Of a stretch of DNA of 64,000 bases, positions 1 to 64,000 are shown in pieces. Every line of letters begins with the position of its first letter. Position 1 is the first letter of the stretch. A program made the translations under genes and the position numbers. Origin of the DNA: Bacteroidales bacterium (GTDB taxonomy: Bacteria; Bacteroidota; Bacteroidia; Bacteroidales; Paludibacteraceae); contig DUQG01000008.1 of NCBI GenBank assembly GCA_012837935.1, positions 89,395 to 153,394 on the forward strand, in the 5' to 3' direction. The notes under the pieces were generated by a model, which searched no databases, had not been told where the DNA came from, and worked only from the letters and a program-made list of their open reading frames with translations.

Positions 1-831
1 GAAACTGCAACTCCCGAAATGGTTGAGGTTCAGAGAGATGTATATGTTAGACTAAAAGCACTTCCGGTAAACTTTAGACAAGAGGAAGGAACTATCAAAC
101 CGGCTTATTCTAACGCAATTAAACTTCAAGTAAAACCTTACTATGTGAAGCTTAAACCAGCCGATCCAAAACCATACTTTATTATTGGTTTGGCTGATGG
201 TAACTGGAATAACTCATTTGATGGTATTGGAACTTCTGTGTTCCCAATGAACTTGGTAGATGGATTTAAGTATGATAAAGAAACCGGAGCGGGTGAATTT
301 GAATTTGTTGGTTACTTTGAAGCTGCAAGATCCTTCAAGCTGATTCGCGACTTAGGTAGTTGGGGTGAGCAATGGGGTAATGCCGGTGCACCTGGAATTG
401 ACAATTTTGCTCATAATGATGGTGGCTCTAGTAACCTACAGGTACCAGCAGATGGTTATTATAAGATTACGCTAAACTCTATTACTAATATATTGACTAT
501 AGACCCTGTAGCAGTAACACCAAAAGTATTTGCTTCTATTGGAATGATTGGTGATATTAACGGATGGAGCAGCGACATAGTTATGACTAAGGTTGATCCT
601 GCTAATCCTAACAATCACGTATGGTACACTACTTATACCTTTGATGCTGATGCTGCTGCCGGTGGTGGAGTGAAATTCCGTGCTGATGGTGATTGGGCTG
701 ACAACTGGGGTGGTAAAACATTCCCATTCTCATCAGCGCCTGCAGGTGATAATATTATGTATAAAGCCGGAACCTATATTATTATTTTTAATGATATATC
801 CGGAACCTATTACTTCTTTGAAAAAAACTAA
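1..831 (+). CDS. SusE/SusF-type outer membrane starch-binding protein, C-terminal part (5' truncated by window edge)
   Basis: Frame 1 is open from base 1 (ETATPEMVEVQRDVYVRL...) to the stop at 831. Repeated 'IGxxNGW...KFRADGDWADNWGG' modules resemble SusE/F starch-binding domains, and the next gene is a paralogue. Confidence 0.85.
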   Translation, partial: ETATPEMVEVQRDVYVRLKALPVNFRQEEGTIKPAYSNAIKLQVKPYYVKLKPADPKPYFIIGLADGNWNNSFDGIGTSVFPMNLVDGFKYDKETGAGEFEFVGYFEAARSFKLIRDLGSWGEQWGNAGAPGIDNFAHNDGGSSNLQVPADGYYKITLNSITNILTIDPVAVTPKVFASIGMIGDINGWSSDIVMTKVDPANPNNHVWYTTYTFDADAAAGGGVKFRADGDWADNWGGKTFPFSSAPAGDNIMYKAGTYIIIFNDISGTYYFFEKN

Positions 832-844
832 TTGTTTTCTAATA

Positions 845-878
845 ACAATACGTTCTGCTGTAATACAGAACGTATTGT
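845..878 (+). terminator. Intergenic hairpin between the two Sus lipoprotein genes
   Basis: ACAATACGTTCTG / CAGAACGTATTGT, 13-bp perfect stem, 14 nt after the stop codon. Confidence 0.6.
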
Positions 879-904
879 ATTAGCATACATAAAAAATATT
901 TTAT

Positions 905-2362
905 ATGAAAAAAATAACTTTATATCTGTTCACACTGTTGGTAGCAGTATTTGCTTTTCATTCTTGTGAAGACCCTTATGCAGGTCAAGAATCTGCTCTA
1001 CCAACTATTTTTGAACAAGGTGCTGTTCAGTCAGCAGATGGTTTTGTTTTTGCTCTTAACCAAGAGGTAACAACACCTATCACATATACTGAGGAAGACT
1101 TGGCAAATGAGAAAGTTTATCAAATAATACAGACCAACTCAACTCCGAATCTACCTGAAGGTACAAGTGTAACATTTGAACTTGAAGCTTCGGATACGAA
1201 AGATTTTGTTAAAGTCGTATCGCTTCCTTCAGAAAGTGCTGATAATGGAGCTACTGTAAAAGTTACAGACCTTGATGCAGCTGTAAAAAGTCTTTATGGT
1301 CGTGCTCCATACGAGCGTGATGTGTATGTTAGAGCAACTTATTATTTAGTTAAAGAAAACTCTTCCGTACAAGGGGTAACACCGATTGTTCTTGGTCCTA
1401 TCAAAATAACACCGATAGCACCGGTTATCGAAACTGAATATTACCTTATCGGTAATCTTAACGGTTGGGATATTACTAATTTGGATGCATATAAGTTTAA
1501 CCATAGCGGTAAAGATGTGTATGAAGATCCAATTTTCACTATCTTAGTACCTTCGATGTTGGATGGCGACGGAAACGGATACTTCAAAATTGTTCCGAAG
1601 TCCAGTAAAGAAGCTGCTTCTTGGGATGGTGTGTTAGGAAATCCGATAGATGGAAATACCGAATTGGAAGGTGAGATTATTGTGGAAAATGCACAGGCTA
1701 TGCGCGTAACTGAGCCGGGATGGGTGAAAATTACGCTTGACATGCTATCTTATACTTACACCATCGAAATTATTGGTGAAATGCCTCTAAAATTGTATGT
1801 TCCCGGTGGTCACCAAGGATGGAATCCCGGAGCTGCACCATTTGTTTACAACCGTAACTTTGACATGAAGTTTGACGGGTATGTTTACTTCAGTGCGGGC
1901 AATGAGTTCAAATTTACATCTCAACCAAATTGGGACGGAATAAACTACGGTAACGGTGGAGAAGGTATATTATCAGATGATGGCGGTGCAGGTAATTTAA
2001 GCGTTGCAGAAGATGGATACTACAGACTGAGCGTTGATTTATCAGGTTCACCATATACTTATTCAGCGGTTAAAACTGAATGGGGATTAATTGGTGATGC
2101 TACGGCAGGTGGCTGGGATAATTCCACAGCAATGACGTACAATGCAGATACTAAGCTTTGGACAGTTGTAACAAACTTAGAAGCAGGTAAATCATTTAAG
2201 TTCCGTGCAAACAATGCTTGGGAAATTAATCTTGGTGGTGCTGCTGATAATTTAAGTTATAATGGCGATAATATCGAAGTAACAACAGGTGGTAAGTATC
2301 TCATTTCTTTAGATTTATCTAATCCTGAAGCTTACAAATTTACAATGACTGCTGTTGAGTAA
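905..2362 (+). CDS. SusE/SusF-family starch-binding outer membrane lipoprotein
   Basis: Lipoprotein signal peptide (MKKITLYLFTLLVAVFAFHSC). Three tandem 'GNLNGW/GGHQGWNP/GDATAGGWDN' modules. Confidence 0.88.
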   Translation: MKKITLYLFTLLVAVFAFHSCEDPYAGQESALPTIFEQGAVQSADGFVFALNQEVTTPITYTEEDLANEKVYQIIQTNSTPNLPEGTSVTFELEASDTKDFVKVVSLPSESADNGATVKVTDLDAAVKSLYGRAPYERDVYVRATYYLVKENSSVQGVTPIVLGPIKITPIAPVIETEYYLIGNLNGWDITNLDAYKFNHSGKDVYEDPIFTILVPSMLDGDGNGYFKIVPKSSKEAASWDGVLGNPIDGNTELEGEIIVENAQAMRVTEPGWVKITLDMLSYTYTIEIIGEMPLKLYVPGGHQGWNPGAAPFVYNRNFDMKFDGYVYFSAGNEFKFTSQPNWDGINYGNGGEGILSDDGGAGNLSVAEDGYYRLSVDLSGSPYTYSAVKTEWGLIGDATAGGWDNSTAMTYNADTKLWTVVTNLEAGKSFKFRANNAWEINLGGAADNLSYNGDNIEVTTGGKYLISLDLSNPEAYKFTMTAVE

Positions 2363-2380
2363 TCATAGCAACAATAAATT

Positions 2381-2410
2381 CAAATGCACGGCTCATTTGC
2401 CGTGCATTTG
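2381..2410 (+). terminator. Hairpin after susE/F-like gene
   Basis: CAAATGCACGGC-TCATTT-GCCGTGCATTTG, 12-bp perfect stem. Confidence 0.6.
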
Positions 2411-2434
2411 TTGCTTTAAATCAAAATATTTATC

Positions 2435-4264
2435 ATGAAAAAAATAGCATCTTTTCTTCTTTTTGTTACTCTTTTTTGTTTTACATCAAAAGCGTCCAAT
2501 CCAAATCCACCCGAATGGGCTAAAAATGTAATTTGGTATCAGATTTTTGTAGAAAGATTTCACAACGGCGACCCAATTAATGACCCAACTCCGGCAAATA
2601 CAACAGTAGAGGATATGAAAATTTTCCCGCCGGAAGGTTGGCAAATATCTGATTGGATAAGCAATTGGTTTGAACGTCAGCCGTGGGAGCGTGATAGTAC
2701 GCAAGGTTTTAATGCTGTTATTCAGGCTCGTCGGTATGGAGGAGATTTACAGGGAGTTTTGGATAAGTTGGATTACTTGGAAGACTTAGGTATTACTGCC
2801 GTTTACTTTAATCCGATAAATGATGCGCCTTCCCTGCACAAATACGATGCTCGTAATTATCATCACATTGATGTGAACTTTGGACCCGATCCCGAAGGCG
2901 ATATAAAAATAATAGCATCGGAAGACCCGAATGACCCGACAACTTGGAAATGGACTTCGGCTGATAAAATGTTTTTGAAGCTTGTTGACGAATTTCACAA
3001 GCGTGGAATTCGCGTAATCTTGGATTATTCTTGGAACCATACCGGAACTAAATTCTGGGCTTGGCAAGATATTCTAAAAAATCAAGGAAACTCAGCATAT
3101 AAGGATTGGTATGAAATAGCCTCTTTTGATAATCCAGCTACACCGGAGAATGAATTTAAATACAACGGTTGGGGTGGGTATCTTTACCTACCGGAACTAA
3201 AAAAAGTGGATATTACTACCAAACGGAATCATGGATTACCTTATGAAGGTAATATTCATGAAGGACCGAAAAAACATATTTTTGACGTAACAAAACGTTG
3301 GCTTGCACCCGATGGCGATATTTCCAAAGGAATTGACGGTTATCGTTTGGATGTGGCAGATCAAATAGGTTTAGGATTTTGGCGTGATTATCGCACTTTT
3401 GTAAAGAGCATTAATCCTGATGCGTATCTTGTGGGTGAAATTTGGTGGGAAAAGTGGCCCGACAAAATGATGGATCCTGCACCTTATATGCAAGGCGATA
3501 TGTTCGATGCGGTAATGTTCTATCAAGTTTACAAGCCTGCACGTGACTTCTTTAATAACACAGAAACGGAAATTACAGCATCACAATTGCGGGATTCTTT
3601 GGAGTGGCAATGGAACAATATTCCCGATAAAAACGAATATGCTATGATGAATGTAGCGGCTTCTCATGATGCACCACGTTTGTTGAGTGATTTTTACAAT
3701 AAAAATCGATATAAGTACAAGCCTAATCCGGAAGAAAATCCTGATTATAAAACAGGTAAACCCGACAAAGAGGCTTATAAAAGGCTAAATCTCTATCTGG
3801 TTCATGCGTTTACTACACTTGGTTCACCTCATATCTGGAACGGCGATGAAATGGGAATGTGGGGCGCTGATGACCCGAACTGCCGCAAACCGCTGATGTG
3901 GAAAGAGATGAAGTTTGAAAAAGAGTATCGCAATAATATTCAAGAAGGGAAAAAAGAGTATGATAAGTTGAAATTCAATAAAAAACAATTTGCTTTTTAT
4001 AAGAAATTAATAAACATCAGAAAAGAAAATCCGGTTTTGGCGTTTGGAGAGTTCAATTTCTTAGTTTCCGAAGGTAAAAAGTTGGCTTATTCCAGAACTG
4101 ATGGCAAGGATGAGATTATTGTAATTTTCAATTTGGAAAATAAAACAGAAAAATTCTTTATTCCCGAAGGTAAATATAAGGACTTGCTGACCGGAAAAAC
4201 TTACAAGAAACCAAACGTGAAATTAAAATCAATGAAAGCGTTGATACTTAAAAGAGAGAAATAA
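2435..4264 (+). CDS. Glycoside hydrolase family 13 alpha-amylase, secreted
   Basis: Signal peptide; GH13 motifs GIRVILDYSWNHTG, GIDGYRLDVADQ, YLVGEIWW, NVAASHDAPRL. Confidence 0.92.
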   Translation: MKKIASFLLFVTLFCFTSKASNPNPPEWAKNVIWYQIFVERFHNGDPINDPTPANTTVEDMKIFPPEGWQISDWISNWFERQPWERDSTQGFNAVIQARRYGGDLQGVLDKLDYLEDLGITAVYFNPINDAPSLHKYDARNYHHIDVNFGPDPEGDIKIIASEDPNDPTTWKWTSADKMFLKLVDEFHKRGIRVILDYSWNHTGTKFWAWQDILKNQGNSAYKDWYEIASFDNPATPENEFKYNGWGGYLYLPELKKVDITTKRNHGLPYEGNIHEGPKKHIFDVTKRWLAPDGDISKGIDGYRLDVADQIGLGFWRDYRTFVKSINPDAYLVGEIWWEKWPDKMMDPAPYMQGDMFDAVMFYQVYKPARDFFNNTETEITASQLRDSLEWQWNNIPDKNEYAMMNVAASHDAPRLLSDFYNKNRYKYKPNPEENPDYKTGKPDKEAYKRLNLYLVHAFTTLGSPHIWNGDEMGMWGADDPNCRKPLMWKEMKFEKEYRNNIQEGKKEYDKLKFNKKQFAFYKKLINIRKENPVLAFGEFNFLVSEGKKLAYSRTDGKDEIIVIFNLENKTEKFFIPEGKYKDLLTGKTYKKPNVKLKSMKALILKREK

Positions 4265-4423
4265 ATTTGAAAATCTGCTTTTTCAAACGTTTGCGCCTTA
4301 TTAAGTTTGTATTTAAGCACCTAAACTTTAGACAGAAAACTAATTGAATTATTTTTGTAATCTCTAGAAGTAGAACATTTTAATCTATTCCTATTTATTA
4401 ATAACTATTGAATTGAATATATC

Positions 4424-7165
4424 ATGAAAAAAACTACAATTTTTACGGCAATAGCTCTAATGTTTTCCGTATGGAGTTATGCTCAAATTATTACTTCCAC
4501 GCCCGCATTTGTAACTAAAGATTACAATGGCGAGATTGAAATTATATTTGATGCTGCACAAGGCACGGCAGGTCTAAAAGACTATACCGGCACTGACGGG
4601 ATTTATGCTCATACAGGCGTAATTACATCTGAGAGCACAAGCGGAAGCGACTGGAAACATGCGCCAACTTGGGGTGATAATAGTGACAAATACAAACTTA
4701 CCTCGCTTGGAAACAACAAGTGGAAATTACTTATTACACCCAATATAGCTACCTATTACGGGTTAAACACCGGGGAAGTAGTAGAAAAATTAGCTTTTGT
4801 TTTTAGAAATGGACTTAAAACCAAAGAAGGTAAAGATACGGGTGGTAAAGATATTTACTTGACCGTTTATGATGCCGGATTAAATGTAAACTTTACAAAT
4901 CCCGCTTCCAATAAATCGGTTGCAGTTGGCACTACAGAAAATATCAGTATTGCTGCGTCTATTGAAGCGAATCTAGAGTTGCTTATAGATGGTGCCAGTG
5001 TGAAAACCGCAAGTGCTACAAAATCACTAACTTATTCCCATACATTTGCAAATAGTGGCGATTATCAGTTGGTGGCTAAAGCAGTAGCCGGTGAACAAAC
5101 AAAATACGACACAGTTTATGTGAATGTACCTACACCTGTTACTAATCAAGCTCGTCCTTCCGGATATAAAGATGGTATTACCTATTCTGAAGATGGTACA
5201 CAGGCAACATTAATCATGTATGCGCCCAATAAGAAGAATGTATTCCTAATCGGCGATATGACTGATTGGCGACAAAAAAATGAATATCAACTTAAAAAAG
5301 ACGGTAATTATTGGTGGATTACGCTAACAGGCTTAACGCCCGGCAAACTTTATGGATTCCAATATCTAGTAGATGGAGTTTTACGTGTAACGGATGCTTA
5401 TACTGAGCTTGTTCTTGACCCTTGGAGCGATAAATGGATTAACGAACATCATCAGATTTATCCTAACATTCCTGCTTATCCGGAAGGGAAAACAGATGGT
5501 TTAGTGGCAACTTTACAAAGTAAAAAACCTGCGTACAATTGGGAAGTGACCAACTTTAAAATTGAAAATCCGGATAATGTGGTAATCTATGAACTACTAC
5601 TGAGAGATTTTACTCCTGAAAAATCCTTGGAAGCAGCCATCGGAAAACTTGATTATTTGAAAGATCTTGGAATTACTGCTGTTGAATTGATGCCAATTCA
5701 AGAATTTGATGGAAATGATAGTTGGGGATATGACCCAAATCACTTCTTTGCACCGGATAAAGCTTACGGTTCACCCGAAATGTATAAGAAATTTATAGAT
5801 GAGTGTCACAAGCGCGGAATGGCTGTGATTATTGATAAGGTTTTCAATCACGCTACCGGACTGCACCCTTTTGCTAAACTTTACTGGAATGATGCTACCA
5901 ATAAAACTACAACAGAGAACCCGTGGTTTAACGTGGATGCACCGCACGGATTTAGTGTGTTCCATGATTTTAATCACAGTTTCGCAGGAACTAAAGAACA
6001 CTTTAAGCGAGTTCTTCAGTATTGGCTGACAGAATATAAAGTAGATGGCTTCCGTATGGACTTAACAAAAGGATTTACTCAAAAATCGGGTACGGAAAAC
6101 ACCTTTGACCAAGAGCGAGTTAACAACTTGAATGAGTATTACAATGCTGTAAAAGAAGTAAATCCCAATGCAATGTTTATTTTAGAACATTTTGTAGGCG
6201 GAAGTGAAGAGCCTACATTGGCTAATGCCGGAATGTATATCTGGCGAAATGTAAATAACGCATTCAGCCAATCAGCAATGGGTTTTCAAGCAGACTCCGA
6301 CTTTGGTGGAATGAATTCATTGCCGCGCAAATGGGTTGGTTATGCAGAAAGCCACGATGAAGAGCGAAATTTCTATAAAGCAAAAGCATTCGGAAATGGT
6401 GTAATAAAAACAGACTCTATTGTTCGTATTGGCAGAGTTCCATTAAATGTGGCATTTACCGCACTTACACCGGGACCAAAAATGATTTGGCAATTTGGTG
6501 AGTTGGGTTATGATTATGCAATCAACTCATTGGGTGGACGTACGGCTAAAAAACCTTCAGCATTTCCGCTGTTAGACTTGCCACATCGCAAAGAAGCATA
6601 TATGAAATCAGCAAAGGCTATAACTTTGAAAAAAATGTTCCCAAAAGCATTTACAGAAGGTAACTATAGTTTACAAATTTCCGGAAATGATTGGGCTAAT
6701 GGTAGGCGAGTGGCATTGACGCATGCAGATTTGAACATGGTAATGATGGGTAACTTTCAGCCAAGTGGAACAGCATCGACTTATCCTAATTTCCCCAAAA
6801 ACGGAACATGGTACGAACTTATGTCCGGCGAAGAGCTGAATGTAACTAACACGAATATGACGCTATCGATTAATGGTGGTGAGGTGAAAATTTACACCGA
6901 CAGAAAAGTAACGATAAACACCAGCACAGAAGAACTGAGCCAAGCACCGGAATTAAGCATTTTCCCAAATGTAACAGACGGTAAAATTTGGATATCAACA
7001 AGTTCGGATGTGCAAAGTGTGGTAATTTATAATGTACAAGGTGCTATTGTTAGAAAATACGACCAAGTGCAGGAAGTAGATGCATCAGACTTTACTTCAG
7101 GATTGTACTTGATGGAAATCCAGACAAATAAAGGAAGAAAAGTAGAAAGGTTTGTAAGAAAATAG
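4424..7165 (+). CDS. GH13 alpha-amylase with N-terminal E-set/CBM48-like modules and T9SS type A sorting domain
   Basis: GH13 motifs (GMAVIIDKVFNH, KVDGFRMDLTKGF, FILEHF, YAESHDEERN). C-terminus 'LSIFPNVTDGKIWI...GLYLMEIQTNKGRKVERFVRK' is a typical T9SS tail. Confidence 0.9.
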   Translation: MKKTTIFTAIALMFSVWSYAQIITSTPAFVTKDYNGEIEIIFDAAQGTAGLKDYTGTDGIYAHTGVITSESTSGSDWKHAPTWGDNSDKYKLTSLGNNKWKLLITPNIATYYGLNTGEVVEKLAFVFRNGLKTKEGKDTGGKDIYLTVYDAGLNVNFTNPASNKSVAVGTTENISIAASIEANLELLIDGASVKTASATKSLTYSHTFANSGDYQLVAKAVAGEQTKYDTVYVNVPTPVTNQARPSGYKDGITYSEDGTQATLIMYAPNKKNVFLIGDMTDWRQKNEYQLKKDGNYWWITLTGLTPGKLYGFQYLVDGVLRVTDAYTELVLDPWSDKWINEHHQIYPNIPAYPEGKTDGLVATLQSKKPAYNWEVTNFKIENPDNVVIYELLLRDFTPEKSLEAAIGKLDYLKDLGITAVELMPIQEFDGNDSWGYDPNHFFAPDKAYGSPEMYKKFIDECHKRGMAVIIDKVFNHATGLHPFAKLYWNDATNKTTTENPWFNVDAPHGFSVFHDFNHSFAGTKEHFKRVLQYWLTEYKVDGFRMDLTKGFTQKSGTENTFDQERVNNLNEYYNAVKEVNPNAMFILEHFVGGSEEPTLANAGMYIWRNVNNAFSQSAMGFQADSDFGGMNSLPRKWVGYAESHDEERNFYKAKAFGNGVIKTDSIVRIGRVPLNVAFTALTPGPKMIWQFGELGYDYAINSLGGRTAKKPSAFPLLDLPHRKEAYMKSAKAITLKKMFPKAFTEGNYSLQISGNDWANGRRVALTHADLNMVMMGNFQPSGTASTYPNFPKNGTWYELMSGEELNVTNTNMTLSINGGEVKIYTDRKVTINTSTEELSQAPELSIFPNVTDGKIWISTSSDVQSVVIYNVQGAIVRKYDQVQEVDASDFTSGLYLMEIQTNKGRKVERFVRK

Positions 7166-7212
7166 ATGGTTAAGAAGTAGATGATTGGTTAAAAAGTAGA
7201 TTGGTTAATGGG

Positions 7213-7249
7213 AAAAGGGAGTTTCACTAGTTTGAAACTCTCTTTTTTT
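7213..7249 (+). terminator. Rho-independent-type terminator of the amylase gene
   Basis: GAGTTTCA/TGAAACTC stem followed by a T-run. Confidence 0.7.
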
Positions 7250-7302
7250 GTGGACAATCGACTTCTATGGGACAATCGGTTTCCCAACCGATTGAAAACA
7301 AC

Positions 7303-7335
7303 ACCCAGCGACTGGCTTCAAGCCAGTCGCTGGGT
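7303..7335. repeat. Palindromic repeat, family 'CCAGCGACTGGCTT-AAGCCAGTCGCTGG', copy 1
   Basis: ACCCAGCGACTGGCTTCAAGCCAGTCGCTGGGT, perfect palindrome around one central base; same core again at 9681-9715. Confidence 0.85.
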
Positions 7336-7344
7336 AAGATAAAA

Positions 7345-7376
7345 AAACTGCCGCAGTATCTTAACTACGGCAGTTT
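7345..7376 (-). terminator. Terminator hairpin for pnp (minus strand)
   Basis: AAACTGCCG...CGGCAGTTT, just downstream of the pnp stop. Confidence 0.65.
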
Positions 7377-7397
7377 TGCATTTATCTAAAACTTAGA

Positions 7398-9551
7398 TTA
7401 GCCTTTGTTGTTTTGACGCGGTGGTCTTTCTTCTCTCGGTGGACGAGGTAGAAGTGCTTTGTGTGAAAGTTTGAATTTACCTGTTTTCTGGTCGATATCA
7501 AGTAATTTCACATCAATCATATCGCCTTCTTTCAGACCGGAATCTTCCATCGTTTCTACACGTTCCCATCTTAGTTCGGAAATATGTAGTAAACCTTCTT
7601 TGCCCGGCATAAATTCAACGAATGCACCGTAAGGCATAATGGATTTTACTTTTGAGTTGTAAGTTTCGCCAACTTCCGGAATCGCTACGATACCGCGAAT
7701 TTTAGCTACAGCAGCGTCCAAAGATTCTTTGTTGGAGGAAGCAATTTCTACGCGACCTTGCTCGCCAATTTCATCAATCGCCACAACTGCACCGGTCTCT
7801 TCTTGGATGTTTTGAATAATTTTTCCGCCCGGTCCTATTACAGCACCAATCAAATCTTTCGGGATAAACATCACAACAATACGTGGTGCGTGAGGTTTCA
7901 AGTCTTCTCTCGGTTCTGCGATAGTCTCTTGGATTTTATCCAAAATATGCATACGACCTTCTTTTGCTTGTCTCAACGCATTTTCAAGAATTTCATAAGA
8001 AAGTCCGTCCACTTTGATGTCCATTTGAGTAGCAGTGATTCCGTCACGTGTTCCGGTTACTTTGAAGTCCATATCACCTAAGTGGTCTTCGTCACCCAAA
8101 ATATCGGAAAGGATAGCGTAGTTTTGACCTTTATTTTCAGAAATCAATCCCATAGCAATACCTGAAACCGGTTTTTTAATTTGCACTCCGGCATCCATAA
8201 GCGCCAATGTTCCGGCACAAACTGTAGCCATAGAAGAAGAACCGTTAGATTCCAAAATGTCAGAAACAACGCGGATTACATAAGGATAATCAGCAGGAAT
8301 CATCGGTTTTAATGCACGGTAAGCTAAGTTTCCGTGACCAATTTCACGACGACCTACGCCACGTTGCGGACGAGCTTCTCCGGTAGAAAATGGTGGGAAG
8401 TTGTAGTGCAATAGGAAGCGGTCTTTTCCTTGGATAAGTGCTTCGTCGATGATTTTTTCATCCAACTTTGTACCCAAAGTAACGGTAGTAAGTGATTGAG
8501 TTTCACCACGTGTAAATACGGCTGAACCGTGTGCACCCGGCAAGTAGTCAATCTCTGACCAGATGTGGCGGATTTCGGTTGTTTTACGACCGTCAAGGCG
8601 TTTGCCTTCATCCAAAATAGAACGACGCATTGCTTCTTTTTCTACCGCGTGGTAATATCTGTCGATAAGTTCTTTTTTCTCTTCTGCAACTTCCGGATCA
8701 AGAGCTTCTATGTATTCAGCTTTTACTGCTTCAAAATTCTCGATACGAGAATGCTTGTCGGCATTGCAAGATGCTGCAACAGCATATACTTTATCGTAAG
8801 TTTTTGCCCAAATATCTTGTTTCAGCTCTTCATCATTTTCTTCGTGGCAGTACTCGCGTTTTACGGTTTTGCCCACTTCTTCCATCAACTCAATTTGAGC
8901 TTGGCATTGAATTTTAATTGCTTCGTGAGCAATGCGGATAGCTTCCAAAAGTTCAGCTTCACTCACTTCTTTCATCTCACCTTCCACCATCATGATGTTG
9001 TCCATCGTTGCGGCAACAATAATGTCAAGGTCAGCGCTTTTCATCTGCTCGAAAGTAGGATTTACCAGATATTCCCCGTTAATTCTACCAATACGAACTT
9101 CCGAAATTGGTCCGTGGAAAGGAATATCGGAAACAGCCAATGCAGCAGAAGCAGCCAATCCGGCTAATCCGTCAGGCATATCTACACCATCAGCAGAGAT
9201 AAGATTTACATTCACAAAAACTTCGGCGTGATAATCATCCGGGAAAAGCGGACGAAGTGCGCGGTCAATCAGACGAGCAATCAGAATTTCATAATCCGAA
9301 GCACGTCCTTCACGGCGAGTAAATCCACCCGGAAAACGTCCGGCTGCACCGTATTTTTCTTTGTATTCTACCGAAAGCGGCATAAAATCGGTACCGGGAA
9401 CAGCGTCTTTTGCTGCACACACGGTAGCCAGAAGCATGGTGTTACCCATGCGAACTACTACGGAACCGTCAGCTTGTTTTGCCAATTTTCCGGTTTCGAT
9501 AGTAATTTCTCTTCCATCACCCATTGTGATGGTTTTTGTAACTACATTCAT
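7398..9551 (-). CDS. pnp: Polyribonucleotide nucleotidyltransferase (PNPase)
   Basis: Two RNase PH domains plus KH ([18 protein letters not shown]) and S1 ([20 protein letters not shown]); 717 aa. Confidence 0.97.
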
Positions 9552-9680
9552 AAAAATTACATTAATATTATTTAAACTCTAAAATTTCGAGTGCAAAGAT
9601 ACGAATTAATTTTTGATTTTCAGCCTGTTGTGTGGAGCGGTTATTTTGGATTTTAACAAATAATAGCATTACGTTTGACT

Positions 9681-9715
9681 AACCCAGCGACTGGCTTCAA
9701 GCCAGTCGCTGGGTT
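9681..9715. repeat. Palindromic repeat, family 'CCAGCGACTGGCTT', copy 2
   Basis: AACCCAGCGACTGGCTTCAAGCCAGTCGCTGGGTT; identical core to 7303-7335, immediately after the rhomboid gene stop. Confidence 0.85.
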
Positions 9716-9720
9716 GTGTG

Positions 9721-10377
9721 TTAAAAACCAATATGGAATAAATCGCCGATAGAACTCACTTTTATCTGACTGAAAAAGTGTGAAATCATATTGACTTTTA
9801 GCAACACACCAAATAACAATGTTACAAAAATCATCCCATAAACCCCACCCGCAATATGAGCCGAGTGATTTACATTGCCGGCTTGTTTTTTCTCTAAATA
9901 GATAGAGAGTGCCACGTAAATAATTCCAAATAAAAACGCAGGAAGCATAATGGGGATAAACATAATCCCCATAAAACTCATCGGGTTAATTAAAATATAA
10001 GCAAAAACTATTGCCGAAACTGCACCCGAGGCACCCAATCCACGATAAAAGTGATTGTTTTTTTGTTTGATGTAGGTAGGAAGAATAGACACAAACAACG
10101 CCGTAACATAAAGCACCACATACCAAATCCCGCCTTCCGTTTCGCCTAATGCAGCTTTAAAAAACCGCTCAATATACGTTCCGAAAATAAAAAGCGTAAG
10201 CATATTGAAAATCAGATGTGTATAATCTGCATGAAGCAAGCCATAGGAAAACAGTCTGTACCAACCCTTTTGCTTTACGGCAGGCGGATAGAAAATCATT
10301 TTGTCAACTAATGCTTGATTCTGAAAGGCTTTGTAGGAAATATATGCCGTAATGGCGATAATAAGAATTGTAATCAT
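9721..10377 (-). CDS. Rhomboid-family intramembrane serine protease
   Basis: Multi-pass protein with LLHADYTHLIFNML, GLGASGAVSA (GxSG) and SAHIAGGVYG motifs. Confidence 0.88.
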   Translation of the reverse strand: MITILIIAITAYISYKAFQNQALVDKMIFYPPAVKQKGWYRLFSYGLLHADYTHLIFNMLTLFIFGTYIERFFKAALGETEGGIWYVVLYVTALFVSILPTYIKQKNNHFYRGLGASGAVSAIVFAYILINPMSFMGIMFIPIMLPAFLFGIIYVALSIYLEKKQAGNVNHSAHIAGGVYGMIFVTLLFGVLLKVNMISHFFSQIKVSSIGDLFHIGF

Positions 10378-10469
10378 AGATATTCTTTTTTGTATGAGAT
10401 AACTTGTTTAATAAATATCGGACATTTTGCCTAAAACTGTATAAGGTTGAAATTATTTTAGAATTTGAG

Positions 10470-10625
10470 GGTTCGGTGCTACGCACCTTTACTTAATATA
10501 TTCTATTTATTGCTACAAATTGGATGGTGCTATGCACCTTAATCACAACAAATAATAAGCTGTATAGCAGCGAACCCTTTGTAGCGTGTAATACAGTAAA
10601 CAACAGAGGTGCGTAGCACCGAGCC
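10470..10625. repeat. ~156-bp palindromic element with three 'GGTGC(TAYG)CACC' hairpins
   Basis: Terminal inverted repeats GGTTCGGTGCTACGCACCT / AGGTGCGTAGCACCGAGCC. Hairpins at 10475-10487, 10526-10538 and 10608-10620. Confidence 0.75.
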
Positions 10626-10747
10626 ATTAGAAAAAATTTAGGTAAAGAACACGGCAGTCATAAAACAATTTTGCTGCCCCGATGTTCAAGCTACAAAACT
10701 AACAATCTTTTTTCATATAACAGACCTGTAAATTGCCCATTATTTCG

Positions 10748-10755
10748 TATATTTG
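10748..10755 (+). promoter_or_regulatory. Candidate Bacteroidota -7 box (TATATTTG) upstream of pepD
   Basis: Matches the TAnnTTTG consensus. Confidence 0.4.
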
Positions 10756-10822
10756 CAAATAGAGAATAATTAATATAAATCATACTTCGAGCTTCTTGCT
10801 TCGAGCATCAAACTTTTAAAAA

Positions 10823-12265
10823 ATGAGAAACTTAGAACCTAAAATTGTTTGGAACCACTTTTACGAGATAACGCAAATTCCGCGCCCATCGAAAAAAGAG
10901 GAGAAGATTTGTGCCTATTTGGAAGAATTTGGGAAGAAAAACAACTTTGAAACAAAAACCGATAGAGCCGGAAATGTGCTGATAACTAAACCTGCTACAC
11001 CAGGTTATGAAAATCATAGAACTGTAATTTTGCAAGCGCATATGGATATGGTTTGCGAGAAAAACAGCGATGTAGAGTTTGATTTTGAGAATGACCCGAT
11101 TCAAACTGAAATTCGTGAAGAATGGCTTCATGCCAAAGGAACCACGCTTGGCGCCGACAACGGTATCGGGATGGCACTGATGCTTGCCGTGCTTTCATCG
11201 GATGATTTGAAACACCCGAAAATCGAATGTCTTTTCACGACTGATGAGGAGACAGGATTGACTGGAGCATTTGCGTTGCAAGAAAATTTCTTGACAGGCG
11301 ATATATTGATAAATCTTGATTCGGAAGATGACGGTGAAATTTATGTAGGTTGTGCCGGAGGAATTGATACTACAGCTCATATGCGTTACAAAACCAAGCG
11401 AACGCCTGTTGGATATTTTGCGTTTTCGGTAAATGTTTCGGGATTGCTTGGTGGTCATTCCGGCGATGATATTGAAAAAGGACATGCGAATGCAAACAAA
11501 GTTTTGAATCGTATTTTGTGGAATATGCGCAAAGAAATGGACTTGCGTGTCGCGAAAATTGACGGTGGAAACTTGCATAATGCTATTCCTCGTGAAGCAT
11601 CGGCTCTAGCTGTGATACCTTCTGCCGACAAAGAAAAAGTGCGTGTGATTTTCAATCAAGTAGCAGCCGATATTGAAAGTGAATATAAGGATGTTGAAAC
11701 CAAAATGCGTTTGGCACTTCAATCGGAAGATGTTCCGGAAGAAACTTTAACAAAAAAACACACAAAAAAACTTCTGAATGCGCTTTATGCTTGTCCGCAC
11801 GGCGTGAAAGCCATGAGTAAAGATATGCCCGGATTGGTGGAAACTTCCACAAACTTGGCGTCTGTGAAAATGCTTGAAGGGCATATTATCAAAATTGTTA
11901 CCAGTCAGCGCAGCTCGGTGGAAACAGCTAAATACGATATTGCACATCAAGTGGAAGCTGTTTTTCGTTTGGCAGGATGTAAAGTTTCGCATGGCGACGG
12001 CTATCCGGGTTGGAAACCAAACCTAAAATCCAACGTGCTAAAAGTAGCTGAAAAGAGTTACGAAAAATTATTTGACCAAGTCCCAAAAATCAAGGCTATT
12101 CATGCCGGATTGGAGTGTGGACTGTTCCTGAAAAAATATCCGCATTTGGATATGATTTCCATCGGACCAACTATGCGTGGAGTTCACTCACCGGACGAAA
12201 GATTACATATTCCGGCAGTAGGTCGCTCGTGGGAATGGCTGAAGGGAATTTTGGCTGATCTGTAA
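10823..12265 (+). CDS. pepD: Aminoacyl-histidine dipeptidase (PepD, M20 family)
   Basis: QAHMDMVCEKN, GTTLGADNGIGMA, TTDEETGLTGA, GGHSGDDI, HAGLECGLF motifs. Confidence 0.93.
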   Translation: MRNLEPKIVWNHFYEITQIPRPSKKEEKICAYLEEFGKKNNFETKTDRAGNVLITKPATPGYENHRTVILQAHMDMVCEKNSDVEFDFENDPIQTEIREEWLHAKGTTLGADNGIGMALMLAVLSSDDLKHPKIECLFTTDEETGLTGAFALQENFLTGDILINLDSEDDGEIYVGCAGGIDTTAHMRYKTKRTPVGYFAFSVNVSGLLGGHSGDDIEKGHANANKVLNRILWNMRKEMDLRVAKIDGGNLHNAIPREASALAVIPSADKEKVRVIFNQVAADIESEYKDVETKMRLALQSEDVPEETLTKKHTKKLLNALYACPHGVKAMSKDMPGLVETSTNLASVKMLEGHIIKIVTSQRSSVETAKYDIAHQVEAVFRLAGCKVSHGDGYPGWKPNLKSNVLKVAEKSYEKLFDQVPKIKAIHAGLECGLFLKKYPHLDMISIGPTMRGVHSPDERLHIPAVGRSWEWLKGILADL

Positions 12266-12278
12266 TTATTCTGAAATA

Positions 12279-12361
12279 GAACGCAAATTGCACGAATTAC
12301 ACAAATTGTCACAAATTTTTATAGGTTGTGTTCATTTGTGTAATTGGTGTGATTTGTGTTC
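12279..12361. repeat. Imperfect inverted repeat made of 'AATTTGTGT' phrases
   Basis: GAACGCAAATTGCACGAATTACACAAAT pairs with ATTTGTGTAATTGGTGTGATTTGTGTTC (24/28 by eye). Confidence 0.65.
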
Positions 12362-12468
12362 AAAAGAATTTTGCACTTCAAGCTTCAAACTTCCGGCTAT
12401 AAAAAAATAGCTATACGTCAGTATAATCTGTGCAATCAGTGTTCTAAAAACTTCAAGCTATATAAATT

Positions 12469-12792
12469 ATGTTTTTCTCAGATTGGAAAGAAAAAAGTGT
12501 TGGAAAAGAGATTTCCAAGAGCCTGCTTTGGGAGTATGACCTGTCAAAGTTTGATTGGGATGCTATGCGTGTTTTGGTAGTTCAACGAGTTATAGAGCGT
12601 GGTTGGCTCGATGATTTTTATGCGATGATAAGGCTCTATGGCGGAATTGAAAATGTACGTGAAATTATCAAAGAAATTCCTGCGCTGTCACCCAAAGATA
12701 TGAATTTTGTTGTTCATTTTTTTGAAATTGAAAAAGAAGAACTAAAATGCTACACACGGAAACAATTAAGGGAGAAACATTTACTCTCTTGA
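12469..12792 (+). CDS. DUF6922-like small protein, putative antitoxin partner of AbiEii-type toxin
   Basis: 107 aa (MFFSDWKEKSVGKEISKSLLWEYDLSKFDWDAMRVLVVQRVIERG...); overlaps the next ORF by 46 nt. Confidence 0.65.
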   Translation: MFFSDWKEKSVGKEISKSLLWEYDLSKFDWDAMRVLVVQRVIERGWLDDFYAMIRLYGGIENVREIIKEIPALSPKDMNFVVHFFEIEKEELKCYTRKQLREKHLLS

Positions 12793-13391
12793 AAAGAATA
12801 ATGGCTGACAGACGCTTGCAGGGTTTTAATCTTGCCGGCGGAACAGCATTGGCGTTGTATTTGGGGCATCGGTTGAGTGTGGACTTGGATTTGTTTACAC
12901 CCTATCCTTTTGATACAAAGAAAATGGAACAATATCTAATAGAAACTTACGATTTCAAAGCCGATTATTTTGAAGAAAATACGTTGAAAGGCACGATTAA
13001 TGGAGTGAAAATTGATTGTATAACATATAGTTATCCGAATTTAGAAAACCCATATATTTCAAAAGAGAATATTCGGCTTTACAGCATAAAAGATATTGTA
13101 GCAATGAAACTATCGGCAATAGCTGATGATGGTTCTCGCTTAAAAGACTTTATTGATATTGCTTGTTTATCTACAAAAATGTCGTTAAATGAAATGCTGC
13201 GAGCCTATTTGGAAAAATTTCCCAATTCCAATCCTATAAGACCCTTGAAAGGACTTCTGTATTTTGAAGATATTTATTTTGATGAACCTATTTTTATCTT
13301 AAAAGGCAAGTACACGTGGAAAAATATTCAAAAACGACTAGAACAAATGCAGAAAAATAGAGATAAAGTTTTTGAGAAATTGCCATTATAA
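12747..13391 (+). CDS. Nucleotidyltransferase, AbiEii/AbiGii toxin family
   Basis: FNLAGGTALALYLGHRLSVDLDLFT is the NTase G(G)T...DxDLF signature; DIVAMKLSAIADDGSRLKDFIDI is a typical AbiEii motif. Confidence 0.85.
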   Translation: MLHTETIKGETFTLLKRIMADRRLQGFNLAGGTALALYLGHRLSVDLDLFTPYPFDTKKMEQYLIETYDFKADYFEENTLKGTINGVKIDCITYSYPNLENPYISKENIRLYSIKDIVAMKLSAIADDGSRLKDFIDIACLSTKMSLNEMLRAYLEKFPNSNPIRPLKGLLYFEDIYFDEPIFILKGKYTWKNIQKRLEQMQKNRDKVFEKLPL

Positions 13392-13463
13392 GACAAATAC
13401 GAAAATAATAAAGTTAAGTAAAATGCAGTTTTAAACCGCAATTTGCTTTTTAAATTCGTTAAT

Positions 13464-13501
13464 CATCGGCATCCGTTGGTTAACGGACAAGGTCGCCGAT
13501 G
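13464..13501. repeat. Nested palindrome CATCGGC..TCCGTT..AACGGA..GCCGATG
   Basis: Two nested perfect stems (7 bp and 6 bp) with an asymmetric internal bulge. Confidence 0.65.
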
Positions 13502-13629
13502 CACTTCACAATGAAAAAAATGTGTAAATTTGTGTAACTTGTGCAATTTGTGTTCAATAAACTTATAAATAAGTGTTCATCAGCATAATCTGTGTTATCC
13601 GTGTTCTAATCATTTAATCAGAAGACATT

Positions 13630-14850
13630 TTGAAACGTAAAATCATCAATGACCCTGTTTTCGGGTTTATCAATATCCCGAATGATTTCTTGTACGACAT
13701 CATTCAGCATCGCTATTTCCAACGATTACACCGCATTAAACAGTTGGGGTTGTCGTCGTTTGTATATCCGGGTGCACAACATACGCGCATGCTTCATTCG
13801 CTTGGTGCCATGCACTTGATGGGAGAAGCTATCGCACAACTGCGACTTACAGGGCAGGAGATAACTTGTGAAGAGGAAGATGTCGCAAGAGCCTGTATGC
13901 TTTTACACGACATTGGGCACGGACCTTTTTCGCACACCTTGGAGCATACCATTGTTCATGGCATTTCGCATGAGCAGCTTTCGCTTTGGATGATGCAGCG
14001 AATGAACGAGGAGATGGGCGGGAAACTTGATTTGACAATACGGATTTTCACTAATCAGTATGAAAAGCATTTTTTGCACCAACTTGTTTCAAGTCAGCTC
14101 GATATGGACAGACTTGATTACCTAAGTCGTGATAGTTTTTTCTGCGGAGTAAGTGAAGGGATTATCGGTTCACAACGAATAATCAAGATGCTCAACTTGC
14201 ACAACGACCGTCTTGTGGTGGAAGAAAAAGGGATTTATTCCATTGAGAAATTCCTTGTAGCACGTCGCTTGATGTATTGGCAGGTTTATCTGCACAAAAC
14301 ATCGGTAGCTTCCGAAAAAATGCTCACAAACATCCTGACACGAGCCAAAGAGCTGGCATCCAAAGGCGAAGAACTTTTTGCACCGCCGTCGTTGCAGTTT
14401 TTCTTGTATAATAAACTAACAAAAACCGATTTTGAGAGTTCATCCGAACCGCTTGATAAGTTTGCCGAATTAGACGATGCCGATATTTTAAGTGCAGTAA
14501 AAGTTTGGTCGAACTATCCGGACAAGGTGCTTTCTACGCTTTGCCATAATTTTACCAACCGTAAGCTTTTCAAAGTGATTATGCTGAAAAATAAGGAAGA
14601 AGGTGAGGAATTACGGGCATCTTACTTGGAAAAATACAAAGCGAAATTCGGTTTTGATGAACGTGAAGCGTCTTATTTTATCAGCGAAGAAATAGTTTCT
14701 ACCGACACCTACAGTCCGCAAGATGAAACCATCGACATTCTCTACAAAGACGGCACGGTCAAGGACATTGCGGAAGCTTCCGATATGCTAAATATTCAGG
14801 TGCTGACCAAAAAAGTAGAGAAACATTATTTGTGCTACTTTAAAATTTGA
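13630..14850 (+). CDS. HD-domain phosphohydrolase (dGTPase-like)
   Basis: HxxRxxHSLG (HTRMLHSLGAMHL), LLHDIGHGPFSHTLEH, SQLDMDRLDYLSRDS. TTG start in the track; true start could differ. Confidence 0.88.
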   Translation: MKRKIINDPVFGFINIPNDFLYDIIQHRYFQRLHRIKQLGLSSFVYPGAQHTRMLHSLGAMHLMGEAIAQLRLTGQEITCEEEDVARACMLLHDIGHGPFSHTLEHTIVHGISHEQLSLWMMQRMNEEMGGKLDLTIRIFTNQYEKHFLHQLVSSQLDMDRLDYLSRDSFFCGVSEGIIGSQRIIKMLNLHNDRLVVEEKGIYSIEKFLVARRLMYWQVYLHKTSVASEKMLTNILTRAKELASKGEELFAPPSLQFFLYNKLTKTDFESSSEPLDKFAELDDADILSAVKVWSNYPDKVLSTLCHNFTNRKLFKVIMLKNKEEGEELRASYLEKYKAKFGFDEREASYFISEEIVSTDTYSPQDETIDILYKDGTVKDIAEASDMLNIQVLTKKVEKHYLCYFKI

Positions 14851-14872
14851 TTTTGGAAAAGCAGAATCACAC

Positions 14873-14907
14873 AAAAGAGCATACAAAAACGTTTGCAGTG
14901 CTCTTTT
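14873..14907 (+). terminator. Hairpin after HD-domain gene
   Basis: AAAAGAGCA...TGCTCTTTTT. Confidence 0.5.
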
Positions 14908-14971
14908 TCATTTTAAATCATTGCATTCTAAGATTTTAAATTAATTTGATTATTTTTGTTGTTAAATGTGA

Positions 14972-15167
14972 ACTCGTCTCGACTTTTAAAACATAGAGAA
15001 CAATAGTTAAATATATGAGCATTTTTTATTGTTTTTCGAGAACATAGTAAAAAAAATCAAACCTGCCTGCTGCAGGCGGGGATTTTTTTCGCTATTGTTT
15101 CCGAAATCACGAGAATATGCACGTTTTTTTCTATGTTTGCTATTGTTTTGAAAAAATCAAGATGACT
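14972..15167 (+). repeat. Long-hairpin dispersed element, copy A (with 19-bp GC-rich palindrome at its apex)
   Basis: ACTCGTCTCGACTTTTAAAACATAGAGAACAATAG...CTATGTTTGCTATTGTTTTGAAAAAATCAAGATGACT; nearly identical to 33633-33808. Confidence 0.9.
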
Positions 15168-15196
15168 TCTGTAAATAAATTAACCATCAACAGTTT

Positions 15197-17560
15197 ATGA
15201 AGACAAAACTTTCTACGCTGCTACTTGCAGTTCTTGTACTTGTTTCCTGCCAAAAACAGGCGCTTAACCTTCCCGCAGAAGGCGAAAATAATTTGAATTT
15301 AAACACGCTACTGACTCTTTCTCAGGGTGAAAACATCATTGTTACACAAGATTTTATTTCCAATCCGAGTGAAATTGACAGTGTAAGTTCGGCTGAAATT
15401 GCAGTGGCACTGACCGACAAAAAATATAAAATTCAACTGAACGTTACACCCGAAACACCCAATTTTTTCAATATCAATATTTGGGTTAAAGGTGTTCCAT
15501 ACGCAATTCCATGCCAAAAATCTGATAAAGTGGATTATGTTTTTTCGTTTAATCCACAAGGCAAAACCTACAAACGCGTTCAGATTGCCGGACAGATGAA
15601 CGATTGGGCACCTAATCTTTCTCCTGATTTTGTACTGAATGAAGAAGGATTGTACACCGCTACGTTGTATTTAAGTCCGGGAACATACCTTTATCAAATG
15701 GCATTGGATGGCGATTGGAACCACGACCCAAACAACCCTGATAAAGTGGATAACGGCTACGGAAAATTCAATTCTATTTTGCAAGTGCCCGGAAACGCGG
15801 ATAAATTTCCAGTTTTAACAACAGAAAAAATAGCCGGAAGTACATTTACAGTTTCCGTTCAAAACGACGCGAAAAGTATCTTTGCATATTGGCAAAACTA
15901 CTTGCTACCGGAAAACTTTGTAAAGTTTGAAAATGGCAAAATAACCGTAACTATTCCACAAGAAGCCGGTAAAGTTGATCGCTCGTTTGTTCGCATTTGG
16001 GCTACAAATGATTGGGGCGTAAGTAACGATATTTTAGTTCCGCTTGCAAAAGGAAAAGTGCTGACTAAATCGGCGCAAATCAACCGCCATGACCGTCATG
16101 CACAGATTATGTACTTTATGCTTGTTGACCGCTTCAAAAACGGAAATACCGACAACGACCGTCCGCTCAATAGCCCCGAAGTACATCCGAAAGTGGATTA
16201 TTTCGGTGGAGACCTTGCCGGACTACAGCAAGTAATTGACGAAGGATATTTCAAAAAATTAGGTGTAAATACGCTTTGGATTTCACCACTAAATCAAAAT
16301 CCTGAAGGTGCTTACGGTTATTATGCGCCCAAAAACACCAAATTTTCGCCTTATCACGGCTATTGGCCTATTTCATTCAGCAAAGTGGATCATCGCTTTG
16401 GTAGCAATCAAGAACTGAAAGATTTGGTGAGCCATGCGCACAACAACGACATCAACATCTTGCTGGATTATGTAGCACACCACGTTCACGAACTTAATCC
16501 ATTGTTCCAAAATCATCCGGAATATTTCACTTCGCTTTATCTGCCTGACGGTTCGTTAAATACCCAGCGTTGGAATGATCAGCGATTGACTACTTGGTTT
16601 GACACATTTATTCCTACGATTGATTTTGCAAATCCGACGATGATTGAAATGATGACAGACAGTGCAATTTACTGGATTAATGAATTTAAAATTGACGGAT
16701 TCCGCCACGATGCTTGTAAACATGTGGATTTGCCTTTCTGGCGTACCTTGACAAAGAAAATCAAAGAAAATAATGAAGGAAGAAATCTGTATCAAATCGG
16801 TGAAACTTACGGCAGTCCTGAACTGATTAACAGCTACTTGAACACGGGAATGCTTGACGGACAATTTGATTTCAATGTGTTTGAAGATGCAAATACAAGT
16901 TTTGCAGGTGTAGGACAACCTGACTTACAACGTGTAAATAACGTTCTACAAAGCAGTTTGAAAACTTACGGTTCACACAACCTGATGGGATACGTGTCCG
17001 GTAATCACGATAAACCACGATTTATGGCGTTAGCATCAGGCGACTTGAAGTTTGGTGAAGATAGCAAAGAAGCCGGATGGAATCGTGAAATCGGCATTAC
17101 TGACAGTATCGCATATGACAAACTGGCTCTGATGCAAACCTTTATCTTGACCGTTCCGGGTGTTCCGGTTATTTACTACGGTGACGAAATTGGTCTGACG
17201 GGTGCTAATGACCCGGATTGTCGAAGAATGATGAAGTTTGACGGCTGGAATGCTCGTGAGCAAAAGCTTTTCGACAAAACCGCAAAGCTTGCCAATCTTC
17301 GCAATAGCAATCCTGTGCTGATTTACGGAGACTTTATCAGTCTGAAAGTTGAAAAAGATAGCTGGATTTATGCACGTAAATATTTCGACAAAACAGCAAT
17401 TGTAATATTTAACAACAGCGACCAAGCTAAGGAACTGGAAATGGAACTTCCTGCTAATTTACAAGGAAGTTTCAAAGCTACTTTCGGAAGTCAATTTACG
17501 CTGGAAGGTGGAAAATTGAAAATAAAACTGGAGCCGTATAGTTCGGAAGTGTTGCTGTAA
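15197..17560 (+). CDS. GH13 alpha-amylase lipoprotein (SusG-like) with N-terminal CBM/E-set module
   Basis: Lipobox (LVLVSC); 'VQIAGQMNDWAPN' carbohydrate-binding-like module; GH13 motifs INILLDYVAHHVH, KIDGFRHDACKH, YQIGETYG, YVSGNHDKPR. Confidence 0.9.
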   Translation: MKTKLSTLLLAVLVLVSCQKQALNLPAEGENNLNLNTLLTLSQGENIIVTQDFISNPSEIDSVSSAEIAVALTDKKYKIQLNVTPETPNFFNINIWVKGVPYAIPCQKSDKVDYVFSFNPQGKTYKRVQIAGQMNDWAPNLSPDFVLNEEGLYTATLYLSPGTYLYQMALDGDWNHDPNNPDKVDNGYGKFNSILQVPGNADKFPVLTTEKIAGSTFTVSVQNDAKSIFAYWQNYLLPENFVKFENGKITVTIPQEAGKVDRSFVRIWATNDWGVSNDILVPLAKGKVLTKSAQINRHDRHAQIMYFMLVDRFKNGNTDNDRPLNSPEVHPKVDYFGGDLAGLQQVIDEGYFKKLGVNTLWISPLNQNPEGAYGYYAPKNTKFSPYHGYWPISFSKVDHRFGSNQELKDLVSHAHNNDINILLDYVAHHVHELNPLFQNHPEYFTSLYLPDGSLNTQRWNDQRLTTWFDTFIPTIDFANPTMIEMMTDSAIYWINEFKIDGFRHDACKHVDLPFWRTLTKKIKENNEGRNLYQIGETYGSPELINSYLNTGMLDGQFDFNVFEDANTSFAGVGQPDLQRVNNVLQSSLKTYGSHNLMGYVSGNHDKPRFMALASGDLKFGEDSKEAGWNREIGITDSIAYDKLALMQTFILTVPGVPVIYYGDEIGLTGANDPDCRRMMKFDGWNAREQKLFDKTAKLANLRNSNPVLIYGDFISLKVEKDSWIYARKYFDKTAIVIFNNSDQAKELEMELPANLQGSFKATFGSQFTLEGGKLKIKLEPYSSEVLL

Positions 17561-17702
17561 AATAGAAAGGCGTTATTTTTAATAAATTAACAGCTTATAA
17601 CAACCTTATCACCTTATTTTATGCTTGAGGCGATAAGGTTGTATCTTTTCTTATATTCTAATTCAATTTGCTTTGACACAAAATTTAGTAATTTTTAAAC
17701 CT

Positions 17703-18203
17703 ATGATAACAATTTCAGAAAAAAAACTACAAGAAGCAGGTGCTCTCGGAATAGATGAGTTCCTGCAAGTTTTTATTGATGCGTATTTAGAAGCACTAGA
17801 CGGAAATTTAACTGCTGATAATATGCATTTGCTTAATGGCAATCAGCATTCACTTCTTGCATACTATTTTTTACGCGAGGAAGTAATGCAAGGCGGTTTT
17901 GTGCAGTTAATCCAAAATGGCTACGGAGGATATGTTTTTGATAATCCGACAGCGAAGGCTCTCAAACAGTTTGGTGCTACGGATACAGCAAAAATTGTTT
18001 ACAAAGCCAAAGATATTTTCGATTTCAATCGCGAAGAGCTTGAAAGAGAAACTACCGAAGAGGAATTTATGGCTATGTACGTGGACTTTGAGCAGTTTGA
18101 TGAGTTGGAAGAGATGTTTTTTGAAATAGAAGAAGAGCAAACTGCCATTATTGCGCAGTATGTTGATGAGAACATTGCGAAATTTGGTGAAGTAGCCAAA
18201 TAG
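17703..18203 (+). CDS. DMP19-family (DUF4375-like) protein
   Basis: Acidic protein with 'LREEVMQGGFVQLIQNGYGGYVFDNPTAKALKQFGA'. ATG at 17703 (MITISEKK) preferred over the track start at 17673. Confidence 0.7.
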   Translation: MITISEKKLQEAGALGIDEFLQVFIDAYLEALDGNLTADNMHLLNGNQHSLLAYYFLREEVMQGGFVQLIQNGYGGYVFDNPTAKALKQFGATDTAKIVYKAKDIFDFNREELERETTEEEFMAMYVDFEQFDELEEMFFEIEEEQTAIIAQYVDENIAKFGEVAK

Positions 18204-18275
18204 TCTCTCTTTTGGGTTGCTAAATGCAAATCTTAATAGTCCCAAGATTGAAATAAGAAGATTAATTTTGCAACA

Positions 18276-18779
18276 ATGAAACGTTTGAAATTGGATTTTT
18301 ACAGTCAGGATGCGGTTACTCTGGCTCAGCAGCTTTTGGGAAAAACGCTGGTTAGGGTGTTTGACGATGGTTCTGTACGTCAGTACAAAATTACTGCAAC
18401 GGAAGCTTATTGTGGCGCTGAAGACAAGGCTTGTCATGCCAGTAAAGGACGTACACCACGCACGGAAGTGATGTTTCACTCGGGCGGAAAACTTTATGTC
18501 TATCTTATTTACGGTATCTATTGGTTGCTAAATGTGGTTTCCGGAATGGAAGATAATCCTGAAGCAGTTTTAATCTGCGGATTGAATGAGATTAGAGGTT
18601 CGGGTAGGGTAGGACGTGAGCTAAAAATTGATAAATCTTTTTACGGTGAAGACTTACAAACATCTAAGCGAATATGGATAGAAGATGGTGAAGAACTTTC
18701 CGATATCATGGCAAAACCTCGTGTAGGTGTGGATTATGCCGAAGAGTGGAAAGATAAATTGTGGCGATTTGAGATTTAA
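18276..18779 (+). CDS. DNA-3-methyladenine glycosylase (AAG/MPG family)
   Basis: AQQLLGKTLVR, ITATEAYCGAEDKACHASKGRTPRTEVMFHSGGKLYVYLIYGIYWLLNVV. Confidence 0.92.
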   Translation: MKRLKLDFYSQDAVTLAQQLLGKTLVRVFDDGSVRQYKITATEAYCGAEDKACHASKGRTPRTEVMFHSGGKLYVYLIYGIYWLLNVVSGMEDNPEAVLICGLNEIRGSGRVGRELKIDKSFYGEDLQTSKRIWIEDGEELSDIMAKPRVGVDYAEEWKDKLWRFEI

Positions 18780-18953
18780 AATACAGATTATTTCTTTGCG
18801 TGCCATTTTGTCCGTGCTTATTCGGGAAGCAGAAAAACTTATGACATCTTTACCGATTTTCAAACAAACAGCTTTTAGGTACTATTTTTGAGTAAATACT
18901 TTCACAAATATATTCAAATCACTATTTTTGTGAAAAATCAAATAGAATACAAT

Positions 18954-21470
18954 ATGGCAATAAAATATTCAGAACAACTTAATAACATCTTTTCATACAG
19001 CGTACAAGAGGCTGAGCGTTTGGGAAATGCGTACGTAGGTCCGGAGCATCTTTTGTTGGGACTTATTCGCTTAGGTAATAGTCGTGCGTTTGCTCTTATG
19101 ATGCAGATGGATGTGGATGTGGAAGGTGTAAAACGAAAAATTGAAGCTATGGTGCGAACAGACCAAGAACCGACCGGAGCAGAAATTCCTTTGTTGAAAA
19201 GCACCGAAAAAATAAAGAAAATCATGGAGTTGGAAGCGCGTTCTAGCTCTTCGGAAGAAGCAGAAACAGAACATTTGCTTTTGGCGATTTTAAAAGATAA
19301 AAATAACTTAGCAGTGGATGTTTTGAATGAAGAAGGTTTGACTTACGAAAAAATTCAGGAAAAAGTGAACCCAATGGTGGATGAACCGCAATCAGCTATT
19401 CCTGCTGAGGATGATGATGAGAACGAAGAACCGTTTTCCGCTCGTTCGAAGTCTCGTACGAAATCTTCTTCCGGAAACAAATCAAGCGAAACGCCTGCTT
19501 TGGATACTTTCGGAACCGATATAACCAAAGCAGCCGCTAACAATCGTCTTGATCCTGTTGTAGGACGAACAAAAGAGATTGAGCGTATTGCTCAGATTTT
19601 GAGTCGTAGAAAGAAAAACAATCCGGTGCTGATTGGTGATCCGGGAGTAGGAAAGTCGGCGATTGTGGAAGGTTTGGCATTGCGAATTGTGCAGCGAAAA
19701 GTTTCACGTGTTTTGTTTGATAAGCGTGTGGTAGCTTTGGATATGGCGTCTATTGTGGCGGGAACAAAATACCGCGGACAATTTGAAGAGCGGATTAAAG
19801 CCATTCTAAACGAACTACAGAAAAATCCGAATATCATCCTATTTATCGATGAAATTCATACGATTGTGGGAGCGGGTGGTGCACCGGGTTCACTGGATGC
19901 AGCAAATATGTTGAAACCGGCATTGGCACGAGGAGAAATACAATGTGTGGGCGCTACTACGATGGATGAGTATCGTCAAAGTATTGAAAAAGACGGAGCG
20001 TTAGAGCGTCGCTTCCAAAAAGTAATTGTTGACCCAACAACGCCGGAAGAAACGCTGGAAATTTTGAGAAATATTCAAGATCGTTACGAATATCACCACA
20101 ATGTGCGCTACACACCGGAAGCCATTAAAGCCTGTGTGCGCTTAACCGATAGGTATATTACCGACCACAGTTTCCCGGACAAGGCAATTGATGCGTTGGA
20201 TGAGGCGGGCTCGCGAGTGCATATTGCTACAGTAGCAGTGCCGGAATATATTGAGGCATTGGAAAAAAAGCTGGAAGAGCTGAAAGAAGAAAAAAATCGT
20301 GTGATTGCGGAGCAAAAATACGAAGAGGCTGTGCCAATTCGCGATAAAGAAAAAGAGACACAATATAAATTAGAAGACGCTATCAAGCGTTGGGAAAAAG
20401 AATCTCAAGAAAATCCGGAAATCGTGGATGAAGAAAAAGTGGCGGAAGTAGTGGCGATGATGTCCGGTGTTCCGGTACAGCGAATTGCTCAGGCGGAAGG
20501 ACTGAAACTTCGTCAGATGGGTGAGGTACTTAGTTCAAAAGTAATTGGGCAAGACGATGCGGTAGCTACAATAACGAAAGCAATTCAGCGAAATCGTATC
20601 GGACTGAAAGACCCGAACAAACCGATTGGAACTTTTCTTTTCCTTGGACCTACGGGTGTGGGAAAAACCCACTTGGCAAAGGTGTTAGCGGATTTTATGT
20701 TTGACAGCCAAGATGCACTTATTCGTGTAGATATGAGTGAGTATATGGAAAAATTTACCGTTTCACGCCTTGTAGGAGCTCCTCCCGGATATGTAGGATA
20801 TGAAGAGGGCGGACAACTCACAGAAAAAGTACGTCGCAAACCTTACTCAATTGTTCTGCTGGATGAGATTGAAAAAGCGCACCCTGATGTGTTTAATATT
20901 TTACTTCAGGTAATGGACGAAGGACGCTTGACTGATAGTCTCGGACGTAGAGTTGATTTTAAAAATACCATTATCATTATGACTTCCAATGTGGGAACTC
21001 GTCAGTTGAAAGACTTCGGACGTGGTGTAGGATTTAATATGGATGATGATTCGACTATGGACTCTGAATACTCACGTGGCGTGATTAAAAAAGCATTGAA
21101 TAAAACTTTTGCACCGGAGTTTTTGAACCGTGTTGATGATATTGTGATGTTTGATCAACTTGGTAAGGATAGCTTGAAACTAATTATAGACCTTGAATTG
21201 GCAGGGCTATTTAAGCGTGTTACTGATTTAGGATTTAAACTTGAACTTTCTGACGCAGCCAAAGACTTTATAGCTGAAAAAGGTTACGATGTGCAGTTTG
21301 GTGCTCGTCCATTAAAACGTGCTATTCAGCGCTATTTGGAAGATGAGTTGGCAGATGTGGTTCTTTCTGGTGAAGTGGCTGAAGGGGACACAATACTGAT
21401 GGAATTAAATAAAGAAAAAGATGGCGTAAAAGCAAAAATTGTTAAAGCTGAACCTGTGCAAAGTGAATAG
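18954..21470 (+). CDS. clpC: ClpC-type ATP-dependent Clp protease ATP-binding subunit
   Basis: Clp N-domain, two AAA+ modules ([25 protein letters not shown]), UVR-like coiled coil. ATG at 18954 preferred over 18888. Confidence 0.95.
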
Positions 21471-21488
21471 ATTCACAAATAATACTAT

Positions 21489-21520
21489 AAAAAAGGACGA
21501 TTTTAATATCGTCCTTTTTT
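21489..21520 (+). terminator. clpC terminator
   Basis: AAAAAAGGACGAT-TTTAAT-ATCGTCCTTTTTT. Confidence 0.8.
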
Positions 21521-21529
21521 GTTGTTGCT

Positions 21530-21557
21530 GTAGAGACGAGGCATGTCTTGTCTCTAC
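21530..21557. repeat. Palindromic repeat GTAGAGACGAGGCATGTCTTGTCTCTAC
   Basis: 8-bp perfect outer arms (GTAGAGAC/GTCTCTAC) with a partly complementary centre; directly at the 3' end of the YitT-like gene. Confidence 0.7.
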
Positions 21558-21559
21558 TA

Positions 21560-22429
21560 CTATTTCAGTACATCAAAGCCTTTTCCATATACACCAACCA
21601 CGTTAGCTTGGGTGACGAAAGCATTTTGATCTATGCTTTTCACCAATCGGAAAATAGAAGTAGATTCGGTTTTACGAGCCATCACGATAATGATTTTTTG
21701 CGGTTTTTTAGAAAACCATCCCATGCCTTCTATAATGGTGCATCCACGTTTGATTTCTGAGTTAATATGATTGGCAACTTCCTCGTATTTATTAGTGAAA
21801 ATAAAAAACTGAACCGATTGTCTCATCCCACTAATTGCCACATCCACAGCATAATACATTACTGCCATCACAATCAAACCGATGGCGATTTTTTCCATGC
21901 TTTGGAAAAGGAAAAAGGACGAACTGACAATCAAAATATCCACCAACAGCAGTACGCGTCCCATGCTTACGTGACGGTATTTTGTAACAACTGCACCAAT
22001 AATATCCGTGCCTCCGGTGCTGCCGTTTACGGAATAAACCAAACCTAGTCCCGCTCCACAAAAAATAGCACCAATAATGGAAGAAAGTAGCGGATCTGCA
22101 TGGATAATTGGTTCAGTGATGTAAGTTTCACCGTAGCGAAGAAGTATTGTCAGTGCAGCCACACTTAGTACGGTTTTTACAACAAAGTTTTTTCCCACAA
22201 TTCTCCATGCAATAATGAGCAGTATGGCGTTGATAGTAATGTATGAAACCCACAGTGGAATGTCTGTAGCAGATTTTATCAAAACCGTGATACCTGCCAA
22301 TCCCCCTGTTACAATTTTATTAGGCAAGAGAAACCCGGTCAGACCGAGCGCATAACAAATAAGCCCAATAAAAATCATCACATAGTCTTTCCAGTAGAAA
22401 GATTTCAAATAGTCGTGTTTTTTTTCCAT
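21560..22429 (-). CDS. YitT-family membrane protein (DUF161/DUF2179)
   Basis: Multi-pass N-terminal region with GGLAGI, SVNGSTGGTDIIG; C-terminal ITNKYEEVANHINSEIKRGCTIIEGMGWFS (DUF2179). Confidence 0.9.
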   Translation of the reverse strand: MEKKHDYLKSFYWKDYVMIFIGLICYALGLTGFLLPNKIVTGGLAGITVLIKSATDIPLWVSYITINAILLIIAWRIVGKNFVVKTVLSVAALTILLRYGETYITEPIIHADPLLSSIIGAIFCGAGLGLVYSVNGSTGGTDIIGAVVTKYRHVSMGRVLLLVDILIVSSSFFLFQSMEKIAIGLIVMAVMYYAVDVAISGMRQSVQFFIFTNKYEEVANHINSEIKRGCTIIEGMGWFSKKPQKIIIVMARKTESTSIFRLVKSIDQNAFVTQANVVGVYGKGFDVLK

Positions 22430-22461
22430 GATGCTGCTATAGGTTTTTTTAGAAATTTTGC

Positions 22462-25218
22462 TTAAATAACGATATTCACAATCTTACCCGGCACAACAAT
22501 CACTTTTTTAGGTGTCTTGCCTTCTAAGTATTTAGTTGATTGTTCGTTAGCCAATGTTGTTTTTTCAATTTCCTCTTTGTTCATATCAGCCGGAAGTTCT
22601 AAAGTGAAGCGAACTTTTCCGTTGAAAGAAATCGGATATTTAATTGAGTTTTCTATCAGATATTCTTCGTTGTGCCCGGGCCATTCAGCATCACAAACTG
22701 ATGTTTCATTACCCAGCAAATGATACATTTCTTCGGCGATATGTGGTGCAAAAGGTGCCAAAATAATGGAAAGCGGTTCCAAAATGGCTTTTTTGTTACA
22801 CTTCATAGCTGAAAGTTCATTCAGACAAATCATAAATGCAGAAATGGACGTATTGTACGAGAAATGCTCAATATCGTACGAAACTTTTTTTATTGTTTTA
22901 TGAAGTGTTTTCAGTTCTTCAGCGGTTGGCTCTTCTGTGCTAATATTTAATGTATCACCATCAAACAGCAATCCCCAAAGTCTTCTGAGGAAACGATGCA
23001 CACCGTCAATTCCGTTGGTGTCCCAAGGTTTGGATTGCTCTAACGGTCCAAGAAACATTTCATAGAATCTTAATGTGTCAGCTCCGTAGTTTTCTACGAT
23101 GTCGTCGGGATTTACTACGTTAAACATTGATTTGGACATTTTTTCCACAGCCCAACCGCATACATATTTTCCATCTTCAAGGATAAATTCGGCATCTTTA
23201 TATTCAGGATTCCAGTTGCGGAACTTTTCAATATCAAGAATGTCGTTGTGAACAATATTTACATCCACGTGAATGGGTGTAACCTCGTATTGCTCTTTCA
23301 GATTCAATGAAACAAAAGTATTTGTACCTTGAATTCGATACACGAAATTACTTCTACCTTGTATCATTCCTTGATTAATCAGCTTTTTGAAAGGCTCATC
23401 TTTTACCACGTAACCCAAGTCATAAAGGAACTTATTCCAGAAACGACTGTAAATCAAGTGTCCTGTAGCGTGTTCCGTACCGCCGATATACAAATCCACA
23501 TCTTGCCAATATTCGTTTGCTTCTTTGCTAACTAATGCTTGGTCGTTTTTCGGATCCATATATCTTAAATAATAGGCAGATGAACCTGCAAATCCGGGCA
23601 TAGTATTTAGTTCCAGCTTGTAACCATCTTCTGTAACCCAGTTTTTTGCACGTCCCAGTGGTGGCTCACCTGTTTCAGTAGGTAGGTATTTATCTACTTC
23701 GGGAAGTTCGAGCGGAAGTTTGCTCTCATCCAGCATATAAGGCATGTCATCCTTATAATATACAGGGAATGGTTCACCCCAATAACGCTGACGACTAAAA
23801 ATAGCATCACGTAAGCGATAATTCACTTTCACTTTTCCAATTCCTTTTTCTTCTACATGTTTTTTAGCCTTTTCAATAGCTTCAGGTACGGTTAGTCCAT
23901 TTAAGAAACCGGAATTTATCATTATTCCTTCTTTAGCATCAAAGCTCTCTTCGCTTACATCGGCACCTTCAATCAGCGGAATAATCGGTAAGTCAAAATG
24001 TTTTGCAAAAGCATAGTCGCGGCTATCGTGTGCAGGAACTGCCATAATCGCACCTGTTCCGTAGCCTGCCAGCACATAATCACTAATCCAGATTGGAATT
24101 TCCGTTCCGGAAACAGGGTTTACGGCATACGAACCCGAGAAAACACCTGTAACTTTTTTATCCATCAGTCGCTCACGTTCAGTGCGTTTTTTAGTGGCAT
24201 CAATATACTCTTTTACTGCCTCAGCTTGTTCCGCTGTGGTACAAATATCTACTAATTCACTTTCAGGTGCAAGCACCATAAAGGTAACACCATAAATAGT
24301 GTCTGTACGAGTAGTAAATACATCAAATGCATAATCCTTATCTTTCAGTTTGAAAGTCATTTCTGCACCCTCACTTCTTCCAATCCAGTTTCTTTGTGTC
24401 TCTTTCAGCGAGTCAGTCCAGTCGATGCTGTCAAGTCCGTCAAGTAGTCGCTGAGCATAAGCAGAAACACGCAAGCTCCACTGACGCATCACTTTTTGCT
24501 CTACCGGATGACCGCCACGAATGGAAACGCCTTCGCTCACTTCGTCATTGGCAAGTACGGTACCTAGTGCAGGGCACCAGTTTACTTTCAAATCAGCCAA
24601 ATAAGCAATCCGATAATTTAGCAAAATTTCTTGTTGCTCTTTTTCTGATTTTGCTTTCCACTCATTAGCTGTAAATGTTAATTCCTCTGAACAAGCAGCA
24701 TTTACACCATCCGTACCTTTACTTTCGAAATGTTTTACCAAGTTAGTAATCGGCTCAGCTTTATTTGTAACATTGTTGTAATAGTGGTCAAACATTTTAA
24801 TAAAAGCCCACTGTGTCCATTTATAATAATTAGGCTCACAGGTGCGCACTTCCCTGTCCCAATCGTAAGAAAACCCGATTTTATCCAGCTGCTCACGGTA
24901 GCGGGCGATATTTTGCTCTGTGGTAATGGCAGGGTGCTGTCCGGTTTGGATGGCATATTGCTCGGCAGGAAGTCCGTAAGCATCGTATCCCATCGGGTGA
25001 AGCACGTTAAAACCTTTCTGGCGTTTGTATCTGCTGTAAATGTCGGATGCAATATATCCCAGCGGGTGTCCTACGTGCAATCCGGCGCCGGAAGGGTAGG
25101 GGAACATATCCAACACATAAAATTTGGGCTTTGAATGGTCAATATCAACTTTATAGGTCTTACTGTCAATCCAATGCTTTTGCCACTTTTGTTCTATCTC
25201 TTTGAAATTGTATTCCAT
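22462..25218 (-). CDS. leuS: Leucyl-tRNA synthetase
   Basis: [17 protein letters not shown] (HIGH-like) and [10 protein letters not shown] (KMSKS); 918 aa. Confidence 0.97.
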
Positions 25219-25657
25219 AATCTCTGATAATTTTTTGAGGAAAATAACGGCTGCAAAGGTACAAAATAAGCGTGAAATGAAAAAAGTATCTTTCGTCTGT
25301 TTTGAGTGAACTTTGGATATAAATCTCGAAATATTTTGTTTTACTACTTAGTTTCTTAAAATTTTTTTGTTAATAATGTGAATAAATTGAAGTTTTTTAT
25401 ATATTTGCAAATTAAATGGATAAAAATAACGATTGACAGATAAAATTTTATAGTAAAAAAAGCAAATATTTTATATTTTGTTGTTTTTATTAACTAAAAT
25501 ATATTATTTTTGTAGGGTCATCATCTGATTTTGCGATAATAATGACAGGCTGCTGACGTTATGATATTTATTAACCAAAAAAATAATTCAAACAATTAAA
25601 AAACAAAAATTATTAACACCGTGAAATTCACAAAGTTTCACACAAAACTTTACTATT

Positions 25658-26479
25658 ATGGCAAAAGAAAAAGTTTCTACCAAGAACAAAAAGCAATCTA
25701 AAGGATTATCCGCTGCATTGGTAATTATCGTATGTTATGGAGTGGCGTTGCTTATTTTTTATAAAATTTTCGGTAACCCTGAAAACTTTATCGACAACAA
25801 TCCGGATAACCATCCAAAGCAAGGCAACATGCTTGGAACTATCTACAAAGGGGGATTTATTATTCCTATTTTGATGTCTTTCGTGTTAACAGTTATTACA
25901 TTGTCAGTTGAGCGTTTTATCGCTTTGAACAGAGCTCGTGGAAAAGCTAACTTAGACAAATTTGTTGCTAGTGTAAAAGACAAATTGGAAGTTGAAGACT
26001 TAGCCGGTGCAAAAGAACTTTGTGCAAAACAAAAAGGTTCTGTAGCTGCTGTAGTAAATGCAGGTTTGACTACTTATCAACAAATGGCTGAAGACAAAAC
26101 AGGTCTTTTGAAAGAGCAAAAATTGGCTGCAATCAGCACAACTATCGAACAAGCTACTGCTCTTGAAATGCCGACCATGAACCAAAACATGCCTGTAATT
26201 GCAACATTTACCAACTTATCAGTGTTAACCGGTCTTTTCGGAACTGTATTAGGTATGATTCGTGCGTTCTCGGCACTTGGTGGCGGTGGCGGTGGTGTTG
26301 ACTCTGCTGCACTTTCAGTAGGTATTTCTGAGGCACTTGTAAATACCGGTACCGGTATCTTGGGTGGTGCTTTCGCAGTAATCGGATACAACTACTTCTC
26401 TGCTAAAATCGATAATATTTCTTACGCGATTGACGAAATCGGATTTGCCATCACAGGTGTTTTCCAATCTAAACATTAA
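25658..26479 (+). CDS. exbB: MotA/TolQ/ExbB proton-channel family protein
   Basis: Three predicted TM segments; FTNLSVLTGLFGTVLGMIRAFSALGGGGGG and ALVNTGTGILGGAFAVIGYNYF. Confidence 0.9.
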   Translation: MAKEKVSTKNKKQSKGLSAALVIIVCYGVALLIFYKIFGNPENFIDNNPDNHPKQGNMLGTIYKGGFIIPILMSFVLTVITLSVERFIALNRARGKANLDKFVASVKDKLEVEDLAGAKELCAKQKGSVAAVVNAGLTTYQQMAEDKTGLLKEQKLAAISTTIEQATALEMPTMNQNMPVIATFTNLSVLTGLFGTVLGMIRAFSALGGGGGGVDSAALSVGISEALVNTGTGILGGAFAVIGYNYFSAKIDNISYAIDEIGFAITGVFQSKH

Positions 26480-26583
26480 TTAGAAGAATCTATTTCGTGA
26501 GAAATAAAATGCAATTTAATAAATAATGAAAGTTAAATTGCTGTTTTATAACTGATTCATTAATTAATTAAAAGATAAGAAAC

Positions 26584-27204
26584 ATGGCAAAAATACAAGT
26601 AAAAAAGAAAGATACGTGGATTGACATGACACCGATGAGTGACGTGATGGTACTGTTGCTTACGTTTTTCATGTTAACTTCTACTTTCTTGAAGCCGGAA
26701 CCTCTAACGGTGTCAACACCTATGTCAGTATCAGAAATTAAAATTCCTGAAAAAAACATACTGTCTGTGTTGATATCGCCGGAAGGAAAAGTTTTCCTTG
26801 ATTTGGATGGACCGGCGGATAGAATTGCTGCACTTGAAAGAATGGCGTCAAACTATAAATTAGAGTTGACGGATAAAGAAAAATACGAGTTTAGTATTGC
26901 CACATCTTTCGGAGTGAAGATGCAGTATTTTAAACAGTTTATGGCTTTTTCTGAAGATAAACAGAAAGCAGAGTTACCTAAATTAGGTGTTCCAACGGAT
27001 TCTACCGATAATCAGTTCAAAGGTTGGGTGCTAGCTGCACGCGAGGCTAAAGGCGATAAAATGGTTATTGCCATTAAAGCAGATGCCAAAACCCCATATC
27101 CCGCTATTAAAGAGGTGATGAGTTCGCTTCAAGACCTGAAGTTGAATCGATATAATCTGATTACCTCCTTACGTGAAGTTGAACTAACTCCGTCAGGAAA
27201 ATAA
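26584..27204 (+). CDS. exbD: ExbD/TolR-family protein 1
   Basis: WIDMTPMSDVMVLLLTFFMLTSTFLKPEP, the ExbD N-terminal TM motif. Confidence 0.9.
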   Translation: MAKIQVKKKDTWIDMTPMSDVMVLLLTFFMLTSTFLKPEPLTVSTPMSVSEIKIPEKNILSVLISPEGKVFLDLDGPADRIAALERMASNYKLELTDKEKYEFSIATSFGVKMQYFKQFMAFSEDKQKAELPKLGVPTDSTDNQFKGWVLAAREAKGDKMVIAIKADAKTPYPAIKEVMSSLQDLKLNRYNLITSLREVELTPSGK

Positions 27205-27282
27205 GTAAAGAAGTTTTAGCCTCTTACATTTTATAATGTAATTTCGGTTAAAAAATAATTAACGATTAAAATAGATAAAGAT

Positions 27283-27909
27283 ATGATGCAAATGGATAGC
27301 GGTGGCGGAGGCAAAAAGAAAAAAGTAGGCGAACGTAAAAAAGCGGACACCCGAGTGGATTTTACTCCGATGGTGGACATGATGATGTTGCTTATTACTT
27401 TCTTTATGCTAGCCACAACACTTAGTAAACCACAGACTATGGAGATTGCATTACCTACAAAAGATAAAGGTGATGAAAGCCAAAGAACTTTGGCTAAAGC
27501 TTCAGAGGCTGTTACGCTGTACCTCGGTGCAGGCAATAAGGTTTACTATTTTATGGGCGAACCTGATTTGGAAAAGCCTAACTTCTTGATAGCAACAGAT
27601 TATTCTGCAGAAGGTTTGAGAAAAGTTATTCTTGAAAAAAACCGTGCTGCAGTACAAAAAGCGTTGGAACTCAAAGATAAGAAGATTAGGATGCTAATCA
27701 GCCAAGAAGATTATGATAAAGAGCTAAGTGAAATCAAAACACAAGATGGAACGCCGACGGTAATTATCAAGCCGCTCGACAATTCTACTTACGAGAATAT
27801 GGTTGCAGCTCTTGATGAAATGTTGATATGTAGCGTTGGAAAATACGCTATTGCCAACATAGATGAGAACGATAAGAAAATGCTGAAAAATTCAAATGTT
27901 GAATTTTAA
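27283..27909 (+). CDS. exbD: ExbD/TolR-family protein 2
   Basis: RVDFTPMVDMMMLLITFFMLATTLSKPQTMEIALP. Confidence 0.9.
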   Translation: MMQMDSGGGGKKKKVGERKKADTRVDFTPMVDMMMLLITFFMLATTLSKPQTMEIALPTKDKGDESQRTLAKASEAVTLYLGAGNKVYYFMGEPDLEKPNFLIATDYSAEGLRKVILEKNRAAVQKALELKDKKIRMLISQEDYDKELSEIKTQDGTPTVIIKPLDNSTYENMVAALDEMLICSVGKYAIANIDENDKKMLKNSNVEF

Positions 27910-27960
27910 GCAGCAGAGTAAATTGTTCTGAATTTATTTAACAGATTAAAAACGTAAAAA

Positions 27961-28800
27961 ATGGCAAAAGATATTAATTTAACATCCGAGAAGTGGATTG
28001 ACCTCATTTTTGAAGGGAGGAATAAAAACTACGGAGCTTATGTGCTGCGTAAGAACTCCCCTAAAAGACACACATTCGCTTTTCTTGCTGTTTTAATAGC
28101 TACTGCTGCGATTATCGCTGTCTCTCTTGCTGTTTCAGCAATCAACGATGCGCGTAAAGCAGCTAGAGAAGCTATGACACAGGTAACTACCCTGTCCGAC
28201 ATTGAATTGGACGCACCGGAAACTCCAGAAGAACAGCAAGTGAAGCAATTTGAGGCGCCACCTCCCGTAGAGTTGAAGAGTACCATTCAGTTTACCGTGC
28301 CGGAAATTAAAAAAGACGAGGAAGTTCCTGAAGAACAAACCATGAAGTCGCAAGACGAGTTGGTGAAGTCTGACGTGCAAATTTCTATTGCAGACATCAA
28401 GGGAAAAGACGATGAAACCGGTGTGGACATTGCTACTCTGCAACAACATAAAGTAATTGTGCAAGAGGAAGAGAAAAAAGAAGAGAAAGTCTTTGACATT
28501 GTTGAGCAACCACCATCCTTCCCCGGTGGCGAAAAAGCGATGTACGAATGGATAAGTAAAAACTTAGTTTATCCGATGATAGCTCAAGAAAACCAAATTC
28601 AAGGTCGTGTAACTATTCAGTTCGTTGTTGGAAGAAATGGTGAAATTGAAAACGTTGTAGTTGCCAGAAGCCTTGACCCAAGTTGTGATAAAGAAGCTGT
28701 TCGCGTAGTAAAATCTATGCCGAGATGGATTCCGGGTAAACAAGGTGGTAACACTGTAAAAGTTAAATATACTTTACCTGTACAATTTAAGTTACAATAG
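27961..28800 (+). CDS. tonB: TonB-family energy transducer
   Basis: N-terminal TM, Pro/Glu-rich spacer, C-terminal TonB domain (YPMIAQENQIQGRVTIQFVVGRNGEIENVVVARSLDPSCDKEAVRVVKSMPRW). Confidence 0.93.
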   Translation: MAKDINLTSEKWIDLIFEGRNKNYGAYVLRKNSPKRHTFAFLAVLIATAAIIAVSLAVSAINDARKAAREAMTQVTTLSDIELDAPETPEEQQVKQFEAPPPVELKSTIQFTVPEIKKDEEVPEEQTMKSQDELVKSDVQISIADIKGKDDETGVDIATLQQHKVIVQEEEKKEEKVFDIVEQPPSFPGGEKAMYEWISKNLVYPMIAQENQIQGRVTIQFVVGRNGEIENVVVARSLDPSCDKEAVRVVKSMPRWIPGKQGGNTVKVKYTLPVQFKLQ

Positions 28801-28822
28801 TACTTAAATGAAATTCTTATAG

Positions 28823-28873
28823 AAACAAAATTTAATCAATCCCGTTTTTTCGGGATTTGATTAAATTTTGTTT
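28823..28873. terminator. Bidirectional-looking terminator after tonB
   Basis: AAACAAAATTTAATCAATCCCG-TTTTTT-CGGGATTTGATTAAATTTTGTTT, ~22-bp stem with one bulge. Confidence 0.75.
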
Positions 28874-28951
28874 GTTAAAAATATATACGATGATTATTTG
28901 GGTGGATTTTATAGAAAAAATTTCTAACGATTATTATTAAAATATTTAATT

Positions 28952-29890
28952 ATGAAAAAAACGCGTTATATTCTTATACTGGTCCTGATAGCTATTTTTT
29001 CAATAGCATGTAAAAAGAATAAATCTACAGAAGCCCAGAATACCTTGACTAGTGGTCATACCAAAATAGCTGTAGATCAGACTGTTCAGAATGTGATGCA
29101 GCAAGTGGTTGATGTGTTTGAAAGTCTTTATCCAGCTAAGATAGAAGTAATTTACACATCAGAAAAAGAAGCAGTTGAACTACTCAAAAAAGATAGTGTT
29201 CGATTTGCTGTTACAGCCAGAAAATTTACGCCGGACGAGCTCCAATACTTTCATAGTAAATCTTTTCAACCGGAAGCAGTTCGGATTGCTATAGATGGAA
29301 TTGCTATTATTACGCATCCATCCAATCGTGATACAATAATAAGTGTCAAAGACATGAAACGGATTTTGACAGGGGAAGTTACCGAGTGGAAACAGATTTT
29401 CCCCAACTCTAAACTAGGAAAAATTCAAGTAGTCTTTGACAATACAAATTCTAGTATTGTGCGTTACGCCAATGATTCTATTTGTAGAGAATTGCCGCTA
29501 TCAACAAGCCTTAATGCTTTAGAGCAAAATGAGGAAGTGGTAAACTATGTGGCTAAAGTACCCAATGCTATGGGACTTATCGGTGTAAACCACATCAGCG
29601 ATGAAAATGACTCAATAGTAACAGACTTTGTTAGTAAAATACGTGTAATGCATGTGTCCTATTCGGATAAAGCAACGCCACAAAATAGCTATCAACCTAT
29701 GCAGTATTATCTTTATAAGGGAGATTATCCATTCCGCAGAGAGATATTTGTTTTGCTAAATGACCCGAGAGGCGAGCTTCCAAAAGGATTAACACGATTT
29801 ACTGCAAGCGACAAAGGTCAGCGAATTATTAAGCGAACCGGTCTGTTGCCTTCTACTATGCCAATTCAAGCTGTGAAAATAGTAGAATAA
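28952..29890 (+). CDS. PstS-like phosphate-ABC-type substrate-binding lipoprotein
   Basis: Lipobox (FSIAC); 'VKDMKRILTGEVTEWKQIFPNSKLGKIQVVFDNTNSSIVRY' resembles the PstS-like PBP fold. Confidence 0.8.
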   Translation: MKKTRYILILVLIAIFSIACKKNKSTEAQNTLTSGHTKIAVDQTVQNVMQQVVDVFESLYPAKIEVIYTSEKEAVELLKKDSVRFAVTARKFTPDELQYFHSKSFQPEAVRIAIDGIAIITHPSNRDTIISVKDMKRILTGEVTEWKQIFPNSKLGKIQVVFDNTNSSIVRYANDSICRELPLSTSLNALEQNEEVVNYVAKVPNAMGLIGVNHISDENDSIVTDFVSKIRVMHVSYSDKATPQNSYQPMQYYLYKGDYPFRREIFVLLNDPRGELPKGLTRFTASDKGQRIIKRTGLLPSTMPIQAVKIVE

Positions 29891-29984
29891 AACACAACGA
29901 ATTTTAACATATAAATAAATGGTATAATATTTGGGTTATCTTTGACAAGAAAATTAATATTAACAAAACTATAAAATTACAAAA

Positions 29985-31556
29985 ATGAAAAAAGGAATGT
30001 TTTTAATATTGTTCGCAGCGATACTGACATCATTGTCTGCAAGCAATAAAACTGCAATTGATTACTATGATTCAGGCGACTTGACAAAAGCAAAAGCGAT
30101 GTTTTTGGCTACACCCAATCCAGATGCGATGGACTATTATTATTTAGGAACCATTTTGCTTAGGGAAAAGAATACGGCTGAAGCAAAGAAAAACTTTGAA
30201 AAAGGACTTCAAGCAGATCCTGCAAACCTTTACAATAACCTAGGTTTAGCGGCTATTCAGATGGCATCTGATCCAAAAGCTGCGGATAAAGCACTGAAAT
30301 CTATTAGTGGAAACAAAGCTTACAAAAAAGATGTAACTATGCAAACTGCTATTGCAGAGGTGTATGCACGTGCAAACAATGATGCTATGTTTCAAGTTTA
30401 TTTAGCGAAAGCTAAAAAAGCAGATAAAAAAAGTGCACTTCCTTACATCTTAGAAGGTAACTTAGCTATGGAGAAAGGAAAAACAAACGATGCAGCAGTA
30501 CAATTTGAAAATGCTCGTTATTTTGACCCGAACTCTAAAGTAGCATTGGTGAAATTGGCACAACTATATGTGAATACAAGAAGACAGATTGCATTTGAAC
30601 TTCTGGATCAAGCTACTACTCTTGACCCTAACTATGAGTATGGTTGGAAAACTCAAGGTGACTTGCGTCGTACTGCAGGCTTCTATCCGGAAGCAAAAGC
30701 GGCTTTCCAAAAATACTTGGGTCTAACTACGCCAACGCCGGAAGATTATCAGATTTATGGTCAAATCTTGTATTTTGCAGAAGATTATGACGAAGCTCTT
30801 GCAGCATTGGAAAAAGCGCCTATAAATACCGTAACAAACCGCTTGAAAATGTACAGCATGTATGATCAAAATAAATACGATGAGGCTCTTCCATTGGCTC
30901 AAAAGCTGATTAGCGAAGCACCAAAAGCTGAACTTATTACTCAAGACTTTATATATACAGCTGAAATGCTAAACAAAGCAAAAGAATTTGACAAAGCCGG
31001 TAAATATTATGAAATGGCTTTTGAAGCGGATACAACGGAAACAAGATTTACTTATTTATCAAAAGCAGCTAATGCTTATGAGAATGCGGGTAGTTATCCA
31101 AAAGCATTCGAGTTATTTCAAAAAGCAGTAGATGAAAATCCGGAACACACATTAGCTGATGTTTACGCATTAGGTGCAGCCTACTATTCTGCAGGTCTCA
31201 AACTGCAAAATAAAGAGTATCTGACAAAAGCAAGTGAAGTATTTGGCCAAGTATTAGAAATGACTCCTGAAAATGTAGATATTATGATGATGCAAGCACG
31301 TGCCAATTCTGCTATGGATCCGGAAACTACCGGAGGACTTGCAAAACCATATTATGAGAAAGTGTTAGCAATTGTACAATTAGACCCGGAAAAATACCAA
31401 AAAGAAATCTTTGAAGTGTATCAATACTTGGGAGTTTACTACTTTAAAACTGACAAATACGATCAGGCACGTGAATACTTTGTAAAAGTGTTGGAAATAG
31501 ACCCGGAAAATGCACTTGCTAAGCAAGTTATTGCAAGTATTGATAGTGTTAGATAA
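29985..31556 (+). CDS. Secreted tetratricopeptide-repeat protein
   Basis: Signal peptide; repeated TPR signatures (e.g. YLGVYYFKTDKYDQAREYFVKVLEIDPENALA). Confidence 0.87.
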   Translation: MKKGMFLILFAAILTSLSASNKTAIDYYDSGDLTKAKAMFLATPNPDAMDYYYLGTILLREKNTAEAKKNFEKGLQADPANLYNNLGLAAIQMASDPKAADKALKSISGNKAYKKDVTMQTAIAEVYARANNDAMFQVYLAKAKKADKKSALPYILEGNLAMEKGKTNDAAVQFENARYFDPNSKVALVKLAQLYVNTRRQIAFELLDQATTLDPNYEYGWKTQGDLRRTAGFYPEAKAAFQKYLGLTTPTPEDYQIYGQILYFAEDYDEALAALEKAPINTVTNRLKMYSMYDQNKYDEALPLAQKLISEAPKAELITQDFIYTAEMLNKAKEFDKAGKYYEMAFEADTTETRFTYLSKAANAYENAGSYPKAFELFQKAVDENPEHTLADVYALGAAYYSAGLKLQNKEYLTKASEVFGQVLEMTPENVDIMMMQARANSAMDPETTGGLAKPYYEKVLAIVQLDPEKYQKEIFEVYQYLGVYYFKTDKYDQAREYFVKVLEIDPENALAKQVIASIDSVR

Positions 31557-31582
31557 TAGTAAATTTAAAATTTATATAATAC

Positions 31583-31616
31583 AAAAAAGGTTGCTCTTTG
31601 GTGGGTAACCTTTTTT
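31583..31616 (+). terminator. Terminator after TPR gene
   Basis: AAAAAAGGTT...AACCTTTTTT. Confidence 0.7.
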
Positions 31617-31633
31617 GCTTGAATAAATTATTG

Positions 31634-31641
31634 TAACTTTG
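31634..31641 (+). promoter_or_regulatory. Candidate -7 box TAACTTTG upstream of M16 peptidase
   Basis: Matches TAnnTTTG; ~24 nt before the proposed start. Confidence 0.45.
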
Positions 31642-31664
31642 CAAGCATTTTTTTAATAAAAGAC

Positions 31665-32894
31665 TTGGAAAATTATACTACTTATACATTGGATAATGGC
31701 TTTCGCATTATTCATCAACATAACGAATCGCCTATTTCGTATTGCGGTGTGATTGTGAATGTGGGGTCGCGGGATGAGAAGCAAGATGAACTTGGCATGG
31801 CTCACTTTATAGAGCATATGCTTTTTAAAGGCACTTGCAAGCGTAAATCGGCTCAGATAATTAATCGTCTGGAAGATGTGGGTGGTGAGTTGAACGCCTA
31901 TACATCTAAGGAAGAAACGGTGGTTTATGCCGGATTCCTGAATGAATATACCGAGCGAGCTATTGAGCTGATTTCTGATTTAATCCAACATTCAACGTTT
32001 CCAAAGTGTGAATTAGAGAAGGAAATACAGGTTGTTCGTGATGAAATTCAATCCTATAACGATAGTCCTGCCGAGCTGATTTACGATGATTTTGAAGAGT
32101 TGCTGTTTTGGCCTAATTCAATGGCGCACAATGTACTTGGCAGCGATGAGACGTTGAATGAGTTTACGCCTGAGAAGGCAAAGAAATTCTATCAGAACTT
32201 TTACCAACCTGAGAATATGGTGTTTTTCTCGCTCGGGAAAACCGATGAGAAGAAAATTGTTAAATGGGTAGGTAAATATTTTGATTTTCAGCAAAATGGT
32301 GGAGTAAAGATTGATAGACCTACGCCTGAACTTCTTGCGCCGGAAAGAAAAACGATGAATAGAGATACTTATCAGGTGCATTGCATGATGGGCGCAAGAG
32401 CTTACGATATTCATCATAAGGAACGAATTACACTTTATTTGCTGAATAATATATTAGGTGGTCCGGGTATGAATAGCTTGCTTAATTTAGCATTGCGTGA
32501 GCGAAATGGACTGGTTTATAATGTGGAATCTACTGTGCAGTCCTTTACGGATTGTGGTTGGTGGGGAGTTTATTTTGGAACAGACCCCGAAAATGCGGAT
32601 AAGTGCGAAAAATTGGTAAAGAGAGAGTTATGCAAGCTTTGTGATAAAAAAATATCCGATGCGAAGCTCAAAAAATATAAATTACAACTACTTGGTCAGC
32701 TGGCATTAGCATCAGAAAATAAGGAGAATGTAGCACTTTCGATGGGAAAAAGTTACTTGCGGTTTGGCAAATTTGATAGTAATGAGCAGGTGCGAAAGAA
32801 GATAGAAGCTGTTACGGCAGAGCAATTGCAAGAAGTAGCAAGGGAGGTTTTTGACATCAATAAATTGACCGTGTTAAAGTACGTAAGAGCATGA
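31665..32894 (+). CDS. M16-family zinc metallopeptidase (insulinase-like)
   Basis: HFIEHMLFKGT (HxxEH) with downstream E in NRLEDVGGELNAYTSKEETV; TTG start. Confidence 0.92.
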   Translation: MENYTTYTLDNGFRIIHQHNESPISYCGVIVNVGSRDEKQDELGMAHFIEHMLFKGTCKRKSAQIINRLEDVGGELNAYTSKEETVVYAGFLNEYTERAIELISDLIQHSTFPKCELEKEIQVVRDEIQSYNDSPAELIYDDFEELLFWPNSMAHNVLGSDETLNEFTPEKAKKFYQNFYQPENMVFFSLGKTDEKKIVKWVGKYFDFQQNGGVKIDRPTPELLAPERKTMNRDTYQVHCMMGARAYDIHHKERITLYLLNNILGGPGMNSLLNLALRERNGLVYNVESTVQSFTDCGWWGVYFGTDPENADKCEKLVKRELCKLCDKKISDAKLKKYKLQLLGQLALASENKENVALSMGKSYLRFGKFDSNEQVRKKIEAVTAEQLQEVAREVFDINKLTVLKYVRA

Positions 32895-33517
32895 CATTAG
32901 AAGATTATATATTGCAGCATATTGACGAGGAACCTGATTACCTAGCAAAGATTAATCGGAAAACTTGGGTACGACAAATAAATCCTCGTATGCTTTCCGG
33001 ACATTTGCAAGGACGAATTTTGAGTATGCTTGCTAAGATGATACAACCTACAAATGTGCTTGAAATCGGTACGTTTACCGGATATTCTGCACTTTGTTTA
33101 GCAGAGGGTTTGACGGAAAACGGAACTGTTGATACGATAGAAATTGATGATGAGTTAGAAGAATTTATACTGGAAAATTTCAGTCTTTCGCCTTTCAAGG
33201 AGCAGATTAATTTGCATATTGGTAATGCTATGACTATCATCCCGACTTTAGACAAAATTTATGATTTGGTCTTTTTGGATGCCGATAAATGTCATTATTC
33301 GGACTATTTGGAGTTAGTTTTACCCAAACTGCGGAAAGGCGGTTTTATCATTGCCGATAATACTATTTGGAACGGGAAAGTGGTGGAGGAGCTAAAACAT
33401 AACGACAAGCAAACAGAAGAGATACTTCATTTTAACGAAAAAGTGAAAGAAGATAAGCGAGTGGAAAAAGTGATTTTGCCTGTGCGAGACGGGTTGACGC
33501 TTATACGGAAAATTTGA
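32891..33517 (+). CDS. O-methyltransferase (caffeoyl-CoA OMT-like class I SAM MTase)
   Basis: VLEIGTFTGYSALCLAEGL, DLVFLDADKCHYSDYLELVLPKLRKGGFIIADNTIWNGKV; overlaps the upstream stop by 4 nt. Confidence 0.92.
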   Translation: MTLEDYILQHIDEEPDYLAKINRKTWVRQINPRMLSGHLQGRILSMLAKMIQPTNVLEIGTFTGYSALCLAEGLTENGTVDTIEIDDELEEFILENFSLSPFKEQINLHIGNAMTIIPTLDKIYDLVFLDADKCHYSDYLELVLPKLRKGGFIIADNTIWNGKVVEELKHNDKQTEEILHFNEKVKEDKRVEKVILPVRDGLTLIRKI

Positions 33518-33583
33518 GTGTTGTTTGATGCCGGGTGTGGGGTACTGGATGTTAGATGTTAGATGTTGTTTGCATTATTAGGG

Positions 33584-33603
33584 AACAGACATTCCTGTCT
33601 GTT
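33584..33603. repeat. Palindrome AACAGACA-TTCC-TGTCTGTT
   Basis: 8-bp perfect arms, 4-nt loop. Confidence 0.6.
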
Positions 33604-33632
33604 AAAGGTCAACAAAAAAATGTATTGATTGG

Positions 33633-33808
33633 ACTCGTCTCGACTTTTAAAACATAGAGAACAATAGTTAAATATATGAACATTTTTTATTGTTTTTCGA
33701 GAATATAGTAAAAAAATCAAAGATTTTTTTCGCTATTGATTCCGAAATTCTGAGAATATGCACGTTTTTTTCTATGTTTGCTATTGTTTTGAAAAAGTCA
33801 AGATGACT
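33633..33808 (+). repeat. Long-hairpin dispersed element, copy B (no apex insert)
   Basis: ~96% identical by eye to 14972-15167 outside the 19-bp insert. Confidence 0.9.
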
Positions 33809-33850
33809 TTATTAGAAACAATTGTAGAAAAAGAAATTAAATAACAAAAT

Positions 33851-34240
33851 ATGTATATTTACGAACTTGAATTCAAAGTGCGCGACTACGAGTTAGACGT
33901 GCAGGGAATAGTGAATAACTCGGTGTATCAAAACTATTTGGAACATACGCGTCATGAGTTTTTACTCTCTAGAAATGTGAGTTTTGCCGACCTTAGCAAA
34001 GAAGGAATTGATGCTGTGGTGGCTCGGATAGAGATTGCCTATAAAAATCCGCTTCGTTCCAAAGATGAGTTTGTTTGCAAGCTGAATGTAAAAAAAGAGG
34101 GGATAAAATACATCTTTAACCAAGCCATTTTCCGAAAAAGCGATAATAAACTTTGTGTGAAAGCAAAGGTTACTACTGTGGTTTTGGTACATGGTGTATT
34201 GACAGCTGATTTTGCGCCGTTTGATGAGTTGGTTGATTAA
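33851..34240 (+). CDS. Acyl-CoA thioesterase, hot-dog fold (4HBT)
   Basis: VRDYELDVQGIVNNSVYQNYLEHTRHEFL. Confidence 0.85.
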   Translation: MYIYELEFKVRDYELDVQGIVNNSVYQNYLEHTRHEFLLSRNVSFADLSKEGIDAVVARIEIAYKNPLRSKDEFVCKLNVKKEGIKYIFNQAIFRKSDNKLCVKAKVTTVVLVHGVLTADFAPFDELVD

Positions 34241-34306
34241 TTGTTACAAAAATCAACATTTTGTACTTGTAGTTTGTTTCTTAGTAAAACCAAAGTTGAA
34301 TAAAAA

Positions 34307-34621
34307 ATGAACGAGTTTTTACAAAAAGAAGAGAAAATTGTACGCATGCTACGTACGGTTTTTGACCCGGAAATTCCGGTAAATATCTACGATTTAGGAT
34401 TGATTTATGGAATTAATCCCCATGATGATGGTGTTGTGGATATTGATATGACTTTGACAGCGCCAAACTGCCCGGCTGTGGACTTTATTGTGGAAGATGT
34501 GATTATGAAGGTGGAGAGTGTTCAGGGTGTAACAAAAGTGAATGTAAATATTGTTTTTGACCCGCCTTGGGATAAAGATATGATGTCCGAAGAGGCGAAA
34601 TTGGAACTTGGGTTTTTATAA
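34307..34621 (+). CDS. MIP18/SufT-like metal-sulfur cluster assembly factor (DUF59)
   Basis: LRTVFDPEIPVNIYDLGLIYGI...DMTLTAPNCPAVDFIVEDV. Confidence 0.9.
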   Translation: MNEFLQKEEKIVRMLRTVFDPEIPVNIYDLGLIYGINPHDDGVVDIDMTLTAPNCPAVDFIVEDVIMKVESVQGVTKVNVNIVFDPPWDKDMMSEEAKLELGFL

Positions 34622-34659
34622 AATTATTGATATTTGGTATTGGTTGCTTAATAGCAAAA

Positions 34660-34740
34660 CATTAAGATTGTTAAGAAGTTCAGAAGCATTAAGACATGCT
34701 TAATGAATACCTTAACTAAATCTTAATGCCTTAATGTTAA
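34660..34740. repeat. Inverted-repeat region built of 'CATTAAG/CTTAATG'
   Basis: CATTAAGATTGTTAAG...AGCATTAAGACATGCTTAATG...CTTAACTAAATCTTAATG; similar phrases at 39290-39325. Confidence 0.55.
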
Positions 34741-34919
34741 AGGAAACACTATCGGAAAATGTACATAAACCCTCAGAAGATAAAAGTTAGCTGCTCAATT
34801 TCTAGGTAAAGAATACCAAATCACAATATAAACAAATACTGACTGCAAATACAACCCAAAGCAAAATGCTGCTTGAAGCGTCAGTTTGCTATTTAATTAA
34901 CAAATACAAACCGTTTTCG

Positions 34920-35660
34920 ATGATTTATTTTATTGCAGATGCACATTTAGGTTCTCGCTTGGTAGAAAATCCACGTGAGCATGAGATGCGTTTGGTGCGT
35001 TGGCTGGATAGAGTGAAAGCCGATGCTGAAGCAATCTATATGCTTGGTGATATGTTTGATTTTTGGTTTGAGTACAAAACAGTTGTACCACGAGGCTATG
35101 TGCGTTTTCTTGGAAAGATGGCTGAGTTGGTGGATAGTGGCATTGAAATTCATTTCTTTACCGGGAATCACGATATTTGGACTTTTGGCTATCTGGAAAA
35201 TGAAGTGGGATTAATCGTACATCGGAAACAGGAAGTTATTGAGATTAAAGGTAAAAAGTTCTTTTTGGCTCATGGTGATGGACTTTTTACGGAAGAAAAA
35301 GGCTTTCAATTTATTCGAAGCATTTTCCACAATCCTACATGTCAAAAGCTTTTTCAATTATTACCACCCCGAATAGGACAAAACTTTGGTTATGCTTGGT
35401 CAAAAAGCAACCGAGAAAAAATTCTGCATTTAGATAATAAGTATGAAGGCGAGGAGAATGAAAGTCTGGTAAAATATGCAAAACAATACTCAGAAAACCA
35501 CGAAGTTGATTACATGGTTTTCGGACATAGGCATATTGAGCTTGATTTAGAGCTTAAAAATAAAACCCGTGTAGTAATTTTAGGCGATTTTATTGATATT
35601 TTCTCTTACGGTGTCTTTGATGGCGAGAATTTTTATCTTGAAATCGACCAAGCCGATTAA
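34920..35660 (+). CDS. lpxH: UDP-2,3-diacylglucosamine diphosphatase
   Basis: MIYFIADAHLG, GDMFDFWFEY, TGNHDIW, HGDG, FGHRHIE metallophosphoesterase motifs. ATG at 34920 preferred over 34866. Confidence 0.88.
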   Translation: MIYFIADAHLGSRLVENPREHEMRLVRWLDRVKADAEAIYMLGDMFDFWFEYKTVVPRGYVRFLGKMAELVDSGIEIHFFTGNHDIWTFGYLENEVGLIVHRKQEVIEIKGKKFFLAHGDGLFTEEKGFQFIRSIFHNPTCQKLFQLLPPRIGQNFGYAWSKSNREKILHLDNKYEGEENESLVKYAKQYSENHEVDYMVFGHRHIELDLELKNKTRVVILGDFIDIFSYGVFDGENFYLEIDQAD

Positions 35661-36544
35661 TAGCGGACTTTTACCAAAATAGGACAATGGTCTGAAATCC
35701 ATCTACCATCGTGGTAACCTTCTATTATCTTATAGTCAAGTACCGAAACATTATTTCGTACAAACACATAATCAATCAGCGACCTATCTTGCTCACTTCG
35801 CTTTCCAAAATCATGGAATGTCCATGAAGGACCTTTTACGCTAGGCACTAGGCTACGACTGTCTTTTAAGTGTAGCGGATTATTCTCATCTGTTAATGCT
35901 TTTATTACATCCGAATTTTGTGTGGCATTAAAGTCGCCCATAACAATGACAGGAAACTTGTTTTTACGTGTGTAAGCGTGAACTTTTTCGAGAATAAGTT
36001 TAACGCTTTCTGCTCTTGCAATTTTTCCTACGTGGTCAAAGTGCGTATTCAGCACAAAAATTATCTTTCCGTTTCGCTGGTCTTTTAGTTTAGCCCAAGT
36101 AGCTATACGTGTACAAGCTGCATCCCAGCCAATAGAACCTGCTTCCATCGGTGCTTCGCTAAGCCAAAAATAGCCGGAACCGACCTCAGCAAAACGTTTT
36201 GTGTTGTAGAAAATCGGTGAATACTCACCCGCTTCTATTCCGTCGTCTCTGCCAACGCCAATCCATTCGTAATTAGGCAGAGCGTTTTGAAAATCAAGAA
36301 CTTGATTGTGAAGAACTTCTTGCATTCCAAGAATATCTACTTGATTATCCAAAACGGTTTGGATTGCTAAATCTTTACGATTTTCCCAACGGTTTTCATC
36401 ATCTCTTGGATTGTCGAAGCGGATATTGAAAGTCATTACATTTGTTGTTGCATCTGCTGTAGTGCGAACAGGTCTGTTGGCGCATTGTACTGAAAATGTT
36501 GCAGCAAAGAGAGCAACAAGGATAAGTGGAATATTTTTCTTCAT
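35657..36544 (-). CDS. Secreted endonuclease/exonuclease/phosphatase-family protein
   Basis: MTFNIRFDNPRDDENRWENRKD, DILGMQEVL, VMGDFNATQNSD, DYVFVRN, SDHCPI. Confidence 0.92.
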   Translation of the reverse strand: MKKNIPLILVALFAATFSVQCANRPVRTTADATTNVMTFNIRFDNPRDDENRWENRKDLAIQTVLDNQVDILGMQEVLHNQVLDFQNALPNYEWIGVGRDDGIEAGEYSPIFYNTKRFAEVGSGYFWLSEAPMEAGSIGWDAACTRIATWAKLKDQRNGKIIFVLNTHFDHVGKIARAESVKLILEKVHAYTRKNKFPVIVMGDFNATQNSDVIKALTDENNPLHLKDSRSLVPSVKGPSWTFHDFGKRSEQDRSLIDYVFVRNNVSVLDYKIIEGYHDGRWISDHCPILVKVRY

Positions 36545-36567
36545 TTTTGTATGAGTGTGTGCTAAAA

Positions 36568-37833
36568 TTAAAATCTACCATTCCAAAGATAGCGTAACCA
36601 TTCTGCCATTTTTCGTTCGGAAGCATTCTCTTGAATGTTCCAAATGCGTTGGTTTTTTATTTTGTCGGGTAGATATTGTTGTTCTACAAAGTTGTTGGGA
36701 TAATTGTGAGCATATTTATAATCTTTGCCGTAATCCATATTTTTCATCAATTTTGTCGGTGCATTCCGTAAGTGCAACGGAACAGGCAAGTTTCCGGTCT
36801 CTTCCACCAACGCCAGTGCATCATCAATTGCACTGTAAGCCGAATTGCTTTTTGGAGATGAAGCCAAGTAAATGGTAGTTTCTGCAAGTATTATCCTACC
36901 TTCGGGCCAACCGATTTTTTGTAAAGCGTCAAAGCAAGCGTTGGCAAGAAGTAGTGCATTGGGATTTGCCAAACCAATATCTTCTGCTGCAGAAATAACC
37001 AATCGGCGTGCTATAAACTTCGGATCTTCGCCACCAGCTACCATTCTGGCAAGCCAATAAACAGCTGCATCCGGGTCGCTACCCCGAATAGATTTGATAA
37101 AAGCAGAAATAATATCATAATGCACTTCCCCGTCTTTGTCGTATGCCATCGGGTTTTGTTGCAGTCGCTCGGTGATGATTTCGTTAGTAATGCGAACCTT
37201 ATCAGAAGCATCGGAATTAACCACCAATTCGATAATGTTCAACAGTTTTCTGGCATCACCGCCGGCATATCTAATCAGCGATTCCTTCTCTTCAATCTTG
37301 ATTTTCCTTTTTTTCAATTCCACGTCCTCGCGGATAACACGCTCGGCAAGTTCTATCAAATCTTCTTCTTCCAAAGGTTTCAAAACATAGACCTGACATC
37401 TGGAAAGCAAGGGTGTAATTACTTCAAAAGATGGATTTTCCGTTGTGGCACCAATAAGGGTAATAGTTCCATTTTCAACAGCACTAAGCAATGAATCCTG
37501 TTGCGATTTGCTGAACCTGTGAATTTCGTCTATAAAAAGAATAGGACTGGCTTGCGAAAAAAATCGACTTTGTTTTGCCTTTTCAATAGCTTCTCGCACG
37601 TCTTTTACGCCGGAAGTAACGGCACTTAGCGTGTAAAACGGACGTTCCAACTGGTTGGCAATGATTCTTGCGAGTGTTGTTTTTCCCACCCCGGGCGGTC
37701 CCCAAAGAATAAATGAGGAAATATTTCCCGAGTCAATCATCAGTCGAAGAATGGAATTTTCCCCGACCAAATGTTTTTGACCCACATATTCATCCAAAGA
37801 TTTAGGACGTGAACGTTCTGCTAATGGTTGCAT
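36568..37833 (-). CDS. rarA: Replication-associated recombination protein A (MgsA/RarA AAA+ ATPase)
   Basis: LDEYVGQKHLVG, WGPPGVGKTTLARIIA, LFIDEIHRFSKSQQD, IGATTENPSFEV. Confidence 0.94.
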   Translation of the reverse strand: MQPLAERSRPKSLDEYVGQKHLVGENSILRLMIDSGNISSFILWGPPGVGKTTLARIIANQLERPFYTLSAVTSGVKDVREAIEKAKQSRFFSQASPILFIDEIHRFSKSQQDSLLSAVENGTITLIGATTENPSFEVITPLLSRCQVYVLKPLEEEDLIELAERVIREDVELKKRKIKIEEKESLIRYAGGDARKLLNIIELVVNSDASDKVRITNEIITERLQQNPMAYDKDGEVHYDIISAFIKSIRGSDPDAAVYWLARMVAGGEDPKFIARRLVISAAEDIGLANPNALLLANACFDALQKIGWPEGRIILAETTIYLASSPKSNSAYSAIDDALALVEETGNLPVPLHLRNAPTKLMKNMDYGKDYKYAHNYPNNFVEQQYLPDKIKNQRIWNIQENASERKMAEWLRYLWNGRF

Positions 37834-37980
37834 AGAGATAATGTTTTTTTATGGGAAAAAGTCCCATTCGTCTAAGATACAAAATTAGCTTTTTTTGACA
37901 AGAATAAAAATATTCATTGGTTAAATAAAATATAATCGTAAAAACTAGCATTAGATTTTACTTTTTATGATTATATTTAG

Positions 37981-37988
37981 TACCTTTG
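37981..37988 (+). promoter_or_regulatory. Candidate -7 box TACCTTTG upstream of kbl
   Basis: TAnnTTTG match 41 nt before the ATG. Confidence 0.5.
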
Positions 37989-38028
37989 TAGGACAAGATA
38001 GAATGTGAAAAACTAAAAATAATATATT

Positions 38029-39216
38029 ATGTATCAAGATTTTAAATCTCACTTACAAGCAGAGTTGGCTTCGATAGAGGAAGCCGGACTTTTCAAAAAC
38101 GAAAGAATAATTATAACACCACAAGGTGCGGCTATTCGAGTATCTGACGGTAAAGAAGTGCTTAATTTCTGTGCTAACAACTACTTAGGACTTTCTAATA
38201 GTCCGGCGTTGAAAGAAGCTGCAAAAAATGCAATCGATTCTCACGGTTACGGAATGTCATCGGTGCGCTTTATTTGTGGTACGCAAGACCTTCACAAACA
38301 ACTGGAAGCAGCTATTGCTAAGTTTTTCGGAACGGAAGACACTATTCTTTACGCAGCATGTTTTGATGCGAATGGTGGCTTATTTGAACCACTTTTGACC
38401 GCCGAAGATGCGATTATTTCAGATTCATTAAATCACGCTTCTATTATTGACGGTGTGCGTCTTTGTAAAGCAGTGCGTTATCGTTATGCCAATGCGGATA
38501 TGGCTGACTTGGAAGAGCAGTTGAAAAAAGCACAGGCACAACGTTTTCGCTTGATTGTAACCGACGGTGTGTTTTCAATGGACGGAAACGTGGCACCGAT
38601 GGATAAAATTTATGAATTGGCGAATAAATATAACGCAATGGTAATGATTGACGAAAGTCACTCAGCCGGAGTAGTTGGCGAGACTGGACGCGGTGTAACC
38701 GAGCTTTTCAATTTGAGAGGAAAATTTGAAATTATTACCGGAACACTTGGAAAAGCTTTTGGTGGTGCAATCGGTGGATTTACAACCGGAAAAAAAGAAA
38801 TCATCGCTATGCTGCGTCAGCGTTCACGTCCTTATCTGTTCTCAAACTCAATTCCACCGATGGTAGCTGCTGCCGGAATTAAAATGTTTGAGATGATTGA
38901 TGAAACGAATGATTTGCAAGATAAACTGCATGAGAATACAAAATACTTTGTAAGCAAAATGATTGCAGCCGGATTTGATATTAAACCGACAGAGTCGGCG
39001 ATTTGTGCAGTCATGCTTTACGATGCAAAACTTTCACAAGATGTGGCTAATAAATTGTTGGATGAAGGTATTTATGTAACAGGTTTCTACTATCCGGTAG
39101 TTCCGAAAGGTGAAGCTCGTATTCGTGTACAGATTTCTGCTGCGCATGAGAAAGAGCATTTGGATAAATGTATCGCTGCATTTACCAAAGTAGGTAAAGA
39201 GTTGGGTGTGATATAA
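38029..39216 (+). CDS. kbl: Glycine C-acetyltransferase (2-amino-3-ketobutyrate CoA ligase)
   Basis: ANNYLGLSN, MIDESHSAGVVGETGRGV, TGTLGKAFGGAIGGFTTG; followed by tdh. Confidence 0.95.
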   Translation: MYQDFKSHLQAELASIEEAGLFKNERIIITPQGAAIRVSDGKEVLNFCANNYLGLSNSPALKEAAKNAIDSHGYGMSSVRFICGTQDLHKQLEAAIAKFFGTEDTILYAACFDANGGLFEPLLTAEDAIISDSLNHASIIDGVRLCKAVRYRYANADMADLEEQLKKAQAQRFRLIVTDGVFSMDGNVAPMDKIYELANKYNAMVMIDESHSAGVVGETGRGVTELFNLRGKFEIITGTLGKAFGGAIGGFTTGKKEIIAMLRQRSRPYLFSNSIPPMVAAAGIKMFEMIDETNDLQDKLHENTKYFVSKMIAAGFDIKPTESAICAVMLYDAKLSQDVANKLLDEGIYVTGFYYPVVPKGEARIRVQISAAHEKEHLDKCIAAFTKVGKELGVI

Positions 39217-39230
39217 TGGAGAGTGGAGAG

Positions 39231-39256
39231 TGTGAGAGTGTGAGAGTGTGAGAGTG
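39231..39256 (+). repeat. Short tandem repeat (TGTGAGAG)3
   Basis: Three perfect octamers preceded by GGAGAGTGGAGAG. Confidence 0.8.
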
Positions 39257-39409
39257 GATAATGAGCATCAGTTTGCTATCAATATAATGAAATCTTAATG
39301 ATGTCTTAACTTCTTAATGTTAAAAAAAACTTGAAGCTCATCCAACCCTTAACATCCGGCATCCAATAGTTTTTAATGTTAGAAAAAGAATAACTAGAAA
39401 CAGAAAATA

Positions 39410-40435
39410 ATGAAAGCATTAGTAAAATCAAAACCGGAAAAAGGCATCTGGATGGAAGATGTTCCAATTCCGGAAATAGGAATCAATGATGTCCTTATCA
39501 AAATAAAGAAAACAGCCATTTGTGGTACGGATTTGCATATTTACAAATGGGACGATTGGGCACAAAAAACCATTCAAACCCCGATGACAATCGGACACGA
39601 ATATGTAGGTGAAGTGGTTGAAATTGGTGCCGGAGTGAAAAATGTAAAAGTGGGCGACCGTGTTACAGGTGAAGGACATATTGCTTGCGGATATTGTCGT
39701 AACTGTCGTCGTGGAAAGCTGCACGTCTGTGAAAATACCATTGGCGTAGGTGTGAACCGTGATGGTGCTTTTGCAGAATATCTATCAATACCTGCTGCTA
39801 ACGTGGTACATCTTGATGATCGTATTTCGGATGAAGTAGCTTCCATTATGGATCCATTCGGGAATGCTACACATACAGCTCTTTCTTTTCCATTAATTGG
39901 CGAAGATGTGCTGATTACGGGTGCCGGACTTATCGGAACAATGGCTACGGGAATTTGCCGATTTGCAGGTGCAAGATATATTGTAGTAAGTGATTTCAGC
40001 GACTATCGTTTGGATATTGCCAAGAAAATGGGTGCTACACTTACCGTAAATCCATCAAAAGGCGAAACCATTGAAGATGCTATTAAGCAATTAAGAATGA
40101 GAGGTTTTGATGTGGGACTGGAAATGTCGGGTGCACCGTCAGCCTTCAATGATATGGTGAGAAATATGTACAACGGTTCTAAAATTTCACTTTTGGGTAT
40201 CTTACCGAACCATACTACCGTTGATTGGAATCAAATTATTTTCAAAGCATTGACTTTAAAAGGAATTTATGGTCGTGAAATGTGGGAAACTTGGTATCAG
40301 ATGGAACAAATGTTGATTAGCGGATTTGATTTGTCGCCGGTAATAACCCACCGTTTCAGCATCGATGAGTTCCAAAAAGGCTTTGATGTAATGGAAACAG
40401 GACAGTGCGGAAAAGTAATTCTAAGCTGGGACTAA
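39410..40435 (+). CDS. tdh: L-threonine 3-dehydrogenase
   Basis: Zinc MDR fold; [46 protein letters not shown]. Confidence 0.95.
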
Positions 40436-40458
40436 TCCAACATTGATACTAATAAAAA

Positions 40459-40498
40459 CAAAAGAGGCTGTCTCAAAAAATAAAGACAACCTCTTTTG
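40459..40498. terminator. Hairpin between convergent tdh and RHH gene
   Basis: CAAAAGAGG.TGTCT...AGACA.CCTCTTTTG. Confidence 0.7.
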
Positions 40499-40527
40499 CT
40501 TTTTAAAATTTTCTGAAATTGATAGCA

Positions 40528-40692
40528 CTAATTTTTTGGTTTTCTTTTGCTTTTAGTCAAAGCTTGGTCTAACAGATAGAGTATCTGTCCGTTGGTGCTA
40601 CGAAATTCATCTGCAGCCCATTTCTCTATCGCATCCATTGTTTCTTTTTCAATGCGAAGAACGAAAGTTTTTATTTTCTTTTCTTTTGTCAC
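40528..40692 (-). CDS. Small Arc/CopG-like ribbon-helix-helix protein (54 aa, GTG start); absent from the ORF track
   Basis: Manual translation VTKEKKIKTFVLRIEKETMDAIEKWAADEFRSTNGQILYLLDQALTKSKRKPKN*; begins 2 nt after the SPFH stop. Confidence 0.7.
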   Translation of the reverse strand: MTKEKKIKTFVLRIEKETMDAIEKWAADEFRSTNGQILYLLDQALTKSKRKPKN

Positions 40693-40694
40693 GC

Positions 40695-41669
40695 TTATTG
40701 ATACAGTGTGCCTGAATTAATAATAGGTTGAGCATTTTCTTGTCCACAAAGCACTACCATCAAATTGCTTACCATAGCCGCTTTTTTATCATCGTCCAAT
40801 TCTATAATACCGTCATTGGCAAATTTCTTCAATGCAATTTTTACCATTCCAACAGCACCTTCAACAATCTTTTCTCTTGCTGCAATAATAGCACCGGCTT
40901 GTTGGCGACGAAGCATTACGGCTGCAATTTCAGGTGCGTAGGCTATGTAATTAATTCTTGCCTCCAATACTTCTATTCCTGCAATGCTCAGTCGTTCGTT
41001 GATTTGATGCTCAAGCAAGTCATTAATTTCTTCACCACCGGATCGAAGTGTTAAAGTGTTGTTCTTTGCGTCATCGCTACTCATATGGTCATAAGGATAC
41101 ATTCCGGCAACGTTACGCAATGCAGCTTCACTTTGAATTTGTACAAAATTTTCATAAGCCTTCATTTTTGTATTAACGTTATCTATGTTACTGCCTACAG
41201 CAGCAGATGCCATTGATGCATTGTCAATGTCAAATGACGCTTTATAGGTATCTACCACTTTCCAAACTACTACCATACCAATTAAAATTGGATTTCCTGA
41301 TTTGTCGTTTACCTTAATAGGTTCTGCATCAAGATTTCTGGCTCGAAGAGTCAGTTTTTTCTTTGAATAAAAAGGATTAACCCAAAAAAATCCATTGTCT
41401 TTCACAGTGCCTTCATACTTTCCGAAAAACAGCATTACACGTGCCTCATTAGGCTCTATCTGCATATATCCGTTAAATGCAATGAGGCTACAAATAAAAA
41501 GCAAAATACATAAAATAATGTAAAATGCGGTTAAACCACTACTTAAATGGATATTCTCTACAGTCCAAACGAACAGAACGACTGTTGCAACAATAAATAA
41601 TAGATTGAAAATAATCATTGGAATGCCCGGAAGTTTTATCCCGGCAAATTCTACTTCTTGTGTTTTCAT
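40695..41669 (-). CDS. SPFH/band-7 domain protein
   Basis: Two N-terminal TMs then GNPILIGMVVVWKVVDTYKASFDIDN...INERLSIAGIEVLEARINYIAYAPEIAAVMLRRQQAGAIIAAREKIVEGAVGMV. Confidence 0.9.
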   Translation of the reverse strand: MKTQEVEFAGIKLPGIPMIIFNLLFIVATVVLFVWTVENIHLSSGLTAFYIILCILLFICSLIAFNGYMQIEPNEARVMLFFGKYEGTVKDNGFFWVNPFYSKKKLTLRARNLDAEPIKVNDKSGNPILIGMVVVWKVVDTYKASFDIDNASMASAAVGSNIDNVNTKMKAYENFVQIQSEAALRNVAGMYPYDHMSSDDAKNNTLTLRSGGEEINDLLEHQINERLSIAGIEVLEARINYIAYAPEIAAVMLRRQQAGAIIAAREKIVEGAVGMVKIALKKFANDGIIELDDDKKAAMVSNLMVVLCGQENAQPIINSGTLYQ

Positions 41670-41893
41670 GTTTTTGAAATTTTTATTGTGAAAAATTATT
41701 ATTATAATATCAAAATGATATCACAAAGATATTGACTAAAAATGAAAAATCCAAATAATTTTCAAAATATTTTACGATAATAAGGAATTTTACTAATTTG
41801 CAATCTAAAGTCTTTTGGCAGATAATAAGTCATTCAAAATTTGAACTTAATGAACAAAAAATAGCTTTATATAATTTAGAAAATCATACAAAT

Positions 41894-41930
41894 AAAAAAT
41901 CCCGTCTGAAGCTTTCGGACGGGATTTTTT
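41894..41930. terminator. Terminator downstream of beta-galactosidase gene
   Basis: AAAAAATCCCGTC...GACGGGATTTTTT. Confidence 0.75.
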
Positions 41931-41953
41931 ATGGTTTTATTTCAAAAAGAAAT

Positions 41954-46348
<4,395 letters not shown>

Positions 46349-46513
46349 TTATGGGGTACAAAGATAAGCTAAATTATTGATTTATAGCTAAAATGATGGA
46401 AAGTTTAACATTTGTAGTACCTCGTGCGGACTTATCTATCTATCAGTTTAATAGGTTTTTTTTTGTCGTAGTTAGTGAGTTGGTCAGGACGTGATAAATA
46501 AAAACTAATGTTT

Positions 46514-47683
46514 TTACTTCCACTTTACTCTGTGATTTTTTTTGCCAAATACAAGGATAAAGCTTGAAATCAACGGTAAAATTGTGTCGAAAAATGGAAC
46601 AGTAAGATAAAATTTTCTTTCACCCAAGATGCCGGCTGATTTATTAATCACATAAATTTGCAATCCGTAACGAAGTAGAAATAGAAAAACTGTGCTGCCG
46701 AGCAATATCCAATTAAATGAAAGCAAACCGAAAACAACAAGCGCTATACAGGCAGCATAAAAGAAAGCTCTGGAAATAGGCTCGACTGCTAAGCGAAGTT
46801 TACTTTTGCAGTTGTAGTAATTGGACACAGAAAGGTGTCTTTCTTTTTGGTAGTACCAATTTCGGAAAGTAGTTTTCGGCTCAGACCAAGTTACGCTTTC
46901 TGAGTCAACCTCAATCGCAGTGTTTTCAGAAGTTGCGCCACGGTTTACAAGCAAGTCGTCATCGCCGGAAATAAGGTTGAGCGATGAGGCGAAGCCTTTC
47001 ATATTGAAAAAGGTTTCTTTGTGATATGCCAAATTACGCCCGACACCCATATATGGACGTTTTGCAGCAGCCATTCCCAAATACTGAATAGCAATAAAAA
47101 GCGTATCAAACTTGATTAGTCTATTCAGAAAACCTTTTTTACGTAAATAGCCGCCATAGCCAAGCACAAATTCTTTTTCGGGTGAAAAGTTTCGGGCAAT
47201 AGTAGAGAGCCAGTTTTCGCCTTCAGGCATACAATCCGCATCGGTAAAGACGAGTAAGTTGTACTTTGCTGCTTTGATACCGAGTGTCAGACCAAGTTTT
47301 TTTGTGCTTATATTGGAAGCACCGGCAGGAACAAAAGTTGTTCGAAGATGATTGTACTTTTTGGTCATTAAAGAAAGAAAATCTGCAGTGTCATCCGTAG
47401 AGCCGTCATTCACTACAATCACTTCGTATTCAGGATGTTTCTGTTCAAGGACAAAAGGCAGGAATTTTTGAAGGTTTTCAACCTCATCACGCGCACAAAT
47501 AATAACAGAAACTGGTTCTTGCGTTTCAGAAAAAATCACTTTGTTTTTTTCGATCTTTTTGTTGTGGCGAATTATACCCATAAAATAGCGGATATAATAA
47601 TAAAGCTGTACGAAAAGCGCAATTACTAAAACAACAAAAAGTGCGATGTCAAGGTATGAAAAGTAAAATCCAAAAAGTTCCAT
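46514..47683 (-). CDS. Membrane glycosyltransferase family 2
   Basis: PVSVIICARDEVENLQKFLP, EVIVVNDGSTDDTADFL, FTDADCMP; C-terminal TMs. Confidence 0.9.
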   Translation of the reverse strand: MELFGFYFSYLDIALFVVLVIALFVQLYYYIRYFMGIIRHNKKIEKNKVIFSETQEPVSVIICARDEVENLQKFLPFVLEQKHPEYEVIVVNDGSTDDTADFLSLMTKKYNHLRTTFVPAGASNISTKKLGLTLGIKAAKYNLLVFTDADCMPEGENWLSTIARNFSPEKEFVLGYGGYLRKKGFLNRLIKFDTLFIAIQYLGMAAAKRPYMGVGRNLAYHKETFFNMKGFASSLNLISGDDDLLVNRGATSENTAIEVDSESVTWSEPKTTFRNWYYQKERHLSVSNYYNCKSKLRLAVEPISRAFFYAACIALVVFGLLSFNWILLGSTVFLFLLRYGLQIYVINKSAGILGERKFYLTVPFFDTILPLISSFILVFGKKNHRVKWK

Positions 47684-47727
47684 TAAAAAATCTTCTAATT
47701 TATCTAATTAAGAGAATATGCAAATGT

Positions 47728-48888
47728 TTATTTTAATTCGTCCGATGTTACGGATTTAGGCAGTTGTCGGCAGTTGTATTGCGATGCCATTGTTTCCCCA
47801 TAAGCTCCGGCAGTTCGGATGGCAAAAATATCACCTCGTTTTGTTTTGTTCAGTTCGAAATTTTTAGCAAACACATCCGAGGACTCGCAGATAGGACCTA
47901 CCACGTCATAAATTTCTGTTTCTTTGTCGGAAGTTAAGTTCTCAATCCGATGATAAGCGTCGTATAGTGCAGGACGGATAAGTTCGGTCATACCGGCATC
48001 AAGAATGACAAAGTTTTTGCTTGTTCCCTCTTTTACGTATAAAACTCTGGAAATGAGGCTGCCACATTGTGCTACAATGGAACGTCCTAATTCGAAATGC
48101 AATATTTGCTCCGGTCTTAACGGTAAATGGTCGCGAAAAGTTTTGAAGTAGGTTTCAAATTCGGGAATAGGGAAATGATTAGGATGTCCGTAATTAACTC
48201 CAAGTCCTCCTCCCACGTTGATATGTTTTACATGAATATCTCTTTTACTAAAAAAGTTTTGCACTTCATGAATTCTCACACAAAGATTGTGATAATCCGT
48301 CATATCCGTTATTTGCGAACCAATATGAAAATGTAAACCAATCAACTCAATGTTTTTCAGCGTTGGTAGTAAGTCAATTGCATTACCTAACTCTTCTCGG
48401 TTGATGCCGAATTTATCCTCAGCACTTCCGGTAGAAATATACTTGTGTGTGCTAGTAGCCACATCCGGATTTACACGTAATGCTATGCGGGCTTTTTTGT
48501 TTTTGGCTGTTGCTAGTTCGTTTATAACTTCCAGTTCGGCGGTTGATTCTACGTTAAAGCAAAATATATCGTGCTCTAAGGCTAAATTTATCTCCCAGTC
48601 TGCTTTTCCCACTCCGGCAAAAACTATTTTTGACGCAGGAAATCCGGCATTGACAGCAGCTTGAATTTCACCGCCACTTACGCAGTCAGCTCCCAATTCC
48701 GCATCTTTTATGATTGCCAAAAGTGCTGGATTTACATTGGCTTTCAATGCGTAATGTACTACATAGTTTTCGGGTAGCTTCAATACTTTTATCTCGTTTA
48801 GTGTTTTACGAAGCACATCCAAATCGTAGTAATAAAAAGGGGTGCGGATATTTTGAAATTTATCCGTCGGATATTTTGCTTTAATCAT
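47728..48888 (-). CDS. lysA: Diaminopimelate decarboxylase
   Basis: VHYALKANVNPALLAII, LHFHIGSQITD, HINVGGGLGVNYGHP, PICESSDVFAKN. Confidence 0.94.
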   Translation of the reverse strand: MIKAKYPTDKFQNIRTPFYYYDLDVLRKTLNEIKVLKLPENYVVHYALKANVNPALLAIIKDAELGADCVSGGEIQAAVNAGFPASKIVFAGVGKADWEINLALEHDIFCFNVESTAELEVINELATAKNKKARIALRVNPDVATSTHKYISTGSAEDKFGINREELGNAIDLLPTLKNIELIGLHFHIGSQITDMTDYHNLCVRIHEVQNFFSKRDIHVKHINVGGGLGVNYGHPNHFPIPEFETYFKTFRDHLPLRPEQILHFELGRSIVAQCGSLISRVLYVKEGTSKNFVILDAGMTELIRPALYDAYHRIENLTSDKETEIYDVVGPICESSDVFAKNFELNKTKRGDIFAIRTAGAYGETMASQYNCRQLPKSVTSDELK

Positions 48889-48910
48889 TTTATGAGAAAT
48901 GTGTTTTTAA

Positions 48911-49077
48911 CGTTATCTTGACTTTTGCAAAACAATAGCAAACATAGAAAAAATATACATATTCTCTTCTCGTGGTTTCGCTATCCGCCTATGTCGGACA
49001 AGTTGTTCTCGGAAAACAATAAAAAATGCTCATACATTTAAACTATTGTTTTCTATGTTTTAAAAGTCGAAACGAGT
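48911..49077 (-). repeat. Long-hairpin dispersed element, copy C (apex replaced)
   Basis: Reverse complement starts AACTCGTTTCGACTTTTAAAACATAGAAAACAATAG and ends CTATGTTTGCTATTGTTTTGCAAAAGTCAAGATAACG. Confidence 0.85.
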
Positions 49078-49084
49078 TCTTTAA

Positions 49085-49117
49085 AAAACCGATGAGTTTA
49101 TTTTGCTCATCGGTTTT
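49085..49117 (-). terminator. lysC terminator
   Basis: AAAACCGATGAG...CTCATCGGTTTT next to the lysC stop. Confidence 0.75.
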
Positions 49118-49121
49118 GCTT

Positions 49122-50435
49122 TTAGTCGAAAATCGCTTCACTAAGCAAGTTAAGAGCTTTTTTCTTGTCTTCTGCTTTTATTAATAATGAGATGTTGTAG
49201 TTACTTCCACCGTAAGAAATCATTCGCACAGGAATATCTTTCAGTGCATTAATAACTTTGGCTTGGAAACCGACTAATTCATACTCTAAATCTCCTACAA
49301 CACAGATAATTACCATGTCTTCATCTACAGTAACCGTTCCGAATTTTTTCAGGTCATCAACAATTTCGTTTAGTTTTCGTTTGTTGTCTATAGTTACAGA
49401 AACTCCCACCTCAGAAGTGGTAATCATATCAATCGGGGTTTGATTGCTTTCGAAAATTTCAAAAACTTTACGCAAAAAACCGTATGCCAGAAGCATGTGT
49501 CCGGATTTGATTTTTATAGCTGTGATGCCATCTTTGGCAGCTACAGCTTCGATTATACCTTTAACTCTTTTGTTGGAAATTAATGTTCCGGGTGCACTTG
49601 GGTCCATCGTGTTAAGCAGACGAACCGGAATATTGTGTAGTTTTGCCGGCAAAATGCAAGTTGGGTGCAAAATTTTAGCACCGAAATAAGCCAACTCTGC
49701 AGCCTCTTCAAAATGTAACATCGGAACCGGTTTTGTGCCTTCCACGTAGCGTGGGTCGTTGTTGTGCATACCATCAATGTCCGTCCAGATTTGGATTTCT
49801 TTGGCTTTGATAGCAGCGCCAATCAAGGAAGCTGAGTAATCGCTTCCGCCGCGTTGCAGATTGTCAATCTCACCGTAAAAATTACGACAAATATAACCCT
49901 GAGTGATGTAAATGTCTTTTCCGGGATTTTCGACAAGGATGCTATTTAGATTTTCAGTAATAAAAGCGGTATCCGGCTCATTGTTTTTATCAATTCGCAT
50001 ATAATCCAAAGCAGGCAGCAATGCACTATTTGCACCAATTTCTTCCAAATAAAGTTGGAACATATTGGTAGAAAGCAACTCGCCTTGTGCTAAAATGGCT
50101 TTTTCTTCAAAAATAGTAAATACATGCTTTGAGAATGAGCGAAGATAGTCGAAAATTGAGTGGACAATTTCTGTCGATTTGGTTTTATATTCCGTTTTTT
50201 CGTAAAGTTCGTTGATAACGTCCGTGTATTGATGCTCGAGCATATTGATTTTTTCCAATGCACCCGCGGTATTGTTTTTGTAAAAATAATCGGCAATTTC
50301 AACTAAACTATTGGTTGTGCCGGACATGGCGGACAGTACTACTAGGTTTTTCTCACCGTTCATAATTAGCTTAGCTACTTGCTTCATGCGCTCTGCTGAA
50401 CCTACCGATGTGCCACCGAATTTTAAGACTTTCAT
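49122..50435 (-). CDS. lysC: Aspartate kinase
   Basis: MKVLKFGGTSVGSAERM, GGSDYSASLIGAAI, two ACT-like domains. Confidence 0.94.
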   Translation of the reverse strand: MKVLKFGGTSVGSAERMKQVAKLIMNGEKNLVVLSAMSGTTNSLVEIADYFYKNNTAGALEKINMLEHQYTDVINELYEKTEYKTKSTEIVHSIFDYLRSFSKHVFTIFEEKAILAQGELLSTNMFQLYLEEIGANSALLPALDYMRIDKNNEPDTAFITENLNSILVENPGKDIYITQGYICRNFYGEIDNLQRGGSDYSASLIGAAIKAKEIQIWTDIDGMHNNDPRYVEGTKPVPMLHFEEAAELAYFGAKILHPTCILPAKLHNIPVRLLNTMDPSAPGTLISNKRVKGIIEAVAAKDGITAIKIKSGHMLLAYGFLRKVFEIFESNQTPIDMITTSEVGVSVTIDNKRKLNEIVDDLKKFGTVTVDEDMVIICVVGDLEYELVGFQAKVINALKDIPVRMISYGGSNYNISLLIKAEDKKKALNLLSEAIFD

Positions 50436-50607
50436 TTTGCTGAAAAATTAAAGTTACGTAAAAATAAATTTTGACTGCAAATGTAACACTTTTTTACGAA
50501 TAAATGGGAATGAGAAAGGAAAATATCGGGTGTTGGAAGTTGGATGCCAGATGTTCTTTTATAGGTTGATGCGTTTGGGTGTTATTAGGTGGTTATATTT
50601 AATTGAT

Positions 50608-50641
50608 TACGAGCAACGCGAAATAATTCGTGTTGCTCGTA
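50608..50641. terminator. Hairpin downstream of TonB-domain lipoprotein gene
   Basis: TACGAGCAAC.CGAA-ATAA-TTCG.GTTGCTCGTA. Confidence 0.5.
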
Positions 50642-50748
50642 GTTTTATTGAAGGTAAAAACAATCTTTCTACTGTGTCCAATTTTCGGCGGATGTTTCTG
50701 AAATTACTAGAATAAGTGCAGAACTTCAACAGTAGAGCCTTTATTGTT

Positions 50749-51186
50749 TTAGTTCGTTTTTGGTTGATTGCCGCCAAGTCTAAAGTCAATTGGTATCGTG
50801 TATCTGGTTTTTACAGCTTTTCCTTTAAGTATGCCGGGATTCCATTTGGGCATGGCATTGATTACTCGGATGGCTTCTGCATCTAGGCTTGGGTCAATAC
50901 CACGAATGATTCTCGGGTTAATTGCTTTACCTTTTTCATCCACTATAAACTGGACGAGAACTTTACCTTGGATATTGTTCTCTTTTGCAACTGCGGGATA
51001 TTTAGTTGTTTCTGATAAAAATTTGTACATTGCAGCGTCACCACCTACAAATGTCGGTCGAGTATCCACCATGTCGTAAATTGTATCATCCTTTTGAGTT
51101 TCGGTAGCAACTTTAAGTCCACGACAACTGCCAAACGTAAATGCTAAAATCACTGTCAATACAGTGTAAGTAAATGTTTTTCTCAT
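50749..51186 (-). CDS. TonB C-terminal-domain lipoprotein
   Basis: True start judged at 51186 (MRKTFTYTVLTVILAFTFGSC lipobox); the 335-aa track ORF would run through tRNA-His. C-terminus YPAVAKENNIQGKVLVQFIVDEKGKAINPRIIRGIDPSLDAEAIRVINAMPKW. Confidence 0.85.
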   Translation of the reverse strand: MRKTFTYTVLTVILAFTFGSCRGLKVATETQKDDTIYDMVDTRPTFVGGDAAMYKFLSETTKYPAVAKENNIQGKVLVQFIVDEKGKAINPRIIRGIDPSLDAEAIRVINAMPKWNPGILKGKAVKTRYTIPIDFRLGGNQPKTN

Positions 51187-51478
51187 TTCTTTTATTGTTA
51201 ATTGGTTTGTAATAAAGTTAAATGTAGGATGTTTTTTTATTAAATAAAACTTGCAGCAAAAGTACAAATAAATATTGATGTAGAACCTACACTTTTTTTG
51301 ATAGTTTCTTAAAAAAAGCAAATAGAGTCGTGGCTTGGTGGGCGTATTGTAGCTTTTTACAATCCAATAACCGACTGTTGGCAAAAGAATAGAGATGACT
51401 TTTGGGTAAATCCGAAATGATTTCAGTATTTTTGCAAAACAAAAAAGGAAATTCATCGCTGAACTTCCCTTTTCAAAG

Positions 51479-51553
<75 letters not shown>

Positions 51554-51627
51554 GTGTTTTTTGTGGGTGCAAAGATAATGCGGATTTTAGAAATATGCAA
51601 ATTTATCATCAAATTTAGAAAAATTAA

Positions 51628-52314
51628 ATGGCTAAATTTTTTATACAAAACGAAAAACTTGATAATCAAATAAAAGAGATACGATTTCGGATATACAACA
51701 CGATGAATGGCGTTGTGTCCGATTCGATGCGTGAGAAAGGAATCGTTTACGAACAAAATTACGGCGTTGACTTGCCGAAAATTAAAGGATTAGCTGAGCG
51801 GTATGTTCCAAACTATGACCTTGCCATGCGACTTTGGGCACTGCAAATAAGAGAAACGATGATTTTGGCTACTTTGCTGATGCCTATGGAAGAGTTCACT
51901 GCAGAAGAAGCTGACAAGTGGTTAAAAGAAGTGAATAACATTGAACTTGCCGAGCAAATATCCATGAATTTGCTGGCTAAAACCGATTTCGCTACCGAGT
52001 TTTCTTTGAAAAATGCTCAATCGGATGATTTTTGGCAAAAAATTACCGGATTTACCCTTGCTGCTCGAATTTGGAAGAAATTCAATGAAGAAGAGCAAGT
52101 TGAAGTGATACAAGCAACACTAAAAAATGCCGATACGGAAGAGTTTTTGCTTTATAAAGTCGTAGCGGTATTGCTTGCACGCCTGTGTCGTAGAGGGGAA
52201 AAGGAAGCTAAAGAAATTCTGGAATTAGTAGCTGATTTTGAGCATTCCGGTCAAAAATCCAAGCAGTATATTTTTAATGAAATTCGGAATGAAATATATT
52301 TTTTGAATTTTTAA
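51628..52314 (+). CDS. AlkD-like DNA alkylation-repair family protein (HEAT-like)
   Basis: YGVDLPKIKGLAERYVPNYDLAMRLWALQIRETMILATLLMP pattern. Confidence 0.72.
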   Translation: MAKFFIQNEKLDNQIKEIRFRIYNTMNGVVSDSMREKGIVYEQNYGVDLPKIKGLAERYVPNYDLAMRLWALQIRETMILATLLMPMEEFTAEEADKWLKEVNNIELAEQISMNLLAKTDFATEFSLKNAQSDDFWQKITGFTLAARIWKKFNEEEQVEVIQATLKNADTEEFLLYKVVAVLLARLCRRGEKEAKEILELVADFEHSGQKSKQYIFNEIRNEIYFLNF

Positions 52315-52359
52315 TAGATTAAGTCGTCTAAAAGTAGTATTTTTGTTTGTTTTTTAGAA

Positions 52360-52545
52360 AGTTATCTTGACTTTTTAAAAACAGTAGTAAACATAGAGAA
52401 AATTGTGCTCATTCTCTTGATTTCGGAAACATAGAGAAAAAAATCGAAGATTTTTTTAAACTATGTTCTCGAAATTCTATAAAAAACGGAAAACAAAGTC
52501 AAATATTAAACTATTGTTCTCTATGTTTTAAAAGTTAAGATGAGC
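52360..52545 (-). repeat. Long-hairpin dispersed element, copy D (diverged)
   Basis: AGTTATCTTGACTTTTTAAAAACAGTAGTAAACATAG...ACTATTGTTCTCTATGTTTTAAAAGTTAAGATGAGC. Confidence 0.8.
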
Positions 52546-52580
52546 TCAATTCTAAGAAAAGCTTTTGAAGTGGAGGATTT

Positions 52581-53033
52581 ATGAAAGATGATTATTCGCT
52601 GGATGCGGTAAAAGATATTTTCACAAAATATTTGGCGGAGAGAAAGCACCGTCGCACGCCGGAACGTTTCGCGATTTTGGAGCGTATCTACTCGTATGAT
52701 GGACATTTTAATGCGGAAATCCTTTATAATGCGATGAAGGAAGAGTATCGTGTGAGCCTTGCTACTGTTTACAATACGTTGGAATTGCTTTTGGATTGTA
52801 AGCTGATAGTGAAGCATCAGTTTGGCGACCAGATAGCTCAGTACGAAAAAACCTTTGGTGGCGTGGTTCATAATCATTTGGTCTGTACAAAATGTGGAAA
52901 GGTCAAGGAATTTTCCGACAAAAAAATCAGAACTGCCATCCAAAATAAGAAATTTGTGCATTTTGATACTTCGCACTATTCGCTTTACCTTTATGGGGTG
53001 TGTAGTAAGTGCAAAACAAGTAAGAAAAAATAA
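52581..53033 (+). CDS. Fur-family transcriptional regulator
   Basis: RRTPERFAILERIYSYDGHFNAEILYNAMKEEYRVSLATVYNTLELL, HNHLVCTKCGKVKEF, CSKC. Confidence 0.92.
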   Translation: MKDDYSLDAVKDIFTKYLAERKHRRTPERFAILERIYSYDGHFNAEILYNAMKEEYRVSLATVYNTLELLLDCKLIVKHQFGDQIAQYEKTFGGVVHNHLVCTKCGKVKEFSDKKIRTAIQNKKFVHFDTSHYSLYLYGVCSKCKTSKKK

Positions 53034-53061
53034 TTTTATAAGCTATAAATATTGATATTCA

Positions 53062-54336
53062 ATGAAAAAAGTTGATGTGCTATTAGGGCTCCAATGGGGC
53101 GATGAAGGTAAAGGAAAAGTGGTAGATGTGCTTACGCCGCAATATGGTGTGGTAGCGCGTTTTCAGGGTGGTCCCAACGCCGGACATACATTGGAGTTTG
53201 AAGGCAAAAAGTTTGTGCTTCGTTCCATTCCTTCCGGAATTTTTCAAGGTGGAAAAGTAAATGTTATCGGAAATGGAGTAGTACTGAATCCGGCTCTATT
53301 CAAAGAAGAGGTAGATGCTTTGGAAAAATCGGGTCATCCGCTGTATGACCGTTTGAAAATTTCTAAAAAAGCACATTTAATTATGCCAACACATTGCTTG
53401 TTAGACCAAGCGTATGAGACGGCGAAAGGCAAAGGAAAAATCGGTACCACAGGCAAAGGCATTGGTCCGACTTATACCGACAAAATTAGTCGTAATGGTC
53501 TGAGAGTTGGGGATATACTGAATAATTTTGAAGAAAAATACAATGTAGCGAAAGCAAAACACTTGGAATTGCTGAAAAACTACAACTTGGAATACAATCT
53601 GGAAGAGCTTGAAAGCGAGTGGTTTGCCGGAGTTGAAACTTTGAAGAAATTTGAATTTATTGATAGTGAGCATTATATCAATGATGCATTGAAAAATAAG
53701 ACCACAGTTTTGGCGGAAGGTGCACAAGGTACGATGCTTGATGTGGATTTCGGTTCTTATCCGTTTGTTACTTCTTCTAACACGGTTTGTGCCGGTTCGT
53801 GTACAGGTTTGGGGGTTGCACCAAAAAACATTGGCGAAGTCTTTGGCATTTTCAAAGCTTACTGTACTCGTGTAGGTAGCGGTCCTTTCCCAACGGAACT
53901 TTTCGATAAAGATGGCGAACGTCTGCGCGAAAAAGGTCATGAGTTTGGCTCGGTAACCGGACGTCCTCGCAGATGTGGTTGGGTGGATTTAGTGGCACTT
54001 AGATACGCGATTATGGTGAATGGCGTTACGCAGCTTTTTATGATGAAAGCAGACGTACTGGATGAGTTTGAAACCATTAAAGCCTGTGTAGCTTACAAAA
54101 TGGCTGATGGCGAAATTGAATATATGCCTTACGATTTGGAAGAAGTGGTAGAACCGATATATGTGGAACTGCCGGGTTGGCAGTGTGACCTGACAAAAGT
54201 TCAGAGTGAAAATGAATTCCCGGAAGAGTTAAATGCTTATCTTGATTTCTTGGAAGATGAACTTCAAGTGCCTATTACACTCGTTTCCGTAGGTCCGGAT
54301 AGAGCTCAGACTATTTTCAGACACCAAGAAGATTAG
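53062..54336 (+). CDS. purA: Adenylosuccinate synthase
   Basis: LLGLQWGDEGKGKVVD, GNGVVLNP, GTTGKGIGPTYTDK, EGAQGTMLDVDFGSYPFVTSS. Confidence 0.97.
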   Translation: MKKVDVLLGLQWGDEGKGKVVDVLTPQYGVVARFQGGPNAGHTLEFEGKKFVLRSIPSGIFQGGKVNVIGNGVVLNPALFKEEVDALEKSGHPLYDRLKISKKAHLIMPTHCLLDQAYETAKGKGKIGTTGKGIGPTYTDKISRNGLRVGDILNNFEEKYNVAKAKHLELLKNYNLEYNLEELESEWFAGVETLKKFEFIDSEHYINDALKNKTTVLAEGAQGTMLDVDFGSYPFVTSSNTVCAGSCTGLGVAPKNIGEVFGIFKAYCTRVGSGPFPTELFDKDGERLREKGHEFGSVTGRPRRCGWVDLVALRYAIMVNGVTQLFMMKADVLDEFETIKACVAYKMADGEIEYMPYDLEEVVEPIYVELPGWQCDLTKVQSENEFPEELNAYLDFLEDELQVPITLVSVGPDRAQTIFRHQED

Positions 54337-54367
54337 TTTTTTGAAGGTTTTTGAGATAAAACAATAG

Positions 54368-54394
54368 AATGCTCACTTAAACAAAGTGGGCATT
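54368..54394 (+). terminator. purA hairpin
   Basis: AATGCTCACTT-AAACA-AAGTGGGCATT. Confidence 0.6.
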
Positions 54395-54477
54395 TTGCTT
54401 GTTTTTATACCGTAGCTGTGATAAATGGCTTAAAATTTGATATAGTAAAAGAAGATTAAATATAAAAATTTCAAATT

Positions 54478-55167
54478 ATGAACATGGTTTATTTGCCTTA
54501 CATTTTGTTTGGCTTAGTAGCTCTTTTGAGCTGGTTGGTACAGATGAACTTTCAGTCGAAGTTCAAAAAGTACTCTAAAATAATGATGACAAACGGCTTG
54601 ACCGGAAGAGAAGTAGCTGAAAAAATGCTGCGTGATAACGGCATTTATGATGTGCAAGTGATTTCTACACCGGGTCAACTGACAGACCACTATAATCCTC
54701 AAAACAAAACAGTAAATTTGAGTGATGTGGTGTATGCCACGAATAGTGTGGCGGCTGCAGCTGTTGCGGCTCACGAGTGTGGTCATGCTATTCAGCACGC
54801 TAAGGCTTACGCACCGCTTCAAATGCGTTCAAAGCTGGTACCTGTAGTTAGTTTGGCTTCTAAGTGGGTGCAATGGATTTTATTGGCAGGGATTTTTCTG
54901 CTGAAAGTTTTTCCGGATTTATTGCTTTTTGGTATTATCCTATTTGCGATGACAACGATATTTAGCATTGTTACGCTTCCGGTAGAAGTAGACGCTTCAC
55001 GTCGTGCAATTGTCTGGTTAAGTAATGCGGGAGTTACCAACTATGAAACGGACGGAGCTGCAAAAGGTGCTTTGAGAGCAGCGGCTTATACCTATTTTAT
55101 TGCTGCGTTAAGCTCGTTGGCTACGTTGTTTTATTATCTGCTGATTTTCTTGGGTAGACGAGATTAA
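54478..55167 (+). CDS. Zinc metallopeptidase, YugP-like membrane protein
   Basis: AAAVAAHECGHAIQHAKAYAPLQMR with TM segments. Confidence 0.9.
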   Translation: MNMVYLPYILFGLVALLSWLVQMNFQSKFKKYSKIMMTNGLTGREVAEKMLRDNGIYDVQVISTPGQLTDHYNPQNKTVNLSDVVYATNSVAAAAVAAHECGHAIQHAKAYAPLQMRSKLVPVVSLASKWVQWILLAGIFLLKVFPDLLLFGIILFAMTTIFSIVTLPVEVDASRRAIVWLSNAGVTNYETDGAAKGALRAAAYTYFIAALSSLATLFYYLLIFLGRRD

Positions 55168-55203
55168 TAGACTGAGACGTTATTCTGTATAAAAAAATAG
55201 TTG

Positions 55204-55211
55204 TATCTTTG
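55204..55211 (+). promoter_or_regulatory. Candidate -7 box TATCTTTG upstream of tRNA-Arg
   Basis: TAnnTTTG match 32 nt before the tRNA. Confidence 0.45.
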
Positions 55212-55242
55212 TAGCCGAATAAGCTCAAAGCTTATTTATAAA

Positions 55243-55316
55243 GGCTCCGTAGTTCAGCTGTATAGAACGTCAGATTCCGGTTCTGAAGGTCGTGGGTTAG
55301 AATCCCGCCGGAGTCA
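55243..55316 (+). tRNA. tRNA-Arg (anticodon CCG), with U19/A56 in place of G19/C56
   Basis: GGCTCCG TA GTTC AGCTGTATA GAAC G TCAGA TTCCGGT TCTGA AGGTC GTGGG TTAGAAT CCCGC CGGAGTC A; complete cloverleaf by hand. Confidence 0.92.
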
Positions 55317-55552
55317 CAAAGATTATTAGATTGATTAATAGGTGATTATATGCTCGTATAATTGCCTATTTTCGTTTTTTAATTAAAATAAAAGCTTATT
55401 TTCAAGCATATAACGTTTTGTTTATATTGAACTCACGTTAGAATAAGTATTAGTAGGATATTTCGAAAATAAATAAAATATAGCGAAAAATGAAAAACAA
55501 GATTGTTTCCTCTTTTTTTGTGTTATAAGAATAAGTCTAAATTTTTATAAAT

Positions 55553-55882
55553 ATGAAAAAAATATTATTTGCTTTGCTGATAGTTTTATTCGTAGGTTGT
55601 CAGTCGAAAGAAAAAGAAATAATTAAAACAATAGCTAAAATAACAAATATACAGCCGGAAAACGAAGAGCTTGGCACATATCGCTTTCCTAATGTTTCAT
55701 TGAAGGATAAACAGAAAATAGAATATTCGTTAGATAGGAATTTAGGTGTGTTTTCTACAAAGGTAACCGAATATTCAGAGTGTTCAACTTGGGAAACGAC
55801 AGAGTATAAGGTTATAGCTTGTTTTAATAAAACAAATGATGAAGATATAGTAAATCTTAATGTTTATGTTACGGTAAAATGA
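55553..55882 (+). CDS. Small putative lipoprotein, unknown function
   Basis: MKKILFALLIVLFVGCQSKEKE lipobox; 109 aa; no recognised domain. Confidence 0.65.
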   Translation: MKKILFALLIVLFVGCQSKEKEIIKTIAKITNIQPENEELGTYRFPNVSLKDKQKIEYSLDRNLGVFSTKVTEYSECSTWETTEYKVIACFNKTNDEDIVNLNVYVTVK

Positions 55883-56058
55883 TAATCCTTGCTGTATGAC
55901 TTTGGCAGTTACTTTCGATTGTTAGAACTCTGAAAAACAAAAGTGCAAGATTGATTTAATCTTGCTCTAAAATTAGAATTTAACGATTGGTTCAGAGTGG
56001 GGAGCATTAGCAGGAAGACGACGATGGTACCATAAACCCAGAATAAATGCAATGTAAC

Positions 56059-56442
56059 TTATATTCCGGATTTTCTTTTCAAATTGTCAATTTGACTATC
56101 CCAAATCAAAATCAAGTCTTCTTTTTCCGTAGGTTTTACATAGTCGGTGATTAGCAATCCGATATGTCCACTTAAATCCTGTGTTACAATTTCAATTTGG
56201 AAAAAGGCATCCGTATCTTTATCTTCTTCCCATTGAAAACGGGTGTAAACGCCCTCTTTTTGTTCGATAAGAAATGCAGTCTGCTCGTGGTCGTCCCAGT
56301 TAAACGTATATTCATTTCCATTTACCGTTACACCATCTGCAAACCAGAGTGCTAAACCCAATGGTTTGCCTACCATTCGCCACAAAAGAGATTCTGAAGC
56401 ATTTTCCAAAGGATACTCTATGGTTAGTTTTTCTTTTTTCAT
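56059..56442 (-). CDS. START-like domain protein (Bacteroidota type)
   Basis: IEYPLENASESLLWRMVGKPLGLALWFADGVTVNGNEYTFNW. Confidence 0.8.
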   Translation of the reverse strand: MKKEKLTIEYPLENASESLLWRMVGKPLGLALWFADGVTVNGNEYTFNWDDHEQTAFLIEQKEGVYTRFQWEEDKDTDAFFQIEIVTQDLSGHIGLLITDYVKPTEKEDLILIWDSQIDNLKRKSGI

Positions 56443-56496
56443 GCCTAAGTTATTTAGATTTATTTGTAAACAATTTGTGAGGAAAAGTTTCAGACT

Positions 56497-56982
56497 TTAT
56501 TTTCGTTCCAGACTGTTTCCATCAAAGCTGAATGGAAGTAGCTGTCTGACTTTATTGAGCACATAAATACGCTTTTTGCCATAAAGAATAAGCTGAATAT
56601 CTTTTCCGTATCTATTTTCCGTTTCCAAAAGTACCTGCCTACAACTGCCACAAGGACTAATCGGCGAGCTTATAAAATCGCTGTTTGTGTATGCTGCTAT
56701 CGCAATTGCCTTGATTGGCACATCGGGATATTGTGAATTGGCATAAAAAACGGCTGTTCGCTCGGCGCAAATGCCGGAAGGTGAAGCTGCATTTTCTTGA
56801 TTGTTTCCACCAATGATTTTTCCATTTTCCAAAAGTAGCGCTGCCCCCACCTGAAAATTGGAGTAGATGGCATAGGCTTTTTGGGTTTGTCTCTTTGCTT
56901 CTTCTATCAATTCCACATATTCCGCAGGAATTTCGTCAGGCAAATATTCTGTAAAAACAGTTTCGTAGGTTAATTTTCTCAT
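56497..56982 (-). CDS. cdd: Cytidine deaminase
   Basis: YSNFQVGAALLLENGKIIGGNNQENAASPSGICAERTAVFYA, SPCGSCRQVLLE. Confidence 0.93.
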   Translation of the reverse strand: MRKLTYETVFTEYLPDEIPAEYVELIEEAKRQTQKAYAIYSNFQVGAALLLENGKIIGGNNQENAASPSGICAERTAVFYANSQYPDVPIKAIAIAAYTNSDFISSPISPCGSCRQVLLETENRYGKDIQLILYGKKRIYVLNKVRQLLPFSFDGNSLERK

Positions 56983-57167
56983 TTTGAGATAAAATTTTGT
57001 TCAACTACAAATATATAAAATTATTTAACTCAAAACGCTTTTTTAGTAAATAAGTTTTATATTTGTGCTGGAAATTTAAGCATTTTGTGAATAAAACGTT
57101 AAGTTTTATGACAAAGCTTGTTTTTTTACAAAACTTGCAACATAAAAATTAAACTAAATTAAATAGA

Positions 57168-58091
57168 ATGAAACAAACGATTCTTTTTTTATTTCTATTG
57201 ACAGCAACGTTTGTTAACGCACAAACGATGCATAAAGCTTATTTGGAATATGTGGAAAAATACGCTGATATTGCCATTGAGCAGCAGAAATTGCACAAAA
57301 TCCCCGCCAGTATAAAACTTGCTCAAGGTTTGCTGGAGTCGGCAGCCGGATGCGGCGAATTAGCACGTGAGTCAAATAATCATTTTGGAATAAAATGTGG
57401 TAACTGGACTGGTGAAAAAGCTTATGCCGATGATGACAGTAAGAATGAATGTTTCAGAAAATATAAATCAGTTCGTGATTCGTACGAGGATCACTCGATG
57501 TTTTTGGTGTCAAGACAGCGATATGCAGCACTTTTTGACTTGGATCCAACCGACTACAAAGGCTGGGCGCATGGTTTGAAAGCGGCAGGCTATGCTACAG
57601 ACCCGAATTATGCACATAAACTGATAAAACTGATTGACGATTATGATTTGCATAAGTACGATATTGGGCGTGTGCCGGATAAACGTATTGCCGACTCGCC
57701 TTCAAATAGAGCAACTTACACGTGGGGCTCGGCTTCGGCTACTTCGCTCAAAGGACACCAACTTTATAGAAATAACGGTGTGAAGTGTGTTTTTTCGGAG
57801 GTTGGAGATACCTATGCAAGTATAGCGAATGAATTTGATATAAAAGAGAGTAAACTATTGAAATACAATGATTTGATTAGTGGCAAAGAGTTGGAGCCCG
57901 GCACGGTTGTTTATATTTCTAAAAAGAAAAAGAGAGCATCGAAAGAGTTTGAAACGCATACAGTACAAACAGGTGAAAGCATGTATCGTATCGCTCAAAA
58001 ATATGCTATTCGTTTGCAAGCGCTTTATGATTTAAATTCTATACCTTATAATAAAGGTGCGGAAGTGGGAAAAGTGTTGAAATTGAGATAA
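57168..58091 (+). CDS. Secreted glucosaminidase (GH73-like) with C-terminal LysM
   Basis: IPASIKLAQGLLESAAGCGELARESNNHFGIKCG; HTVQTGESMYRIAQKYAIRLQALYDLNSI. Confidence 0.92.
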   Translation: MKQTILFLFLLTATFVNAQTMHKAYLEYVEKYADIAIEQQKLHKIPASIKLAQGLLESAAGCGELARESNNHFGIKCGNWTGEKAYADDDSKNECFRKYKSVRDSYEDHSMFLVSRQRYAALFDLDPTDYKGWAHGLKAAGYATDPNYAHKLIKLIDDYDLHKYDIGRVPDKRIADSPSNRATYTWGSASATSLKGHQLYRNNGVKCVFSEVGDTYASIANEFDIKESKLLKYNDLISGKELEPGTVVYISKKKKRASKEFETHTVQTGESMYRIAQKYAIRLQALYDLNSIPYNKGAEVGKVLKLR

Positions 58092-58095
58092 AGCG

Positions 58096-58203
58096 GGGTG
58101 TTTGGATGTTTGGGTGTAGGATGTTTGGGTGTAGGATGTTGGATGTTGGATGTTGGGTGTAGGATGTTGGGTGTAGGATGTTGGATGTAGGGTGTTGGTT
58201 GTG
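58096..58203 (+). repeat. Degenerate heptamer tandem repeat (GGRTGTW)n
   Basis: Alternating GGATGTT and GGGTGTA units, about 15 copies, some with an extra T. Confidence 0.85.
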
Positions 58204-58345
58204 TTGACGTTCAAATGTTTAGGTGTTCAATTGTTGTAAGTTTAGTAAAAAAGTTTGAAGCTTGCTGAATTTGTTCAAAATAAACTCAATACTTCGACAT
58301 TTCGACGAGACTAAATGCTGCAAACTCGGAACTATATAAATAATT

Positions 58346-58636
58346 ATGCGTAGAAAAAATACGGAATCACTAAGAGATGTACTTGCTCAAGTTTTGAAAC
58401 AGAACAAAATGGACATGAAACTCTACGAAACTAGAGTAATTCAATCTTGGCCCGTAGTTTTGGGAGAAAATATAAGACAATACACTACAGATTTATATTT
58501 TAGCAATAAAAAACTGTATGTGAAACTTTCATCTTCGGTGCTAAGGCAGGAACTTTTTTTGGCGCGGGAGGAAATCATAAAATCACTGAACAGGCATGTG
58601 GGAGCTGATGTAGTTACAGAGATTGTGTTTCAGTAG
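58346..58636 (+). CDS. DUF721 domain protein
   Basis: SLRDVLAQVLKQNKMDMKLYETRVIQSWPVVLGENIRQYT...LYVKLSSSVLRQELFLAREEII. Confidence 0.85.
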   Translation: MRRKNTESLRDVLAQVLKQNKMDMKLYETRVIQSWPVVLGENIRQYTTDLYFSNKKLYVKLSSSVLRQELFLAREEIIKSLNRHVGADVVTEIVFQ

Positions 58637-58651
58637 CAATAAGCGTAAAAA

Positions 58652-59170
58652 ATGATTAGAGATATACTTGCCGGAACTATTGGAAAGAAAGAAGTAGATG
58701 CGATAAGCCGGATGCTATTGCAGGACAGAGAGCAGTTCGAGCAAGTTTTTGAAATGATTTTTGATGAAGCACAGCCGATTGCTTGGCATGCTGCATGGAT
58801 AATTGAGAAAGTTTCGGAAAAAGCACCTTCGTCTATTTCCAAAGAGCAAAATCTACGACTGATTAATTTGGTGCTTACAACTGAGCATCAAGGTTTGCAG
58901 CGCATTGGTCTTTCGATATTGCACAATCTCCCTGTTTATCAGCCTATCTCTGTTGAGTTTGTTAATCGCTGTTTTGAGATGATGGTTTCGCCAAAATTTA
59001 GTGTAGGTGTACAGTGCTTGGCAATGAGGGTTATGCTTAAAATAAGTGAAGTGGAGGAGGGTTTTAAGTCGGAATTGTCCGTTTATTTGGAAAATATGGA
59101 CGATGAGTTCTATTCCGCGGGATTTAAAACATCCAAAAGGAAAGTGCTTAAAAGCTTGAAAATGAGTTGA
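58652..59170 (+). CDS. Hypothetical alpha-helical (HEAT-like) protein
   Basis: 172 aa helical ORF in the right context (16 nt after DUF721); no confident family. Confidence 0.7.
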   Translation: MIRDILAGTIGKKEVDAISRMLLQDREQFEQVFEMIFDEAQPIAWHAAWIIEKVSEKAPSSISKEQNLRLINLVLTTEHQGLQRIGLSILHNLPVYQPISVEFVNRCFEMMVSPKFSVGVQCLAMRVMLKISEVEEGFKSELSVYLENMDDEFYSAGFKTSKRKVLKSLKMS

Positions 59171-59229
59171 AAAGCAAAGTAGATTCTTTCTAAATAGATA
59201 TTAAAAGATTGGATTAGAAAATAATGTAT

Positions 59230-59239
59230 TAACTTTGCA
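59230..59239 (+). promoter_or_regulatory. Candidate -7 box (TTAACTTTGC) upstream of carboxyltransferase
   Basis: TAACTTTG with a TTG ~20 bp upstream. Confidence 0.45.
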
Positions 59240-59325
59240 GTCTCAAAAAATCTAAAAAAACAACAAAGAAAACAAACATTCGGCTGACAATCAGCTTGTT
59301 ATCCGGAATCTAAAAATAAAAAACT

Positions 59326-60870
59326 ATGTCTTCAAAAAAAAACATCCTTGCTTTACGTCAAAAGAAAGCAATAGTTGAAAAAGGAGGAGGCGACAAGGCT
59401 ATTGAGAAACAAATTTCGATGGGAAAAATGCCTGCTCGTGTTCGTATTTTGGCACTTCTTGATGAAGGTTCATTCCATGAATACGACCTTTTTGTGGAGC
59501 ATGAAGAGCAAAACTTCGGAATGGCATCCAAAGAGCTTCCCGGCGATGGAGTAATTACCGGAACCGGAACAATTGGTGGTGCGCCTGTGTGTATTTATGC
59601 GCAAGACTTTACCGTGATGGGCGGTTCTCTGGGACTAAAACACGCTCGGAAAATAACTAAAATAATGGATCATGCACTGAAAATGAAAATCCCTTGCATC
59701 GGTATCAACGACTCGGGAGGTGCTCGTATTCAGGAAGGTATCGGCGCTTTGGCCGGATACGGTGAGATTTTCTATCGTAATACAATGGCATCCGGTGTGA
59801 TTCCACAGCTTTCTGTTATTTTAGGACCTTGTGCAGGTGGTGCGGTTTATTCGCCGGCATTGACTGACTTTGTGTTTGTTGTGGAGAATATATCTAAAAT
59901 GTTTATTACCGGACCAAACGTAATTGAAACAGTTTTAGGTGAGAAAATTTCTCAGGAAGACTTGGGAGGTGCTCGTGTTCACGCTGAAATTACGGGTAAT
60001 GCACACTTCTACGCGCTAAGTGAGATGGAGTGTTTTGAGCAAATCAAAATTTTGATTTCATTGATTCCACACAATAATGAAGAACGCCCACCCGCCAAAG
60101 CACCGAAACCACCGAAATTCAGAAAGAAAATAGAAAACATTATTCCTGTTGATCCGAAACAACCTTACGATGTTCGTGATGTGATTTTTGCGCTAACAGA
60201 CGATAGTAAATTCCTTGAAGTTCAGGAACTTTGGGCAGCTAATATCGTTATCGGCTTTGGACGTATGAATGGTGAAACCGTAGGTTTTGTAGCCAACCAG
60301 CCGATGTATTTAGCCGGAGTACTTGACTGTGATGCATCCGACAAAGCAGCTCGATTTATTCGTTTCTGCGATGCCTTTAATATTCCAATTGTTACACTTG
60401 AAGATATGCCGGGATATTTGCCGGGCGTGGATCAAGAACATGCCGGAGTAATTCGCCACGGTGCGAAAATGCTTTATGCTTACTCTGAAGCTACCGTTCC
60501 AAAAATGACTGTAATCCTGCGTAAAGCTTATGGTGGTGGTTATATTGCTATGAACTCTCGCCACTTGGGTGCAGACTTTGTGTATGCTTGGCCAAGTGCT
60601 GAAATTGCTGTAATGGGACCGGAAGGTGCAGCAAATATTATTTTCCGTAAGGAGATAATGGAAGCTGAAGACGAGCACGCAATGCGTCAAGAGAAGGTAA
60701 AAGAATATGTGGAAAAATTTGCTAATCCATTTGTGGCGGCATCTAAAGGTTATATTGATGCGGTGATTGAGCCAAGTGAAACACGTGAACTGTTGTTGCA
60801 CTCACTGTCGCTATCTAAGAATAAAGATGATTTCCGTCCGAAGAAAAAACATGGAATTCCACCATTCTAA
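59326..60870 (+). CDS. Acyl-CoA carboxylase carboxyltransferase / methylmalonyl-CoA decarboxylase alpha-type subunit
   Basis: CIGINDSGGARIQEGIGALAGYGEIFYRN, GPCAGGAVYSPALTDF, LEDMPGYLPGVDQEHAGVIRHGAKMLYAYSEATVPKMTVILRKAYGGGY. Confidence 0.92.
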   Translation: MSSKKNILALRQKKAIVEKGGGDKAIEKQISMGKMPARVRILALLDEGSFHEYDLFVEHEEQNFGMASKELPGDGVITGTGTIGGAPVCIYAQDFTVMGGSLGLKHARKITKIMDHALKMKIPCIGINDSGGARIQEGIGALAGYGEIFYRNTMASGVIPQLSVILGPCAGGAVYSPALTDFVFVVENISKMFITGPNVIETVLGEKISQEDLGGARVHAEITGNAHFYALSEMECFEQIKILISLIPHNNEERPPAKAPKPPKFRKKIENIIPVDPKQPYDVRDVIFALTDDSKFLEVQELWAANIVIGFGRMNGETVGFVANQPMYLAGVLDCDASDKAARFIRFCDAFNIPIVTLEDMPGYLPGVDQEHAGVIRHGAKMLYAYSEATVPKMTVILRKAYGGGYIAMNSRHLGADFVYAWPSAEIAVMGPEGAANIIFRKEIMEAEDEHAMRQEKVKEYVEKFANPFVAASKGYIDAVIEPSETRELLLHSLSLSKNKDDFRPKKKHGIPPF

Positions 60871-60918
60871 GGAGCGTATTCAATATTTTTTTAATTGTTA
60901 AACCAAAAAAACTTGATT

Positions 60919-61533
60919 ATGCCCGATAAAGATAAAATAGATAGCGCTGCCGCAGCTAAAAAAGCCGCCGAAGAGCGCAAAACTCGTATGGAAAAACGTG
61001 CTAACGAGAAAAAAGTTGTTGAACGTGCGAGGAAAATAAAAGCTGTGCGAAAAGCTGCGGAAGCTAAGGTGGCAGCCGAAGAACGAAATGCTCGAATGGC
61101 ACGACGCCGAGAAGAGCGAAGAAAAATTGAAGAGACGAAGAAAAAAATAATGGAAGCCAAAGAAGCAGCCGCTGCAGCTAAAGGTGAAACAGAGGAAGAG
61201 GTAAAACCTCAAGAGCCTGTGGAACTTATTGATTTTGCGGTAACAGCTCGTAAATACAAAACGCAACTGACCAAAAAATATAAGGAACGCAAGTTTTGGG
61301 TTGACCCGAGTCCTTATGAGATTGTATCTTATATTCCCGGAACCATTATTTCTGTTGATGTAAAAGAGAAAAGAGTAGTTAAAGAGGGTGAACAACTGCT
61401 TATTCTGGAAGCGATGAAAATGCAGAATAGAGTGGATATGCCTTTCACGGCACGGATTAAGAAAATCAACGTGAAAGTCGGTGAAAAAGTACCCAAAGAC
61501 TTCGTGATGATAGAACTTGAGCCGGCAGATTAA
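60919..61533 (+). CDS. Biotin carboxyl carrier protein with long charged N-terminal helix
   Basis: Biotinylation motif LEAMKMQNRV; N-terminal ~100 aa Ala/Lys/Arg/Glu-rich. ATG at 60919 (MPDKDK) preferred over 60895. Confidence 0.88.
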   Translation: MPDKDKIDSAAAAKKAAEERKTRMEKRANEKKVVERARKIKAVRKAAEAKVAAEERNARMARRREERRKIEETKKKIMEAKEAAAAAKGETEEEVKPQEPVELIDFAVTARKYKTQLTKKYKERKFWVDPSPYEIVSYIPGTIISVDVKEKRVVKEGEQLLILEAMKMQNRVDMPFTARIKKINVKVGEKVPKDFVMIELEPAD

Positions 61534-61555
61534 CTAAATCTCTGATTTATAATTA

Positions 61556-61585
61556 GATGCCTGCGATGGAAACATCGTGGGCATC
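61556..61585 (+). terminator. Terminator after BCCP gene
   Basis: GATGCCTGCGATG-GAAA-CATCGTGGGCATC followed by a T-run (two G.U pairs). Confidence 0.8.
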
Positions 61586-61597
61586 TTTTTTTGTAAT

Positions 61598-61630
61598 ATC
61601 CAAAGGCTGGCTTAAAGCCAGTCTTTGGAT
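61598..61630. repeat. Palindromic repeat, variant of the 'CTGGCTT-AAGCCAG' family, copy 3
   Basis: ATCCAAAGGCTGGCTTAAAGCCAGTCTTTGGAT. Confidence 0.7.
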
Positions 61631-61650
61631 TGGATTTGTCAAAAAAATAC

Positions 61651-61658
61651 TATCTTTG
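61651..61658 (+). promoter_or_regulatory. Candidate -7 box TATCTTTG upstream of DUF3078 gene
   Basis: TAnnTTTG match. Confidence 0.45.
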
Positions 61659-61695
61659 CATCTGATTTTTTTAACAAACAAAATAAATTTTAATT

Positions 61696-62625
61696 ATGAG
61701 AAAAATTACCCTGCTTATTAGTATGATTTTTGTTTTAGCGGCTAATGCGCAAATTACCGAGGGCGAAGCCGAACTAAAAGAGTTGAAAACCGACACTGTA
61801 GCATCGTGGAAAAAAGGTGGAATTACCAGCTTAAACCTCTCACAAACATCACTTGTCAACTGGGCTGCCGGTGGTCAAAACTCAATGTCGCTTAATGGAA
61901 TGCTGAGCTTATTTGCAAACTATTTCGACGAAAAAAACTCTTGGGAAAACAACTTAGACCTAGGCTATGGATTGTTAAAACAAAGTAATTACAACGGTGT
62001 TATGAAAACCGACGACCGTATTGATTTTATTTCCAAGTACGGAAGAAAGGCATTTAAAAGTTTTTATTATGCGGGATTGCTCAATTTCAAAACTCAGTTT
62101 GCAAAAGGGTATAACTATCCGAACGACAGTATTCGAATTTCAAATTTTTTAGCACCGGCTTATCTTCTTGGTGCTGTGGGTTTGAACTATATTCCTAATC
62201 AATACTTTAATGCGTTTATCTCGCCATTGACAGGAAAATTCACTTTTGTAAACGATGAATATTTGTCGGATAAAGGTGCTTTTGGTGTGGAAAAAGGGAA
62301 AAAATCAAGAGCAGAACTTGGTGGTTATGTTCGTCTTGGGTTTGTGAAAAATGATTTCAAAGAAGGTTTTTTCAAAAACTTCAGCATTGCTTCTAAATTG
62401 GATTTATTTTCCAACTACCTTAAAAACCCGCAATATATTGATGTGAACTGGGAAAATATAATTGGTATGAAGGTAAACGATTATATTTCGGTAAGCCTGA
62501 ATACGAACTTAATTTACGACTATGATATTAAATTTGATGCCAATGGCGATGGCTCTTTAGAAGGTGATAAAGCACGTGTGCAGTTCAAAGAAATTTTAGG
62601 AGTAGGTTTTATGTATAAGTTTTAG
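61696..62625 (+). CDS. DUF3078 outer-membrane-type protein
   Basis: Signal peptide; WKKGGITSLNLSQTSLVNWAAGGQNSMSLNGMLSLFANYFDEKNSWENNLDLGYG. Confidence 0.85.
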   Translation: MRKITLLISMIFVLAANAQITEGEAELKELKTDTVASWKKGGITSLNLSQTSLVNWAAGGQNSMSLNGMLSLFANYFDEKNSWENNLDLGYGLLKQSNYNGVMKTDDRIDFISKYGRKAFKSFYYAGLLNFKTQFAKGYNYPNDSIRISNFLAPAYLLGAVGLNYIPNQYFNAFISPLTGKFTFVNDEYLSDKGAFGVEKGKKSRAELGGYVRLGFVKNDFKEGFFKNFSIASKLDLFSNYLKNPQYIDVNWENIIGMKVNDYISVSLNTNLIYDYDIKFDANGDGSLEGDKARVQFKEILGVGFMYKF

Positions 62626-62677
62626 TTAGAGAAAAATAAAGCAAAATTACTAGTGTTGCATTAATTTGTTAATCATT

Positions 62678-63853
62678 TTAACTAAAATAAAAAAGCTCTT
62701 TGATATTTTGATTTTGTTTGACTTGAATTTCATTTTCAGGATTCAACAGCTCTCGTAAAGGCGTTTTGTCAAACAATGATGTATTTAGAATCTGCATTAT
62801 TTCATAAATAGACAGCGGACTTTCTGTTATGTATTTGATATGTGCTACAATTAAGTGGCTGCACACAGCCATCCATAGATGTATCTTAACTGCATTTTCG
62901 GAATATCCCCAAAGTTTTTTGACCGTCAGGTTTTGTTGTATCCATTTGAAGAAGATTTCTATTGTCCATCTGTTTTTATATAAATTTGCTATTTCAAGTG
63001 CAGTTACATCAAAGTTGTTCGTCAGAAATACGAGAAGTTCTTCGTTTCCTTTATCGTAAAATTCAACAAGTCGCAATTTTTCCGGATAAAAACGTTTTGA
63101 TTTAGGTATTATTAATTCAACAACCTTATCTGTACGAAGTCCGGTAGTTTTGTTTATGTTAAAATTTTGCTCAACTACTTGGTAACGCATCGTGTCTTTT
63201 GCTCTCGTGACAAAGAAAGCACCGGCATTGTTGATACGATACAAAGCTTCAAAATCTACATAGGTTTTATCCATTAAGTAAATTGCATTGGCATAAACGC
63301 TTATCACATCGAAAATATTACTGTCATGATATTTTCCGTCCGAAACGAAAATAAATTCCGGGATACTCCTACGTATATCAAGTAAAGTGTGCATTTTGAC
63401 AGCACCACGTGAGTATTTACCTTCTGCCCAAGTGCAGAGATTGATACTTACAGATATTGTTGTAGAATCAAGTGCGAATATCTCATTTTCAATATCTAAG
63501 TTCTGAACAGAAAAGCCCGCATAAAGCGGGCGGGCAAGTCTTATTAAAGAATAGCTGAAGTCCGCAAATATCATCCAGTTACGATGTTCGTTAGCACGAG
63601 AAATAACCGACACATCTACATGTTTTTTGATACCAAGATGATAAAGTTGATGTTTATGAGCTTTCAAACAAAGACAAATCGAACGAAGCGAAGATAAAGA
63701 TGCCAGTTGTCCGAAAAGAAGTTGGATAAACTGGTTCCAACAGGTAAACTCTCGAACATTATGATTGCCTTTGTAACGTTTAACACATTTACTGAACTCA
63801 TACTGACTTACAACTTCAAGAACTTGGGAAAAAACACATTTGCCTGAATACAT
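62678..63853 (-). mobile_element. IS4-family transposase with DUF4372-like N-terminus
   Basis: Intact 391-aa ORF; DDE-type motifs FALDSTTIS, YLMDKTYVDF, YKNRWTIEIFFKWIQQNLTVKKLWGYSENAVKIHLW (Y-(2)-R-(3)-E-(6)-K). Confidence 0.93.
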
Positions 63854-64000
63854 AATAATTTTGACATTATTTTTTTAGTACATGACAAAAATTACATAGC
63901 GATATAATTATCTAAAAATCAGCAAATTAACTTCATTTTTATTTGGAAAAGACCTTAGATTTTCGTATCTTTATAACTGATTACCAGTTAGTTATAATGA

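Follow-up and report, generated by a model that had tools for sequence, protein, structure and literature searches.

A new MITE family with IS5-type ends and a probable conserved hairpin module in Paludibacteraceae

Four dispersed repeats with shared ends lie in a 64-kb stretch of a Bacteroidales genome from the family Paludibacteraceae (64,000 nucleotides, hereafter the window). They raise the question of what kind of element they are, since the original prediction had offered a MITE, a REP-like element, a structured RNA and an mRNA-stability element, and of what their repeated inner words might do. The overall explanation that we favor, with a probability of about 70%, is a new MITE family with an IS5-family vehicle, together with a conserved hairpin module that is used with at least two sets of termini.

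Copies in the window and in the genome

The four repeats aligned with each other from end to end, and the conserved motifs at their ends occurred four times each in the window compared with 0.00–0.02 occurrences expected by chance, indicating that the predicted copies and their shared ends are real. When copy B (176 bp) was used as a BLAST query against its own genome (2.80 Mb, 85 contigs), 52 matches at ~40 places were obtained, with identities ranging from 100% to below 70%, which bears out the expectation of many copies in the genome. According to the positions of open reading frames, all four window copies are intergenic and none contains a reading frame, as had also been predicted. Their lengths, 171–200 bp, are below the 600-bp limit for MITEs. 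True ends were set by the terminal inverted repeats (TIRs) together with the target-site duplications (TSDs); the copies were located correctly in the original prediction, but their exact ends lie ~2 bp further out on each side.

Copy A (14970–15169, plus strand, 200 bp; locus L006) was delimited by a TIR/TSD scan with inspection of the flanks, and is bordered by TGT on both sides (14967–14969 and 15170–15172). Its left TIR (14970–14987, plus strand) reads GAACTCGTCTCGACTTTT, and its right TIR (15152–15169, minus strand) reads GAAGTCATCTTGATTTTT on the minus strand. Between them, the hairpin core (14991–15146, plus strand) contains six words, namely ACATAG at 14991, ACAATAG at 15000 and ACATAG at 15042 in the left arm, and CTATTGT at 15092, CTATGT at 15131 and CTATTGT at 15140 in the right arm. 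The usual apical loop is replaced in copy A by an additional GC-rich palindrome (CCTGCCTGCTGCAGGCGGGG, 15062–15081), which was also found in L025 and L109. Copy B (33631–33810, plus strand, 180 bp; L001) is flanked by ATT on both sides, and copy C (48909–49079, minus strand, 171 bp; L058) by TTT on both sides, the apical stem being missing in the latter. Copy D (52358–52547, minus strand, 190 bp; L013) has slightly decayed TIRs and no exact TSD.

Copy C also carries an insert of ~20 bp at a CA^TAG word, the core of which (TCCGCC-N4-TCGGAC) lies at 48985–48999 on the plus strand of the window. In several copies, the CTA^TG (CA^TAG) word is interrupted by the same TCCGCC-N4-TCGGACAAGT unit, which occurs in either orientation and in one case tandemly repeated; the sites include G000 C53:54082-54297, C76:184-398, C61:26112-26323 and C74:45810. 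The unit has 14 matches in the genome, compared with none for a reversed-pattern control. In addition, loose ACATAG/CTATGT arrays with TCCGCC units and no TIR were observed in the same genome at L053 (~1500–1560) and L059 (~1460–1640), which are possibly remnants of another subfamily.

Ends, insertion and the candidate transposase

The TIR is 18 bp long, with GAACTCGTCTCGACTTTT at the left end and GAAGTCATCTTGACTTTT at the right end, read inward, and TIRs of this type were present in seven of the eight genomes of the genus. In a scan of all loci, 34 of the 43 TIR-delimited elements had an exact 3-bp TSD, compared with a mean of 3.8 and a maximum of 12 in 10,000 shuffles, and the duplication reached 4 bp in one element only. 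Empty sites were also observed. The copies at L018 (C59:33019) and L021 (C33:75148), both without recognizable TIRs, lie between genes of conserved order, and no element was present in the syntenic gaps of five and six congeners, respectively, indicating that these copies are insertions in the lineage of this genome. The congeners used are distant (50–78% protein identity), so the two insertions may be old. At L023 and L036, two species each have an element in the corresponding intergenic region; since the two elements are oppositely oriented and have different downstream genes, we rejected an orthologous insertion and took them as independent.

Copy B had no match in the phage and plasmid collections, and the IS5-type left end with the first word had none in the genome contig collection, from which the genome itself and very near genomes are possibly absent. 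No described repeat family that fits the element was found in the literature. The repeats are copies of a new non-autonomous element, constituting a new MITE family; the TIRs, the 3-bp TSDs, the empty sites and an autonomous partner that shares the TIRs agree with the MITE assignment among the original proposals.

The partner was found in a congener (G005, C114:661-1604) as a 944-bp element with perfect TIRs identical to those of the MITE and ATT on both sides as the TSD. Its transposase reading frame has one internal TAA, and in a second transposase copy (G001:C175) the frame runs without a stop as far as the contig reaches. The partner transposase matched NF033580 (IS5) with 123 bits against a cut-off of 110, as well as PF13340 and PF01609. 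Its nearest named relative is ISBf6 (62% identity over 95%), identified in the plasmid collection on Bacteroides plasmids, whose TIR GAAGTGATTTAAACTT resembles that of the MITE in the pattern GAAGT-AT-T-ACTT. The ISBf6-like insertion sequence and the MITE have only the TIR in common, their interiors being different and the MITE lacking a reading frame. These sequence comparisons support well the proposal that an ISBf6-like IS5-family transposase would spread the MITE in trans by acting on the common 18-bp ends and duplicating 3 bp of the target, and we regard this part of the explanation as close to settled. However, a search of the own assembly yielded no ISBf6-like IS5 transposase gene, which counts against the favored explanation.

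REP and REPIN elements with RAYT genes (PMC3116915, PMC3733652) are likewise dispersed palindromic intergenic repeats, and RAYT-type genes exist in this genome, where Y1_Tnp gave seven matches, one of them (C50:2760-3104) near a decayed element end. A REPIN-like element mobilized through its hairpin by such a transposase, instead of by IS5, would fit these observations. When the surroundings of Y1_Tnp genes were scanned for the words, however, no word clusters were found around 26 of the 27 genes examined. Furthermore, the element is much longer than a REP or REPIN and has DDE-transposase TIRs and TSDs, and both its TSDs and its TIRs, which match those of the IS5 element perfectly, point elsewhere. 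We consequently discarded RAYT mobilization as extremely unlikely, and the REP-like proposal found no support.

The same IS5-type TIRs also bound other interiors: a ACTACGAATnnCACGAA hairpin at two sites of the own genome (G000 C46:8472 and C68:6696) and a ATTCCAGCGGAATTTAATATTTGTAG hairpin in three congeners (G003, G004 and G007). At L052, the left third of a copy runs straight into one of the ACTACGAA elements. Two or more additional MITE families have this TIR around hairpin interiors of short words (ACGAAT-type and ATTTGTAG-type), at L074, L080 and L052 in the own genome and at L067, L073, L077, L083 and L091 in congeners.

The hairpin core and the persistence of its words

The interior of the element consists of three word pairs that form a stem around an apical hairpin, the words being CATAG and CARTAG. 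The left arm of the core reads ACATAG, ACAATAG, a spacer and CGAGAACATAG; the apex reads AAAAATATC-TTC-GATATTTTT; and the right arm reads CTA(T)TGTTTCCG, a spacer, CTATGTTT and CTA(T/C)TGTTTT. In most copies, the left and right words of a pair differ in length by one base, with the sides alternating. This length asymmetry is nearly constant in the two outer word pairs and variable in the innermost pair, and the two copies of one congener (G006) depart from this pattern, both of their right words reading CTATG. To our knowledge, such an alternating word stem has not been described for Correia elements or ERIC. One copy of another congener (L032, 384–701; G005:C115) has an additional insert of ~90 bp in its left spacer and a GC-rich apex.

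Folding as single strands agreed with the predicted long hairpin, since copies A and B gave z-scores of −7.2 and −4.6, respectively, against dinucleotide shuffles. Within the genus, however, 94.8% of cells pair in the long stem compared with 93.8% in shuffles, and there is almost no covariation; a single covarying pair, with UA, AU and CG forms, was found in the apical helix. In an arm-swapping analysis of spacer covariation, the left and right spacers of the same copy paired no better than swapped ones. Between genera, the result was different. A covariance model of the core picked up relatives in 10 of 250 genomes, which represent three genera of the family and comprise Paludibacter and neighbors (Paludibacter sp. 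bins and Bacteroidales bin_63, family Paludibacteraceae). As all words of the sister genus read CACATAG or CACARTAG, compared with AACATAG in the own genus, each word pair has C-G in place of A-T at its first base, a change that affects both arms and was seen in 9, 7 and 8 of 10 sequences for the three pairs. This concerted change is compatible with base pairing in a hairpin or with a protein that has two-fold sites.

As to the original proposal of a structured RNA, word pairs covary between genera, and neither an Rfam match nor appreciable covariation within the genus was found. A trans-acting structured RNA gene present in many copies, such as a riboswitch or an sRNA, would account for the stable long hairpin, for the covarying apical pair and for the word-pair changes between genera. 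Nevertheless, Rfam gave no match, pairs within the genus are almost unchanged with no spacer covariation, and copies are missing at orthologous loci in congeners, all of which make such a gene very unlikely.

We then consider how the words are conserved relative to the rest of the element. Five copies with decayed ends (L018, L019, L021, L022 and L107) have both TIRs near background (4–8 of 14), except for residual traces, for example GTCAAAAT beside L018. Their words are off consensus at 1–3 of 73 positions, and about a quarter to 40% of their spacer positions differ. The words are more diverged in L109 and L111 (7 and 10 of 73). In a set of nine young copies, variable columns were found in 5 of 73 word positions compared with 30 of 107 others (Fisher p = 0.0004), the latter comprising 7 of 28 in the TIRs, 15 of 51 in the spacers and 8 of 28 elsewhere; this test is partly circular because the choice of word columns relied on the same or related alignments, and the contrast between TIRs and words is less so. 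Private changes in the young copies similarly affected 5 of 73 word positions and 20 of 107 of the rest (p = 0.03).

The same word skeleton was also found between other ends. Core relatives in three genomes (G163, G209 and G245) have IS5-type TIRs. In the single-contig genome G008 of the sister genus, the skeleton lies between unrelated, non-IS5 ends (TAAGTAAATGATAATTATTG...). There, as well as in MAG bin_63 and in a Paludibacter bin, the skeleton has two apical hairpins and lies next to TAAGTAAATGATAATTATTGTTGATATGTTTT, and G008 has an imperfect inverted copy of TAAGTAAATGATAATTATTGTTGATATGTTTT on the opposite flank. No transposon partner of these TAAGTA-type ends was found. In three Paludibacter-type copies (L251, L268 and L281), the apex of the CATAG core harbors nested hairpins of CGCAAAT words, apparently separate elements, and a Chitinophagales MAG (L250 and L256) has a double word CACATAGTTCACAATAG within a tandem repeat of ~47 bp.

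An ordinary selfish MITE might explain conserved words as well, if successive master copies needed the hairpin to transpose and if the copies lacking ends were younger than those ends suggest. All MITE hallmarks are present, species-wise subfamilies are visible in the alignment (A2), and the several other interiors on the same TIR in the genus indicate that the vehicle is indifferent to its cargo. Set against this, the end-decayed copies keep their words far better than their spacers, private changes in young copies avoid the words, and G008 has the same skeleton between non-IS5 ends. We take the selfish reading seriously, while considering it rather doubtful. The comparison of words, spacers and ends instead supports a module whose words would be maintained after insertion and which, within the family, appears between two or more unrelated kinds of termini. 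Gene conversion between copies may be a point against the favored explanation, as are the scarcity of covariation within the genus, the spacers that pair no better than swapped ones and the lack of a detected positional bias.

Genomic placement and possible role of the module

The genes around 32 copies are codirectional in 20 cases, divergent in 11 and convergent in one, and no bias in orientation or position was detected relative to the mix of intergenic regions across 464 kb of this genome. Gene orientations around the copies fit random intergenic insertion. Many copies are located close upstream of start codons, and copy A lies 27 bp upstream of an alpha-amylase-family gene.

This placement could also suggest a mobile outward promoter, in which the word CTATGTTTG would be the Bacteroidota −7 box TAnnTTTG and would bring promoters to neighboring genes; many copies of the own genome carry TATGTTTG in their right arm. 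Promoter activity has been reported for BrickBuilt, a MITE of Porphyromonas gingivalis with tandem 23-bp direct repeats (PMC4596501). BrickBuilt resembles the present element in that it is intergenic, belongs to Bacteroidales and has a repeated inner motif between IS-type ends without a transposase remnant. However, its tandem direct repeats and its TIRs differ, whereas here the words are inverted pairs in a hairpin, and the present core, unlike BrickBuilt, crosses genera and termini. TAnnTTTG was found 17 times in the copies compared with 10.4 in shuffles (maximum 18), which is within the shuffle range, and none of the copies shows a TTG box at 19–24 bp (TTG-N19-24-TAnnTTTG in the arms: 0 observed, 1.0 expected), so that a −33 partner at the right distance is missing. 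Moreover, the last G is not conserved, and the corresponding word of the sister genus is CTATGTGT. The promoter reading was rejected on these grounds as improbable.

Because copies lie close upstream of start codons, the hairpin would fall in 5′ leaders. RNase III processing has been reported for Correia-element transcripts (PMC2649163, PMC10969869), and processing of this type in 5′ leaders would be a reasonable model for the present hairpin. Correia (CREE/NEMIS) and ERIC elements are similarly short imperfect hairpins next to genes, although no sequence relation is claimed, and the present element differs from them in its 3-bp TSD and its IS5 partner.

Under the favored explanation of a MITE vehicle with a conserved module, the region between the MITE ends would be an older module conserved in its own right, forming a long but imperfect hairpin of three word pairs with CATAG opposite CARTAG and alternating sides in most copies. 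Its words would be kept after insertion, and it would be carried by at least two unrelated terminus sets. The hairpin might be active in the transcript of a host gene or operon, or as extruded DNA, with a host protein reading the words and with selection against decay of the module. Action as a nucleic-acid hairpin recognized by its words in this way is the function that we consider most likely, tentatively and at somewhat less than even odds. A stronger version is possible, though we lean against it: the CATAG-word hairpin would be an independent, long-lived module not tied to one transposon, selected where it has landed, with its words changing in concert on the two arms from genus to genus, and packaged between unrelated termini (IS5-type in one lineage and TAAGTA-type in another).

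A bacterial MITE is usually viewed as the disposable leftover of a single insertion sequence. The present family does the opposite of what is expected of a leftover, its interior being retained while the ends decay and vary by lineage. If the module is indeed independent, it would be a cargo hairpin with a host-recognized code, and not a plain deletion derivative of an insertion sequence. Recognition of the hairpin words, if true, would imply a new protein or process of Bacteroidales that reads them, and the ~40 loci in this genome would provide a countable set for testing such reading.
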